From NCBI RefSeq assembly GCF_963675165.1, contig NC_087392.1:3301001-3365000 (forward strand): DNA of 64,000 nt, written 5' to 3'. This stretch comes from Halichondria panicea (Eukaryota; Porifera; Demospongiae; Suberitida; Halichondriidae). This document shows positions 1-64,000 of the stretch, in pieces (position 1 is the first letter of the stretch; every line of letters begins with the position of its first letter). The notes under the pieces were generated by a model. It had not been told where the DNA came from and searched no databases. It worked only from the letters and a program-made list of their open reading frames with translations. The position numbers and the translations under genes are program-made.

Positions 1-1383
1 ACATCACAAAAATAGCTAGACAAGGAGAGGAGCTAGGCCCCCAGTATAGTGACTTAGGCACAGTCTATCGGAAAACGGTACAAAATGTAAGATGCGTGCG
101 AAACAGAAAATTTGAGGCTACACACTGTTGCTCAATAGCAAGTGTTGTTCCACTCTCACTCTCACTCTCACTCTCACATATAATAATGAAAACGTTAATC
201 ATCGTGCATACCCATAAAAATACCATGGAATGATTGCAGCGTTTTCCAGAAAAGTCGAAGCATCAAATATGCTTCGTTCTGGGATTGCATCAAGAAGTGC
301 TCAGTGTAAAAAGGTCAAACAGGTAAAAAGGTTAAACGACCTGGCTCAAGATGCCTGGCTCAAGACTGCACACCCATTCTTCGGGCAACAATGTAGGAAA
401 TCTCCACTTCGCAAAGGAAATCAGACCCGGATTCTTCCACACAACCAAGTTTGGCCCGAGGAGCTTTTATCGAAGGCTTATGACATTACTTGTTTTGGAT
501 CTTTGCGAAGCCATATCACTTTCGAAACCACTTTCGAAGCCATACCACTTTTGAAATATTTTGGGAAGAGGCAGACATAGGTACAGCAGTACTATCACAT
601 GTACACATGAACTACTCCCTATATATTTTGGCATATATAACATGTGATTTGTACTGAATTGATGTTGCACAGGTATACACAGTCCATCAACAGTCTATAT
701 ACTATGTCGTACGCTCTTTGATCACATTTTTCTTTCTTTTTCAGTAGTATAAATTTACGACGACAGTAGTACGAGAAACTGGATTAATGATATCTTCTCT
801 GGACTAATAATTCAGTAATGAGTAATTGATATGTGAGTAATTGATATGTTGAATTCGTGAAGCCATTTTAGCTCTAGCATGAGAAAGGGAGAGACTCTGG
901 AAAAGCACTGCACTGATTTTAGGCACACGGTTTGTTCCTATCTACGCAACGCAATTGCTGAGCTGAGTGATTCAGCAATGGCGGAATTGTCTAAGAGAGG
1001 AACGCAAGGGGGTCAAAAGGTCATCAATAGGTCATCAATAATTGATATCTAGACCATTTTGTGACGTCTGTCACGTGCCGTGAAGGAGTGTAATAGTTGT
1101 AGATCTAGTTGTAGATCTAGCGCTAGCGCTTGTCTCTGTGTCGTCGTCTTACAAGTATACGGTCCTAAAAAGCTTGATGGGAAAGTGGGAAAGTGTCTCT
1201 TGTGGATGTATTTTTTAAAGAAAAGAAGACTCTGTCCCTCAGTTGACGCCTCCTTTCTCTATTTAAAGTGACCCAACTACTGCTACGTCCAGGTACACGC
1301 TATAGAAATACTCACAAAAACTGTTCAGGAATCAGTATAAATTATGCTCGACTATTGAAGAGGAGACACAAGAAAGGACGGGC
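1..1383. other. No recognisable gene
   Basis: I find no exon with convincing splice sites and no known motif here. The stretch holds a (CTCTCA)n microsatellite at about 151-177 and several short exact tandem duplications, for example 15 bp at 819-848 and 12 bp near 1092. Confidence 0.6.
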
Positions 1384-1451
1384 CGTCGCTTTTTTTATCG
1401 TCAACAGAGTACGACTCCGTCGCTTTTTTTATCGTCAACAGAGTACGACTC
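1384..1451. repeat. 34-bp exact tandem duplication
   Basis: Two adjacent identical 34-bp copies (1384-1417 and 1418-1451). The period is exactly twice the 17 bp that dominates the short duplications of this window. A further degenerate duplication of the final part follows (ACGACTCAGATGAGAT). Confidence 0.9.
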
Positions 1452-1650
1452 AGATGAGATACGACTCAGATGAGATTGAGATTGAGACTGAGACTGAACG
1501 ACCGACTACCAACTATATACAGCTGATCAGCTGATCTTCATCCGTTGTTTTTAAATATATAAATGTATAGGTGCCGGTGCCGTCAGTATCAAGATGCAGC
1601 CAAGCACAACTTCAACTTGCAGAATGGATGGTCGGACCGTACTCAGGTGC

Positions 1651-2332
1651 GTACTCAGGTGCATTAAGGACTGGGACCTTCAATTATTGCTGAATTTGCA
1701 ATTATAAGCCCCGCCCACACGGTCGCCATGGTTCCGCCCACGCGTTCATTACTTCAACGTACCACTCCCTTTTCATTTTGCAGTAATGCAGTAATTCAGC
1801 TAGTTTAGAGAAGTGACTTAGTCGGCATTTAAAACACCCTCTAGTAAAGCTTGCGAGACAATAGATGACTTCCATAAGCCTTCCTTAGCTGATTTATCCT
1901 TGTACTTTGTCAACAAATTGTTGACCGTGTCCCTGGGAAGCCTACTATCCAAGATGAGACTGCTAGATCAAACAACTTTCTGTTATTTCTCCCTTGCAAA
2001 GACCAGGAGGGCTAAGCGCTAGAGTGAGTTGTTAGCTTAGATAGAACTAAGTATAATGAGCAGCAGCAATAGCTAGTAGCCTTAGTGTTTAAACGCCGAT
2101 TTTTCAATAGAAAAGTGAAATAGTGCTTCGACAAAACGGACCACCCCCACTGATCAATTAGTGGGCGGGGCTTCATTTTAATATTTTCCTAGAGAATGGA
2201 AGCTAGTGTTTCATTTCATCATAAAAGTTTTATATATACACAGTAAACAGCAGCAGGTTGAAGTGCCTCTTATAAATGTCTTTTTATGTTGGTCTTTTTA
2301 TGTTGGTCCCAGTCCTTAATGCACCTGAGTAC
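1651..2332. repeat. 28-bp perfect inverted repeat pair
   Basis: Positions 1651-1678 and 2305-2332 are perfect reverse complements over 28 bp. Each arm reads VLRCIKDWD in its own outward direction: on the plus strand after a short ATG frame near 1593, and on the minus strand at about 2305-2340. No other terminal-repeat features (target duplication, transposase) were found around the pair. It may be a duplicated exon tail in inverted orientation or the arms of a small unnamed element. The roughly 600 bp between the arms show no gene I can support. Confidence 0.7.
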
Positions 2333-2746
2333 CTGTAAGAATGAGGTACCAACCCCACAAACATAATGGAGCTGTAGTGTTTGAATGTTCATTTGGGGTG
2401 TCCATTCAGCAACGAGGGACGTCAAAGTGGACGTCAAGTTCAAGTGGGTGAAATACATAACTGACTAGACGGTAACCAAGAGTGGTCAGTGGGAACGAAA
2501 TGGTTTAGAACCACGCATGCATGCTTTAATTTGTTTTGTGCGTACATGTAATTATTTATTTTTCTTGAACAAACTTACGGTAGGAGTGCAAATGATGTAT
2601 CGTAAAGTGATGACTAATAATAATAGCTTGAAATAATGTCACTGGGCCAAATCACTGGGTCAAATCTTGAATTTCATTTGTTGCCTGAAATTTTACAAGC
2701 TTATTATCGACTGGAGCAATTTGTGGCGACAAATTGCCGCCTCACT

Positions 2747-3030
2747 TCAACGTTTTACGAATACTGGGTTGTTCGTTTGTCTTCCATTTGCACCACTGAC
2801 CACTGACGTTCGATGGAACGGTTTTTTTTCAAGGGCCTTCTTGAGTGGCTTCGTAACAAGGACCCCAGGATCTGACCTAAAGTGTTCACAGTTAACATCT
2901 TTCTGGCTATAGCCACCTATGTTGAAAAGCACGCCTGACTTGTATGTAGGCGCAGGTACAAAATGCTCTTCAAAATGCTCTTCAAAAGGTGTCTGTGCGG
3001 GGAGACTGCCGCACAGACTGAACCTGAACA
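2747..3030 (-). CDS. Candidate terminal exon of an unidentified host gene
   Basis: An open minus-strand frame ends at a stop near 2747. It has balanced amino-acid composition unlike the surrounding repeats, including NIGGYSQKDVNCEHFRSDPG and PLKKALEKKPFHRTSVVSG. A 12-bp in-frame duplication gives EEHFEEHF. The composition and the C-terminal stop suggest a real last exon, but I cannot name the family and see no clear upstream exon. It could equally be a fragment carried by a repeat. Confidence 0.35.
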
Positions 3031-3045
3031 ACAACAACATCACTG

Positions 3046-3735
3046 CTTAGAGGTGGGAGATTCTGGTGGAGAAATCGAATACGGAGATTCTGGCGGAGAG
3101 GTGATTCTGGCGGAGAGGTAGGAGGAATCGAATACTGGTTGATAGGTAGGAGGTAGGAGATCGTAATTTACGTTTCACATATGATTATTACTACGGCTAC
3201 TTAAACAGAGACTCAGACATTCCTGTTGTGATACTGGCTAACCAACTGTACATGCAAGAGTTACCACATGGCCTTGTGTTAGTCCACGTGGGTCTCAGTG
3301 TTATTGAGCCCCTCCCACTCTTTAGTTACCATGGTTATCCTTATCCTCAGTACATGGTTATCCTCAGTACAGTACATTAGAGAAACTGTAAAAGCTAGCT
3401 AGTTTTATTCAAGTCTAGTAACTGTCACTATTAAGCTGTAGATTAGTTGCAGTGAGTCCTCTCAGACGCTGTTTAAGAGTAGCACCACCCTGTGTACGTC
3501 CCTGAGGTACTTACTCATTTTAATACTTACTCATTTTAAGGTATAGGAGCACTTTATATGTAGCCATGCTGTCAATAATAGTACGTACTATACAGAATTG
3601 CCACTTTCATCCTTCTCTGTACCATTTCCTTGATCACCTTGTTGAATATGTCTCGCACAGCCGCATCCTTTAACGAATGGTACGGTATGCACTGAACCGG
3701 CAAAGCATGTGCATGAGTGTGGCTGGAGTTCGTAG
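3046..3735. other. No recognisable gene
   Basis: AT-rich sequence with short tandem duplications (16 bp near 3507). Nothing recognisable as coding, RNA or transposon ends. Confidence 0.5.
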
Positions 3736-4494
3736 ACTTTAACCGTCGGATTCACCGTCGGATTCTTAATTAACAGCGAAGTGAAATGTCTGTAAATTCT
3801 CTATTGGGTTTCCAGAGCAATAGGGTGCAACATGTGTTGCCACGGTTATTACGCTCACCCGTTTTTATCATTTTAAATGCTCGGCCAGCGGTGAGATAAA
3901 ATCCAAAAATTTTTTTTTATGGATCAGCCTATCATATGGTATGAAAAGGCTTGCGGCTTGACTCATCATATGAATGTAACAGTGATATGAATGTAACAGT
4001 GCTAAGATATATCAATTTGAAGTACAATACGTACATGTAATACTATATATATCGGTGAACGATCTATGAAATTTACAAGCTCACATAAAGACTGTTCATT
4101 TACTGCTAATTCTATTTTAGCTATACTATACTTACTACTGATATTCTAGCTATACTATACTCACCGTCCTGGTCCATAGCTCGTCATGCATGCCAGACAG
4201 TTCATCAGCGTCTGGCATAAAGCTGGTAGTCTTTGGGAGGTATCCTACTATCCCCTCTCCTTCATAGGCACTGTCATCAACAGAGGAGACATCGCCATAA
4301 CAACCTAGCAGCTTCGTGCGGTAAGATGCTAATGAAATTTTAATATAGCAACGTGCCTTGGAAAATTCTAGACTAAATTGCACGTGATTCTACTCTATAC
4401 AGGATTCTACTCTATACAGGGAGTTCGAGATACTTGGAATTAGAATTTCGCAAAAATTGTCACTATTGCTGGCCCGTGACGGTTAAAGGGTTAA
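3736..4494 (-). mobile_element. piggyBac-like non-autonomous element, copy A
   Basis: Related to four other copies in the window (5780-6555, 7590-7785, 23168-23395, 25062-25878). The right end reads CGGTTAAAGGG followed by TTAA at 4491-4494. The left end has lost its outermost bases and carries a 12-bp tandem duplication (ACCGTCGGATTC twice at 3742-3765). A 17-bp tandem duplication sits at 3968-4001. On the minus strand, 4150-4383 encodes a remnant of an N-terminal acidic protein (CYIKISLASYRT, then a serine/aspartate-rich stretch). TTAA target and CCC/GGG ends are typical of piggyBac; the assignment is inferred because no catalytic domain remains. Confidence 0.6.
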
Positions 4495-5775
4495 AGGGTT
4501 AATAGCACGGGTTAATAGCACACAGGGTACGGTACATGTCAGTTTGTTTGTCATATACTCAAATTCTCAAATTGTAAAATTGTCGCGTAGTGTGTCCACC
4601 TCGATATGAAGCCTTCTCATTGAGTGACTAGCTGCATTTCTTCTGGTCTTTTTGTTCAAACTCAGAGTAAACACACAAATTATACCACAGAACACTAAAT
4701 AGTTTACGTTGAACAACTTACTCTTGGTGACAACTTACTCTTGGTGACAAATCTTGGTGACAAGTTCACGATGAAAAGTACATAAATTGTTGATTTTTCT
4801 CACTTGATTTTTCTCACTTGAAATTCACATCTCTCAGGCTGCTTAATAACACTCCTGGACAATAGATTATAATTATTATGAAATCGCGTACGCACGCAGG
4901 AGGATTATTCCAGGATGAATGCATCTCTCACGGCTCAGAGCAGGGCACTTTCAGTTTCAGTAACATCTTCACTTGGGCTGGTACTAGGCTGTAGTTCGTC
5001 CTGGTTGTTCGTCCTGGTTGAATTGTCTGAATTGTCTGATTGGGAGACAATGATGAGGTTTTATGGATTCGACGATAAACAAGCAAAAAAGTTGAAATTA
5101 ATGTGCGACAATCACCAACCATGTGTGCTTAAAAATTGCAAACATATTCAATTGCAAACATATTCAGTTGTCAGCTGCAAAGTCTTCCCTCCCTTCCCAC
5201 CCTTATATATAGCCCACGCTTATATATAGCATGGTTTGAAAATGTTGTATTTACGCTTATTTCGTATTTACCATACTTCTCCGCCTTCGGGCATAATCGC
5301 TGTCGGGGCATTGCACCACTCTCTCACACTTATGGGATGCTTAAAAATTGCAGAGAGGGAACCAAGTTCCAAGTTCGAATTTCGGTTTCACTTAGCTGAT
5401 ACCCAATTTGTTTTAGTACTCCTGAAAATTCTTGCTCGGAGGACTGCTCCTATAGTTGATGTAACAAATTTGGGTCTAAAACGAATGCCTTGAGAGCTGT
5501 ATGTCTTCGTTGCTGTATGAAACTGATGAGCGTCATTCAGGTTGGCCAAGAATTCCAGTAGATTGATATGAATATTTTTCGCCAAGATTTTCTGGGATCT
5601 ATCAACTTCGCGAAGGACTTGTACCGAGCTTCCATTACCCCCTGGTCCATTAACAGCCGAACAGTTGTCCAAAGTAAGTTGTCCAAAGTAAGTACTGCTC
5701 GGGGCTCTAAACCGTCCACTTTTCTGTCCTGAGTACCTAACAGGTAAGGAATCGGTTTTAAAGTGTAGTTTCAGC
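4495..5775. other. No supported gene
   Basis: Several short open frames exist, but none has splice-site or motif support. The minus-strand frame 5388-5672 (VDRSQKILAKNIHINLLEF) faintly recalls RNase-H-like retroelement sequence, which I could not confirm. Exact tandem duplications of 17 bp (4713-4746), 14 bp (near 4788), 16 bp (near 5134) and 14 bp (near 5660) lie here. Confidence 0.5.
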
Positions 5776-6555
5776 TTAACCCTTTAACCGTCGGATTCTT
5801 AATTAACAGTGAAGTGAAATGTCTGTAAATTCTCTATCAGGTTTCCAGAGCAATAACAACCATATATCAATAGAATGCCCATACAACAAGGGTGCAACAT
5901 GTGTTGCCATAACAACCACGATTATTACGCTCACATCACATTTAAGTTAAATGCTCGGCCAGCGGTGAGATTTTTATAGATCAGATGGTATGGTATAAAG
6001 GCTTGACTAAGGTTAATTTCATATGGTTCACATCATATGAATGTAACAGTGCTCAGATATATCAATTTGAAGTACAATACGTACATGTATTACTATATCG
6101 GTGAACGATCTATGAAATTTACAAATTTACAAGCTCACATAAAGACTGTTCATTACTGCTAATTCTATTTTAGCTATACTATACTCACTACTGATATTCT
6201 AGCTATACTATACTACTTGCCAGAGTCACACAGTGAGCCCTCTCCTGGTCTTTCACCGTCCTGGTCCATAGCGCTAGCGTCTAGGTCCACGTCATGCATG
6301 TCCTCAGTCCCAGACAGTTCATCAGCGTCTGGCATAAGGTATCCTACTATCCTACTATCCCCTCTCCTTCATAGGCACTGTCATCACCAGAGGAGACATC
6401 TGTCCTCAAGCTGTTCAAGCACATCGGCAAAAGTTCGTGCGGAAATTTTAACATAGCAACGTGGCTCTAGACTAAATTCCACGTGATTTTACAGGATGTG
6501 CGTAGTTCGAGCTACTTCCTAAGTATCGCAGAATTAGAATTTCGCAAAAAAAGTC
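5776..6555 (-). mobile_element. piggyBac-like non-autonomous element, copy B, truncated
   Basis: Begins with TTAA (5776-5779) and CCCTTTAACCG, then matches copies A and E through the segment containing GCTCGGCCAGCGGTGAGA and the duplicated promoter-like AGCTATACTATACT motifs. The opposite end stops at about 6555, where homology to the family (GCAAAAAAAGTCA) gives way to unrelated sequence without the GGGTTAA terminus. It carries the acidic N-terminal remnant in antisense. Confidence 0.6.
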
Positions 6556-6604
6556 AATGGACCCTGGATCACATTGAATGTAATGTAACTCGATCTTTCG
6601 ATTT

Positions 6605-7083
6605 TTGTCTTCTCTGGTAGAACACGGAATATTTGGTCAGGGCAGACCTTATCTGATGATGATTCCATGCGCCTTGACGAAATCAATGAAGCTTGGTGCA
6701 AATGAAAATCTTGACAAAGCGCTTTATGTATGGTTTACCCAAAAAAGAATGGAGGGCATTCCAATTAGCGGTCCAATTAGCGGTCCAATGCTGGAGAACA
6801 GATCGAGGGATCCAACTCAGACCTACATGATGATGTCACTGAGCAGAAGAAGCAAGGTACAAAGGTACAAGAGAGCTTGGTTGCGCGGCAGCCACCAAGT
6901 TTTTTGTTTGTCAAAGTTCATGCATGTACAGAGGTCAGACCTACATGATTATGTCCAAGAAGCGAGGCGCGTCAGTTCGAGCACACTGGTGGACAGACTC
7001 TCCGGACGGCGCTCAACCTCAGCCAAAAGCATCAATGGATTCTCCATTGTGCCTGTGGTAATTAAGTTAGAATGTGCTGGGTA
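6605..7083 (+). pseudogene. Tigger/pogo transposase DNA-binding-domain relic
   Basis: The frame contains ENLDKALYVWFTQKRMEG followed by IPISGPISGPM. This matches the CENP-B/Tigger second helix-turn-helix pattern (hydrophobic-LdkaL..Wf.q.R..g.pisgpml), which binds DNA at transposon ends. A 12-bp tandem duplication (6764 onward) produced the repeated ISGP. The usual DDE_1 catalytic domain does not follow: the frame continues in basic, unrecognised sequence to a stop at 7081-7083. Assignment rests on a remembered pattern. Confidence 0.5.
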
Positions 7084-7589
7084 ATGGTTTTATCGCTGAC
7101 TTGCTAGACTGCGGTTTCTCGCCTCGAAGCATAGTGGTGGTGATGCCTGTGACCCTTGTAACTAATAGATATGCAACTGTATATAGAGTGTTTTTACCAG
7201 CTGGTGGTATGGTTGCAACAATGTTGCAACAAGGCTCGTGAAGGTCGGTGAGTCTACAGGGACAGGAGGAGACAGATTTTGGCAGCTACATCATCGTTGT
7301 AGATGGTGAAACCGGTTGTCTCGCAGGATTTGCGTTTTCACTGCTAACCCCTTCGTCATTCTCCATGTTCAGCATCATCAACGAACGGAGGTAGGTTGTG
7401 TGTCTGTGTCTGCTGTCGATGATGATGTACTTCAATAGATAGCTGTGTCTCCTTGTAATACGCTGATGTCCATCGTTTATCACAAAATTCTGAGACTGAA
7501 GTGCAAAAATGATGTGACGACAGGGAAGAATCATAGAACGGGATCACGACCCGGACTCCCTCAGATGTTTCTACTCCATCTTGATGTCC
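7084..7589. other. No recognised gene; unassigned open stretch
   Basis: The plus strand is open from about 7083 to 7240 with a non-repetitive translation (DLLDCGFSPRSIVVVMP). It has no start context or known motif, and could be the decayed continuation of the preceding transposase relic or chance. Confidence 0.35.
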
Positions 7590-7785
7590 TTTAACTTTAA
7601 CCGCTCTAATTCTCTATCGGGTTTCCAGATGACTAGCAATTGCACATACAACAAGGAATAAAATGGTGCAGACTACCCGTTTTTATCATTTTAAATGCCC
7701 GGCCAGCGGTGAGATAACTATCATATGTATCATATGGTATAAAGGCTTGATTTTCACATCATATGAATGTAACAGTGCTATCAAT
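7590..7785. mobile_element. piggyBac-like element fragment, copy C
   Basis: A short segment matches the left part of copies A/B (TTTAACCG, TCTCTATCGGGTTTCCAGA, CCCGGCCAGCGGTGAGATA, ATATGAATGTAACAGTGCT). It ends abruptly at about 7785, where an hAT-like fragment begins. Confidence 0.55.
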
Positions 7786-7925
7786 TTCATGTCTGGCGTT
7801 TCGGAATCTCAGTAGGAGGGTGCGCGAGAGTGCAAAACATTTTGGGGTACGCCCACACACCAGAAGCCACGCCCATCATACATGAAGCCACGCCTACATT
7901 AGTGTTACTGCGCATGACAACAGAC
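7786..7925. mobile_element. hAT-like element terminal fragment
   Basis: Matches, in inverse orientation, the right end of the hAT-like element at 55956-56959: GGCGTTTC, CAGTAGGAGGGTGCG, CAAAACATTTTGGG, CACACCAGAAGCCACGCCC and ACTGCGCATGACA. It abuts the piggyBac-like fragment, so one element probably landed in the other before both decayed. Confidence 0.55.
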
Positions 7926-8059
7926 ACGCCGACAAAGACAAAGACAATCAAGCAAAGCAGATCTACCCACTGCATCATCTATATAGCTACATCAGGTATG
8001 TGTGTAGAAGTGATAAGCCGTTTGTGTCAAAATATTGATGACAAAAACACAATGTATTC

Positions 8060-8205
8060 ATTTGAGGGTATTTAGCAAACGCTGAGGGTATTAGTAAATG
8101 TCTGAGGGTATTTGACTGAGGGTATGTACTAAACAACTTGTATATACATATTGCTCAGTCATTTAGTAAATACCCTCAGTTCCCTCAAATGTATTTACTA
8201 GTAGG
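8060..8205. repeat. Minisatellite of the CTGAGGGTATTTAGT type
   Basis: Degenerate direct and inverted copies of a ~15-bp motif (GAGGGTATTTAG / CTAAATACCCTCAG). The same motif forms a second array at 34240-34465. Confidence 0.75.
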
Positions 8206-8233
8206 ACTTGCTTACAGTATTGCTCATCTGCCA

Positions 8234-8760
8234 TCAGTGTAGCTCACTCTCGATGCAGGTTGGTGATGGGAGATCATCCTTGTACAGGTCAACTAGTTGG
8301 CTGACTTTGGAGCTGTGATCTTCTTCTGCTACCATAATTGATGGAACTATGCTGTTTTCTGATGGGCGCTGAAGCGAGATTTCATCTCTGTGAGCAGATG
8401 GCTCGAGTACCGGGATCGATATCGAACTACAGTAGAAAGTAGAACTGTGATGGAGGAACATTGAAAACGGCTCAGTCCCTACATCATTGCACATCTGCTC
8501 AATGGTTTCTCTGCTCAATGGTTTCGTTTGAATGGTGTATGCCCGGTCGTACATTTTGAATGGTGTACTGTTACTGTATTTATTTCGCTGCTACAATGTT
8601 CTTCGAAGATTTGACCTGAATATACTTGAGGCATGAGTCACGAGTGCGCAGAGGAATTCGGTTGTGGTGATGGCTAACACGGGCATCGGATCTAAACCCC
8701 GACCGGCGGGCGGTAGATGACTTCCATACAAGCAACGATGATGGATTGGTGAAGAGACTG
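8234..8760 (-). pseudogene. hAT transposase C-terminal relic
   Basis: On the minus strand, fragments in different frames follow the order of hAT transposases near the dimerisation domain: MKSRFSAHQKTA, then VSQLVDLYKDDLPSPTCIES and ELH. The motif DLPSP..IE.ELH is, from memory, typical of ZMYM1-like hAT transposases, where this region mediates dimer formation. Frames shift between segments and no complete catalytic domain is present, so this is a decayed copy. A 16-bp near-duplication lies at about 8490-8525. Confidence 0.5.
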
Positions 8761-9111
8761 AAAAATATCAACGGCATCAATTCGTTGTACCCACCGTGTT
8801 CGACACATATCTTAACTTGAGAACTTTTGAGGAAGATTGTGTATCAGCTATCTCCATGCACTTCCTTTTAGGGCCAAGGCGTGGCCATGCTTTAATGATA
8901 TTCATGTGAATGACTTCATTTCACGTGACAGGAAGTAGCCCTGAAAGCATTGTCGCATTTATTGAGTGTCTGTGCGTTGTGCGTTGTCGTGTGCTAGCTA
9001 GCTAGCTGCTCTTGGCGCTCCTAGCCTCCAAGATTCAAGTATCTCTCAGTTTGTAGCAAGTATCTTGTTGAAAAGGGAAAGTCTATTTGTAAGCTGGGTA
9101 TAGTCTGCGCA
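8761..9111. other. No recognisable gene
   Basis: Nothing coding or structural recognised in this stretch. Confidence 0.5.
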
Positions 9112-9690
9112 TTAGTCGGGGAGTGAATGATGCGTGTTGAAATATATTCTACTCAAGAGATTTGTCTTTTCTATTTGAATGTCTCGTTGTAGTTGTGCCA
9201 GTAGGGTTTTTTTGAAGAGACTATGTCGAAGGGTGTCATATTCAATCACTGTTCCTAGTAGTCTTGTAATTATTCGTCCATGTTTAGTCTTAAGCTGTGT
9301 TTGTGGGGTATGCTCTTCCTCTGGCAAACCCAGTTGCAGGTACTGCATGTGTTGTAGCTCAGAAGTGGTGTGGTCTTGTAGCTCAGAAGTGGTGTGGCCT
9401 TGTAGCTCAGAAGTGGTGTGGCCTTGTGTAGTGGCACCTTGTAGTGGCACCTTGTAGCTCAGAAGTGGTGGTGGAGCTCGGAAGTGGAGCTCAGAAGTGG
9501 AGCTCAGAAGTGGTGGCGCCTTGCTGCTGCTGTTGTTCACCACATGGAGTGCGTGTATAAATAGAGTCGGTGTTGGAAGCTCTTCTTTGCTTGTCATTAG
9601 CTCGTCCCAACATGTTTCTGTAACTAACTGGGGCACACTGAGTTTACGACCCAGCAGTGTTCTGTACTCAGCAAGAGACTCAAGGAACAA
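9112..9690 (-). CDS. Unidentified ORF with an internal 8-residue repeat
   Basis: A 192-codon minus-strand frame. Its middle part is made by the minisatellite at 9355-9510 and reads as repeated GHTTSELQ. The flanks are not repetitive: the N-terminal part reads LAEYRTLLGRKLSVPQLVTE, and the C-terminal part is rich in Lys, Leu and His. No known domain is visible. An open frame over a repeat whose length is a multiple of three can arise by chance, so I treat this as a low-confidence gene; the non-repeat ends are the only argument in its favour. Confidence 0.25.
   Translation of the reverse strand: MFLESLAEYRTLLGRKLSVPQLVTETCWDELMTSKEELPTPTLFIHALHVVNNSSSKAPPLLSSTSELHFRAPPPLLSYKVPLQGATTQGHTTSELQGHTTSELQDHTTSELQHMQYLQLGLPEEEHTPQTQLKTKHGRIITRLLGTVIEYDTLRHSLFKKTLLAQLQRDIQIEKTNLLSRIYFNTHHSLPD
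9355..9510. repeat. 24-bp minisatellite
   Basis: Tandem copies of TTGTAGCTCAGAAGTGGTG with variable short tails, followed by shorter GGAGCTCAGAAGT copies. Confidence 0.85.
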
Positions 9691-9705
9691 TTAACATACA
9701 GGCCA

Positions 9706-10690
9706 CTATAGAGCAGAAATCCATCTACTGAAGATCAGATTTCTTTGCTACAAGATCGGCTAGATTGCATCCTAACCCTATCTGAACCACCAACAACCAC
9801 AACCAACGGCATTAAAATTACCGACAAACTGAGATTCTTTGTTGGCGACCATCCTGCACAACAGTTCGAGAGAGGGACTAAACAAGGAGGCACATACAAA
9901 TGTGGTGGATGCGGTGCCAGGTTCTCGGACATGCGCCATGGCGAAGCCTAGAAGATTTGCAAAGGATTGCAATACATGGAAAGAGAGGGAAAACAACAGG
10001 CAATATCAATCAACCTAAAAGTTAACGAAATCCGAGAAGAGCTAGACTCCCGAAGTATTAACACAACGAAAGATGAGATGGAAGGTATATTAAAAGACGG
10101 GAGTCCAGCATGTACCAGCATGTACCCACACTTTTACTCTTAAATCCGACTGGCTCACTCACTACTCGATCTTGGATTGTGAGCCTCTTAACCTCTTAAG
10201 GGATAACCTCTGCAAGCAGCTACTGTATCTGTTGAAAGGTGACGTCCGAAAGTCCACTGAAGACATGCTACTGTGAGCACATGTGCAAACTATCCAAAAG
10301 AGCATACTGCTTCTTCTCGAAACTGCCATACAAATTACCCGTCTATTCTATTTACCCTAACGACGGATACTTCAACGCACGTGGGTACACCATGAGCTCT
10401 GCTATGAGCTCATTCACAGATTTTACGCTGGAATGACAAGAGAGAAAATGTTTGGACTTGCTCATGCCCCTGCTCAGTTTGAAATTCTTCCTCTGTCGTC
10501 CTCTGTCGTCCGTGAACACTGAATGCCAAGAGCGTATCTTTAGTCAAGCCAGAAAGACAGCAACAGCTACATCACCCCCAGAACATTGTTTCAACCCTAA
10601 CTCTTCGACTACGAGCTAAAACAGAGCTCAAACCTATTAGCACTATTGTAAACCAAGAAGAGTATTCCACAGTATCAAGGCACGATAATT
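9706..10690 (+). pseudogene. Relic of a multi-copy, transposon-associated protein (KCGGCG family)
   Basis: The plus strand carries ordered fragments: DKLRFFVGDHPAQQFERG then GGTYKCGGCGARFSDM (9745-9951), further reading IREELDSRSINTTKD downstream, and finally NTECQERIFSQARKTA near 10530. From memory this order belongs to a long protein present in many copies in sponge, cnidarian and fish genomes; I cannot name its function. KCGGCG looks like part of a zinc site. Stops and frame changes between the fragments show decay. Confidence 0.4.
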
Positions 10691-10799
10691 GAGAAGAGTT
10701 TTGTCGAACGACACTTGAGCAGCTGGAATCTGGAATCAGCACTTGAAACGAATCAGTCCTTTCGTGTGTGGTGGGACTACTCCGACAATGGGTACAGAT

Positions 10800-11400
10800 T
10801 CAATGACAGTGAAGAAGACCAGCAGAGCTACTGCCAGGGTCGTTGGATAGTTTTAAATTGCTCTTCCACTGTGTCTGTGTCGTTATATTCTGCATTCAGC
10901 TTCGAATATAGTTCATCCTTGGACATGTTCTCGATGTCTTCATCTGTGGCCAGTCTGGTGGTTAGTTGTCTGGTTTATCTTAAAGGAAACTTCTCCAAAT
11001 CACCATTGCAAACATTGTATGACACAAGAGTAAAGGGAGAGCAGGGTGACATTTCTCCTGTTCGGACTTGTTCTGTCCATGATTCCTGAATTTTTTTCAC
11101 AGTTGGTGGGACAGGTACAGGTACCCCTCCACACAAATGTCTCTTCCTTTTACTGCCTGGTTGCCGTCCATCTCCAGACTTCTCGGCGAACTCTTTGACA
11201 CAGTTGTCTCCTGGAACATTGTGGTCTCTAGCAAACTTTTGCCAGTTGATTGGAGGTGGAGCAGAAGAGTGTTGTTCCAAGTCATTCAGAACGGCATCAG
11301 GTAGTAGGTGTAGAGTCGATAGAATGGGTAGCTTGCGTTGATATGCCATTAGAAATGCTTTTGGGGCATTTTCACTTTGAGCTTTTTCTTTACGAGTTTC
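10800..11400 (-). pseudogene. Relic of a second multi-copy protein family, convergent with the previous one
   Basis: On the minus strand, 10975-11349 is open and includes INWQKFARDHNVPGDNCVKE, then FAEKSG and a basic stretch GSKRKRH, then VPVPVPPTVKKIQESW. Downstream, in another frame, MSKDELYSKLNAEYNDTD is readable near 10830-10930. I recall a similar order in a multi-copy family of marine invertebrates, of unknown function. It converges tail-to-tail with the KCGGCG relic, so the two may be parts of one mobile element. Confidence 0.4.
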
Positions 11401-12263
11401 TTCTTGGATTCATTGTGTGATAAGTTAATTTAACAAAATCACGTACACCTATAATTATACTCTAATAAATTACTACACAACAACTCTAGCACGTTATTTT
11501 GTAAATCCACTAATTGCAATCCAAGAGCTAGCAGTTGCAAACTCTAAACTCTACACACACACACACCAGCGTATACCTCGCTGGCGCATGCGCAGCGTCA
11601 CTAGTATTGCGTCACTAGTATTGTGTATGCCTTGTCAAATGATTATACAATAAACTGTACTTCTGTACCTATAGATTTACCGATTTACCTGTACACCATC
11701 ACGGTGTCAATAAATGTCTGAAACCCGTCCCTTAACCTCTCCTAGATTATCTAGGCTTTCAGGGTTGATGGAGAGCACTGAATCTCTTTTGCGAGAGTGT
11801 GTTTTTGCTGTTCTCCTGTAGACAGAGCTTTCCATTTCTCAATAGAAAAAACATTCTCATAATAATAATAAAATAAAAAAAATTATTGTTTCTTATCTCA
11901 TATTGTTTCTTATACTCACTGGGGTGCCACGTTTTCTTCCAGTTGAGTAGGAGGGTACTGCAATGACTGCAATGACCCCACCCATTTCCTAGCATTCCTA
12001 GCATCACTGATTGCTAGTACATCGATTTCCTAGCATCACTGATTGCTAGCTAGTATATCGATTTCCTGGAATCACTGATTGCTGACAGTCTGGTCCTTGA
12101 TGCTGATACTCTATTTTTGACCCAGGTGGCGTTCCATATGGATGGACTGTGTGTACCTGTGCTCAACACTGCATGTAGCTCAACACTGCATGAACATCAA
12201 TTCATCACAAATCATCATAAATCATCATGGCCCAAAATGGATGTACAATAAAAGGATTGGTCA
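11401..12263. other. No gene; fragment of a dispersed repeat
   Basis: About 11490-11620 resembles the right part of the MITE at 28580-29025 (TTTTGTAAATCCACTAATT, CTACACACACACACACC, GTATACCTCGCTGGCGCATG). A 14-bp tandem duplication sits near 11595 and a ~45-bp degenerate duplication at about 12010-12085. Confidence 0.5.
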
Positions 12264-12832
12264 TCACTCACCAGTTATTATATTGGCCGGGCCAGTTGAC
12301 GTTGAAACGGTGCTCTCGTCGCCAATCCTAGCAATTTCAAATGTTTTTCTAGTCGGATCCATGTACACCTTAGGCTCTATACCATCCATAAGTTTAAAGT
12401 CCAACATCAGATGTGGCTGATCTAGATCTCTATTTTTACCAGTGTATATGGTACCATTGATAAACGAACACCCATTTAGTTGGTTTGGCAAGTACCCTTC
12501 GAAGGGTTCATCGATTGTATTAGCTTGGGTGTAATCAATCTAAGAGCTTACGGAGTTTGTCATAACCATGAGGGATCTGCTCAGAATCATGACTTGGGAG
12601 AGGCTTTTGCGAGACCAATACATTTCAATCGTTGGCAGTTGGCAGATCGTTGGCAGATCGTTGGCAGAATAACAATCATGCACACGCCTTCAAGGGTACG
12701 ACTATCAGCACGTGTGGGACGCTGTGCACCTCTACACTGTGCAGCATACCGATTGGTCTCAAGATCCCATACATGGTGGTGTCATCAGTAACAGGTTGCG
12801 CAGGACCCAACTTTCCCATACCCCAAGCATTG
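12264..12832 (-). other. Unassigned minus-strand open segments
   Basis: 12264-12491 on the minus strand is open (DGIEPKVYMDPTRKTFEIA). 12720-12830 on the same strand also reads as non-repetitive protein (KLGPAQPVTDDTTMYGIL). They may be exons of a host gene into which the adjacent copia element inserted, but I see no named domain and splice phases are unproven. A triplicated 11-bp unit (CGTTGGCAGAT) lies near 12640. Confidence 0.25.
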
Positions 12833-12998
12833 TATTGGCAGCTGAATTTGACAGAGTTTCAGAGACCAGACGCGCAGGGCCTCTCCTCTTTACAACAAAA
12901 GAACAAAAGACTACTAAGCGAGTCAACATAAACTATGGTAACTACACAATAACCAATAATGAAGTCTAAGTGTTAAAACACATACTCTCTTGACTTAA
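12833..12998 (-). repeat. copia 3' LTR, main part
   Basis: Aligns with 22794-22983 through AACTATGGTAACTACACAAT, ACAACAAAAG and GAATTTGACAG. The first few bases of this LTR lie on the far side of the TTAA element (14854-14860). Compared with the 5' LTR it lacks about 20 bp near its end. Confidence 0.6.
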
Positions 12999-14853
12999 GG
13001 GTGCTGGGACACTACACCCACACACGGTTGTTAGGGAAAGTTTGCAGAAAATAGACACTTCTTACCTTCACAGAACTATTAAGAAGTGGATAACTAGTTT
13101 ATGTTCCAAAAATCAAGAAGTGAGGACCAACAACAGGATTGTTATAAGTGACTGCACTCTGAAGATAAAAATCGTTCGATCTGGAGAACCGCTTGTGCTA
13201 CATACCTGATCTTTGTTTATTAGCTAAACTGTACTATTGTCTACGAAGTTACGAAGAGTTTTTGATTATGTAGAGCTATTTATCCAATACGGCACACCCA
13301 TATCTCATGCTCTGGGTAGCGTATGAAAAATATCAAAACGTAGTCATTGGAGTAGCATGCAAAATATAAGCCCAGCGCCTGGTTCTCGAGATCGAACACT
13401 TTTTGTGACATCATCTTTGCGTTCGCAATTGATCTTCATGCTCTGGCCCCGCCCCCTGATTGTGCAATTATGAAAAGACAATGTTTTGTGCGACGGTGGT
13501 TAGCTCTTAGAAGAGCTGTTTATGAGTAGCCGTCCAGACTGAGGTGACAGCGCAGAAGATCCACGGGGCTCTGGCTGTAGTCTGGCTAACTGCTGATGTA
13601 GTTGGAGCAGGTGAGTCACTCTCACTGCAGCAGCACATTCATTGATAAATTCTTTCTCAGGGGCTTGCTTTTTACTCCATTAGCTTTCAAAGCCTCCATG
13701 AACGCCTCTGGAGTATCTGGAGTAGGGCAGTCTGTTCTAAGGGTCTTCAAAGTAGCAATCCCCAGTCCAGTTTCTTTGCCTGTGCTTTGCTGATAGTTGG
13801 CTTCCCCAAGGCCTTCACAAGTGACTGCTGATGCACAGCTTTTTGTGTTGACCACAGCTCGATCTGTCTCTTAGGAGACCGAATAGGAAGGTTGGTGAGG
13901 CAGCTCACTAGCAACGGGTGAGTCATCACTGCTTCCATAGCCTGGACGTCGGGAAGGCCCTGTGAGCACCTAGATACGACGTTGGAGTGTTATCATTTTA
14001 TTTGCTACAATTTTGTACGCTACCTTCTACAGCAGTACCCAGGATGTACAGTGGAGCGCTTCCATACCCAGCCTGGTGCCATTTAACTCACTCCGGCCAT
14101 CTTTCTTCATCTACGATCATTGTACGATAAGGCTAATTTCAGTTCTTGAAAAGCATACCTGACGTAGGAGAGGTAGGGTATCGCTAAAGTGTATTTTTTT
14201 ACTCTCAAAGGCAGACGTACACAGAGTCCCTTGGCGTCGCTCCACTTCAGCCAGTAGAATTGGGAAATCAAACAAGAACCCATTGTGAGCTACAAGAACT
14301 GGGAAAGTAAAACATAATAATTTGTGTTACATGGGTATTTTATTTACATGGGTATTTTATTTGTCTTACCAGGATAGTGAGGATTCGTGGTCACATCACT
14401 AACGTATGTGGTGACAGCAGTAACCCAGTCCAGGAACAGAGGGAGGACAACTGACAGCGGCTTCTCACCACGGTAACTAAAATCACTGCAACATTTACTC
14501 TTAGCCTAATGTGTACAGTACCAGTTGGTGAGATGTGTCGTGATGTTGCTACCAGGCTCGAGAAGGTTGGTGCCTCGTGCAACAACTTTAGCACCTACAT
14601 CTGTGATGTTGGCTTCTGTTGCAGCTTTGAGCTGTAGAATTCTCTTTCTGCTGGGCAATTTGGGCATCCTACTTGTAACCACTGTGTCTAGACTCTATAG
14701 CAACTGTAACTGTAACTTAATTAATGCGCGGCTCATGCTAATAGTAAATTATTGCACGCGGGCGCAATTTCAAACGCGCATCAATGAATATTATTATGTA
14801 AACGACATTCCTGTGGTTTTGTTACATCAATTTGTTGGTATGTCCCAGCACCC
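12999..14853. mobile_element. TTAA-target TIR element carrying an exonuclease-like gene
   Basis: The ends are GGGTGCTGGGACA (12999-13011) and its exact reverse complement (14841-14853). Both are flanked by TTAA (12995-12998 and 14854-14857). The element interrupts the 3' LTR of the copia element, and the undisturbed 5' LTR supports this as an insertion. Length 1855 bp. TTAA targets are used by piggyBac and Kolobok-type transposons; which superfamily moved this element is not decided by the 13-bp ends. Its only recognisable content is the exonuclease-like gene on the minus strand; no transposase is present, so it is non-autonomous. Confidence 0.7.
13622..14667 (-). CDS. DEDDh 3'-5' exonuclease-like gene, five exons, 5'-truncated
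   Basis: Exons on the minus strand: 14667-14522, 14485-14370, 14298-14159, 14072-14024 and 13969-13622. Introns are GT-AG and splice phases agree at every junction; the first intron is only 36 bp and doubtful. Motif II of DnaQ/TREX-type exonucleases is seen as LVAHNGFLFDFPILLAEVER and motif III as AHRAFPDVQAMEAV (His and Asp of DEDDh). From memory it is closest to the exonuclease domain near the C terminus of fish PML-like proteins. Motif I (the DxE pair that binds the first metal) is not seen; the product would start at MPKLPSRKR, so catalysis is doubtful. In the last exon a 5-bp duplication (ACTGGACTGG, near 13777) shifts the frame between KAQAKKL and the tail TPEAFMEALKANGVKSKPL. Intron 14299-14369 contains a 17-bp duplication. 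The gene fills a TTAA-flanked element, so it is probably captured cargo. Confidence 0.6.
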
Positions 14854-14869
14854 TTAAACATTACGGTTC

Positions 14870-15784
14870 CACCACTCCAGTTTTCTCTCGGAGTTTGCAA
14901 AAAGTTACGACTGAGACCAATGTTAGCAACCATTTCGGTACCTTGCGTCACTTGTTCGCGAATGAAGTGATGTTTGATATCGCGATAGCAGATTTAGAGT
15001 AGGTGAGTCTGCAGTAGAGGAATCAGTCAGTTCTATGATTAGCTGCCTTAGCCAGACAGATTCTTGGGTAGCACTAGCCATAGCAACGTATGCAGAACAC
15101 ATCTCTGAGATTGCACCACATAGCAAGAATAAGTACCCTGAGGTTGACTTTCGACCATAGCTATCCATAGTGTAGCGGATTCCATAATTCGTGGTTCCTT
15201 TCAGGTAGCGAAGTAATCGCATATGAAATGTCCGGCCGTGTACAAACAGAGAGATACAGCAAACTGCTTTGGTGAGTGTTGCTCACTGGCGTACTGCAAT
15301 CTTGCATTCCAAGCAATCCGAATTGAGTCCTGTGACTTTTGATCAACCTCAGTTCGCCTAGGTCCTTGATGTTGAATTTTGTTGACAGAGCAGTCTTGAC
15401 TTCCTCCAGATTTTGTTCCGTCTTTCCAGCCAATATGCAATATGAAACTTCTCTCCTCCTATGTTCTTGTGGTAGATACATGGGTCGTTTTGTGATTGAG
15501 TGAAATCCATCTTCTGCTGTGTTCCAGCATCGCGGAGATTGCTTAAGCCCATAGACGCTATTCTTGAGTCGTTTCATGAACACTTCTTCCTCAAGAGTAC
15601 CATTTAGAAAAGCGGTGGTTACCCACTTGATGGAGCTACTTGATGGAGCTTGAGTCCATTCTGAACAGATAGAGCAATGATCGAGGACATGTAGTGATTC
15701 TTGTCTAACCACTGGGCAGAATTTAGCATATTTCTGAGTCGTTCTACTGAGCCATCAGATCCAGTCTTCACACCCATTTGCTGC
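14870..15784 (-). pseudogene. copia reverse transcriptase C-terminal part and RNase H
   Basis: From the gypsy junction at 15784 leftwards the minus strand reads RVT_2-type RT fragments, including VYGLKQSPRCWN and, in another frame, LGELRLI. The RNase H region follows with KGTTNYGIRY, GYLFLLCGAISE and QESVWLRQLI (14923-15222). RT copies the element RNA and RNase H removes it. Stops, frameshifts and a 13-bp tandem duplication near 15628 show decay. Just inside the junction a stop interrupts the usual post-KWV segment. The 5' half of this pol gene is on the other side of the gypsy insertion. Confidence 0.75.
15780..15784. repeat. Gypsy target-site duplication, left
   Basis: GCTGC here and again at 21019-21023, directly flanking the two LTRs. 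Confidence 0.9.
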
Positions 15785-16074
15785 TGTGGTGAACTAGAAC
15801 ATTCTGTGACTGGTTTAATTAAGAACTAGAACATTCCGTGGTAAAGGACCAGAACTTTATGTGTTAAGAACCTTCCAGAGGTTCAGTATTCTAGAACTTT
15901 GTGGGTGTTGTAGAACAATCTAGATTTTTGGTGCATGTGGCTGTATAAAATAGCTAGAGAAGGAGTTATGTTCAGTTCTGTTCTCATGTTAAAGTTATAG
16001 AAGACTCCTATTTACTTGGATCGTGTTCTGTTTAAGTCAACTGCGAGCCTTGGCGCAGCCGGGGGCGCATGACA
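15785..16074 (+). repeat. Gypsy 5' LTR
   Basis: 290 bp, no difference found from 20729-21018. It has a TATA-like CTGTATAAAATAG at about 15941. The U3 part holds four nGAAnnTTCn/nTTCnnGAAn pairs at 15796-15805, 15828-15837, 15867-15876 and 15888-15897, which resemble heat-shock elements. Confidence 0.95.
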
Positions 16075-16076
16075 AT

Positions 16077-16094
16077 TGGTGGCAGCGGTGGGAT
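16077..16094 (+). promoter_or_regulatory. Minus-strand primer-binding site, tRNA-Leu type
   Basis: TGGTGGCAGCGGTGGGAT begins two bases after the LTR. It is complementary to a tRNA 3' end ...CCCACCGCTGCCACCA, which I recognise as that of animal tRNA-Leu (AAG/UAG). Confidence 0.75.
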
Positions 16095-16152
16095 AGTCGA
16101 AGACAGTGGTTTTTCGAGACCCACAAATTTGAGAAGCGAATGGTAGATCTGT

Positions 16153-17193
16153 ATGTCGGTGACAAGGACTGGCAGAATCTACAACCTAGGAGAATCGGTG
16201 AACGAAACAGAACAAGACGTGGAGAGTGACCAAGCTGTAATAACGATGGCAGAGACAGGAACTGGAGTGACTGAACTTCTACAGATGCTGCTGGAAGATC
16301 GCCGGAGCCGTGACGAGGCAGAAACGGAAAGGGCCAGAGCAAGAGAAGAAGAGAACAGACAACGAGAGCGAGAACGAGCAGAAGAACAGGAACGTAGAGA
16401 GAGAGAAAGAGAAAGTGAACAAAGAATGCAAATGATGCAAAGTCAGGTGGAGATGATGAGAAACTGGATGGACCTAAATCAGAGTCGAGAGGAGATCAAG
16501 GCGAAACGAGCGGAAGATCTACGACATTTGAACCTAGCCAAACTCACGGAAAAAGAAGACATTGAGGCATACTTGACTACGTTTGAGCGACTGATGACAG
16601 CCTTTGAAGTGAAAGAAGAGCACTGGGCCCATAAGTTAGCGCCACAACTTATGGGGAGAGCCCAGCAGGCCTTTGCTGCAATGGATGTAGAGAAAGCTAA
16701 GAACTATGAGGACGTGAAAAGAGCTATACTGCAACGCTATGATATTAGCGAAGAAACGTACCGCAAACGCTTCCGAACTACGAAGAAGGCCGAAGGGGAG
16801 GCGTACCTGGAGCTCGCAACAAAACTGAGAGACCTCCTGGAGAAATGGACAGCAGGCTGCACCACGATGGAAGCACTCAAGGAGAAAATTGTAGTGGAGC
16901 AACTGACCGGAGAAGAAGCGGGAAGACTGGCCGACAGCTATGTTCATTCCCGTCAACTTGATCCTAAGGAGTTACCGCCACGAGAGACTCGTCGGCCCAG
17001 CAGTGAGAGCGGAGCAACCAAAACGTGCCACTACTGCAAGATAAAGGGCCATATTGCCAAAGACTGTAGGAAGGCTATGGCTGATCGAATGACAGAAAGG
17101 ACGGAGGGAGGCCAACAAAACAAAGATGGAATGGAACAAAATCAAATGCTACAACTGCCAAGAGACCGGACATATTGCCGCAAATTGCCCTAG
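16153..17193 (+). CDS. gag: Gypsy Gag (SCAN-related capsid and zinc knuckle)
   Basis: Encodes the particle protein that packages element RNA. After a charged Glu/Arg coiled-coil stretch (about residues 50-100) comes a helical capsid region (LTEKEDIEAYLTTFERLMTA, AHKLAPQLMGRAQQAFAAMD, VVEQLTGEEAGRLADSYVHS). This is the kind of sequence from which the vertebrate SCAN domain derives. A CCHC knuckle follows (CHYCKIKGHIAKDC). The first ATG is at 16153, but the ATG at 16246 (MAETGTGVTEL) gives a more usual gag start. The frame ends at 17193 and overlaps pol by 68 nt in the +1 frame. A second zinc knuckle is readable only in the pol frame, so pol is probably reached by frameshifting or by an undetected lesion. 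Confidence 0.85.
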   Translation: MSVTRTGRIYNLGESVNETEQDVESDQAVITMAETGTGVTELLQMLLEDRRSRDEAETERARAREEENRQRERERAEEQERRERERESEQRMQMMQSQVEMMRNWMDLNQSREEIKAKRAEDLRHLNLAKLTEKEDIEAYLTTFERLMTAFEVKEEHWAHKLAPQLMGRAQQAFAAMDVEKAKNYEDVKRAILQRYDISEETYRKRFRTTKKAEGEAYLELATKLRDLLEKWTAGCTTMEALKEKIVVEQLTGEEAGRLADSYVHSRQLDPKELPPRETRRPSSESGATKTCHYCKIKGHIAKDCRKAMADRMTERTEGGQQNKDGMEQNQMLQLPRDRTYCRKLP

Positions 17194-20100
17194 CAAGTCA
17201 AATCTATTCACAGAAGAAACTGAATTGGTGTACATGAATGAGGACAAGTTGGAGAAGAAAATCAACCCCCAGATTACACGATCCGGCACAGTGGAGGGAA
17301 AAGCAGTAGACGAGATTGTCCTTGACACCGGTTGTGCCCGTTCGATGGTGAGAAGTGATCTGCTACCACAGAAGAAGCAACTAGGACGAGTTCGCATCCG
17401 ATGTGCTCACGGAGACGTTCGAGAATATCCACTCGTAAGTGTAGAAATTGGCCTCGGAGAAGGAAGACACCAAATCGAAGCAGCAATTTCAAAGACCCTC
17501 CCAGTACCAGTGCTACTCGGACGAGATGTGGCAGGCCTACTCGAAATGTTACAGAATAAGGAAGGGACAGTTCGGACTGAAGAAGCCCTTGCCGTAATGA
17601 CCAGAGCCCAGGCCAAGAAAAACGAAGAAGAAAGAGTGGAGCTGGAGAAGATACAACAACAGGAGGGAATCAAACAGCCTACTACCACGTCCGACACATC
17701 CACGGATGAGATGCCTGATGACCAAGTGGCCAAGATGGTTCCAAACACTCCCAACACTCCTGATGACCAACAAGCCGAGATGCTAACGGACTTGGACGTA
17801 ACCGATGACCAAATTGCTGAGATGCCAATTGGCGCAGAGATGGACCCAGATCTTTTTCTCGAAGTAAAGAAACACCAGCAACTAACTAGGAGAGAGAGGA
17901 GGCAGCAGAGGCGTGAAGTGGCTCAAAACAAGCAGACACACCCCTTGGACCTGTCCCCCATTGAGTTGCGACGAATGCAGCAAGAAGATGTCACGCTTAA
18001 AGGTATTCGAGAAGCAATGAACGGTGCTACTGGAGCCAGCAAGATGGTCTTTCACAAAGAAAATGGACTGATTTACCGTCAATGGATCTCACCCCATGGC
18101 GAAGACAGCAGCCCGATACAGCAGTTGGTGCTACCAGAGTCGTGCCGTAGCCTAGTGATGTCCCTTGCTCACCACATTCCAATGGCTGGCCACATGGGGC
18201 AGCGAAAGACCGTAGAACGGATTCTCCAGCGGTTCTATTGGCCGACAGTATTCGAAGATGTGAAGAAGCTATGCCAATCGTGCGAAGAGTGTCAGAGGAC
18301 ATCAAAGGGGAAAAAGCAGCGTGTACCAATGATTCCCCTACCCATCATTCGAGAGCCGTTTGAACGTATTGCTATGGATATCGTGGGTCCTCTTCCTCGT
18401 AGCCGCACGGAAAACCGCTACATCCTGGTGATTTGCGACTATAGTACAAGGTACCCAGAAGCTGTCCCCCTACGAACCATAGATGCTGAGCACGTAGCCA
18501 AGGAGCTGATAATGTTTTTCTCAAGAGTAGGCATACCCCGAGAGATCCTGACTGATCAAGGAGCTAATTTCACATCTGGATTGCTAGCAGAGCTCTACCG
18601 CTTGTTGAAGATACAGCCGATCAAGACCAGCCCTTACCACCCTCAAACGGACGGATTAGTAGAACGTTTCAATCAAACCTTGAAGTCCATGCTTCGCAAA
18701 ACCGCCAATGAAGAAGGAAAAGACTGGGACCAACTAATTCCGTATTTGCTGTTTGCCTACCGTGAAGTACCCCAGTCATCAACCGGATTTTCTCCCTTCG
18801 AACTAATGTATGGAAGGCAGGTGCGAGGACCTCTTGATGTGCTCAAAGAAACGTGGGAATCTAGCAAGAAATCTACAGAGAGTGTCGTTTCTTATGTCCT
18901 GACGATTCAAGAAAAACTCGCCAAGATGTCGGAGCTAGCTTGTGAGAATCTGAAGAAGGCCCAAACAACCCAAAAGAAGTGGTATGACCGAAATGCACGA
19001 GAGAGGAAGCTGCAGGTAGAGGACAACGTACTAGTCCTTCTACCTTCCTCGACCAACAAACTCCTAGCGAAGTGGCAAGGTCCCTACCCCGTGAAGAAAG
19101 TGATTTCACCGGTGACATATGAAGTGGACATGTTCGATCACAAGAAGCGGAGAAGAGTCTTCCACATCAACATGTTGCGAAAGTGGAATACCCCCACGAT
19201 CCCAAACCTCTTGGCGGAGGAAGAGAGAGGAGAATTAACGGATGAACTCCCGTTGTGGAAAGAAAGTGACGGTATCACAAAGAAGATTGTCATGGACAAG
19301 CGACTGGAAAAGACCCAACAGTATGACCTCCGTCAGCTAACCAACGAATTCGTAGAAGCTATGCGAGACACCCCAGGACGGACAGCAATCATTGAGCACG
19401 ACATTGAAACCGGAACGGCACGCCCAATCAGGTTGCCTCCTTACCGCTTACCTCATGCCTATCGAGAGACAGTGAAGAAAGAAATTGCGGAAATGCTAGA
19501 ACATGGAGTGATCGAGCCTTCGACAAGTGAATGGTCAGCCCCTATTGTATTGGTGAAGAAGAAAGATGGTACTATGCGATTCTGCGTTGACTATCGACGT
19601 CTAAATGGAGTTTCTGAGCCAGATGCATACCCAATGCCCCGCATTGACGAGATGATCGACAGACTAGGCCAAGCTAAGTACATCACCACTTTGGATCTGA
19701 CAAAAGGATACTGGCAGGTACCCCTCACCAAGAAAGCCCAGACGAAGACGGCATTTGTAACCCCTTTTGGTCTTTATCACTTCAATGTTATGCCATTTGG
19801 CTTGCAAGGCGCACCGGCAACTTTCCAGAGGCTAATGGACCGGGTACTGCAAGGACTGGAAGAATATGCTGCAGCATACCTAGATGATGTTGTAATCTAC
19901 AGCTCCAATTGGAAGGACCACCTCTACCATTTACGTCAGGTGCTGGAGCGGATCCAAGATGCCAGCCTAACCATGAAGCTCAGCAAATGTCAGTTTGGGA
20001 TGGCCCACTGTATATACCTAGGCCATGTCGTTGGGAGTGGAGTGGTGAAACCAGAGGAAACAAAACTAGAGGCAATGAGGGAATTTCCAAGACCAAAAAC

Positions 20101-20773
20101 GAAAAAAGAAGTGCGTTGTTTCCTTGGATTAACTGGATATTACAGGAGGTTTATCCCGGATTTCGCCTCCATTGCCGCCCCCCTGTCCGACCTCACCCGA
20201 AAGAATTTAACCTCAACAGTAATATGGACACCAGCTTGTGAGACAGCATTCCAGACCCTGAAGAAGCAGATGTTGTCACAGCCGATATTGCACAATCCAG
20301 ACTTTTCGAGAGCCTTTGTCCTCCAAACCGATGCATCCCAGCGAGGTGTAGGGGCAGTCCTCAGCCAAACTGATGGGGATGGCGCTGAACACCCAGTAGG
20401 ATATTTTAGCCGAAAACTCCTTAACCGAGAAGAACACTACTCGACCGTGGAGAAGGAGTGCCTGGCAATTAAACTCGCTGTTGAAGCTTTCCGAGTCTAC
20501 CTCCTAGGACGACCCTTTGTAATCCAGACGGACCATCACTCCCTGGAATGGATGGAGCGAATGAAAGAGAACAACAATCGTCTCATCCGATGGAGCGAGC
20601 CTGGCCTTGCAACCATTCAACTTTTCTGTCCGCTATCGGAAGGACAAAGACAACCAAAACGCAGACGCCCTCTCCCGATTGCCTATTTCTCACCCCGACA
20701 TGAATGTCGCAGGAGAAGGGGAGAGGAATGTGGTGAACTAGAACATTCTGTGACTGGTTTAATTAAGAACTAG
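17126..20773 (+). CDS. pol: Gypsy Pol: protease-integrase-RT-RNase H
   Basis: Domains in order, approximate residues: zinc knuckle CYNCQETGHIAANC (8-21); aspartic protease with LDTGCA (66-71); integrase HHCC zinc site (HHIPMAGH ... CQSCEEC, about 347-390) and DDE core with MDIVGP, TDQGANF and HPQTDGLVERFNQ (about 415-515); a chromodomain-like tail WQGPYPVKKVISPVTYEVD (about 650-690); reverse transcriptase with YLDDVVIYS (about 917); RNase H with LQTDASQRGVGAV (about 1065) and EKECLAIKLAVEAFRVY. Integrase lying before RT is the reverse of normal gypsy order and is known from Gmr1-like elements. A 4-bp tandem duplication GAGCGAGC (20593-20600) shifts the frame just after RLIRWS, replacing the conserved end of RNase H; the unshifted frame would stop at about 20740, inside the LTR. 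All catalytic residues lie before the break. Confidence 0.9.
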   Translation: MEWNKIKCYNCQETGHIAANCPSKSNLFTEETELVYMNEDKLEKKINPQITRSGTVEGKAVDEIVLDTGCARSMVRSDLLPQKKQLGRVRIRCAHGDVREYPLVSVEIGLGEGRHQIEAAISKTLPVPVLLGRDVAGLLEMLQNKEGTVRTEEALAVMTRAQAKKNEEERVELEKIQQQEGIKQPTTTSDTSTDEMPDDQVAKMVPNTPNTPDDQQAEMLTDLDVTDDQIAEMPIGAEMDPDLFLEVKKHQQLTRRERRQQRREVAQNKQTHPLDLSPIELRRMQQEDVTLKGIREAMNGATGASKMVFHKENGLIYRQWISPHGEDSSPIQQLVLPESCRSLVMSLAHHIPMAGHMGQRKTVERILQRFYWPTVFEDVKKLCQSCEECQRTSKGKKQRVPMIPLPIIREPFERIAMDIVGPLPRSRTENRYILVICDYSTRYPEAVPLRTIDAEHVAKELIMFFSRVGIPREILTDQGANFTSGLLAELYRLLKIQPIKTSPYHPQTDGLVERFNQTLKSMLRKTANEEGKDWDQLIPYLLFAYREVPQSSTGFSPFELMYGRQVRGPLDVLKETWESSKKSTESVVSYVLTIQEKLAKMSELACENLKKAQTTQKKWYDRNARERKLQVEDNVLVLLPSSTNKLLAKWQGPYPVKKVISPVTYEVDMFDHKKRRRVFHINMLRKWNTPTIPNLLAEEERGELTDELPLWKESDGITKKIVMDKRLEKTQQYDLRQLTNEFVEAMRDTPGRTAIIEHDIETGTARPIRLPPYRLPHAYRETVKKEIAEMLEHGVIEPSTSEWSAPIVLVKKKDGTMRFCVDYRRLNGVSEPDAYPMPRIDEMIDRLGQAKYITTLDLTKGYWQVPLTKKAQTKTAFVTPFGLYHFNVMPFGLQGAPATFQRLMDRVLQGLEEYAAAYLDDVVIYSSNWKDHLYHLRQVLERIQDASLTMKLSKCQFGMAHCIYLGHVVGSGVVKPEETKLEAMREFPRPKTKKEVRCFLGLTGYYRRFIPDFASIAAPLSDLTRKNLTSTVIWTPACETAFQTLKKQMLSQPILHNPDFSRAFVLQTDASQRGVGAVLSQTDGDGAEHPVGYFSRKLLNREEHYSTVEKECLAIKLAVEAFRVYLLGRPFVIQTDHHSLEWMERMKENNNRLIRWSEPGLATIQLFCPLSEGQRQPKRRRPLPIAYFSPRHECRRRRGEECGELEHSVTGLIKN
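20711..20728 (+). promoter_or_regulatory. Polypurine tract
   Basis: AGGAGAAGGGGAGAGGAA, purine only, directly abuts the 3' LTR; it would prime plus-strand synthesis. Confidence 0.9.
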
Positions 20774-21018
20774 AACATTCCGTGGTAAAGGACCAGAACT
20801 TTATGTGTTAAGAACCTTCCAGAGGTTCAGTATTCTAGAACTTTGTGGGTGTTGTAGAACAATCTAGATTTTTGGTGCATGTGGCTGTATAAAATAGCTA
20901 GAGAAGGAGTTATGTTCAGTTCTGTTCTCATGTTAAAGTTATAGAAGACTCCTATTTACTTGGATCGTGTTCTGTTTAAGTCAACTGCGAGCCTTGGCGC
21001 AGCCGGGGGCGCATGACA
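20729..21018 (+). repeat. Gypsy 3' LTR
   Basis: No difference found from the 5' LTR; followed by the GCTGC target duplication (21019-21023). Confidence 0.95.
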
Positions 21019-21023
21019 GCTGC

Positions 21024-21983
21024 CAACTAGCTTTTTGCCAGGTGGTAGCTTGACAAGGTTCCATACATCGTTTTCTACTTCATTTCCACCTCCTTCCATT
21101 TAGCCGTATCTCGGCTATTATTTGCAGTGTTACAGTAGGTGTTTCAGTTGTGAGGTGCCTTCCATAGTAAACAGGCTGCTTTCTCTCTCTGCTAGATCTT
21201 CTAGGTGCGGATTCACTTGATAGATCGACAATCAGTTTCAAATCGTTAACAGTTTCGGCTTCGGTTTCTTCACCATCGTTTGGTGTTTCTGTTTCGTCAA
21301 ACTGTAGCCTTGACAAGAACACATTTCCGTGCTTTCGTGTCAACTTGCCCCGTGGGAATATGGGCGTATGCATCACACCCAAACACTCGAAGGTTGCATA
21401 CCTTCGGATTTTCTATGCCTCGTACGGTGTTTTCCCTTGTACTGCGTTTTCCCTTGTACTGCTTTTGTAGGGCAACGATTCTTCAGGTAAGTTGCAGTTG
21501 ATACTGCCAGTAACAAGCTTGCTGACTCAACCTATCGCCTCTCAGCCACTCCATTTTGTTCTGGCGTTTTAGGGATTGTTCTTTCGTGTCGGATTCCTTC
21601 ATCCCTCAAGAATTTTTCGAATTCGTTTGAAGTGTATTCTCCGCCGTTATTGTTTCTAAGTGATTAAACACCTTATCCTTAGTTTTCAGCCCACGTGTAT
21701 CTTATTTTGTCATCAGTGAAGGTGAGAAAATATTCAGCTCGTATTTTCCCACACACGTCCGAGTGCACAAGTTCCAGAGCTCCTTTCCACCAACACAGGT
21801 CTCGCAAAAACCGATCTTGTTAGCTGCATCATGTTCAACAAGTTTCTCCTTTGCAATCAGTTGTAAGTTCTGTTCACCGAGATGTCTGTGCCACAGTTTC
21901 CAGCCACATTTACGACTTCTTGAGCACAGTGTTCCAGGTGGTAGAGATTGCCAACGCGTGTGGCAAAAGCAACTTCTTCTCAT
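21024..21983 (-). pseudogene. copia integrase region
   Basis: On the minus strand: gag-pre-integrase/zinc motif WHRHLGEQNLQLIAKEKLV with CETCVGGK (21983-21702); integrase core end GGEYTSNEFEKFLRDEGI and KTPEQNGVAERR near 21540-21660; FGCDAYAHIPTG near 21360; and the acidic linker APRRSSRERKQPVYYGRHL (21080-21382). Together they would insert the cDNA into the host genome. Frames change several times. A 17-bp tandem duplication lies at 21429-21462. Next to the gypsy junction the RT start motif (VWNLVKLPPGKKLVG) is cut. Confidence 0.75.
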
Positions 21984-22040
21984 TCAGAATTTCACAGCCG
22001 AATCTTGTTGTCTTTCCTTTACTAGAGGCTTTGGATACGC

Positions 22041-22712
22041 TCAACAGGCTACCAAAAGAACAGAACATTGTTCAACTTGCATTTCGCTGAGAGCGCCCAT
22101 CCCCCATCGCCTAGTGTCACTACTTGTGGAGTTTGCAGTGACTGAGTCAACAATCCAGGCGCCTTTCGTTGATGAAGCATTAAGTGCAAGGGTAGTGGCT
22201 TCTTCATCTGAGTGCGTCTCAGCTAGGCTGGCTGCTTGTTTCTTTTGACTCTGAGTCGCTAAGTCGCTAGGAACTTCCTGCAGTCCTGCAGGGGCTACTT
22301 GCTTTTCTTGGAACTTTGATTCTTCATGCAGTAGTCTCTCGGTTACTAGTTCCCATTTAGGAACGCTCTCCGTCACTAACATATCAAATGAGTCTGGTAG
22401 GCTAGCGAGCAGATGCACGACTCTGTCTTCTAGGATCTCCAACAGTTCACTCATCGTTTTGATGCGGTCGAGCTTTCTTCTTAGCTGCAGGTTATTTTCT
22501 TCAGCTTCAGCTTGTGGATCCTCAGGGTCACCTAGCAATGACGGCTCAACTGCGAGCAAGATCACTGCGAGTGTTTGGTCCTTTCTTGCCAGGAATTTTC
22601 TCTGTGGTTCTCCATCTCCACCTGGTGCGGCTTCTGTCCCGCCGACTATGTTCCAAAGGCTGTCCTTGACAAGGGCCTCGTAGTGCAGTTTTAAAGTTCG
22701 CCATTCGATCAA
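22041..22712 (-). pseudogene. copia Gag (UBN2-type)
   Basis: 223-codon open frame on the minus strand starting MIEWRTLKLHYEALVKD. It contains LWNIVGG, ARKDQTLAVILLAVEPSLL, and the DRVVHLLASLPDSFDMLVT segment that is diagnostic of copia-type Gag (UBN2 family), followed by a charged tail. The usual CCHC zinc knuckle is not visible. It is the best preserved part of the element, but the start is uncertain because homologous Gags begin further upstream, near the primer site. Confidence 0.75.
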
Positions 22713-22771
22713 CCGTTCAATCCTACTTAAGAGTTTAGAGTCTTTGTTGCTAGCTATTCACTTCCGATTGC

Positions 22772-22785
22772 CTGGGCCCATAACC
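22772..22785 (-). promoter_or_regulatory. copia primer-binding site, half-tRNA-iMet type
   Basis: The minus strand reads GGTTATGGGCCCAG, complementary to the anticodon arm of initiator tRNA-Met, the priming mode known for Drosophila copia. A 7-bp duplication (ATAACCTATAACC) separates it from the LTR end. Confidence 0.7.
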
Positions 22786-22793
22786 TATAACCT

Positions 22794-22983
22794 ATTGGCA
22801 AGAGATCTGATGCACAGCAGCGAGTTGAATTTGACAGGTAAACATGCATAGTGCACTGAGGCCTATTGTACAACAAAAGACTACTAAGATCCAACAGAGA
22901 TAATTACATTCCTAACACAAACTATGGTAACTACACAATAACCAATAAAATAACCAATAACTAAAACACATAACTAATAATCA
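22794..22983 (-). repeat. copia 5' LTR
   Basis: Starts TG at 22983 (minus strand TGATTATTAG) and ends near TTGCCA/ATA before the primer site. It matches 12833-12998 in blocks; boundaries are good to about 10 bp. Confidence 0.6.
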
Positions 22984-25057
22984 TATTGGACATATCACCA
23001 CGCTTGCTGACCCACACACGTCCCACTTCCATGGCCACCACCCGCCTGCACTTTCGTCACTGTCAGACCCGATGACACACTTTTGTCATCAGGAAGTTCA
23101 TCTCCGTCATCATTGGACAGTGACCCACTTCCATCAGACACCCCCACCCGTTGACATCAGAGAACGATCACTGCTAATTCTAGTTTAGCTATACTACTCA
23201 TCTCCTGGCCTGGTCGTCCTGGTCCATAGCGCATAGCGTCTGGCATAAAGCTTTGGGAGGTATCCTACTATCCCCTCTCCTTCATAGGAGACATCGCCTT
23301 CAAGCTGTTCAAGCACATCGGCACAAGTAAACAACTTGCTGTAAGATGCTAAAAGGTGCTAATGAAATTTTAACATAGCTTGTGATTCTACAGCTCTTCG
23401 TACTCAGTGGCGAGAAATCTGGACTTTTGATAGCAGCTTTGTGGTCATAATAAAGAACTTCAATAAATCCATCATCACTTTAGTTTGCCACTCCAGTCTG
23501 TTGTTAGTGAAATTTAGAAAATTTCCACAATTTGCCATTCGTTCCTAATTGGATGCCAATTCTTTACGACTTCTCTAGCTAGGCTCTGAAATTGAGAGTA
23601 GAGTAGAGTTTAGAGTAATCTTCCTCGGTATGCGTAGGAAAGTTTCTGCAATAGATAGATCCAAACATACAGTCCTGAAGTCACTTCCCTTTCAGGTGTG
23701 GAAAAGACAGATGAGAACACTGGCATTTGGTATACACTGCTTCAAGACGTCCCCATATCTTTGTATAAACAATGGTCTGCTGCAAGGGGTGGTTTTGAGG
23801 TGAAAAAACTACTAGTCTGAGGTTACAACTTCTGCATGTAGAGTCACTGACTTAAGAGATGCTAGACAACAGCCAGGTCTAGCTACTAAGAATATGTACC
23901 TAGTATATATAGTACGTATCTTAGTCATCTACTAATTTAAAGTGCATGCATAGGTCATAGGTCAACTATTGCTGTTGCTGAGTCAGCAATGTTTTGTAGC
24001 CTCGATCGCCTTGTGAAGGAGTTGTGCATACTGAAAGTTCTCACCAGACTGCACTGGGTACCCAATGACTTGCAAGGATGTAGACAACATGAAAAGAATC
24101 ATGTCAAGATTTGCCATGCAAGGGTACTTCAAATGATCACTTACCCTGATTCTTCTCAATTTCTTGCAGGTTACTTCAAGTGTTAAGTGTTAAGGCAAGA
24201 CTCTTACCCTGATATGACAACCTGTAACATAAGGTTACTTCAAGTGTTCAGGCAAGACTCTTACACTGATTTGATTCTTGTCAATTCAAGTGTGTAACAC
24301 ATAGTGCTGGCTATACGACTGTACTCCAATACTCCCCCAGCATTAAATTTTAATCGGCATTATAAAGTCATGGTACCATTAAAATGAAAATGATTGTAGT
24401 TAAAACTGAAAACATTAAACTGTGCTAATGCCTCTCGCCAGCTTTCGCTGAAAAGTATTAGAGTGTTAGTTTCTAAAGTCACTGAGACTTATTTACAAGC
24501 TTGTATTATGTGGCCTTCAAAAAGGAAGAATCTTCCGGGATCTGTAGTTATTGTTAGCTTACCAGGCCTTCAAGAGACAAAGATGATTCTACCAGGAGGA
24601 TCTGGATCTGGATCTTGGATCTCACACATGGGGAATGAGCGCGCATGCGCATTACATCCATAGGAATAATTAAAGGGTGTGCCGGCTACTGTTTTAACAG
24701 ATATTTTTTCTGAGTATTGTAGCTAACAAAAAGCTAGCGCTTTAGTGCAAGGCTAACTCATATGTTGAATAGAAAGTTTGTGCGGACAGATGATGGTGCC
24801 TTCAATGTGAGTCAAACTAGCCATAACTCGAGAAAGAAGCTTTAGATTACTACGAATCAAAATCCACTGTTAGCATTGCAACCGTTGAGCTGGAACAGAC
24901 ACACAACACAGTCAGCTTTACCGTATCCCTCGTGCATAATGAAAATGATTGTGTTAACCCAGACTATGTTATGTTGCAGTTCACTGCCCCCCAATTTTTG
25001 CTATCTTGGTCCACAGCTCGATATTCCACTACATCGCATATAATTTTCTGATTGTAC
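22984..25057. other. Mostly no gene; piggyBac-like fragment D
   Basis: 23168-23395 matches the 5' part of the piggyBac-like family (AATTCTAGTTTAGCTATACT, GCGTCTGGCATAAAGCTTT, TTCAAGCTGTTCAAGCACAT). About 24640-24960 is similar to the dispersed repeat at 28560-29020. Short open frames such as 24463-24663 have no support. I see no gene. Confidence 0.5.
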
Positions 25058-25061
25058 TTAA

Positions 25062-25878
25062 CCCTTTAACCGCCCCACAATAGTGACTTTTTTTGCGAAA
25101 TTCTAATTCTGCGGTACTTAGGAAGTAGCTCGAACTACGCACATCCCTGTATACAGGAAGAGCTGTAGAATCACATGCAATTTAGTCTAGAAATTTCCAA
25201 GCCACGTTGCTATGTTAAAATTTCATTAGCATCTTACCGCACGCAGTTTATAGCTATGGCTAGGTTGTTTACTTGTGCCGATGCCGATGTGCTTGAACAG
25301 CTTGAGGACAGCAATGGCGATGTCTCTTCTGGTGATGACAGTGCCTATGAATATGAATACCTCCCAAAGGCTACCAGCTTTATGCCAGACGCTGATGAAC
25401 GCTAGCGCTATGGACCAGGACGGTGAAAGACCAGGAGAGGGCTCACTGTGTGACTCTGGCAAGTAGTATAGTATAGCTAGAATATCAGTAGTGAGTATGA
25501 TATAGCTAAAATAGAATTAGCAGTAATGAACAGTCTTTATGTGAGCTTTATGTGAGCTTGTAAATTTCATAGATCGTTCACCGATATAGTAATAGACGTA
25601 CGTATTGTACTTCAAATTGATATATCTTAGCACTGTTACATTCATATGATGTGAAAATCTGAAAATCAAGCTCCTTTATACCATGATCCATAAAAAAAAT
25701 TTTTTGGAGCATTTAAAATGATAAAAACGGGTGAGCGTAATAACCGTGGTTGTTATGGCAACACGTGTTGCACCATTTTATTCCTTGCATTCTATTGGTA
25801 TATGATTGCTAGGCAACCCGATAGAGAATTTACAGACATTTTACTTTACTGTCAATTAAGAATCCGACGGTTAAAGGG
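25062..25878 (+). mobile_element. piggyBac-like non-autonomous element, copy E, complete ends
   Basis: The ends CCCTTTAACCG and CGGTTAAAGGG are flanked by TTAA on both sides (25058-25061 and 25879-25882); 817 bp. It is the reference copy for fragments A-D and keeps the first coding exon but no DDD catalytic region. Confidence 0.75.
25175..25405 (+). pseudogene. N-terminal remnant of a piggyBac-like transposase
   Basis: 76 codons, MQFSLEISKPRCYVK ... VLEQLEDSNGDVSSGDDSAY ..., ending after FMPDADER. The acidic, Ser/Asp-rich N terminus is a usual feature of piggyBac transposases. The rest of the enzyme, including the catalytic aspartates, is absent because the element is internally deleted. The same segment recurs in copies A, B and D. 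Confidence 0.5.
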
Positions 25879-25882
25879 TTAA

Positions 25883-27110
25883 CGACGGAGTAGACGGCTG
25901 ACACTACAACAAACTGAACATCAGAACAAACTGAACATCAGCCATTGCAGCCTGCAAAGTTATAGTATATAGTATCTAGTATAGCTAGAGCAGCTCACAT
26001 TTCACACTAAGACGGCACACTAAGACGGCGCACCTTTGAGTCTGGTAGAGTGTTAAATTGGATCTTATCAGGCAATCTAGCAATCTATATTCATCATAAT
26101 TATTAATACAAATATTATTATTAATACAATAACATACGATACAACAATTAGTGCCTTTCAAGGGTGTGTAGCTCACATCGACATTGAAAAGAAGTTGGTT
26201 AGATTTGCCATGAAAGAGATGCTTTAAATGTCCATTCTTGTTTTCAAAACCGAATAAGGAATGTGTGCACTTCTATCACCATATTATAGTTCAGGGAGCA
26301 AGACGCAAAAATCTATAATCATTTACTCCGCAGCGTTGACTTCAGCTTGAGTTATCCTACTTCCCAACATGATTACTTCCCAACATGATATGAATTGCAC
26401 ACACCAGTGGTGCCAAAAAAGAGACGGCAGGTGATCAATGAGCAGAAGCCAAGTATGTAGTTCTGAAGCTTTCCAGATGTTTCCGAATAGATCTTGGGGG
26501 CCGGCTGAATTCATGGGGGGGAGTTTGCTTCAGAAAAGTCCAAGGTAGAACGGCTCTCTGTGGTTGTTACTCCTTCCAGCACTGCATGCTTATAATACAG
26601 AATTGACTAAGTTGATAATGGAGGTGAGAGGAGATAACCCTTTGACTGGTTGCTGACTTTGACTGGTTGCTGACTCACTTCGGCTTCACAAGCATTACAA
26701 CGATTTCGATTTCAGAATCAGATCTTAAAGTATCGGGCGGGTATGTGAGTGTCGCATTCTTTGTGGAGACAAACCGAGCGGCCATTGAACTGCTATCACA
26801 ATTGATGCTTTGAAGTCCTTGAAAAGAATTTACAACAAGGCGGAGTCTACTAATTTGACACGCTAGAGAGGTGTTTAATATTCGGCTTAGATGGCACGTT
26901 TTCAGTCTAATAGTAGGATCAGACTGGCCACATGCTGGCCACATGCTGACACCACATGCTGACAGTAGACACCATCGGTAGGACATTGAAAGGGCAAGAC
27001 AATCCCCACCAGAAAATTGACTACCTGACGCTACAAGTTTTCATCATCAGTCGATACTTCTGGCAGTCCAACAAGCGAATCTCCAACAAGCAGTAATCTG
27101 CAGAACAAAG
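25883..27110. other. No confirmed gene; one candidate C-terminal exon
   Basis: The minus strand 26675-26986 is open and non-repetitive (LACQISRLRLVVNSFQGLQS, STKNATLTYPPDTLRSDSEI) and ends with a stop next to two 17-bp copies (26641-26674). No family recognised. Other 17-bp and 16-bp tandem duplications are at 25908-25941 and near 26360. Confidence 0.35.
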
Positions 27111-27111
27111 G

Positions 27112-27330
27112 ATGATTGACACACACCCACACACACACAGAGTCAGTCCACACACAGAGTCAGTCACACACACACAGCACACACACACACACACACACCA
27201 CACAGAGTCAGTCACACAGTCACACAGTCAGTCACACACACACACACAGACACACACCACACACAGACACACACACACACACACACGCACATCGCACACG
27301 CACATCACACACACACACACACACGAAGGA
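27112..27330. repeat. CA-rich microsatellite
   Basis: (CA)n interrupted by CAGAGTCAGTCACA units; the open frames over it (127 and 119 codons) are repeat translations. Confidence 0.9.
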
Positions 27331-27776
27331 AGTCACTCACTTGATAAAACTGACTCAAATGCACCAAGTCGGCAGTGGGCGAACACTTCTTTCCACAAGT
27401 CACGCATATTTTTTTATGGCAGGAGTCTGTCTTTTCAAAAAACCTCTTCAATTTGTAGAAGGTGGGAGGTATTAGATTTTGCTTGGGGGAGATGAATATG
27501 AGGAGACCTATGCATGCACACAACACTTCAAAAACAGTGACCTTTGCACCAGGTGTTGAGTTTGCTGATGTTGCTGATGAAGACGTGGATGTTGAATTTG
27601 CAGTGCTGGTGAAGACGTGGGCGTGGAACGCTGGTGAAGACGTGTTTGTTGAATTTTCTAGAGGGGATATGGCTACATCTGGCGGGGATATGGGTATGGG
27701 CATCTGGTCTGCAATGACAAAAAAAGTGTATACACTCTTGTGGTACTGGCATCCTTGTTCTTGATGGAGTACCCAT
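27331..27776 (-). other. Unassigned minus-strand open segment
   Basis: Open on the minus strand with a Ser/Thr/Asn-rich part (SPLENSTNTSSPAFHAHVF) and a cysteine cluster CHKKICVTCGKKC. The duplicated GGTGAAGACGTG makes part of it repetitive. It could be a coding exon; no family recognised. Confidence 0.25.
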
Positions 27777-27932
27777 TGCTGATCGACATCGACATTAGCT
27801 TATTAGCTAGCAACGCATTACACAGCAACTAAGCATATAGTTTTCAGCTTGAAAACTCCCTTGTTTACTAACATTTCCATTCTTGTTAATTGGACACTTC
27901 CAAACTTGATTACTACTGTTGTGTGAACCACA

Positions 27933-28060
27933 ATTACCAAGCAGTACTCAAACCTTGCAAACATGGTATAAACAAGCTTGTGAACTGCTTGAAAACTAGC
28001 TCAAATTACCAAGCAGTACTCAAACCTTGAAAACACAAGCTTATGAACTGCTTGAAAACT
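27933..28060. repeat. Degenerate ~70-bp tandem duplication
   Basis: ATTACCAAGCAGTACTCAAA ... ACTGCTTGAAAACT occurs twice in a row with small differences. Confidence 0.8.
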
Positions 28061-28219
28061 TCTGGTTTAGGTAATTAACTTTGGCAGGAATAATTGATTT
28101 CAATTAGCATAACAGCATGAACAATACACAAGTATACAAAGTTAGTGATAATGATACATGAGAGTTTCTGAAATGAGTTTTGTCAAATTAAACCACATCT
28201 GTTAAACATCCGCAGATAA

Positions 28220-29714
28220 TGAATGCATCTGGAGGAGGTAGTACATAATAATATACAGGTCTCACTAGCATTAGCAGGACAAGGTGGTTGTCCCGGCTTT
28301 CTTGATTTTTTTGGCCATGACTGCCCCACCATCCTTCATTACTTTGGCATGAGAGTGTTCAAAACTACATGGAACAAAATAATAAAAAGTGGGATTTTAA
28401 CAGAGATTACTTACGATTAGATCGCCATCCAAGCTTATGTTCAATGATCACAGCTGGATCATCACTGTCATCTGATTCATCTGTGATGAAAGCAGGAGCT
28501 CCAATACTTGACTAATTTGATGTTTCTAAGGGGGTGTGTGTAATGATACTAAATTTAAATGAAAGCACCGCGGGTGCTGATGCCTCGGTGAAGCTATACC
28601 ACATGCTGTAGCTGCTAGCGCTAGTAGCTTGCGACCGTGTAATGGCTGCTGCATGCTGAACAGCTAGATGCAGCTTTACAGCTCTTTACAGCTCTTTTAT
28701 CACTGTTGCAGCTACCAATAGCTAGCGTTCTAGTGCAGAGCTAACTGCTAAGTAGAGTAGCAACACTACATGGACAAGTTTCGCTTCGCACTGATCTGAA
28801 AAGGCATTCCAAGTAAGCAAATCTAGCCATAACTAGAGAACGAAGCATTATTTTGCAAATCCACGAATTAAAATCCAAGAAAACAATCCAAGAAAACATG
28901 ACTAGAAGCCTATAGAAACTCTTACTTGCACTTCATTTATCCTTGAGCAGCACTCTACACACACACACAGACAGACACACAAACACACTACCGTATACCT
29001 CGCTTGCGCATGCACACCGAGGCATAATAACTATAGTATACTTACTCGAAGACGCCTTGCTCGACACCGACTTTGTTTAGCTTTGGCCGTTCTGCGCTGT
29101 TTTCTTTTTGATCGAGAGACCACTGTCGCCTGATCTGCTCATACTTCCGCTGAACTGCATCTGTACAGTATATATACAACGGAAAACTTGACCCTTAGAG
29201 AAATGTTCAGAGACGACGTTTTTAACCAGCTGACTCTTTACCAGCTGATTATGTTCTGACAAGGAACTAATTTAAAAAAACGAAAGTATGGTTAATAATT
29301 ATAGATTTAATCTCTCGTGTGGTAAAAAATCATCTTAAAAGGCATCGTAAGCGGCTGCTACCAAGTTCTGTAGATGATGTACAGATGTACATAAACTGAA
29401 TAAAATAAAAATTACTTACAGTGAGCTGTCTGGTGACCCTGGCTTTCAGATGTGTCGATTGGTGACATTCTACAATTTATCTCTGGCTCTAGGAGGCTTC
29501 CAGCAGCTGGGTTTCCTTGTATCCCTAGTGTCCACTTCACAAATGAAAAGATTCTCCCTAAGACTTCAACATGTGACGTAAGCATCACCTTTCCAAGATC
29601 TTTTGACGAGCTGCCATATGAGATGTTTAAGAAAAAAATGGATATGAGCGTTTTGGATTCTGCTGGTTTTGGTGGTGGTCCGTAGTTAGTATATAACAGT
29701 TCCAACCTTGACAT
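28220..29714 (-). CDS. Multi-exon hypothetical gene with an HKLxWRS tail
   Basis: Proposed minus-strand exons: 29714 to about 29408 (starts MSRLELLYTNYGPPPKPAE, ends at a GTAAGT donor after GHQTAHC); about 29163-29040 (basic, SGLSIKKKTAQNGQS or an overlapping frame rich in Lys/Glu); about 28510-28415 (TDESDDSDDPAVIIEHKLGW then RSN, donor GTAAGT); and from 28364 (LLNTLM then a stop). The 50-bp intron 28365-28414 preserves phase. A second copy of the tail, with an intron at the same place, is at 54262-54600. A MITE occupies the long intron. From memory this acidic-HKLPWRS tail belongs to a multi-copy family of corals and sponges of unknown function. The early stop after LNTLMPK suggests this copy is damaged. 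Confidence 0.4.
28580..29025. mobile_element. MITE with 11-bp terminal inverted repeats
   Basis: ATGCCTCGGTG (28580-28590) and CACCGAGGCAT (29015-29025) bound 446 bp that contain a CA-rich tract and CCGTATACCTCGCTTGCGCA. Parts of it recur at 11490-11620 and about 24640-24960. Confidence 0.55.
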
Positions 29715-29834
29715 TTTAGCTGCTGTATTACTTCATTGTGTTCATTCATTCATTCATCATCACATTATTCATTCCTTTTTCATTTATTTATTCATTCTTT
29801 CATTCATTCTTATCATAATTATAATAATTGAATA

Positions 29835-31317
29835 TTACATCCAAATACATTGTGAGCAAGTAGCATTAAGATGCTGTCCTGTAGTATGAAGTACGTCGAC
29901 AAAGAGTCCTCTACCATTATCTTCTGCTTCTTCAAGGGGATTTATAGTTTGGAAACTTTGTTTTAAAATTGAGCATGGTATAAACTTAATTCTTGGCACT
30001 GATAATTCTTGGCACTGATACACGTTCTCCTTACGTTCTCCTTCAACATCAGAAGTGTCCACATTAGCTGTAGTACCAAGTTCTTGCTCGCTTGTTTGCA
30101 GCATACCTTCAAAAAAAAGTTGGTATGGAGTTCGATTGCCTTCAGTAGATAAAGGATGATGATTCCAACTATCTACGAAACCTGAAATACATTTGTTTAT
30201 TCGTGGCAGGAAGATCAGATGCAAACAGTAAAGATCCACTTCATTTAAGGGGTCAAGAAGTCCATCACTTTCCAAAGATCGGAAGATTTGGGAAAACACG
30301 GAACCAACACATCTATGAACGTCACGCCAGAGTCTCTCAATTCTTTCATTGTGCACATTCTTTCATTGTGCACAGAACTCCCGGTGATTACACAACTGTA
30401 ATCATTATTGTGTGCAGCAATCATGTACCGCCATACCTCCACATTTTCTCCACCATGATCTGATCTCACATGGTTAGGGACACCATAGTGCCTGATACTG
30501 TCAGTGAAGAGCTGGAGAACAGTTTCTGAACGATTGTTGTCGGTGCATGCCACATAAATGATAGTGCGGGAGAAGCCGTCAATTGAACCATGGATCACAA
30601 AACGCCACCTTATAAGTTTATGATGGCCATCAATGTGCCACACATAATTTGGGTGAGGGGCACTGTACACACGGCGTCTAACAACAGTACAGCGACGCGC
30701 AATGACAGCTTGCTGAGGAACTTTTAATCCCCTTGCTCTTAAGTGGCCGCAAACAAGTCGTTCCCCATCATTCGGGTGATCTCTTTTTATACCACTGATC
30801 ACATCATCTAGCTCATTATCATCCAACATCGACCCATCCTGTGAGGATCTTCCATTTTCTTCTAATCGTCTGTACAAAGTTGCTCTTGATATTCCCAAGA
30901 TAGACGCAATTTTATTCCATTTGTAATGAAGTGATCGTATTTCCAGTATTTCGTCAATGGTAACAGTGGACCTCGCTCGGCCTTCCTGGACGATCAGACC
31001 TGTATATACACATAGACAGTTATGTATCAGAATTATTGTTTATACAGATATAGCACAGTGGAACCTCGTCTTATGTGACAAGGGACTTGCCCGTGTATAA
31101 TTATGGAAACTGAAGTACGTGGTGTTTACCATAGGGTAATGGTAATACCGGCGGTAAACTTTCTGCTAGAGTCTGTCACTGACCTGTCACTAATGGGACT
31201 CTGGTTGGCACCACTTGTTGGCACTTGAGGTAACTGTAACTGACCACTGCTAACTGCTTGCTGAATTGAAACAGCCAGGGCACTAGACAACACTCCAACA
31301 TTCACACCTTCAGCCAT
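29835..31317 (-). CDS. Integrase-core (rve) transposase-like gene, frame broken by a 17-bp duplication
   Basis: Exon 1 starts at 31317 (MAEGVNVGVLSSALAVSIQQ). The main exon begins at the TATACAG acceptor (30999) and runs to 29835. A helix-turn-helix (NKIASILGISRATLYRRLEE) precedes an integrase-type catalytic core: first Asp in YVWHIDGHHKLI, second in RSDHGGENVEVWRY, Glu in HNERIERLWRDV. Such proteins cut and join DNA; related genes are multi-copy in fish, cnidarians and sponges. The reading frame changes exactly at 30341-30374, where TTCTTTCATTGTGCACA is tandemly duplicated. The C-terminal part (29835-30356) continues with DSWNHHPLSTEGNRTPYQLF, typical of the family. Whether the break is biological or an assembly error decides if this is a pseudogene. 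Confidence 0.75.
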
Positions 31318-31383
31318 TCTTGTGGACCATGTGGCAGGTTATCATGTGACTACCACTTGTAATGTAACAAAACCACACCCTGA

Positions 31384-32190
31384 AAAGCACACATCCTCCA
31401 CTGACATTTATAAATACCCATTGACATTTATAAATACCCATTGACATTTATAAATACACATGGACATTTATATATACCCATGGACATTTATATATACCCA
31501 TGGACATTTATAAATACCCATGGACATTTATATATACCCATGGACATTTATAAATACCCATGGACATATATAAATACCCATGGACATATATAAATGTCTA
31601 TGGGTATTTATAAATACCTGTGGACAATTATAAATGTCTACGGGTATTTATAAATACCCATGGACATTTATAAATACCCATTGACATTTATAAATACACA
31701 TGGACATTTATATATACCCATGGACATTTATATATACCCATGGATTATATATACCCATGGACATTTTATAAAAATACCCATGGACATTTATATATACCCA
31801 TGGACATTTATAAATACCCATTGACATTTATAAATACCCATTGACATATGACATATATAAATACCCATGGACATATATAAATGTCTATGGGTATTTATAA
31901 ATACCTGTGGACATTTATAAATGTCTATGGGTATTTATAAATACCCATTGACATTTATAAATACACATGGACATTTATAAATACCCATGGACATATAATA
32001 AATACCCATGGACATTTATATATACCCATGGACATTTATAAATACCCATGGACATATATAAATACCCATGGACATTTATAAATACCCATGGACATATAAA
32101 TACCCATGGACATATATAAATGTCTATGGGTATTTATAAATATCCATGGACATTTATAAATACCCATGGACATATATATATGTCTCACTC
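31384..32190. repeat. ~20-bp minisatellite with inverted blocks
   Basis: About 40 copies of CATTTATAAATACCCATGGA and variants. In four places the orientation flips (ATGTCTATGGGTATTTATAA), creating strong hairpins. Confidence 0.95.
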
Positions 32191-33940
32191 TTACATAGTT
32201 TTGACACAAACGGCACCTCATACAAACGTCATGAATAATTGAAGTTCAATTATTGCCTTCCGGGCACTTCCGTATACTCATAAAGCTTCGTAAAAGATGT
32301 TCTGGAGAAGACAAGTTAGTTAGATGAAGGCTAGGCGTTCTAGGACTCTCTAGCTAGCTAGTATAGCTATGTAGCTGGATTGCTTGGCACCTAGGAAGGA
32401 TCTTCGAAGAAATAAAGAGGCAAAGACTCCCGTCGCTCGAATGGTAAGTTATAAGCTTGTACTTATTATCTGTGTAATGTATCAGTCTTATAAAAGATCC
32501 CTCACTTGTATGGAGCCTACAGAAAGTGTCTCTGTCCTTCATACAGCTTAAAGGAAGCCTAAGTGATCTATTATAGGTAGTCTTTCACTTAGTATTCGTC
32601 CGTATCGATCTAAGGCTTGATCCAACTTATTAGTAGCCTTATAAGAAGCTTTCCTCCTTTAATTTAGTACTGGTATCACTGCCATTGTGCTTAGTAGTAA
32701 CAGGCCTGATGGGATGGGTGATCACATCATGGAGGGCCCAGGAAACTGCGTGGAATTGTCGTATAACATTTATATTGATGGTTCCCCCAGGTGGTGGTAA
32801 GTGTCAGAGGCCTGAGAAACGCTAGTCTATTAGCTAGAATGTAAGTGACATTGATATTGTGTCTATCTTAACTTACTACTTATCTGTAGGTTGTTATGGA
32901 GTGTTTATGAGGACAAGTGGCACGGGATACGTACATCTAAAGAAACAAGAGTGGATCTACGCCAAGCTAGCTAGCTAGATAGCTGCTCTTTCTAATCTAT
33001 TTCTGTTGCTAAATTATGTTTGTTAAGAAGTGGAGCTATAATATACCTGGCTCCTCTTGATGATTGTAAGTACTGGGCTGATGAAATAGTCCTGTACAAG
33101 TTGTCATCTTTTATTTGTTAAAAATAATTAACAATAATACAGAAATTCCCAGGGTATTTCCCCTCACGTAGACAGTAAATTTCATTATAAAAAATGAACG
33201 TTCGGTGAGTTTCTTCAACGTCCGCGCTTGACCTGTTTAAAGCTTTGTAGAGACCCAAATTTTTACAGGTAGGTAGAGGAAGGGTTGAAGTTAGCACCTG
33301 TGAAAAAAAATTTTTTACCCATGTTTTTCATTTCTACTAAATAGCTTAATTTAATCAGTGCCGCGTTAAGGGGGTTTTCCTAGGCCCTGTCACATATTGT
33401 TGAAAAAGAACAAAGTTGCCGTGACGAAATGTCTCCTGTGTATTAAACAAAGTCGTAGCCTAGCCAGGAGGGACAAGCAATGTCTCCTGCATTATTGTTG
33501 ACAAAGTTCTCATTCTGATAACAACAAAACAATGTACACACTAAACAAAACAAAACAATACAAGCTAACTAAATAATAAACAAAACTATGTACACACTAA
33601 AAGCTAACTATAGTTCAATCCCTTTCTCATCTGCCTAATCAGAGTCTTCACTTTGTCCTGAATGTTCTGCAAGCTTCTTCCGGAGAAGTTGCCCCTTTTT
33701 GGTTTTCTTTCAGGAAAGCCTGTGCTCTGTCAGGTTTGGTATCCGTGGCTAGGTTTGATCCGTGGCTAGGTTTGAACCATTTTCAGTGTCTGTAAAAAAC
33801 CTCTTTTTTGTAGGTGGTTCTTCCTTGTCAGTCTGGTTGTTGAGCGAGGTATAGACGTTGTTGCCAGGTGTTGGTACTTTCCTCAACGTCACTGGTTGCT
33901 ATTGCCAGGGTGGGTGTAATCTGCAGAGCAGAGTACTAGT
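32191..33940. other. No recognisable gene
   Basis: AT-rich, with scattered donor-like and acceptor-like sites but no supported exon. A 17-bp tandem duplication lies at 33742-33775. Confidence 0.5.
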
Positions 33941-34216
33941 TCAACTCTTAAACCGATCGAAAGAGTCCCCCAGCTCTGCCGCGATGTTCCGCAGTGGTAA
34001 ATACCAAGTTGGTATCCTCCCCTTGTGGTGAATGGTCCATGATGATCTTGTATACCTTAACAGGCATCTTGCAGATCCATGTGCTGTTGCAGTTTTGTGC
34101 CCCCACACCGACACCACTTGAAATTCATTCTTGTTCTCCGCATCACCCATTGTCATATTTACCACTGCGCCCTGGCGCTGGAAATTGGTGTAAACCAAGT
34201 AGCAACCAAGTAGCAC
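33941..34216 (-). CDS. Unidentified ORF fragment
   Basis: Minus-strand open frame with AENKNEFQVVSVWGHKTATA followed by HGSARCLL. The GHKT...G.A pattern weakly recalls a segment of Crypton-like tyrosine-recombinase proteins, but the catalytic Arg/His/Tyr set cannot be placed, so this is a guess. It lies beside the CTAAATACCCTCAGT minisatellite. Confidence 0.25.
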   Translation of the reverse strand: MLLGCYLVYTNFQRQGAVVNMTMGDAENKNEFQVVSVWGHKTATAHGSARCLLRYTRSSWTIHHKGRIPTWYLPLRNIAAELGDSFDRFKS

Positions 34217-34239
34217 ATTAGGAACCTGGGTTATGGTTG

Positions 34240-34465
34240 GATAGAATAATATCCTCAGTCCTTTGCTAAATACCCTCAGTTGTTTAGTAAATACGTTTAC
34301 TAAATACCCTTAGCTCAGTTGTTTACTAAATACCCTCAGTCTAAATCCCTCAGTCTAAATACCCTCAGTCCTTTGCCCTCAGACATTTAACAGTTCCTCA
34401 CAGTTGTTTACTAAATACCGTCAGTTCTTTGCTAAATACCCTCAGACATTTACTAAATACCCAAT
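34240..34465. repeat. CTAAATACCCTCAGT minisatellite
   Basis: About ten degenerate copies of CTAAATACCCTCAGT with TTTGCTAAA/TTTACTAAA linkers; the same motif occurs at 8060-8205. Confidence 0.9.
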
Positions 34466-34747
34466 AAGGAATGTGTCTAGTACATCCTTGAACTCTTGAA
34501 TGGATAATTTCTCCAACTCCTACAGGTAGGTCGGCTGGCAAAACTGTTTCAGTTCAACAACCCCAGATGTGCTTTCGGCGAACAATCACTTTTTGTCGAT
34601 CTTCTGGTATGACAGCAACATGACACCTTTCATTTGAAGTGTCTGAGCACTTCACCCGCGGAATTGGCTTCCAAATAAACCTACGAACATGACGTAAAGG
34701 TTAGGGTAAACTGTTCAGCAATACACATAAAATGTAGGTACCTACAC

Positions 34748-35443
34748 TCTGTGTAGTTAAGGCCTGGGTCAGGCACTGATAAGATTAATTTTATTCATTA
34801 CCAACATTTAATGTAGATGGTGTAGATTATGTAGTGTTAATGAGATTCATAACCATTATTAATGTTATTCATTGCAATTGATGTCACGTGTCAAGAAGAA
34901 GTCAAGGTACTTGCTTAGCTAGCTGCTGGAAAGAATCTTTAGCAACAAATGCGGTGGACTTGCACAAGGTAAGACTAGTTGTTTAGGCCCTCAAAGATAG
35001 AGTAGGTTGTCATGATTATATTTCTAGCGGGGGAAGTCAATATGTGCAAAACTGCCTTAGCTATACTGGCTTCTTTAGCTCTGACAGCCACTCTAGAGGT
35101 AGGCTATGCTGTGTATCTCAAGAATACAGTAACTCCTACTCTTCCCCCGCCGGATATTAGTACCTAGCAATGATAAGTTCATCTAGCCTTGTTTTTGAAG
35201 CTTGATCTTAGCATCTTCGTGGCCGCATTTGTAGTTAAAAGTGGCATGACGTCATCACCATTTTTGGGGCTAATTAGCATAATTGAATTAAGCTAATTAG
35301 TTTATTGGAAAAAGAAAACATTGAGCTTCATTTTGGATCATTTTGATGCAGCATACACTGTATATTGCAAATAATACAGCAGTATGAACATAGTGTTAAA
35401 TTTTGGTATTTACAGCCAGACCCGGGCCTTAACTGCGCAGAGC
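34748..35443 (+). mobile_element. MITE with mini-ORF, copy 1 (type a)
   Basis: The ends CTCTGTGTAGTTAAGGCC and GGCCTTAACTGCGCAGAG are inverted repeats; the flanking dinucleotide is CA on both sides. Three further copies are at 45688-46398 (inverted), 50536-51162 and 51402-52105. It truncates or interrupts the hypothetical gene to its right. Confidence 0.8.
35042..35167 (+). CDS. 41-codon mini-ORF in the MITE, type a
   Basis: Starts MCKTALAILASLALTATLEV and ends ...PPPDIST. After two basic/polar residues comes a 13-residue hydrophobic stretch, as in a signal peptide or single membrane anchor, then a short polar tail. The frame is kept without indels in the type b copies at 45987-46112 and 51698-51823, despite several amino-acid changes. 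In copy 3 (50536-51162) the ATG has become AAG. GCGGGGGAAG just upstream pairs with CTTCCCCCGC near its end. No homologue recognised. Confidence 0.4.
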   Translation: MCKTALAILASLALTATLEVGYAVYLKNTVTPTLPPPDIST

Positions 35444-35459
35444 ACAGTTGAATGCCTGT

Positions 35460-36557
35460 TGCACTTCCAACGTGAAGTCATCATCGTCTGAGTTTAACAG
35501 GTCCACGTACACCCTATCAAAAGACACACCCTATCAAAAGACATTAATTAAGAGCACAATGAAGGCATAACCCAAGCATGCATGTGCCTATACACTAATT
35601 TTTGGGACAACCCTGATACGTACACATAGATGAATTTTGCTTACATCTGTGGATCCAGAGAATGACGTTCAGTCTTGGTGATCACACAATCTTGTTGTGC
35701 AACTGCAGGCACTAACACAGAAACACATGCACTAGGAGTAACCGTGACTGGTGTAGTATTAACAACAATCGAAACAGGACTCTGGGTACTTGAAACGGTA
35801 GTAACTCTTCAAAACTATGTGATAGTGATTCTTACAGACTGCACTATCCTGTAACCAACAATTATACATGTAGGGTCAAACAACCATAAAATATTACCTT
35901 TAAAATGGAGAAGGAGCGAGACGTACACACACCCACTTGTCTTTATTCCATCGCCATCACAACTAAAAACACCATCCGGAGCACGAACCCGTCTATTCAC
36001 ACACTTGATAATTGTTCCTTTATGGAGGATAAAGGAACAATATCCAGATACATTCGATCCTTGGAAATCGATAACCACTAGATTCTTCTGATATTCACGT
36101 GTCCATGATATTCACGTGTCCAACTTGTAGATTTTGCCACATTTGGTCGCCTTTCGTTTACAGCAGCTGGTTCAGATCTAAGCTGGGTAATCAACCGGCT
36201 AGCTTTGGAAACCAGGTTTGAAGTACTTGCCCCACTGCCACTTGACGTGGCCGTTGCACCTTTGAAAACGTTCTTAGTCTCAGCTTCAATCTCTGTTTTT
36301 CCTACAGATTTTTTTAATTACTACTACGTACACAAACTCAGTATGCTTGCTTACTTTTCGATTTTTACAAACATTTCGAGGTGCTGGTCTTCCATCACGT
36401 ACAATTGTTATAAAAAAGCCGAACAAGTGTTAATTGAATTACCGTACTTCTTCTAACAGAGGCCCCCTTCGGAGATTTCTCCCACAAGGCACCATAAAAT
36501 TCATTTGCTATTTCCACTAGGTATTTAAAAGGCGGCATCCATTTAAAAAGGCGGCAT
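35460..36557 (-). CDS. Multi-exon hypothetical gene, interrupted
   Basis: Minus-strand exons: 36557-36448 (FKYLVEIANEFYGALWEKSP), 36301-35898 (KTEIEAETKNVFKGATA ... LVSKASRLITQLRSEPAAVN ... VRAPDGVFSCDGDGIKTSG), about 35795-35645 (VAQQDCVITKTERHSLDPQ) and about 35517-35460 (VDLLNSDDDDFTLEVQQAF). Donors and acceptors are GT-AG. Two exact 17-bp duplications hit it: 36089-36122 inside the second exon, where the frame is open on both sides but in different phases, and 35509-35542 across the acceptor of the last exon. The MITE copy 1 starts right after QQAFNC. I do not recognise the protein; the first exon carries a 16-bp near-duplication at its start. Confidence 0.45.
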
Positions 36558-37167
36558 CTTATTTAGAAGTACAATACTTTATGTATTATCATAATTATCA
36601 GGACTACGTACTACCTGATTTATGTATAATTATAATTATTTGTATATACAAAATAATCTATTAATAAATTATTATTGTGCAGGTGTGAGGTGTGAGATAC
36701 CAGCTACTTGAAGAGCATCAGCTAAGTCTTTATCTTCAGCTTCTTCCATATTAAGTAACATATAGAGCTTACACACAGTACAGAGAGACAGCAATAGAGA
36801 CAGACACCCAAATTGAAGAGCTTAGACACAGTACAGAGAGACAGCAATAGAAGACACCCAAATTTAAGACTGTACAGAGAGACAGCAATAGAAGATTAAG
36901 ATTAAGACACCCAAATTTAATAGTACACGCACACGTGGTATAGTGGAGTGCGCATGCATAAATAAAAACTCTTTGCACGTACAAAATCTGGAGTAAATTT
37001 TGCACGCGTAAAACAACAGCCTCAAATTTTGCTCCCGTGAATATAGTGAATTTCTTTTGAGTCATATACTGAATGTTTGCGCGCGCTATTTTGTACTTAT
37101 CGCAAGCGCGAATTATGTGTCAACGTTTGGCTTTCCATACTATGGCTTTTCCATACTAGAGTAAGTA

Positions 37168-37541
37168 ATCAAACCTCGGACTATACCTATATTCGGACGC
37201 GTTTTCCATGGACTCAAAGCAGCTATCCAGATTTTAGCCACATCTACAAGTCACTGGTGCTTGGTACTACCTAGCAGCCAACTCTCAGCCTGTTCCTCAC
37301 AACGACGCACTGGTCACGAGCTCTCAAAAACGAGTCCGAAATAACCGAAATAATCAAAATACGGACGAAGGGACACTACTTTAGACTGCGTAGCTTGAGA
37401 TATTTCTAGTTTCTGTGCCTCCTGTACTTCTTCTTAGCTAGATCTACCATCATGCAAAAAATCAGCAGTGGCAGCTGCACAACAAACTCCAGAAACCAGA
37501 CTGAAAATAGCAGCCCCACCCACTAATTTAGGATCTCGGAC
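37168..37541 (+). repeat. Left terminal inverted repeat
   Basis: Reverse complement of 44655-45030; begins ATCAAACC after TA and includes CTCACAACGACGCACTGGTC. Confidence 0.9.
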
Positions 37542-37918
37542 GCATGTGCAATGCATATATAGGCAGATCTACACGTGTTAATGAGCTAGTCTATGCGAGA
37601 GTCTATGAGCTATTAGCCAAAAGTCTAAAAGAAAAACTCTCTACCTGAAGGACAAAATCAAAGGAGGGGCAGAGAATCGGTGGATTTGTTTGTAAGTGCC
37701 ACACTAGATCTACATACAGTAGACTATAACTAGAGTGTCTTTATGTGATGATGTTTTGTGTGTATACAGATTGTTAGTAATTAACTAGGTATGGCTGAAG
37801 GCTATATTTTAAGAAGTAAGCTTGCATCACGTCCATCAACACCAGCAGTTTGACGGTAGATTTACTCACCAACGACCGCTGTACAAGTCATGGGTGGATG
37901 ACAGTATGAAAAAAAGCT

Positions 37919-40562
37919 ATGGAAGCAGTTGTCAAGAATGGAGCAAGTGTTAGAGAGGCAGCAGTTTGCTTTGGTGTGCCCAAGTCAACTTTGGGGGATC
38001 GAATCAGTGGCAGAGTTCAACACGGTGATGTCAGTGGCCCCCTAAAATACCTCTCAACTGCGGAAGAAAATGACTTAGCCAAATTCTTAGCCAAATTCTT
38101 GATAAAATGTGCTGGTATTGGATATCCTAAGACAAGATTAGAAGTTATATCTCTTGTCCAAACGATTATTGATTATAAAGGGATTCACTCAACTGTTACG
38201 GCTGGTTGGTGGCAGAGATTTATCAAGCGAAATGCGAACATCACTTTAAGGGCCCCTTCTCCACTATCAAATGCTCGAGCATATGCAACAGATCCTGATA
38301 TCATGAACAGGTACTTTGATCTACTTGAGGAGACTTTGTTACGGTATGAACTGAAAGATAAGCCGTGTTTAACATGGATGAAACTGGCCTCCCCATGGAT
38401 CCTAAGGCTTCTAAAAGCGTTTACAGAAAAGGAGAAAAAATCCTTTAGCACGCTCTAGTGGTAATAAATCCCAGACGACAGTAGTAGCCTGTGTGAGTGC
38501 TGCAGGCTATTGTATGCCACCTTTGGTGATCTTGAATCGGAAGAGTGTTCCGAGCTGCTATAAGGAAGGAGAAGTTCCTGGGACCAAATATGGCCTGTCA
38601 CCAAAAGGAAGGATGGATTGACCGTGACTTGTTTCACCAGTGGTTTGCTTTTCATTTTCTTCGATATGCTCCTCAAGAACGTCCCTTATTGCTGCTTCTT
38701 GATGGCCACTCCAGCCACTTTTGCCCGGAAACAGTTCATCTAGCTGATGAACATGATATAGTTGTATTTATTCTCCCTCCAAACTTATTCTCCCTCCAAA
38801 CTCTACCCACCTATTGCAGCCTTTGGATAAGGGGACATTTTCCCCTTTAAAGACTTATTGGAAACAGGAGTGTCACGAATTTATGAGCAAAAATCCAGGC
38901 GAAGTAGTGTCCCGTTTTACCTTTTCCAAAATTTTGGGAAGATCATGGGAAAGATGTATGGGAAAGATGTATGAGATTATCCAATGTGCAAGCGGGATTT
39001 AAAGTAACCGGTGTGTACCCTTGATCGTGAAGCAGCTTTCAAGCAAATTAATATGCCTTCTGGTGTTGCCAAAAGTTTTTCTCTGCCGTATCAACCCATG
39101 TTTAGTCCTGCGCCCAGGAAAAAGAAAGCTGCAGCTATACATGTAGATCTAGTACGTTATTCAGAAGATGATGATATCAGCTCTGAAGAATCGTTCAGTG
39201 ACGTACGAGCAGTACATACACCTGTAGGTGGCAGTTTTGATTATGAGAGTGCAGCACGAGAACCTGGTTTTGGTGAACATGCCAAGATGCCACCCTATAC
39301 GTCTAATGGTGATACGGATGACAACAGTTCCAGTGACACTGATCGTGTGACACCTTTAATTTACTGCAGCCAAACCAAAAAAATGCTGAAAACACCCATC
39401 CCACCTCCAAGAAAAGTTGATCCTTTGAAAGTAAAATCTTGTGGTAAAATTCTCACTAGCAGCGAATGTATGGCTATTATGGATAAAAAAAAAGAAGAGA
39501 AAGATGAAAAGGAGGCTGAGAGAAAGCGTTTGCAGGCTGAGAGGAAGCAATTGAAGGCTGAAAACAAGCGTTTGCTGGCTGAAAAACGAGCTTCGAAGCT
39601 ATCAGCCAAGAAATCGGGAAAGAGTGTTTCCACAAAAGTGTCTAAAGCTCAGCATTCCTTATGTGTTGAAAACCCACCTGAACCGGTTTTTACTGCTAAA
39701 GAACTTGAACTTTTTACCACCAGGTTTGAAAATGGTTTTGACCTCACGCATGATGACCGATATAACTTATGGTTAAAAGAAAATGGATCTCCCCAGAATG
39801 GTGTGTATAATAGTGTTTGGTATACTGCAGAATGTGCTATAATCATGTTTCTATTGTATTTAGCCAGGCAAAAGCGAGTTACGAAGCCTACTTTCAAAGT
39901 GAGAGAAAGCATTGGTCAAGGTGGTTACTTCTGCTATTTAATATTGACATAGCTAATATCCATAATTGCAGATTGGAGTGATGCTGATGAGTTGTGCCAC
40001 GTGACGGGGATAGATTCAAGTGGCGTATCTGGTGTGTTGATTATTGATTTAGCTATAATCATACAGCTACATAATTATGTTATATATACTTGGATAGCAC
40101 TTGAATTGAATAGCCTGCAACATGTCCGCTTAACACGTCATAACTTTCGCTCAATTTGGCGATGCATGAGGCTATTTCTATTGAGCATAATTATAGTACT
40201 GCAGTCGACTATACTCGTGATTAATACATTTTCTAACAGATGAAGAGCCAGTCAAGTCCAAGGTACTGTCTGGTAAGTAGGTTTATTTTATAATTATATG
40301 CGACCAATTCGGATGATGTGCCTTTAGTTGCAGAGCAAAGAAGGAACGCTGGAGTGAGGGCAACTAGAGCTAACCCATCTGGTGAGTGAGTAAATTTAAT
40401 TATCCCCCTTCATATTAGGACCCACCCCCAAAGCAAATCTACCCCCCTGAAACAATTTAAGACTCTTAAAGGTAGCTCTGAACTCCGTCATATTCACATG
40501 TATATTATTAGGAAGCAGTGTTGGATTGAGAGCTACTAAATCTACTAGAGCTAACCCGTCAG
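37919..40562 (+). CDS. pogo-like transposase (HTH-psq, DDE_1) with downstream small exons; several frame breaks
   Basis: Domains: psq-type helix-turn-helix (AVVKNGASVREAAVCFGVPK, STLGDR), CENP-B-like second DNA-binding region (GWWQRFIKRNANITLRAP), DDE_1 catalytic core with MDETGLPMDPK (first Asp), LLLLDGHSSHF (second Asp) and LQPLDKGTFSP (third). A Lys/Glu-rich coiled coil (about 39480-39610) and FENGFDLTHDDRYNLWLKE form the C-terminal part. Breaks: one extra A in a run near 37911, an indel near 38371, a 4-bp duplication AAGGAAGG near 38604, a 17-bp duplication at 38768-38801, a 13-bp duplication near 38945 and an indel near 39015. The main exon ends at 39800. Small exons 39972-40031, 40240-40272, 40334-40381 and 40512-40562 (60, 33, 48 and 51 nt) follow, all joined in phase 1, leading into the repeat array. 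The enzyme would excise and insert the element at TA. Confidence 0.7.
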
Positions 40563-43500
40563 GTTAGTGGCATATGTTGTACGTCGCATTCACATACACG
40601 TCTATTTTTAGAGCCCGTAAACAGTGTTGGAGTGAGAGCTACGTTGGAGTGAGAGCTACTAAATCTACTAGAGCTAACCCGCCAGGTTAGTGGTTCATGG
40701 TACCATAATTATGTTGTCGCATTCACATACACATCTATTTTAGAGCCCGTAAACAGTGTTGGAGTGAGAGCTACTAAATCTACTAGAGCTAACCCGTCAG
40801 GTTAGTGGTTTATGGTACCATAATTATGTTGTCGCATTCACATACATTCACATACACGTCTATTTTAGAGCCCGTAAACAGTGTTGGAGTGAGAGCTACT
40901 AAATCTACTAGAGCTAACCCGTCAGGTTAGTGGTTCATGGTACCATAATTATGTTGTCGCATTCACATACACGTCTATTTTATAGCCCGTAAACAGTGTT
41001 GGAGTGAGAGCTACTAAATCTACTAGAGCTAACCCGTCAGGTTAGTGGTTCATGGTACCATAATTATGTTGTCGCATTCACATACACGTCTATTTTTAGA
41101 GCCCGTAAACAGTGTTGGAGTGAGAGCTACTAAATCTACTAGAGCTAACCCGTCAGGTTAGTGGTTCATGGTACCATAATTATGTTGTCGCATTCACATA
41201 CACGTCTATTTTATAGCCCGTAAACAGTGTTGGAGTCTAAATCTACTAGAGCTAACCCGTCAGGTTAGTGGTTCATGGTACCATAATTATGTTGTCGCAT
41301 TCACATACACGTCTATTTTTAGAGCCCGTAAACAGTGTTGGAGTGAGAGCTACTAAATCTACTAGAGCTAACCCGCCAGGTTAGTGGTTCATGGTACCAT
41401 AATTATGTTGTTGCATTCACATACACGTCTATTTTTAGAGCCCGTAAACAGTGTTGGAGTGAGAGCTACTAAATCTACTAGAGCTAACCCGTCAGGTTAG
41501 TGGTTCATGGTACCATAATTATGTTGTCGCATTCACATACACGTCTATTTTATAGCCCGTAAACAGTGTTGGAGTGAGAGCTACTAAATCTACTAGAGCT
41601 AACCCGTCAGGTTAGTGGTTCATGGTACCATAATTATGTTGTCGCATTCACATACACGTCTATTTTTAGAGCCCGTAAACAGTGTTGGAGTGAGAGCTAC
41701 TAAATCTACTAGAGCTAACCCGTCAGGTTAGTGGTTCATGGTACCATAATTATGTTGTTGCATTCACATACACGTCTATTTTAGAGCCCGTAAACAGTGT
41801 TGGAGTGAGAGCTACTAAATCTACTAGAGCTAACCCGCCAGGTTAGTGGTTCATGGTACCATAATTATGTTGTCGCATTCACATACACGTCTATTTTTAG
41901 AGCCCGTAAACAGTGTTGGAGTGAGAGCTACTAAATCTACTAGAGCTAACCCGCCAGGTTAGTGGTTCATGGTACCATAATTATGTTGTTGCATTCACAT
42001 ACACGTCTATTTTTAGAGCCCGTAAACAGTGTTGGAGTGAGAGCTACTAAATCTACTACAGCTAACCCGCCAGGTTAGTGGTTCATGGTACCATAATTAT
42101 GTTGTCGCATTCACATACACGTCTATTTTAGAGCCCGTAAACAGTGTTGGAGTGAGAGCTACTAAATCTACTAGAGCTAACCCGTCAGGTTAGTGGTTCA
42201 TGGTACCATAATTATGTTGTCGCATTCACATACACGTCTATTTTTAGAGCCCGTAAACAGTGTTGGAGTGAGAGCTACTAAATCTACTAGAGCTAACCCG
42301 TCAGGTTAGTGGTTCATGGTACCATAATTATGTTGTCGCATTCACATACACGTCTATTTTAGAGCCCGTAAACAGTGTTGGAGTGAGAGCTACTAAATCT
42401 ACTAGAGCTAACCCGTCAGGTTAGTGGTTCATGGTACCATAATTATGTTGTCGCATTCACATACACGTCTATTTTATAGCCCGTAAACAGTGTTGGAGTG
42501 AGAGCTACTAAATCTACTAGAGCTAACCCGTCAGGTTAGTGGTTCATGGTACCATAATTATGTTGTCGCATTCACATACACGTCTATTTTTAGAGCCCGT
42601 AAACAGTGTTGGAGTGAGAGCTACTAAATCTACTAGAGCTAACCCGTCAGGTTAGTGGTTCATGGTACCATAATTATGTTGTTGCATTCACATACACGTC
42701 TATTTTAGAGCCCGTAAACAGTGTTGGAGTGAGAGCTACTAAATCTACTAGAGCTAACCCGCCAGGTTAGTGGTTCATGGTACCATAATTATGTTGTCGC
42801 ATTCACATACACGTCTATTTTTAGAGCCCGTAAACAGTGTTGGAGTGAGAGCTACTAAATCTACTAGAGCTAACCCGCCAGGTTAGTGGTTCATGGTACC
42901 ATAATTATGTTGTTGCATTCACATACACGTCTATTTTTAGAGCCCGTAAACAGTGTTGGAGTGAGAGCTACTAAATCTACTAGAGCTAACCCGTCAGGTT
43001 AGTGGTTCATGGTACCATAATTATGTTGTCGCATTCACATACACGTCTATTTTATAGCCCGTAAACAGTGTTGGAGTGAGAGCTACTAAATCTACTAGAG
43101 CTAACCCGTCAGGTTTCATGGTACCATAATTATGTTGTCGCATTCACATACACGTCTATTTTTAGAGCCCGTAAACAGTGTTGGAGTGAGAGCTACTAAA
43201 TCTACTAGAGCTAACCCGTCAGGTTAGTGGTTCATGGTACCATAATTATGTTGTTGCATTCACATACACGTCTATTTTAGAGCCCGTAAACAGTGTTGGA
43301 GTGAGAGCTACTAAATCTACTAGAGCTAACCCGCCAGGTTAGTGGTTCATGGTACCATAATTATGTTGTCGCATTCACATACACGTCTATTTTTAGAGCC
43401 CGTAAACAGTGTTGGAGTGAGAGCTACTAAATCTACTAGAGCTAACCCGCCAGGTTAGTGGTTCATGGTACCATAATTATGTTGTTGCATTCACATACAC

Positions 43501-44170
43501 GTCTATTTTTAGAGCCCGTAAACAGTGTTGGAGTGAGAGCTACTAAATCTACTAGAGCTAACCCGCCAGGTTAGTGGTTTATGGTACCATAATTATGTTG
43601 TCGCATTCACATACACGTCTATTTTAGAGCCCGTAAACAGTGTTGGAGTGAGAGCTACTAAATCTACTAGAGCTAACCCGTCAGGTTAGTGGTTCATGGT
43701 ACCATAATTATGTACCATAATTATGTTGTCGCATTCACATACACGTCTATTTTTAGAGCCCGTAAACAGTGTTGGAGTGAGAGCTACTAAATCTACTAGA
43801 GCTAACCCGTCAGGTTAGTGGTTCATGGTACCATAATTATGTTGTCGCATTCACATACACGTCTATTTTAGAGCCCGTAAACAGTGTTGGAGTGAGAGCT
43901 ACTAAATCTACTAGAGCTAACCCGTCAGGTTAGTGGTTCATGGTACCATAATTATGTTGTCGCATTCACATACACGTCTATTTTTAGAGCCCGTAAACAG
44001 TGTTGGAGTGAGAGCTACTAAATCTACTAGAGCTAACCCGTCAGGTTAGTGGTTCATGGTACCATCTGTTGTCGCATTCACATACATGTGTATTTTTTGG
44101 CCCAGGAAGCAATGTTGGAATGAGAGCTATTAAATCTACTAGAGCTAACCCAACCCGTCAGGTTAGTGGT
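40563..44170 (+). repeat. Tandem array of ~30 micro-exon/intron units
   Basis: Units of 115-117 bp, nearly identical. Each has an acceptor (TATTTTTAG or TATTTTAG), a 57-nt segment, and a donor (GTCAG|GTTAGT or GCCAG|GTTAGT) followed by a 58-59-nt spacer. Read in the phase delivered by the upstream exons, each unit gives EPVNSVGVRATKSTRANPS; the other two frames contain stops. Five units (about 40981, 41213, 41551, 42475, 43051) have TATAG and lose two exon bases. One (about 41225) lacks 8 nt. One (40626-40659) has a 17-bp duplication. The last unit (44106-44161) is diverged. Confidence 0.85.
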
Positions 44171-44654
44171 TTAATAGTACCGTATTGAAATTGGTAAAGA
44201 GCCCACCCAAGTGTGCTGTACATTTCTGGTTCATATATAGTCAAGTTCCTAAATGACAATGTCACTATATATGCATGTTACTCGTCTCAATTAACGTCAT
44301 GTACAAACGCAATAAAAAGAAATAGTGATTAGGGAGTTCCATGTATTTACCCTGTAGTGCTCGAGGACAATTCTTTTTGTTCTGCTACTGATTGCTCTGT
44401 ACAAAAGAGCGGGATAGAGTTCCCTGTGTGGATCAGTTGTGATGTGTGCTCCAGGTGGTATCATCTTTACTGTATAGGACTGAAGAAAACCAAGAAACAG
44501 TTTACTTGTGTACAATGTATATAATGAACAGTAAGCTTGTGTAGATCTATATTCAATGTGTATAGTTCTGATTAAATACAGTATACTAACAGTATACTAC
44601 CTTTCTGGGCTCTGGTAGAGATCGATTTTCTTTTAACCATTAAGTGAACTCTGT
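44171..44654. other. Transposon interior after the array, no gene seen
   Basis: A 3' part of the element without a recognisable terminal exon or poly(A) arrangement; the small minus-strand frame 44297-44515 has no support. Confidence 0.4.
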
Positions 44655-45030
44655 GTCCGAGATCCTAAATTAGTGGGTGGGGCTGCTATTTTCAGTCTGG
44701 TTTCTGGAGTTTGTTGTGCAGCTGCCACTGCTGATTTTTTGCATGATGGTAGATCTAGCTAAGAAGAAGTACAGGAGGCACAGAAACTAGAAATATCTCA
44801 AGCTACGCAGTCTAAAGTAGTGTCCGGATAACGGTACCTTCGTCCGTATTTTGATTATTTCGAACTCGTTTTTGAGAGCTCGTGACCAGTGCGTCGTTGT
44901 GAGGAACAGGCTGAGAGTTAGCTGCTAGGTATTACCAAGCACCAGTGACTTGTAGATGTGGCTAAAATCTGGATAGCTGCTTTGAGTCCATGGAAAACGC
45001 GTCCGAATATAGGTATAGTCCGAGTTTGAT
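44655..45030 (-). repeat. Right terminal inverted repeat
   Basis: Reverse complement of 37168-37541; keeps GGATAACGGTACC, which the left repeat lacks. Confidence 0.9.
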
Positions 45031-45032
45031 TA

Positions 45033-45687
45033 CTTTTGTTGTATGCAATAATTAAACAATGCAATAATTCAACAACAATTGTGGCACTGATGGATGAGTG
45101 GTTCGAAATTGCAGGCCAAACTGTTCGATATTCCCACGTACAAAATACCAACCAAGGTGCGGAATTTTGCGACAAAATATATTCTTTTTTTTTACAAAAA
45201 ACGTGTCGAATACACTGCTAGAAAATTGGAAAGTATCGAATCAAAACATACGCTGTCAAACTGTGATGCATGTTACAAGCAACAGAAATCGTTTCCTAGT
45301 AAACCACTGTATACCACACCAGTCTGTATCATCTGTCTGGTCACAATCACAATCACGCACTTCTTCAGTCTATCACGTACTTCAGTCTACAACACATCAA
45401 TTATATACATAATTAATAGGCTAACTACAAACTGTTAAGCACATACATGTACATGTACCTTCACATGTATGACATCGTCGTCATCAATAGCAGACTTATA
45501 GCACTGGAAAGCACTGAACTGTTTCCATCCTCATTCTCCGAACTGTCAGAACTGAGGTCTGTTAAGCCTGAGGCTACATGGACCATCAAATGTAATGCTA
45601 CACACCTACACTTTTCAACACTTTTGTTGCATACTTACAAATCCCGAGAAGCATAGATGCCGAGATAACTTCCAAATCTTTTGTGTT
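45033..45687. other. No recognised gene
   Basis: The plus-strand frames 45094-45438 and 45447-45656 are open but have no motif. The first (KIPTKVRNFATKYILFFYKK) is basic and could be a decayed exon. Confidence 0.35.
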
Positions 45688-46398
45688 CTCTGCGCACTTA
45701 AGGTCCGGGTCCAGATTTCAACACCAAAATTTACACTATGTTCATACTGCTGTATTATTTGCAATATACAGTGTATGCTGCATCAAAATGATCCAAAATG
45801 AAGCTCAATGTTTTCTTTTTCCAAAAAAATAATTAGCTTAATTCAATTATGCTAATTAGTCCCATAAATGGTGATGACGTCATGCCACTTTCAGAAAGAG
45901 AAGTGCAAATACGGCGTTGAAGATGCCAAGATCAAGCTTCAAAAACAAGGCTAGATGAAAAACAAGGCTAGATGAACATCTCATAGCTAGGTACTAGTAT
46001 CCTTGATGGGAAGAGTAGGAGTTATTGTATTCTTGAGATACACAAAATAGCCTACCTCCAGGGTGGCTGTCAGAGCTAAAGAAGCTAGCATAGCTAAGAA
46101 AGTTTTGGACATTTTTACTTCCCATCAAGGAAACATAATCATAACAACATACTCTATCTTTTGAGGGCCTAAACAGCTACTCTTACCTTGTTTAAGTCCG
46201 CCGTATTTGTTGCCAAAGATAATCTATAATAGTTCTAGCAGCTAGCTAAGCAAATACATTGACCTTATGACGTCACATGCAATGAATAACATTAATATAC
46301 ATTATTAACACTACATGATCTACATCATCTACATAAAATGTTGGCAATGAATAAAATTAATCTTATCAGTGCCTGACCCAGGCCTTAACTGCGCAGAG
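45688..46398 (-). mobile_element. MITE with mini-ORF, copy 2 (type b), inverted
   Basis: CTCTGCGCACTTAAGG ... CCTTAACTGCGCAGAG, flanked by TT on both sides. Closest to copy 4; includes CCTTGATGGGAAG and its complement around the mini-ORF. Confidence 0.8.
45987..46112 (-). CDS. 41-codon mini-ORF, type b
   Basis: MSKTFLAMLASLALTATLEV start, 41 codons, matching the copy at 51698-51823 and collinear with type a at 35042-35167. The hydrophobic N-terminal segment is conserved. Confidence 0.4.
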   Translation of the reverse strand: MSKTFLAMLASLALTATLEVGYFVYLKNTITPTLPIKDTST

Positions 46399-46659
46399 TT
46401 GGGGATACACCGCAAAACTTTCCACATTCCGGTCTGCCAAACAATACATTTTCAAACTTAGACTGCTTGCTCTTGCTACCCTTTCTTGAGGAGATGACGT
46501 GCTATAAGCTACCTAGCAGTACAGAATGCACAACATCAAGAGCTCTGAGACTCCGTAATACAGTAATTAAACACTACTTAACACAAAGTACCTATCATGC
46601 ATGACAAGCGACCTACTTTTATATAATATACTATGTTGAGTAATATATACGTGGAGCAC

Positions 46660-46802
46660 CGACACACACACACACACACACAACACACCACACACACAGC
46701 TATCACACACACGCACAAACCACACGGCCTGCACACCCACCCCCTCACCACACACACCCCCACACACCCCCTCACACACACAGACACACCACACCACACA
46801 CA
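46660..46802. repeat. CA-rich array related to the large TG arrays
   Basis: The reverse complement resembles units of 57104-58378. It directly abuts CAGGGGCGTAGC, a terminus of the hAT-like CAGTGGCG family, at 46801. Confidence 0.8.
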
Positions 46803-47631
46803 CAGGGGCGTAGCTTAATGGTTTCGTCAGTCTGCTATAGCCTGCATGCATTGATGTGTGTGTGTAGGGGTACAGGTTATGGGTCCAACTTCAGGCCTGC
46901 CTTCTCTCCTTGCTTGCTCAAAAGTGGGTGGAGCTGATCATGTGCGCATGCGCAATAACACATGGCTGGAAATCAAAGCGTTTGTCGTCTTTTGGATTTG
47001 TTCCAGTGCCTGATCAATCCTATTTGATAGAGGTTCAGTGATTTGGTTGAGACGGAGTAGACATTGATGAAACACCATGGTTGAAGGTTGCTGGTGAGAG
47101 GCCATGGGAGCCATTGAATGACAACTGGTTAGTCACACTTCTGTACATTGCCATGTCTTAGACTTTACTACAATTAGCTAATAGGTAGATCTTTTATAGC
47201 ACAATACTGCAGGCCACGTGTGTGCTGAGCTGGACCTACTAATTTGACCACAAACCCATGTGGGGGATCAATTCTTGCACAGTATGGAATCAGCTAATTA
47301 CTGAGGCTGAAGGATCATCAACTAGCCAAACTAATGAGAATCCACCCAAAAATAAGAAAAGAAGAAGCGAAAACGCAAACAAAGAAAAGCAAGAATCACA
47401 AAAATTGTTCCGGATTCAAATGAACTTGAATTAATCAGCAAGGCAACGATTGAAGTCAAGAAGTACAAAGGAGTACAAAGGAATGGCAGGCAGCAATGGG
47501 AGGAAGTACCATCACTCAAGTAAGCCGAAGGTACACATCAGCTTCTCTGCCTACAGAAGTGTACATGTTGTTCGTCTATCGTGGCATGAAGGTAGAATTT
47601 CTTCCTCGTAGTATAAAAGTTGATGTGACCA
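46803..47631 (+). other. No confirmed gene; possible exon near 47303
   Basis: About 47303-47430 reads ITEAEGSSTSQTNENPPKNK followed by a Lys/Arg-rich, nuclear-signal-like stretch, then a stop. It may be the N-terminal part of one of the transposase relics that follow. Confidence 0.3.
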
Positions 47632-47841
47632 ATGAAGCTCTCATTACTCCATATAATTATATTTGGAATGTTTGGAATGTGTACTTCTTCATCACTTCAA
47701 TTTCATGGTATTGATGGCTCTTCCTCTATACAGCGTTCGAGCGAATTAGAATTTCAAGCTCCTGGAACAACCATTCACTCAGACCAGTGGGCAGTGTACA
47801 ACAACAGCATCGTACAACAACATGCTTTCTCTCAGCCCTGA
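47632..47841 (+). pseudogene. IS1595/Merlin-type transposase fragment
   Basis: The frame contains FGMFGMCTSSSLQFHGID and APGTTIHSDQWAVYN. The GTTIHSDxWxaY pattern marks the second catalytic Asp of the IS1595-like DDE domain, which is also found in animal Merlin transposons. The first Asp, the Asn/Glu third residue and the C-terminal half are missing or out of frame. Short fragment, remembered pattern. Confidence 0.45.
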
Positions 47842-48429
47842 GACCTGGCTGTTATTTTGTAGTCAAATTGTGGATGCAGTGCTGTAAAAGTTGTAAAAGT
47901 CATCCACAACGACCTCAACGACCTCAAAGGAAACAATATTATAATTGCAACGTTGCCGAGGCCTCGTCTTCTTCTGCTTCTTCTGCTTCTTCTGCTTCTC
48001 CTGTAAGTGTTCTACCTAGTTCTGATATCACTCCGTTTCCTCATATTGACTTTGGAAAAGTATGTCAAAGCAGATAGACTTGACAAAGTATCCCTACTTT
48101 ATGGACAAAGCAGTCCTCGTACAGTGACATGTGTAAAGTTTTCAAAGTGTTGGCTGTGTTTTGCCGATAAAGAAATTGACTCACTAATCAATAGTGTACT
48201 GTGGCATGCTAGACCGACCGCTGGAGATTGCTTGAACATAATGGAACAATTTTTTAACTGAATACTGTTTGTCGTTCCCATGTTTTTTGATCACTACGTA
48301 TACATAATAATTATGCACAATGCATTATGTAATGATCTATTGATGATACCAGTAACAAGTTATCGTGACACATGCCACATGGGATATATTGGCCAATAGG
48401 CATAAAAAGCGGACACTTACTGTATTCCG
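47842..48429. other. No confirmed gene
   Basis: A (TTCTGC)n microsatellite lies near 47967. 48040-48261 is open in one frame (KCWLCFADKEIDSLINSVLW) without known motif. Confidence 0.35.
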
Positions 48430-50450
48430 TTTCTTTCAGATTAACGGAAGGCAAGACGGAAGTTCACGGGGGCAGGGCTCGACGGTGCCGTTGCAATCTA
48501 TTTACAAGCAACCCCACTCTTGGAAAAACAGTCATCGACGGGAGCGTTGTACGTTCGATGTGAATGATTGGTGCACTGAGTACGTTGTTTGTTCGAAATG
48601 TCACTCCATATGAGTTTGATAACTGTGTTTATACAACAGCTAGTGGTTGCAAAGAATCGAAGAAGTGTTGCCATGTAGAAATGCCAGAACACCCTCACCA
48701 ACGTCAACGTACTGAATGTGGATTCCTTCTTCTGAAAAAGCAGCATACAAAGAAAGGATATCGCCTGGTTCCACACAAGGTTCACCCCTACAGACCACTA
48801 AAGCGAAGTATCACCAAACTGATGAACAAAAGGCAATTTATTTCTCAATGTCAGAAATGGGAAGAAATCAATTCCATCACATTTTTTTTGTGACATAATA
48901 TTATAATTATGATGGCAATGTATGGAAGACGTTTGAGAATTTTCTGGCTAACCCAAACTCATATTTACTCTCATTAAAATTAATGTAGACTGGTTCCAAC
49001 CATTCAAACACACCATAGGCGCATTATAGTTCAAAATCCTCCTCGAAGTGAGAGGTACAAAAAAGAAAACATGATATTGGTTGGACTAATGCCTGGACGA
49101 TGTCACTCAGTATTAACTCGTATCTTTCTCCATTGGTCGAAGAATTAAAAGAGTTCTGGAAAGGTGTTCTAATTCCAGTAACATGCAATGAAATTACTGA
49201 ATGTTCGCCTTGCAATAACCAGTGTAAGTTGCGACATACCAGCAGGTATGTGGATTTCTGGGACACTTTGCCAGATTGGCATGTATTTAAAGGAATTTAA
49301 ACAACACGACGGCAAAATTGGAAGAAAAGAACAAACGAAAACCATCGAGAACATTGTAAAGAAATATTGAAGGAGAAAACCAAATCTTCAACTCAGAAAA
49401 CTGAGAGCCTTCGATATTCCGTCCTGCTATCACTTCCGTAGCTGCTATCACTTCCGTAGCTGCTATCACTTCCGTACTTTGACCCTATAAAATGTACGAT
49501 CCCATGCACAATCTTTTTCTGGGCACTGGCAAGCATGTATTTAAGATGGAATATTTTAAGAACAAGACCTTGTCAACAATTTCGATGTCCCTACGATATT
49601 GGCCGATATTCCAATAAATATATCGAGCAATTACGGTGGTTTCACAGCTAATCAGTGGAGGCATTGGATATTTCCCTATCGTTTTAAAAGGTGTCATTCC
49701 TGACTCGCACTTGAGATGTTGGCTGTTGTTCGTTAGAGCCTCCAAATGCGGTACATTCGTAGAGCTGATATCGAGACTGCTGATTTCATGCTATTTCATG
49801 CTGTTTGAAGATATATATGAAAGTCTGCACCTTCATTGCTCATTGCCACATTATGGATTGTATAAGACCGTCGCATACATTTTGGTGTTTTGTAACTCAT
49901 TTGAACGAGTTACATTTGAACGTTACAACGGCAATTGAATCTCAGCTGTTGAAAAAGTTTTGCTTAGAACAGGAAGCAGACAATCTGCTCCAAATGCTGA
50001 CAAAGTTGGAACCATTGATTTTAACATCATTATGCATTTGGTATATACATCGCCTAAAGATCTACACTTATCCTTCAACATAGATGATTCTCACAAAGCC
50101 TTACCACCTTTTCAAAAGAATGGTTTGACGGAAAAGTTGGCTACAATCCATCTACCGGCCACTACCGGCCAATTTGTCTACATGTGCACATGTCTTATTT
50201 CTACAGAGAGCATGGCTAGGTACTGATATGATTGGCTCTGTAAAGCCGGGCCCTAACAATATATCCTCATCAATTATAATGGCTAATTGGCCATCTACTG
50301 GAAACTCACTCGATACTCTAACTAGTGAGCAAATGAATATAGGTACAGTATTTTGTAGCACTCGATTAAGACTCTGCAAAGCCCTACGGATACCCCAAGT
50401 AATGAAACGTAGTTCATATTTCATCAACATCACAACTGGTTTCTGCTAAG
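48430..50450 (+). pseudogene. Tnp2-type (EnSpm-like) transposase relic
   Basis: Collinear fragments in changing frames: YVVCSKCHSIYEFDNCVYTT and KKCCHVEMPEHPHQRQRTEC with GFLLLKK (zinc-binding N-terminal region, 48564-48860); RYKKENMILVGLMPG near 49055; SYLSPLVEELKEFWKGVLIP (49117-49180); SCDIPAGMW (49217-); SNYGGFTANQWRHW, KGVIPDSHLRCWLLFVRAS (49630-49750); and WPSTGNSLDTL (50290-). This is the order of animal Tnp2-like transposases (transposase_21 family), which move EnSpm/CACTA-type elements. Only family-level patterns were compared, from memory. It lies between MITE copies 2 and 3. Confidence 0.65.
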
Positions 50451-50535
50451 GTATGTTTGGCAGATGATCTCTTTGAACCATCAGATGCATGCTGTTTTAT
50501 ACCAGTTCAGCGCATTTATGCACGTTGTGCATACA

Positions 50536-51162
50536 CTCTGTGTAGTTAAGGCCTGGGTCAGGCACTGATAAGATTAATTTTATTCATTACCAACATTTAA
50601 TGTAGATGATGTAGATTATGTAGTGTTAATGAGATTCATAACCATTATTAATGTTATTCATTGCAATTGATGTCACGTGTCAAGAAGAAGTCAAGGTACT
50701 TGCTTAGCTAGCTGCTGGAACTATTGTACAGAATCTTTAGCAACAAATGCGGTGGACTTGCACAAGGTAAGACTAGTTGTTTAGGCCCTCAAAAGATAGA
50801 GTAGGTTGTCATGATTATATTTCCAGCGGGGGAAGTCAATAAGTGCAAAACTGCCTTAGCTATACTGGCTTCTTTAGCTCTGACAGCCACTCTAGAGGTA
50901 GGCTATGCTGTGTATCTCAAGAATACAGTAACTCCTACTCTTCCCCCGCCGGATATTAGTACCTAGCAATGATAAGTTCATCTAGCCTTGTTTTTGAAGC
51001 TTGATCTTAGCATCTTCATGGCCGCATTTGAAGTTCTTCTTGAGCTTCATTTTGGATCAATTTGATGCAGCATACACTGTATATTGCAAATAATACAGCA
51101 GTATGAACATAGTGTTAAATTTTGGTATTTACAGACAGACCCGGGCCTTAACTACGCAGAGT
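50536..51162 (+). mobile_element. MITE with mini-ORF relic, copy 3 (type a)
   Basis: CTCTGTGTAGTTAAGG ... CCTTAACTACGCAGAG. Nearly identical to copy 1 but with a deletion after GAAGTTCTTCT and with the mini-ORF ATG changed to AAG. Flanking dinucleotides are CA and TA. Confidence 0.8.
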
Positions 51163-51401
51163 ATGCCGAAATACCATTCCTATAGAAAATGAAACTCAAC
51201 TTGAAACTGTGTTCATTGCTTGCCCAATACCTTTGAAGTATTCAGCTTAATTGCTTATTAATTTGTTTTTTTGCCTAACATTGTATTACACCTTGATTGA
51301 TGTATACTACGACTGCAACAATAATAATAAAGTTAAGGTGTACTTATCCAGCTGACAGTACATACGTATAATATATAAGGCAAATATATAAGGCAAATAA
51401 T

Positions 51402-52105
51402 TACTCTGGGCAGTTAAGGCCTGGGTCAGGCACTGATAAGATTAATTTTATTCATTGCCTACATTTTATGTAGATCATGTAGATCATGTAGTGTTAATGA
51501 GATTCATAATGTTTATTAATGTTATTCATTGCACATGACGTCATAAGGTCAATGTATTTGCTTAGCTAGCTGCTGGAACTATATAGATTATCTTTGGCAA
51601 CAAATACGGCGGACTTAAACAAGGTAAGAGTAGCTGTTTAGGCCCTCAAAAGATAGATTATGTTGTTATGATTATGTTTCCTTGATGGGAAGTAAAAATG
51701 TCCAAAACTTTCTTAGCTATGCTAGCTTCTTTAGCTCTGACAGCCACCCTAGAGGTAGGCTATTTTGTGTATCTCAAGAATACAATAACTCCTACTCTTC
51801 CCATCAAGGATACTAGTACCTAGCTATGAGATGTTCATCTAGCCTTGTTTTTGAAGCTTGATCTTGGCATCTTCAACGCCGTATTTGCACTTCTCTTTCT
51901 GAAAGTGGCATGACGTCATCATCATTTATGGGACTAATTAGCATAATTGAATTAAGCTAATTAGTTTTTTGGAAAAAGAAAACATTGAGCTTCATTTTGG
52001 ATCATTTTGATGCAGCATACACTGTATATTGCAAATAATACAGCAGTATGAACATAGTGTAAATTTTGGTGTTAAAATCTGGACCCGGGCCTTAAGTGCG
52101 CAGAG
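51402..52105 (+). mobile_element. MITE with mini-ORF, copy 4 (type b)
   Basis: CTCTGGGCAGTTAAGG ... CCTTAAGTGCGCAGAG, flanked by TA on both sides. Confidence 0.8.
51698..51823 (+). CDS. 41-codon mini-ORF, type b
   Basis: Same frame as at 45987-46112, ending TPTLPIKDTST. CCTTGATGGGAAG (near 51681) and CTTCCCATCAAGG (near 51797) are inverted repeats around it; in type a copies both arms carry matching changes. Confidence 0.4.
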   Translation: MSKTFLAMLASLALTATLEVGYFVYLKNTITPTLPIKDTST

Positions 52106-52159
52106 TATACGCGCATAGTATATATAATTATGTACAGTTAATGTGTATAATAATTATGT

Positions 52160-53400
52160 TAATAATAATACAGTACTATACAAACAATGAGTACTTTCAC
52201 GCAATCTTCTGAGTTGGGACGACTGTGTGTGCGACACTTCTCAATTAGTGCTTCTTGAGATTTGCAGTCTCTATCCGACATTTTGACTAGCAATTGCCCA
52301 AGAGAAAATATGTCGCTGTATATGCTTTGCTTTAAACTCTCCATGAATAACTTCAGGCACTATTATGTGGTACTTTGAAAGGTATTCAGATCTTTCTCTC
52401 GATCATTTAGGGGACCAGACTCTTTCTCAGTAGCTTTACCAAAGTCTATTAAAACCGCGTGATACATTGCTTCCAGTGACGTTGATGCACAACTTGTTGG
52501 ATTTTCACAACGATTTTATGTCATTGTGGATAATTTTGACGCTTGAATGAGCAATCAATTGTGCACAGACTAGAATCCATTCTCTTGCACAAGTAAGGTG
52601 TCTGTGATGTTGCATAAAGTTATCGTATTCAGGCCAATATCGTATTCAGGCCAATACCATGGAATTGTGTGATAACTCTTAGTGGCCGGGCAGACGTACA
52701 AACACCAAACAAGTAAGGTAAGTGGTAAGGTAAGTGTGGATGACAAACCTTGATTAGCATATTGGCTTCATGAATGGCATCGCGTTGAGCCGTACGTGGA
52801 AGCAGCTCTTTCACAGCAACCAGTATGTCCCTGTATAACTGAACACGTACCACAGAGAAAGATCCTCGACCAATGTACCTACTGCTTTCCTTTCCATTAT
52901 CGATTGGGTCTACTAAGTCACTAGGATCAATCTGGTGGTGAATAGGCTATAGGCTGCTGTACACGACACTAGGAGCAAGTTGGCGTCCTCTCAGTACATA
53001 CGTTCTTTTAGCGCTTTATTCCGTTTGAGTAGCTCCCATTGCCACCTGTCCCAAAACGATCTAGCCATGCACTTGTATTTTAAAGTTGCTGTTTGAAGTG
53101 CTCGCTGTGCAATTGTTTTCTCAATGATACTTTGCTGTGTACTCTTTGAAACTTCTTACTCTTTGAAACTTCGAAACTTCTTCCGCACATCATTAACAGA
53201 GTGCCGACTCAGGGGATTGCTGGTTGCGGTCAGTTTCTGATCCACCCTGATCATCTGGCATACTGTAGATTGGACTGGATGGAGGGCTTGTTGCTTCACC
53301 AGCTGGAACTCCATATCATGTCCTTTGAGCTGAGCTGAGCAAAACTCAAATTCTGATAGATTCTCCCTTGGCCTTGTACTATACTATACTGGCTAGCCTA
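52160..53400 (-). pseudogene. Protein kinase with N-terminal coiled coil, frame-broken
   Basis: Minus-strand order: a charged helical N-terminal region (IAQRALQTATLKYKCMARSF, FWDRWQWELLKRNKALKERM; 53390-53005); glycine loop and VAVK lysine (YIGRGSFSVVRVQLYRDIL, VAVKELLPRT; exon from 52931); helix C and hinge (HEANMLIKVCHPHLPY); catalytic loop HNDIKS (near 52520, HND in place of HRD); VLIDFGKATEKESGPLNDRE (DFG); and SIYSDIFSLGQLLVKM. It resembles a multi-copy sponge/cnidarian kinase group of unknown role. Breaks: a 12-bp in-frame duplication (LPYHLPY), an exact 17-bp duplication at 52622-52655, stops after HNDIKS and a frame change near 52340. An active kinase would phosphorylate Ser/Thr or Tyr; specificity cannot be read. 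Confidence 0.6.
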
Positions 53401-53526
53401 TACGTACCTATGGCTCACGAAGGAGGATTTTACAGCAGACTTCCCTGACTAGGACATCCTTTGAACAAACTGTTGATAACTTTGACCAGTTTCCAAGATC
53501 TTCTCGGGAAGTGAATTTACCACCAG

Positions 53527-54109
53527 GCATCCACCAATTAGTACCCATACCCAACCGTTTGATGAGCTATTCTCACGACTTGAGAGCATGGCAGAGATGA
53601 TCAGTTCTACACAAAAACTTGTGTTTGATCAGAAATCTGCCCATGCCATACTTGAAGAGAGGGTGGGTCAGCTCAGTAAGGATATGGAAGAAACCAGGCA
53701 AATGTATAGGTCAAGTATAAATACTCCTGACAGTGGCGGCAAGAATCGGATGACAATTCCTTCAGAACTCTCGGTACGTGGTGTATTACGAGAAATAATT
53801 ATACTATCTACTATCCATACCTTACAAACACTTACATATATATTACAATATTACATTATATAGGCATCCACCATTAAAAAATTGCACAACAATGCTTCGG
53901 AAAATTTTGCTGGAGATCAGTTAATTGCTGGAGATCAGTTGTAAGTATTAATTTATTATTATCAGTCGTACATACCATTGGTTTTCTGAACTTGCTGTAG
54001 ATATCAATCTGAACACAATCAAAAAGTGTTTGAGTTCTTGTTCTCTCAAATGAAAGAAGAGGAATTCAATGGTGCTCATTGTGAAGATCGTCTCCTTAGT
54101 GTTAAATAA
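53527..54109 (+). CDS. Small three-exon gene of unknown function, apparently intact
   Basis: Exons 53527-53773, 53864-53940 and 54001-54109 join in phase across GT-AG introns of 90 and 60 bp. From the ATG at 53588 they give a 123-residue product. The first exon is open upstream of this ATG (THTQPFDELFSRLES), so more 5' exons exist. The N-terminal half is a likely coiled coil (LEERVGQLSKDMEETRQMY). The end reads VFEFLFSQMKEEEFNGAHC then EDRLLSVK. An 18-bp near-duplication makes AGDQLIAGDQL. It runs divergently from the kinase and converges with the next gene. No domain recognised; similar short proteins are, I think, multi-copy in sponges. Confidence 0.6.
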
Positions 54110-54261
54110 TAGTTATTCATGTGAATTTATATAGGTGCGATTCATCGGTACTCGTTTCAAATGCGCATGCGCAGCCGCACCCCCATACAAAACATATAAA
54201 TAGCATTTGGGACAAGAGCTAGATCTATAGGGTTAGAGCTAGATCTATAGTTCACTTGCTA

Positions 54262-54620
54262 TATTCGTCCTGTTGCTAGCACCTGTATGAGTGCCCGTTG
54301 AGGAGTTGTCATCTGAAGTCGGGTGCTTCCTTCGGTTGAAGTTTTGTTGATGGGATTGATAGCATTCGCTTCTTCTTTGCATACTGTCCAGCCCATCCAG
54401 GTACCACGAGAATCAAGCTTTCTAATTAAGCTGTTGAGCTCTGTAGATGGCACAAAATAATGTTTTACACCAGTGTGACGAAAATATTGAGCTAACCTTG
54501 TAGTTTGTGCTGCCATATCGTGCTCTCGTCATCTGATTCTGACTCATCTGTCATGTATTGGTAGTCAATTGATGACCACTTCTGTTTCTCAGCATCTATC
54601 TTTAACATCTTCGCTCTTTG
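54262..54620 (-). CDS. Tail of a hypothetical gene, HKLx family (second copy)
   Basis: Minus-strand exons from about 54620 to 54497 (SIDYQYMTDESESDDESTIW then QHKLQ) and 54440-54262 (ELNSLIRKLDSRGTWMGW ... to a stop). The 56-bp intron 54441-54496 is in the same position and phase as in the copy at 28365-28414. Acidic stretch, HKL and LNxLxxKLD are shared by both copies. Function unknown. Confidence 0.5.
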
Positions 54621-54949
54621 TGAATAGAGCTATTTCACATGCACAAGAAATTATTAACACAATTAAGCTACAATTTTGTGCCTTACTCTTTTCTGGAATC
54701 CAACTTTCTGTGTTCTGCGCTTATTGAGCACCACAGACTCTCTTCTTCCTGGTTGACTATCGTTATAGGTTAGTGTTTAGGTGCCACACTGGACCCACCT
54801 GCTGAGCTGCTGCACCGTCCTGCAGATATGTGCCTAATGGAATTCACTGTGATACATCTAGGTAAGCTTACAATGCTGGACCTATTTATATGTGAGCCTT
54901 GGTTTTATGTGAACGTTTCGCCTTTTAATATGCAAAAACCTGTAACACA
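54621..54949. other. No further exon recognised
   Basis: Probably upstream introns or exons of the preceding minus-strand gene; no motif seen. Confidence 0.35.
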
Positions 54950-54956
54950 GGTGGGC

Positions 54957-54991
<35 letters not shown>

Positions 54992-55216
54992 CTTGTGCGA
55001 GCCTTGGTTGTCAAGATGTATGGCAACAACCTGTCAAGATGTTTCGTCTTTAGGCAGGGGGGCTTGTATGTGTACGTGTGTGTGTGTGTGTGTGTGTGCT
55101 CTTGTGCGAGCCTTGGTTGTCAAGATATATCGTCTTTAGGCTATCGTCTTTAGGCAACAACCTGTCAAGATGTTTCGTCTTTAGGCTTGTATGTGTACGT
55201 TTGTGTGTGTGCTACG

Positions 55217-55247
<31 letters not shown>

Positions 55248-55325
55248 TGTGTGTGTGTGTGTGTGTACTCTTGTGCGAGCCTTGGTTGTCAAGATGTATC
55301 GTCTTTAGGCAACAACCTATGTGTA

Positions 55326-55393
<68 letters not shown>

Positions 55394-55445
55394 CTTGTGC
55401 GAGCCTTGGTTGTCAAGATGTATCGTCTTTAGGCAACAACCTGTC
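54950..55445. repeat. TG microsatellite plus ~85-bp minisatellite
   Basis: Four blocks of (TG)n alternate with copies of CTCTTGTGCGAGCCTTGGTT ... TCGTCTTTAGGCAACAACCT, starting near 54989, 55099, 55268 and 55392. Confidence 0.95.
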
Positions 55446-55955
55446 AAGTTGTTGTCCGCTTTCTCAGGTCACTTGAGGTCCTAACCCCATCACCATCACC
55501 CTGTGAATAGACATCTGGTGGCCTTGGCCTGATTTTCTCTGAACTTGAACTGTAATTGTATCTTGTGTGTGCGTCAATAAATAAAAACAAAATTCTTTCA
55601 ATTATGATCTGTACTAGACGGCGAGTCGTATGTAGCCGTCTTAGTGTCTTTGGACGGCAAGGAATGGTCACTACGACGTATTCAACGGTCAGTGTAGAAC
55701 GGCCAGCCACACGGTAACCGTTGTGCAGCTCCGTCTAAGTGGTTCCCGATACGGTGCAGACGGACAACGTTACACTAGTATTGACGGATGCCCGTGACGA
55801 TCTGTCCCGAACGACTAAACGGTGAATTTCTGCTACCGTCGAAGTGGCTGATTTTTCCTGTGTTTGAGACAAACGGCAATAGAGGACATAATATCTAAAA
55901 GTTACATCGATGTTTCGATCATCGATGTCGGGGGTTTCATCTATGTTTCGATCAT
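55446..55955. other. No recognised gene
   Basis: Open minus-strand frames (55444-55710 and 55735-55995) without motif. GATGTTTCGATCATCGATGT-like repeats lie beside the hAT-like element. Confidence 0.4.
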
Positions 55956-56959
55956 CAGTGGCGTATCCAGCTAGGGGCTCAGGGTGCTCAAGCACCCCCT
56001 AAGCTTTACATTAATTACTGTAACCTGCTGGAAGCTGCATAATGAGCCTGCACTGCACTGCACTACGAACCTAGCTCGTTGGAGAGAGTCAAACCACACC
56101 TTCAGATAATAAGTTTCCTGGCTGTGACTTATAAGTCAAGAGCCTGCATCAGAGAAGGTTGTTCTTTCTCAGTGGCGGATCCAGGGGGGATCCCAGGGTG
56201 CCATGGATCCCCCCTTTCAGACTAAGCTATTGTGGCTTTACTACAGCTACCAGCTAGCTATTTATCAGCTATTTATCAGTATTGTAGCTTGATTCAATGA
56301 TTGTACCTGTTGTTCTGATGCATCAACTGCCAAAGGAGTGTTCAGGTTAGCCTAGGTTAGCTAGTTGACTATTCGTGGCAGAGCTAGCTAGCTCTACGCA
56401 AGTTTATTATGGGACTTCCCCTGGGATTTTACCTAGTCACGTGTGACCGGAAGTGGGCGTAACCCCAAAAAATTTCGCGCAACTTTCACTACTCGCGCTG
56501 CGCGTTCGTAGTTTGGAACCCCCCTTTCATATTTCCTTGGTCCGCCACTGTTTCTCACTCAGAAAGTAACCCAACATCACCAGCAGAAACCTGATCACGG
56601 CACTCTAAATACCAGGTAGAAGACAAAAAACAAAACAAAATAAAATAATTAAACAATAATTGTTTTAATACAGATTTTCTGCATGATAGTATAATTATTG
56701 TGCACACTGCCTGTCACTAGCTGCTCAGCAAAGAGAATGAAGACAGCATTACGATCACACAGGACTATTTCTTCTATATATTATATAGCATGAGTCAGTT
56801 AGGCAATGGTAGAGTTGCTGTACTGGGATTGTTCTTTGTAATTAGGGTGTGTCGTCTGTCATGCGCAGTAAAACGTGGGTGTGGCTTCTGGTGCGTGGGC
56901 GGGAGCGGGACCCAAAATGTTTTGGCGCTGTCACGCACCCTCCTACTGAAACGCCACTG
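55956..56959. mobile_element. hAT-like non-autonomous element, 5-bp target duplication
   Basis: Ends CAGTGGCGT ... ACGCCACTG, flanked by ATCAT (55951-55955 and 56960-56964). Contains a nested relative (56171-56550). The right end matches the fragment at 7786-7925. CAGTGGCGKATCC ends with 5-bp duplications fit what I recall of the hAT5 group. Confidence 0.75.
56171..56550. mobile_element. Nested hAT-like MITE
   Basis: (C)AGTGGCGGATCC ... GGTCCGCCACTG with TTTCT immediately outside both CAG and CTG ends (5-bp duplication). Internal inverted GGGGGGATCC/GGATCCCCCC. Confidence 0.75.
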
Positions 56960-57103
56960 ATCATTGATGTCGGGGGTTTAATCTGGGTTTCATCGATGTG
57001 CGTACAACGCACATTGTAGTCACGTGAAACTCAATTTTTACAAAATTATTTTCGAAGATGGATCACTATCATCTATACAGGCTCCAGCTCAACCCACAGT
57101 TTC

Positions 57104-57432
57104 TCACTCTCTGCCGTGTGTGTGTGTGTGTGTGTATTGTGTGTGTGAGTGTGTGTGGTGTGTGCAAGCCGTGTGTGTGTGGTGTGTGTGTGTCGGTGTT
57201 TGTGTGTGTGTGTGCACGCCGTGTGTGTGTTTGTGTGTGTGTGCCGTGTTTGTGTGTGTGTGAGGGGGTGTGGGGGGGGGTGTGCACGCCGTATGTGTGT
57301 GTGGTGTGGTGAGGGGGTTTGCAGTGCAGGCCGTGCGTGTGTGTGTGTGTGGTAGCTGTGGTAGCTGTGTGTGGTGTGTTGGGGTGTGTGCGTGCGTGTG
57401 TGTGGTGTGTGAGCCGTGTGTGTGTGTCAGTA

Positions 57433-57465
<33 letters not shown>

Positions 57466-58378
57466 CGTGTGTGTGTGTGTGTGGTGTGTGTGGTGTGTGG
57501 TGTGTGCAAGCCGTGTGTGTGGTGTGTGTGTGTCGGTGTGTGTGTGTGTGTGTCGGGGGCCGTGTGTGTGGTGTGTGGAGGGGGGTGTGCACGCCGTGCG
57601 TGTGTGTGGTGTGTGCATGCTGCGTGTGGTGTGTGGTGTGCAAGCCGTGTGTGTGGTGTGTGTGTGTGGAGGGGGGTGTGCACGCCGTGCGTGTGTGTGG
57701 TGTGTGTGTGTGCATGCATGTGCAAGCCGTGTGGAGGGGGGTGTGCACGCCGTGTGTGTGCGTGTGTGGAGGGGGGAGGGGGGTGTGCACGCCTATGTGT
57801 GTGTGGAGGGGGTGTGCCGCGTGTGTGTGTGGTGTGCAAGCCGTGTGTGGAGGGGCTGTGTGTCAGTGTGTCAGTGTTTGTGTGGTGTGTGGGGTGTGGT
57901 GTGTGTGGGGTCGTGTATGTGTGTGTGGAGAGGGGTGTGCTTGCCGTGTGTGTGTGGAGGGGGGGTGTGCTTGCCGTGTGTGTGTGTGTGTGTGTGTGGA
58001 GGGGGGAAGCCATGTGTGTGTGCCGTGGTGTGGTGGTGTGTGTGTGGAGGGGGGTGTGCCAGCCATGTGTGTGTGTGTGTGGTGTGCACACCGTGTTTGT
58101 GTGTGGAGGAGGGGGGTGTGCTTGCCGTGTGTGTGTGTGTGTGGAGGGGGGCCGTGTGTGTGTGGAGGGTGTTTGTTGTGTGGTGTGGTGTGGTGTGTGT
58201 GTGTGTGTGTGTGTGGAGGAGGCCATGTGTGTGTGGTGTGTGTGTGTGGTGTGCATGCCGTGTTTGTGTGTGTGTGGGGGGGGCTGTGTGTGTGTGTGGT
58301 GTGTGTGAGGAGGGCGTGTGCAGGCCGTGCGGTTTGTGTGCAAGCTGTGTGTGTGTGGTGTGTTGTGTGTGTGTGTTT
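57104..58378. repeat. TG-rich satellite array 1
   Basis: (TG)n with recurring GGAGGGGGGTGTGCACGCCG, GTGCAAGCCGTG and GTGTCGGTGTTTG blocks. Both strands stay open for hundreds of codons (Cys/Val or His/Thr), which reflects the repeat, not genes. The block order is shared with 62409-63870. Confidence 0.95.
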
Positions 58379-58978
58379 ATAGAAGGTATACAAAAGGTAT
58401 AGGGTGGATGATGGCTTTCAACCACACATCCTATCTTATTCAACACGGAATGCTCAGTTTTGAATTTTCATTTGGAATCCCATCTCTGTTGTTACCTTAC
58501 TTACTGTATACCTTATATATATATATATATAATTATATGTATCAGTATTTAAAGTGTGTGCATGCATTTAGCTTACATTAGTTCACTTGTCATCTTTCAG
58601 GTAGGCCAGGTGGAGAGGAGATTGATGACTATTTTTAGGATTATCATGTGATGTTTCTTTATGTAATGGGGCAGGCTTGTGTATTGTGGTAATGTACTTG
58701 TGGATCTTAATTGTATGTGTAAATTTCACTATCTTCATTAATTTTGGTGTATCATTATTTTGGGGTTTTTGTTTTGTGTGCTTTTATGATAGTAAGGCAA
58801 TGGTTTGGGTTTATGTTTTGAGGGCTTTCTGGAAGCTGTATGTGGCGTACACCGTGGTTTTAAGTATGCAGGGTACATGTATTCTGTAGTGCTCAGTGCT
58901 GGTAATTTATTCTTCAACTCAACGGGGTCCTGTCCTATCAGTGGCTTTGTTACTCTATACAATGAGTTGGGACATTAT
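58379..58978. other. No recognised gene
   Basis: AT-rich with a short (TA)n near 58516; nothing coding supported. Confidence 0.45.
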
Positions 58979-59217
58979 CAGGGGCGGATCCAGGATTTAG
59001 GGAAGGGGGGTTCTTACTTCTTGGCTGCACAAAGCGCGGACAAGAAGTGTCACTTGGCGCATAGCGCCAAAATTTTTGGCTGACCACGCCCCATCTTACA
59101 TGCCACGCCCACTAATTAACCACATTCCCCTTCAACAAAAATATTATACAAAAACATAAATTATATAATATCTGAAAGAACACAAGGCAAAGCCATTCTC
59201 ATGCTCTGGGATAGTGA

Positions 59218-59275
59218 TAGCCTCGATTCAAGGCCGATTAAAATACGTATTTTAATCGGCCTTGAATCGAGGCTA
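59218..59275. repeat. 58-bp perfect palindrome flanked by 10-bp direct repeats
   Basis: Arms of 29 bp with no spacer (centre TAC|GTA at 59246/59247). GGATAGTGAT occurs directly on both sides. A very similar arrangement exists at 62119-62196. Confidence 0.9.
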
Positions 59276-59304
59276 GGATAGTGATTGCACTTTCTTCTCT
59301 TTCA

Positions 59305-59542
59305 GGAGAGCACCAATATCCATTGGCTGATCCTCAGCGGAAGATCTGGAGGGGTGATGGAGGTGGCTGGTGGTTCCAGTGGAGAGATAGTTGTGACTGG
59401 AGGAGAGACGGTGGTGGCTGGAGGAGAGACGTTGATGACTGGAGGAGAGACGATGGTGGCTGGTGGTTCTCTTGAAGAGGAGACTGGCTGTAGACTTGAC
59501 GCATCATCTAGATTATTATATTTAATAGTCAATAATTTATAA
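59305..59542 (+). other. Possible exon with 7-residue repeats
   Basis: After a good acceptor (TTCTTCTCTTTCAG) the plus strand reads GETVVAGGETLMTGGETMVA from a 21-bp minisatellite, ending at a stop near 59542. It may be chance coding of a minisatellite; kept because of the acceptor and the in-frame unit length. Confidence 0.25.
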
Positions 59543-59683
59543 CTAGGAGAATGTTGAACATTGTGGGGCGAGCGTAAGAAAACATGCTTGTTTTACGAAT
59601 TAAAAGAAATATGTTGTATTTAAATTCAAGGTTATTAATTTAGTATACGTAGTAGAAGCATTTTACATTCGCACTGGTAGTTA

Positions 59684-60339
59684 TCAAGGTCGCGTAACTG
59701 AGTTCATGACAGTACCATTATAAGAACATGAGAAGGGCTGTGCAGAGATTAGGTTGTCAGCAGTGACTTCGGCTTCATCTATTTCAGCAATTGCTGCTAC
59801 ATTTTGGCCAAATACGTCCAATGTAAGATAGTTTCCACCTGGTGTGCTTATGATAACTTTAGCTCTCAATTGCTTTGTGGAGTGACGAAGACTTTGAATC
59901 AATGAGCATTTGTTGCATTTGCCTGTAGTGTCAGTTGAGATGGTGATCTTACTTTTGCAGTTGAGACATGAGATATACAAGTCGAGTGATAAAACACCTA
60001 CAATTTCAGCTGATGGTACAGTTCGGAAAGTGTCTGGGACATCATCATGGGCCACAACATTTGGCAGTTCCTCAATTTTTGTCCCTGTTGACCCGTTGCG
60101 AGGTACTTGAAGATATTTTTGGTGCTGGAACTCATTGACAAGAATGTTTTCAAATTTGTATGTTTCACCTTTTACAAGCGAATCAATCTTGTTCTCAAAA
60201 AGAATTAGCTTAGTTGATGTCGTGGAATCTGCGATATGAACATCTTGTTTCCAGAGCCCATCTGATATCTGGGCCTTAGGTGAAACCATCAATACTTTGG
60301 CATTCACTGTGACACGATCATACCGTTCCTTGTTCGACA
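59684..60339 (-). CDS. RPA1-like OB-fold protein with zinc ribbon, terminal exon
   Basis: Begins at an AAG acceptor (60339) and reads NKERYDRVTVNAKVLMVSPK, KLILFENKIDSLVKGETYKF, NILVNEFQHQKYLQVP (OB fold), then CLNCKSKI ... GKCNKCSLIQS (four-Cys zinc ribbon) and a C-terminal segment to the stop at 59684. Such folds bind single-stranded DNA, as in the large RPA subunit, and RPA-like genes also occur in Helitrons and other transposons. An upstream exon ending SWFKKSKVS at the donor 60621 joins in phase 1 (intron 60340-60620). The gene lies wholly between the ends of an hAT-like element, so it is probably cargo. The frame is intact. Confidence 0.65.
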
Positions 60340-60448
60340 CTTCATCAATTCATCAAGATGGATGCAATATTAATTTTTATTAACATCGACGTGGAAGTCG
60401 GTAAGGATCATGAGTCCCAAAAGCAAATCATTGTGCCGGTCCATGGAT

Positions 60449-60482
60449 ACATACATACATACATACATACATACATACATAC
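60449..60482. repeat. (CATA)n microsatellite
   Basis: Nine CATA/ACAT units. Confidence 0.95.
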
Positions 60483-60886
60483 AGACAAAATTGCAACGTT
60501 GAAGACTAGGTAGGGACTCGCTTCGCTCGCCCCAATTATTATAGCAATTATAATTAATCTATACAGTGTATCTATACAGTGTCTATCATTCAGTATGCAG
60601 TGCCGTGAACTCTCCCTTACCTGAAACTTTACTCTTCTTAAACCAGGAGTCAATGGAGGGTTGCAATCTAGACCTTATAGCCAGCCCCACCCTCATATTA
60701 TGCAGAGAGTACCAGCCCCACCCTCACATTATGCAGAGAGAAGAACTTTGTACCCTATTGTCACGACAGTAAGCTACCGGTAGCTAGCTAGCCAGGTCCT
60801 AGGTGTATTAAATATAAAGTATCAACTTAGTGGAAGGGTAGTTCGTACGAACCCAACGAACTACCTCTGGATCCGCCACTGATTAT

Positions 60887-62118
60887 ACCTATTAAGTGAG
60901 CTTGCATTTGCAGTGGCTCTGCTGCTATTATCTAAAGGACTTAGGTTATAGTCTGAATTCAAAGTGGGCAGTACTGGTTATTGTCAATAATAACAAATGG
61001 GGGGGGGGCACAGGGGACAGAAAATAAATTAAAACAGAAAACATAGACAAATGATAAACAAAGAAGCACTTGAACGCCCGACCTTGAGATTCGGGAATGG
61101 GGATTAAAGATCTTTGATGGTACCAACTCTCTCCGCTCATTCAATGCATCCACAGTCTTAAGTATAGATACTTGTACACAATACTTGTACACAGCTACTT
61201 ATTACACATTGGGTATGTTTACATAGCTATTCAATGGTTTGAGGATATCTTGTTCATGTATCCACAGTCTTAACAATTTAGTATACTTATGTATTTTACA
61301 CCTTGGGTATGCTTAGCTATTTAATTACAGTAATAATGGTGGGAGCACTTATCTTATGTTATTCTGAGTGGGTTGCTGCAGTTTACTTGGCTTTGTTATG
61401 GAGGCTCTCTTGGAGGCTCTCTTAGGACTTTATCTCATGTGACTACTGGGTTGTGGTACTTTGGAGGGAAAAACCTAGGGTCTTATCTAATTTTTGTGGT
61501 ATAGGCTTAATTAATGCTTATACATAATTATAAATAAAGTACATGTACATTTAGGTGACATGTGTGTGTAGTCTCTACATTTCTTAGAGTTAGCACAAGG
61601 CATTAGTCAAAATAAATATTTCTTTGAGTTAGCACAAGGCATTAGTCAAAATAAATATGTGGTAGTCAGAGGAGTAGGAAGATGTTTTTGTAAGGGGGTG
61701 CTGAGGTGGCCAGAGGCCACTGACAAATCTGGGGGTCCGGGGGCAAAATTTTGGCATTCTACATTCCCGCAGATAAATTCTGAGCAAATTTGGTACAGTA
61801 TCAAAATTTGCCAAAATAATTAATTCTACGTGAGTTTACCTGGATAAATTTTTCTGCTATATACTTTAAATCTATAGAATCTGTTAAGTGTGTATGAATA
61901 TACAATAAAAAAAGATTGCATTGTGTCATTGTACTTCGGAGGAATGTTTTCAATCTTCGCAGTGAAGAAAAAGAAAGGTTGGGCAGTTAGACAGCATGTC
62001 TATTTTAGTATCCAATTACACTTGACACTTGATAGTCTAGCTACCCTCTTTAGTAGCTGTTCATGAAAATTTACCATTGATGTCAAAAATGAGAGGAGAC
62101 TTGCTTATTTACTTGCCA
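60887..62118. other. No gene; hAT-like fragment
   Basis: About 61680-61760 (GGGGGTGCTGAGGTGGCC, CTGGGGGTCCGGGGGC) resembles hAT-like terminal sequence. A 39-bp tandem duplication covers 61585-61660. Nothing coding recognised. Confidence 0.45.
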
Positions 62119-62196
62119 TTGCAGATCGATAGTCTCATAAATCAGCCGCACCTTTGGACACCAAAGGTGCAGCTGATTCATGAGACTAGCAGATCG
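62119..62196. repeat. 58-bp imperfect palindrome flanked by 10-bp direct repeats
   Basis: GCAGATCGAT flanks both sides of a 58-bp hairpin that begins AGTCTCAT and ends ATGAGACTA. Size, flank length and end bases (AG.CTC ... GAG.CTA) match the palindrome at 59218-59275, though the arms differ in sequence. Confidence 0.8.
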
Positions 62197-62408
62197 ATTG
62201 TGTATAAGATGTGCAAAATGTGCTTCCTCTTTATAAGAGATATCTACGATGTGGTTCATCTAGCTGACCTTTGTACTGTGTACGTAACGATGCTAGTATA
62301 GCTAGCTCAGTAACTATATTTTAATAAAATAGCTACTAGCTCTAGCTAGCTAGCTGCTATATCAAGCTAGCTAGCTTGAGATAAGGGGGTGCTCCAGCAC
62401 CCTGAGCA
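62197..62408. other. No gene; hAT-like end next to a satellite
   Basis: Contains AGCTAGCT-rich sequence and AGGGGGTGCTCCAGCACCC then TGAGCACCCACGCC, the inner end of the CAGTGGCG element family, directly continuous with the TG array. Confidence 0.5.
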
Positions 62409-63927
62409 CCCACGCCGTATGTGTGTGTGGTGTGGGGGTGTGCAGTGCAGGCCGTGCGTGTGTGTGTGTGTGGTGGTGTGTGTGTGGTAGCTGTGTGTGG
62501 TGTGTTGGGGTGTGTGCGTGCGTGTGTGTGTGGTGTGTGAGCCGTGTGTGTGTGTCGGTGTTTGTGTGTGTGTGCCGTGTGTGTGTGGTGTGTGTGTGTG
62601 TGGTGTGTGCAAGCCGTGTGTGTCGTGTGTGTGGAGGGGGCCGTGTGTGTGGAGGGAGGGGGGTGTGCACGCCGTGCGTGTGTGTGGTGTGTGCAAGCCG
62701 TGTGTGTTGTGTGTGTACCGTATGTGTGTGGTGTGTTGTGTGTGGAGGGGGGTGTGCACGCCGTGTGTGGAGGGGGGTGTGCACGCCTATGTGTGTGTGT
62801 GTGGAGGGGGTGTGCATGCCGCGTGTGTGTGTGGTGTGCAAGCCGTGTGGTGTGCAAGCCGTGTGTGTGTCGGTGTGTGTGTGTGTGTGTCGGGGGCCGT
62901 GTGTGTGGTGTGTGTGTGTGGAGGGGGGTGTGCACGCCATGCGTGTGTGTGGTGTATGCAAGCCGTGTGTGTGTGTGTGTGTGTTGTGTGTGTGTGTGGT
63001 GTGCAAGCCGTGTGTGTGTGGTGTGTTTGTGTGTGGTGTGTTTGTGTGTGGTGTGTTGTGTGTGGAGGGGCTGTGTGTCAGTGTTTGTGTGGTATGTGTG
63101 GGGTTGTGTATGTGTGTGTGGAGTGCTTGCCGTGTGTGTGTGTGTGTGTGGAGGGGGGAAGCCATGTGTGTGTGTGCCGTGGTGTGGTGTGTGTTTGTGT
63201 GTGTGGAGGGGGGTGTGCCAGCCATGTGTGTGTGGTGTGCACGCCGTGTTTGTGTGTGTGTGGAGGGGGGAAGCCATGTGTGTGTCTACCGTAGTGTGGT
63301 GTGTGTTTGTGTGTGTGGAGGGGGGTGTGCCAGCCATGTGTGTGTGGTGTGCACGCCGTGTTTGTGTGTGTGTGGAGGGGGGAAGCCATGTGTGTGTCTA
63401 CCGTGGTGTGGTGTGTGTTTGTGTGTGTGGAGGGGGGTGTGCCAGCCATGTGTGTGTGGTGTGCACGCCGTGTTTGTGTGTGTGTGGAGGGGGGAAGCCA
63501 TGTGTGTGTCTGCCGTGGTGTGGTGTGTGTTTGTGTGTGTGGAGGGGGGTGTGCCAGCCATGTGTGTGTGGTGTGCACACCGTGTTTGTGTGTGTGTGGA
63601 GAGGGGTATGCTTGCCGTGTGTGTGTGTGTGTGTGGAGGGGGGCCGTGTGTGTAGGGCCGTGTGTGTGTGGAGGGTGTTTGTTGTGTGGTGTGTGTGTGT
63701 GTGTGTGTGTGTGTGGAGTGTGTGTGTGTGGAGGGGGCCATGTGTGTGTGGTGTGTGTGTTTGTGTGTGTGTGTGTGTGGGGGGCTGTGTGTGTGTGGTG
63801 TGTGTGAGGAGGGCGTGTGCAGGCCGTGCGGTTTGTGTGCAAGCCGTGTGTGTGGTGTGTTGTGTGTGTTTGTGTGTGTGTGAATGTGTGTGTGGTGTGT
63901 GTGGGGAGGCACGTGTGTGTGTGTGTG

Positions 63928-63958
<31 letters not shown>

Positions 63959-64000
63959 GCCGTGTGTGTGTAGTGTGCACGCCTTGTGTGTGTGTGTGTG
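62409..64000. repeat. TG-rich satellite array 2, runs off the window
   Basis: Same blocks in the same order as 57280-58378, with extra tandem copies of a ~118-bp subunit (GGAGGGGGGAAGCCATGTGT ... GTTTGTGTGTG) between 63120 and 63600. The open frames of 300-400 codons are repeat translations. Confidence 0.95.

Follow-up and report, generated by a model that had tools for sequence, protein, structure and literature searches.

A pogo-superfamily transposon of the sponge Halichondria panicea carries a variable array of phase-1 micro-exons ahead of a PHD-finger exon

We describe, in a 64,000-nucleotide stretch of the Halichondria panicea genome (hereafter the window), the anatomy of a pogo-type DNA transposon spanning positions 37159-45035 and bounded by inverted repeats of ~385 bp, together with the phases of its exons, its PHD finger, the differences in array number between its copies and the equal layout of related elements. 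As read from its sequence, this pogo-superfamily element probably encodes a splice-assembled basic linker of variable length between the DDE core of its transposase and a PHD finger. The transposase would be specified by one large exon, then by many small exons and finally by a terminal PHD-finger exon. The pre-mRNA would be spliced through the units, the short introns being removed one by one, and the product of the units would be a net-basic Ser/Thr/Lys/Arg linker, presumably disordered, of ~19 amino acids per unit. Because the length of each unit is a multiple of three and each lies between phase-1 introns, a gain or loss of any of them would leave the way from the DDE domain into the PHD finger open. 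Unequal exchange or the duplication of blocks would make linker length drift from copy to copy, a drift that would be tolerated because what counts is an open frame, whatever the exact sequence. Through its PHD finger the transposase would be tethered to marked chromatin, and its reach and charge would depend on the linker.

The transposon, its copies and its transposase exon

The left terminal inverted repeat (37159..37544, forward strand) is preceded by TA at 37157-37158, and the right one (44652..45035, reverse strand) lacks, in the window copy, the last 4 bases and the TA that are present in copy C13; left and right repeats are identical at 368 of 394 aligned columns. The sequence reads ATTAAA at 44571..44576 (forward strand), which we take to be a possible poly-A signal. 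A search of the 131-Mb, 39-contig assembly found the element at three places, referred to here as C16 (the window copy), C13 and C14, and the unit sequence of the array was found at the same three places only, the repeat counts returned there being lower bounds. C13 alone has TA on either side; C14 is truncated at its right end, and C16 is damaged there as well. Unique substitutions outside the array number 10 in C16 (5 in the 5' part and 5 in the 3' part), 7 in C13 and 7 in C14, and with so few of them the three copies must be young. Unique indels outside the array number 16, 3 and 1, respectively; C16 is thus a copy distinguished by indels, not by substitutions. Another alignment setting gave 23 substitutions and 15 indels for C16, and the higher substitution figure came from two of the three settings compared, but it is inflated, since in the left repeat an insertion of 9 bases was forced against a deletion of 12. 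The view of C16 as older than C13 and C14 was dropped, unique substitutions being about equal in the three copies once these are properly aligned.

The main transposase exon (37791..39800, forward strand) ends in phase 1 and is laid out as a psq helix-turn-helix, a DD35D catalytic domain and a charged stretch. Pfam profiles identified HTH_psq (PF05225, E 2.3e-8, above cut-off) and DDE_1 (PF03184, E 3e-22), with HTH_Tnp_Tc5 reaching E 0.16 only, below cut-off; the pogo-like transposase named in an initial annotation of this DNA is thereby supported. Residues D195, D302 and D338 are shared by all 23 sequences aligned, with 35 residues between the last two. Traits of the pogo superfamily present in the element comprise the DDE_1 domain with its D, D, D residues, a helix-turn-helix of the psq/CENP-B type and, in C13, terminal inverted repeats with TA. 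By its DD35D spacing, the element fits the Passer-like pogo elements. In the available part of their description, Passer-like elements share DDE_1, the DD35D spacing and a TA target site with the window element, and some unclassified insect pogo elements have very long terminal inverted repeats of 392-856 bp; unlike the account given here, the main text of that description is without the words 'PHD', 'intron' and 'sponge' (PMC7386202).

Small indels break the frame of the main exon in C16, and the frame is also broken in C13; in C14 it is open over 661 amino acids. A query with the final open frame of the main exon in the window copy found no homologue among 1332 candidates. The C14 main exon returned 817 proteins, the best 120 of which were listed, 13 being inspected and all 120 scanned by script for repeats; at least three tandem peptide copies occur somewhere in 14 of these 120 best homologues, in several cases within the main exon.

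The micro-exons and the terminal PHD exon

Six kinds of small phase-1 exons lie downstream of the main exon, one of them present 30 times. All are on the forward strand. The first two are a 60-nt exon encoding DWSDADELCHVTGIDSSGVS (39972..40031), open in phase 1 and retrieved by the chain search described below in C14 and C13, and a 33-nt exon encoding DEEPVKSKVLS (40240..40272), likewise open in phase 1 and retrieved by that search. They are followed by a 48-nt exon encoding EQRRNAGVRATRANPS (40334..40381), an old relative of the array unit, by a 51-nt exon encoding GSSVGLRATKSTRANPS (40512..40562), a near relative of it, and by the array proper (40612..44044), made of 30 units whose 57-nt exon encodes EPVNSVGVRATKSTRANPS or a version ending in PP. 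The last variant unit exon (44106..44161), with acceptor GGCCCAG, is 56 nt long in the window copy and 51 nt long (GSNVGVRAIKSTRANPS) in C13 and C14. AG precedes every small exon and the terminal exon, GT follows each of them but the last, and all are in phase 1. The lengths of 60, 33, 48 and 51 nt and the common phase assigned to the four segments upstream of the array in the initial annotation therefore hold.

The array unit measures 116 bp, of which the exon accounts for 57 nt. Where about 30 near-identical units had been estimated, exactly 30 were counted, 24 of them intact, with a TTTTAG acceptor, a 57-nt exon and a GTTAGT donor. The array introns, first given as 58-59 nt, are indeed mostly 58-60 nt long, but their overall range is wider (53-72 nt). 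The damage noted at the outset is also real: five of the 30 units have TATAG, one of these five with an 8-nt deletion in addition and another with a damaged donor, and a 17-bp duplication sits in the first unit. TATAG offers an AG two bases off, the use of which would shift the frame, and exon lengths in the TATAG units were counted from this shifted AG. Damaged units could simply be skipped, since the exons are symmetrical, but this idea was set aside: in the sponge Amphimedon, going by the part of the study at hand, exon skipping makes up only 1.8% of alternative-splicing events and intron retention 45.0% (PMC4432959).

Two of the upstream exons had been taken for diverged relatives of the unit, and the comparison bears this out. 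The exon at 40512 is 98% identical to the unit over 55 nt; in the 11 codons of the exon at 40334 that can be aligned with it, 4 changes are silent and 1 is a replacement, a small sample, and the flanks of this exon share with the unit no match longer than 9 bases outside the exon. The notion of a phase-compatible exon amplification is likewise upheld.

To locate exons, we used a chain search that admitted only exons of a multiple of three nucleotides open in phase, with the first donor and the last acceptor fixed beforehand, splice matrices taken from general knowledge and an intron limit of 450 nt. It recovered exactly the exons listed above in C14 (9 of 9) and in C13 (14 of 14), with scores of 21.1 and 28.9, respectively; none of the 40 Markov-resampled controls made for each copy scored above 0. 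Phases 0 and 2 yielded no chain in C14 or C13. The C14 copy reads as 11 exons totaling 2622 nt and 873 amino acids in one unbroken frame without repair, and the C13 tail with its 9 units is open through the PHD finger. Intron 5 of C14 is only 34 nt long and perhaps too short, which would pose a splicing problem.

The terminal exon (44358..44524, forward strand; 167 nt) is entered in phase 1, the phase delivered by the array, and encodes a PHD finger followed by a stop codon. The C14 tail scored 25.4 bits against PF00628 in Pfam, versus a cut-off of 24, and the best PDB matches of the C14 PHD finger were those of KDM5B (E 4.2e-5) and Alfin-like 1 (E 5.9e-5). All 8 zinc ligands of a C4HC3 finger can be read in the sequence of the terminal exon. 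A single-sequence structure model of this exon was too poor to use (pLDDT 53), and the spliced tail, used as a protein query, had no match at E <= 1 among 7996 candidates scored. The sequence of the PHD finger is like that of H3-tail readers, and such a finger could guide the transposase towards marked chromatin. PHD fingers of this kind usually read a free N-terminus; for this reason, the likeness between the unit peptide RATKSTRA and the histone H3 tail ARTKQTAR is mentioned as a remark only.

The array is followed by the variant unit and the terminal PHD exon, both of which lie beyond what had initially been described. The segment encoded by the array had been regarded as a variable basic tail; basic and variable it is (4, 9 and 30 units in the three copies), but because the array leads to a PHD finger it is to be read as a linker rather than as a tail.

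Related elements and conservation of the frame

At least 12 related transposases, with identities of 45-52%, are present in the genome. When 50 related DDE places were compared with the 66 PHD matches listed, 14 of the matches fell on the same strand and no more than 6 kb downstream of such a place, with none upstream and none on the opposite strand. The other 25 of the 75 DDE matches had no further PHD match when checked against 34 of the 66 PHD matches, which include, by reading, all those that could lie near them. The 14 downstream matches include the three copies of the window element and two from a single other element; taken alone, several of the 14 are weak (E 0.02 to 0.1).

The stretch between the DDE and PHD exons was inspected in three related elements, C9 (with a sister on C3), C1 and C15, the main exons of which all end in phase 1. 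In C9, where array and upstream exons were located by hand-written motifs, exons of 63, 72 and 54 nt precede the array, in which four units measure 90 nt, another 132 nt, and a further unit is interrupted by an inserted element. The C3 sister has 90-nt exons in 8 of 8 units, separated by introns of 56 nt; the PHD exon appears cut short in both C9 and C3, and further pieces of this family lie on C16, C13 and C4. The C1 element carries a pair of exons three times, the first member being 57, 66 and 66 nt long and the second 78, 78 and 69 nt, and, after this array, a phase-1 PHD exon containing a stop. In C15, a block of 93, 48 and 33 or 39 nt occurs twice among other small exons and is followed by a phase-1 PHD exon. 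Unit sequences have little in common between families, while phase and place are kept. The chain search separated phase 1 from phase 0 moderately in C1 (24.0 vs 17.7, controls at most 4.4, one exon of the second kind with a weak donor being omitted from the chain) and weakly in C15 (27.0 vs 26.4). In C9, where controls scored up to 8.1, no chain was found under the 450-nt intron limit, because the insertion splits the array.

Outside Halichondria, the Amphimedon queenslandica homologue LOC109590340 isoform X7 (P0038), 42% identical to the transposase, has 10.2 copies of a 16-residue repeat at the corresponding place, after a YNLWL motif. It resembles the window element in combining a homologous transposase with tandem repeats at this position, but the repeat is a different one and no PHD finger was read in isoform X7.

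Indels also bear on the frame. Outside C16, the exon indels are of 9, 9, 6 and 42 nt, all four being multiples of three, as against 1 of 8 intron indels (hand count from pairwise alignments); with three of the four exon events, the 42-nt event in the last C9 unit being left out, the difference between exons and introns gives a Fisher p of 0.024. In array exons of related elements, 8 of 34 changes are silent where 26% are expected for the C9-family exon, and the amino acids of these arrays are thus under no purifying selection. Free amino acids combined with a kept frame are what an in-frame linker of free sequence would show.

Array growth, alternative readings and significance

All array units keep acceptor, 57-nt exon and donor in C13 (9 of 9) and in C14 (4 of 4), against 24 of 30 in C16. 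The initial annotation had looked in advance to other genomic copies for contrary evidence, and those two keep every array splice site and the frame. The first and last units match between copies; the middle units differ. When the pattern of unit types in C16 is shifted against itself by 13 units, 12 of the 17 units that can be compared agree, 10 of them in a run; shifting by 5 gives 6 of 25, with a run of 4. It follows that whole blocks have been duplicated. The TATAG mutation predates these duplications and, if the assembly is right, the C16 array grew on after the damage. The 30-unit window copy is therefore a damaged extreme, and is not supported as a working example, its transposase frame being broken and its array having grown by duplication of blocks that spread an already damaged TATAG unit.

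These observations bear directly on a competing explanation, in which the array is a runaway minisatellite, that is, a neutral tandem repeat begun from an exon-intron pair, whose long versions grow in dead copies and serve no role. We consider it possible but doubtful. The longest array does sit in a copy with a broken transposase frame, the duplicated blocks of ~13 and ~5 units have spread the TATAG-damaged unit, the indels in C16 unit exons (+17, -8 and +5) are in frame in 0 of 3 cases, the main exon of C13, with its 9 units, is broken too, and the arrays of relatives lack purifying selection on amino acids. Against it stand the fully kept units of C13 and C14 and the recurrence, in other families, of unlike arrays at the corresponding place with the frame kept. 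As an account of the family, a minisatellite is less convincing than as an account of the window copy.

A bolder version of the linker reading, which we hold to be unlikely in its full extent, would make the junction between DDE domain and PHD finger an evolvable splice module, in which phase-1 micro-exons would have been amplified repeatedly and independently (one genome having units of 57 nt, 90 nt, 66+78 nt and 93+48+33 nt). The count of units would then tune linker length and, via intron retention, the share of full-length transposase bearing the PHD finger, so that exon copy number would set activity. A splicing 'length counter', put forward in the initial annotation, is possible but unproven. 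Improbable in our estimation, although compatible with the linker, is a self-limiting splice cascade, in which each retained unit intron would end the protein (at NPSG and a stop) without the PHD finger, unit number would set the full-length share geometrically, and the whole would act as a brake on transposition. Consistent with it, the six C14 introns that start with GTTAGT (introns 5-10) all give a stop one residue past the exon, 4 of 4 C9 array introns tested stop after 3 codons, and intron retention has the high share of alternative-splicing events in Amphimedon cited above. The array introns are, however, copies of one, and the intron stop accordingly counts as a single observation; support from relatives is mixed, with read-in of 9 to 61 codons in C1 and 2 to 39 in C15.

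The chances are equally low that the damage to the window copy, and perhaps the number 30 itself, are artefacts of consensus or assembly. Such errors would account for the excess of unique indels in C16 at a substitution count similar to those of C13 and C14, and short exact duplications abound in the region around the window copy, by scans that differed slightly, one of them having dropped arrays of at least 3 copies. Some of its indels may be consensus errors. Yet most are several bases long, some being exact tandem duplications, and the block-wise patterns of units are orderly. The phenomenon is in any case independent of the window copy, as the array occurs at three places, with clean units in two of them, and unlike arrays occur elsewhere. 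Transposase-bound direct repeats are frequent close to the ends of transposons, but it is highly improbable that the array is a non-coding DNA element of transposase- or host-factor-binding repeats, since it lies ~3.5 kb and 1.0 kb from the element ends and is not subterminal, the frame is kept by exons and not by introns, and unit sequences vary between related elements while phase and place are constant.

The predicted linker may be compared with three known systems, each as far as the accessible portion of its source describes it. The Tetrahymena LRR genes likewise have tandem exons of exact length in one intron phase that have undergone recent clonal expansion, their number differing between closest paralogues (PMC6564038); those arrays, however, belong to host genes and encode an LRR repeat in phase-2 exons of 90 bp, whereas the window element has a transposase, phase 1, a linker and several unlike unit types. 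Schistosome micro-exon genes resemble it in that most of their coding exons are very small and symmetrical, making in-frame alternative splicing possible, but they encode host-interface proteins, and near-identical tandem exon arrays are not described in that portion of the text (PMC4350168). The Kelch-PHD partner of the RAG2/Transib system similarly associates a PHD finger with a cut-and-paste recombinase; there, the PHD finger is on a separate protein, and exon arrays are not mentioned in the sections at hand (PMC4411706). The titles and abstract openings listed from a mostly non-subscription literature revealed neither a micro-exon array in a transposase nor a PHD finger on a pogo transposase. 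Exon arrays themselves are known; what appears to be new is their recurrent amplification, as micro-exons, in a transposon of the pogo superfamily that has a terminal PHD exon.

A few families of host genes are known to have tandem exon arrays, and in the selfish elements described here such arrays seem to arise repeatedly. Sister copies of the present element differ in substitutions by a fraction of a percent, yet have from 4 to 30 exons in their arrays. They form a natural series in which to follow array growth, to see how a spliceosome copes with 57-nt exons and 58-nt introns that recur almost unchanged by the dozen, and to ask whether a transposase can be tuned by its number of exons. The terminal PHD exon of these pogo-like elements also makes a link to chromatin-targeted insertion plausible.

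Short tandem duplications and the indel spectrum of the window copy

Exact tandem duplications of 11-17 bp were found to be dense and dispersed over many places between positions 819 and 56256 of the window, examples being those at 3086, 3968, 4386, 25908, 38768, 38945, 40626 and 52621. Counted up to 56.9 kb with the micro-exon array (40612..44044) left out, they numbered 50, of which 15 measured exactly 17 bp, with a sharp drop in frequency above this size. A Markov control for the window yielded none at 11-17 bp, and a slightly different scan of 19 other places, in which arrays of at least three copies were dropped, returned 12 in 190 kb. L006, one of the two stretches bearing sister copies of the transposon, harbored 12 duplications of 9-17 bp, every one of them outside its transposon copy, and a search for the same kind of short tandem duplication in the other, L007, returned none. 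Several of the duplications present in the window copy were missing from the sister copies. Array excluded, comparison of the three copies revealed 16 unique indels versus 10 unique substitutions in the window copy (37159-45035), the corresponding figures for the L006 and L007 copies being 3 and 7, and 1 and 7, respectively. This spectrum is strange, given that the substitution age of the window copy resembles that of its sisters. Two explanations are considered for the dense duplications of the window: consensus error, or a mutational process whose upper size limit lies near 17 bp.

Other repeats in the window and in related elements

The window also contains a tandem array of 38.5 copies of the 20-bp unit GACATTTATAAATACCCATG at 31403-32178. 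Long in-exon tandem peptide repeats were present C-terminal to the DDE core in three related transposases from the best 120 of 817 listed homologues, P0005 (21.5 x 17 aa), P0013 (20.6 x 16 aa) and P0008 (7.2 x 12 aa). The region following the DDE core seems to favor the expansion of repeats, whether or not introns are present. In the related element on contig C9, the 90-nt micro-exon array is interrupted by an unrelated insertion with ends GGGGCGGATCCAGGGG and CCTGGATCCGCCCCTGG, at about 1640-2425 on the minus strand of L039 (C9:3999500-4002900).

Unit peptide and transposase-PHD spacing

The RATKSTRA stretch of the unit peptide (unit exon, e.g. 41100-41156) is close in composition to ARTKQTAR of the histone H3 tail; beside a PHD finger, this likeness may be due to chance or mimicry. 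The distance from the transposase to the PHD match was near-identical (3.4-3.6 kb) at six places with related transposons (C1:8381474, C12:1383505, C1:13651570, C15:1484135, C15:2867450 and C3:3680470), making this family apt for transcript tests.
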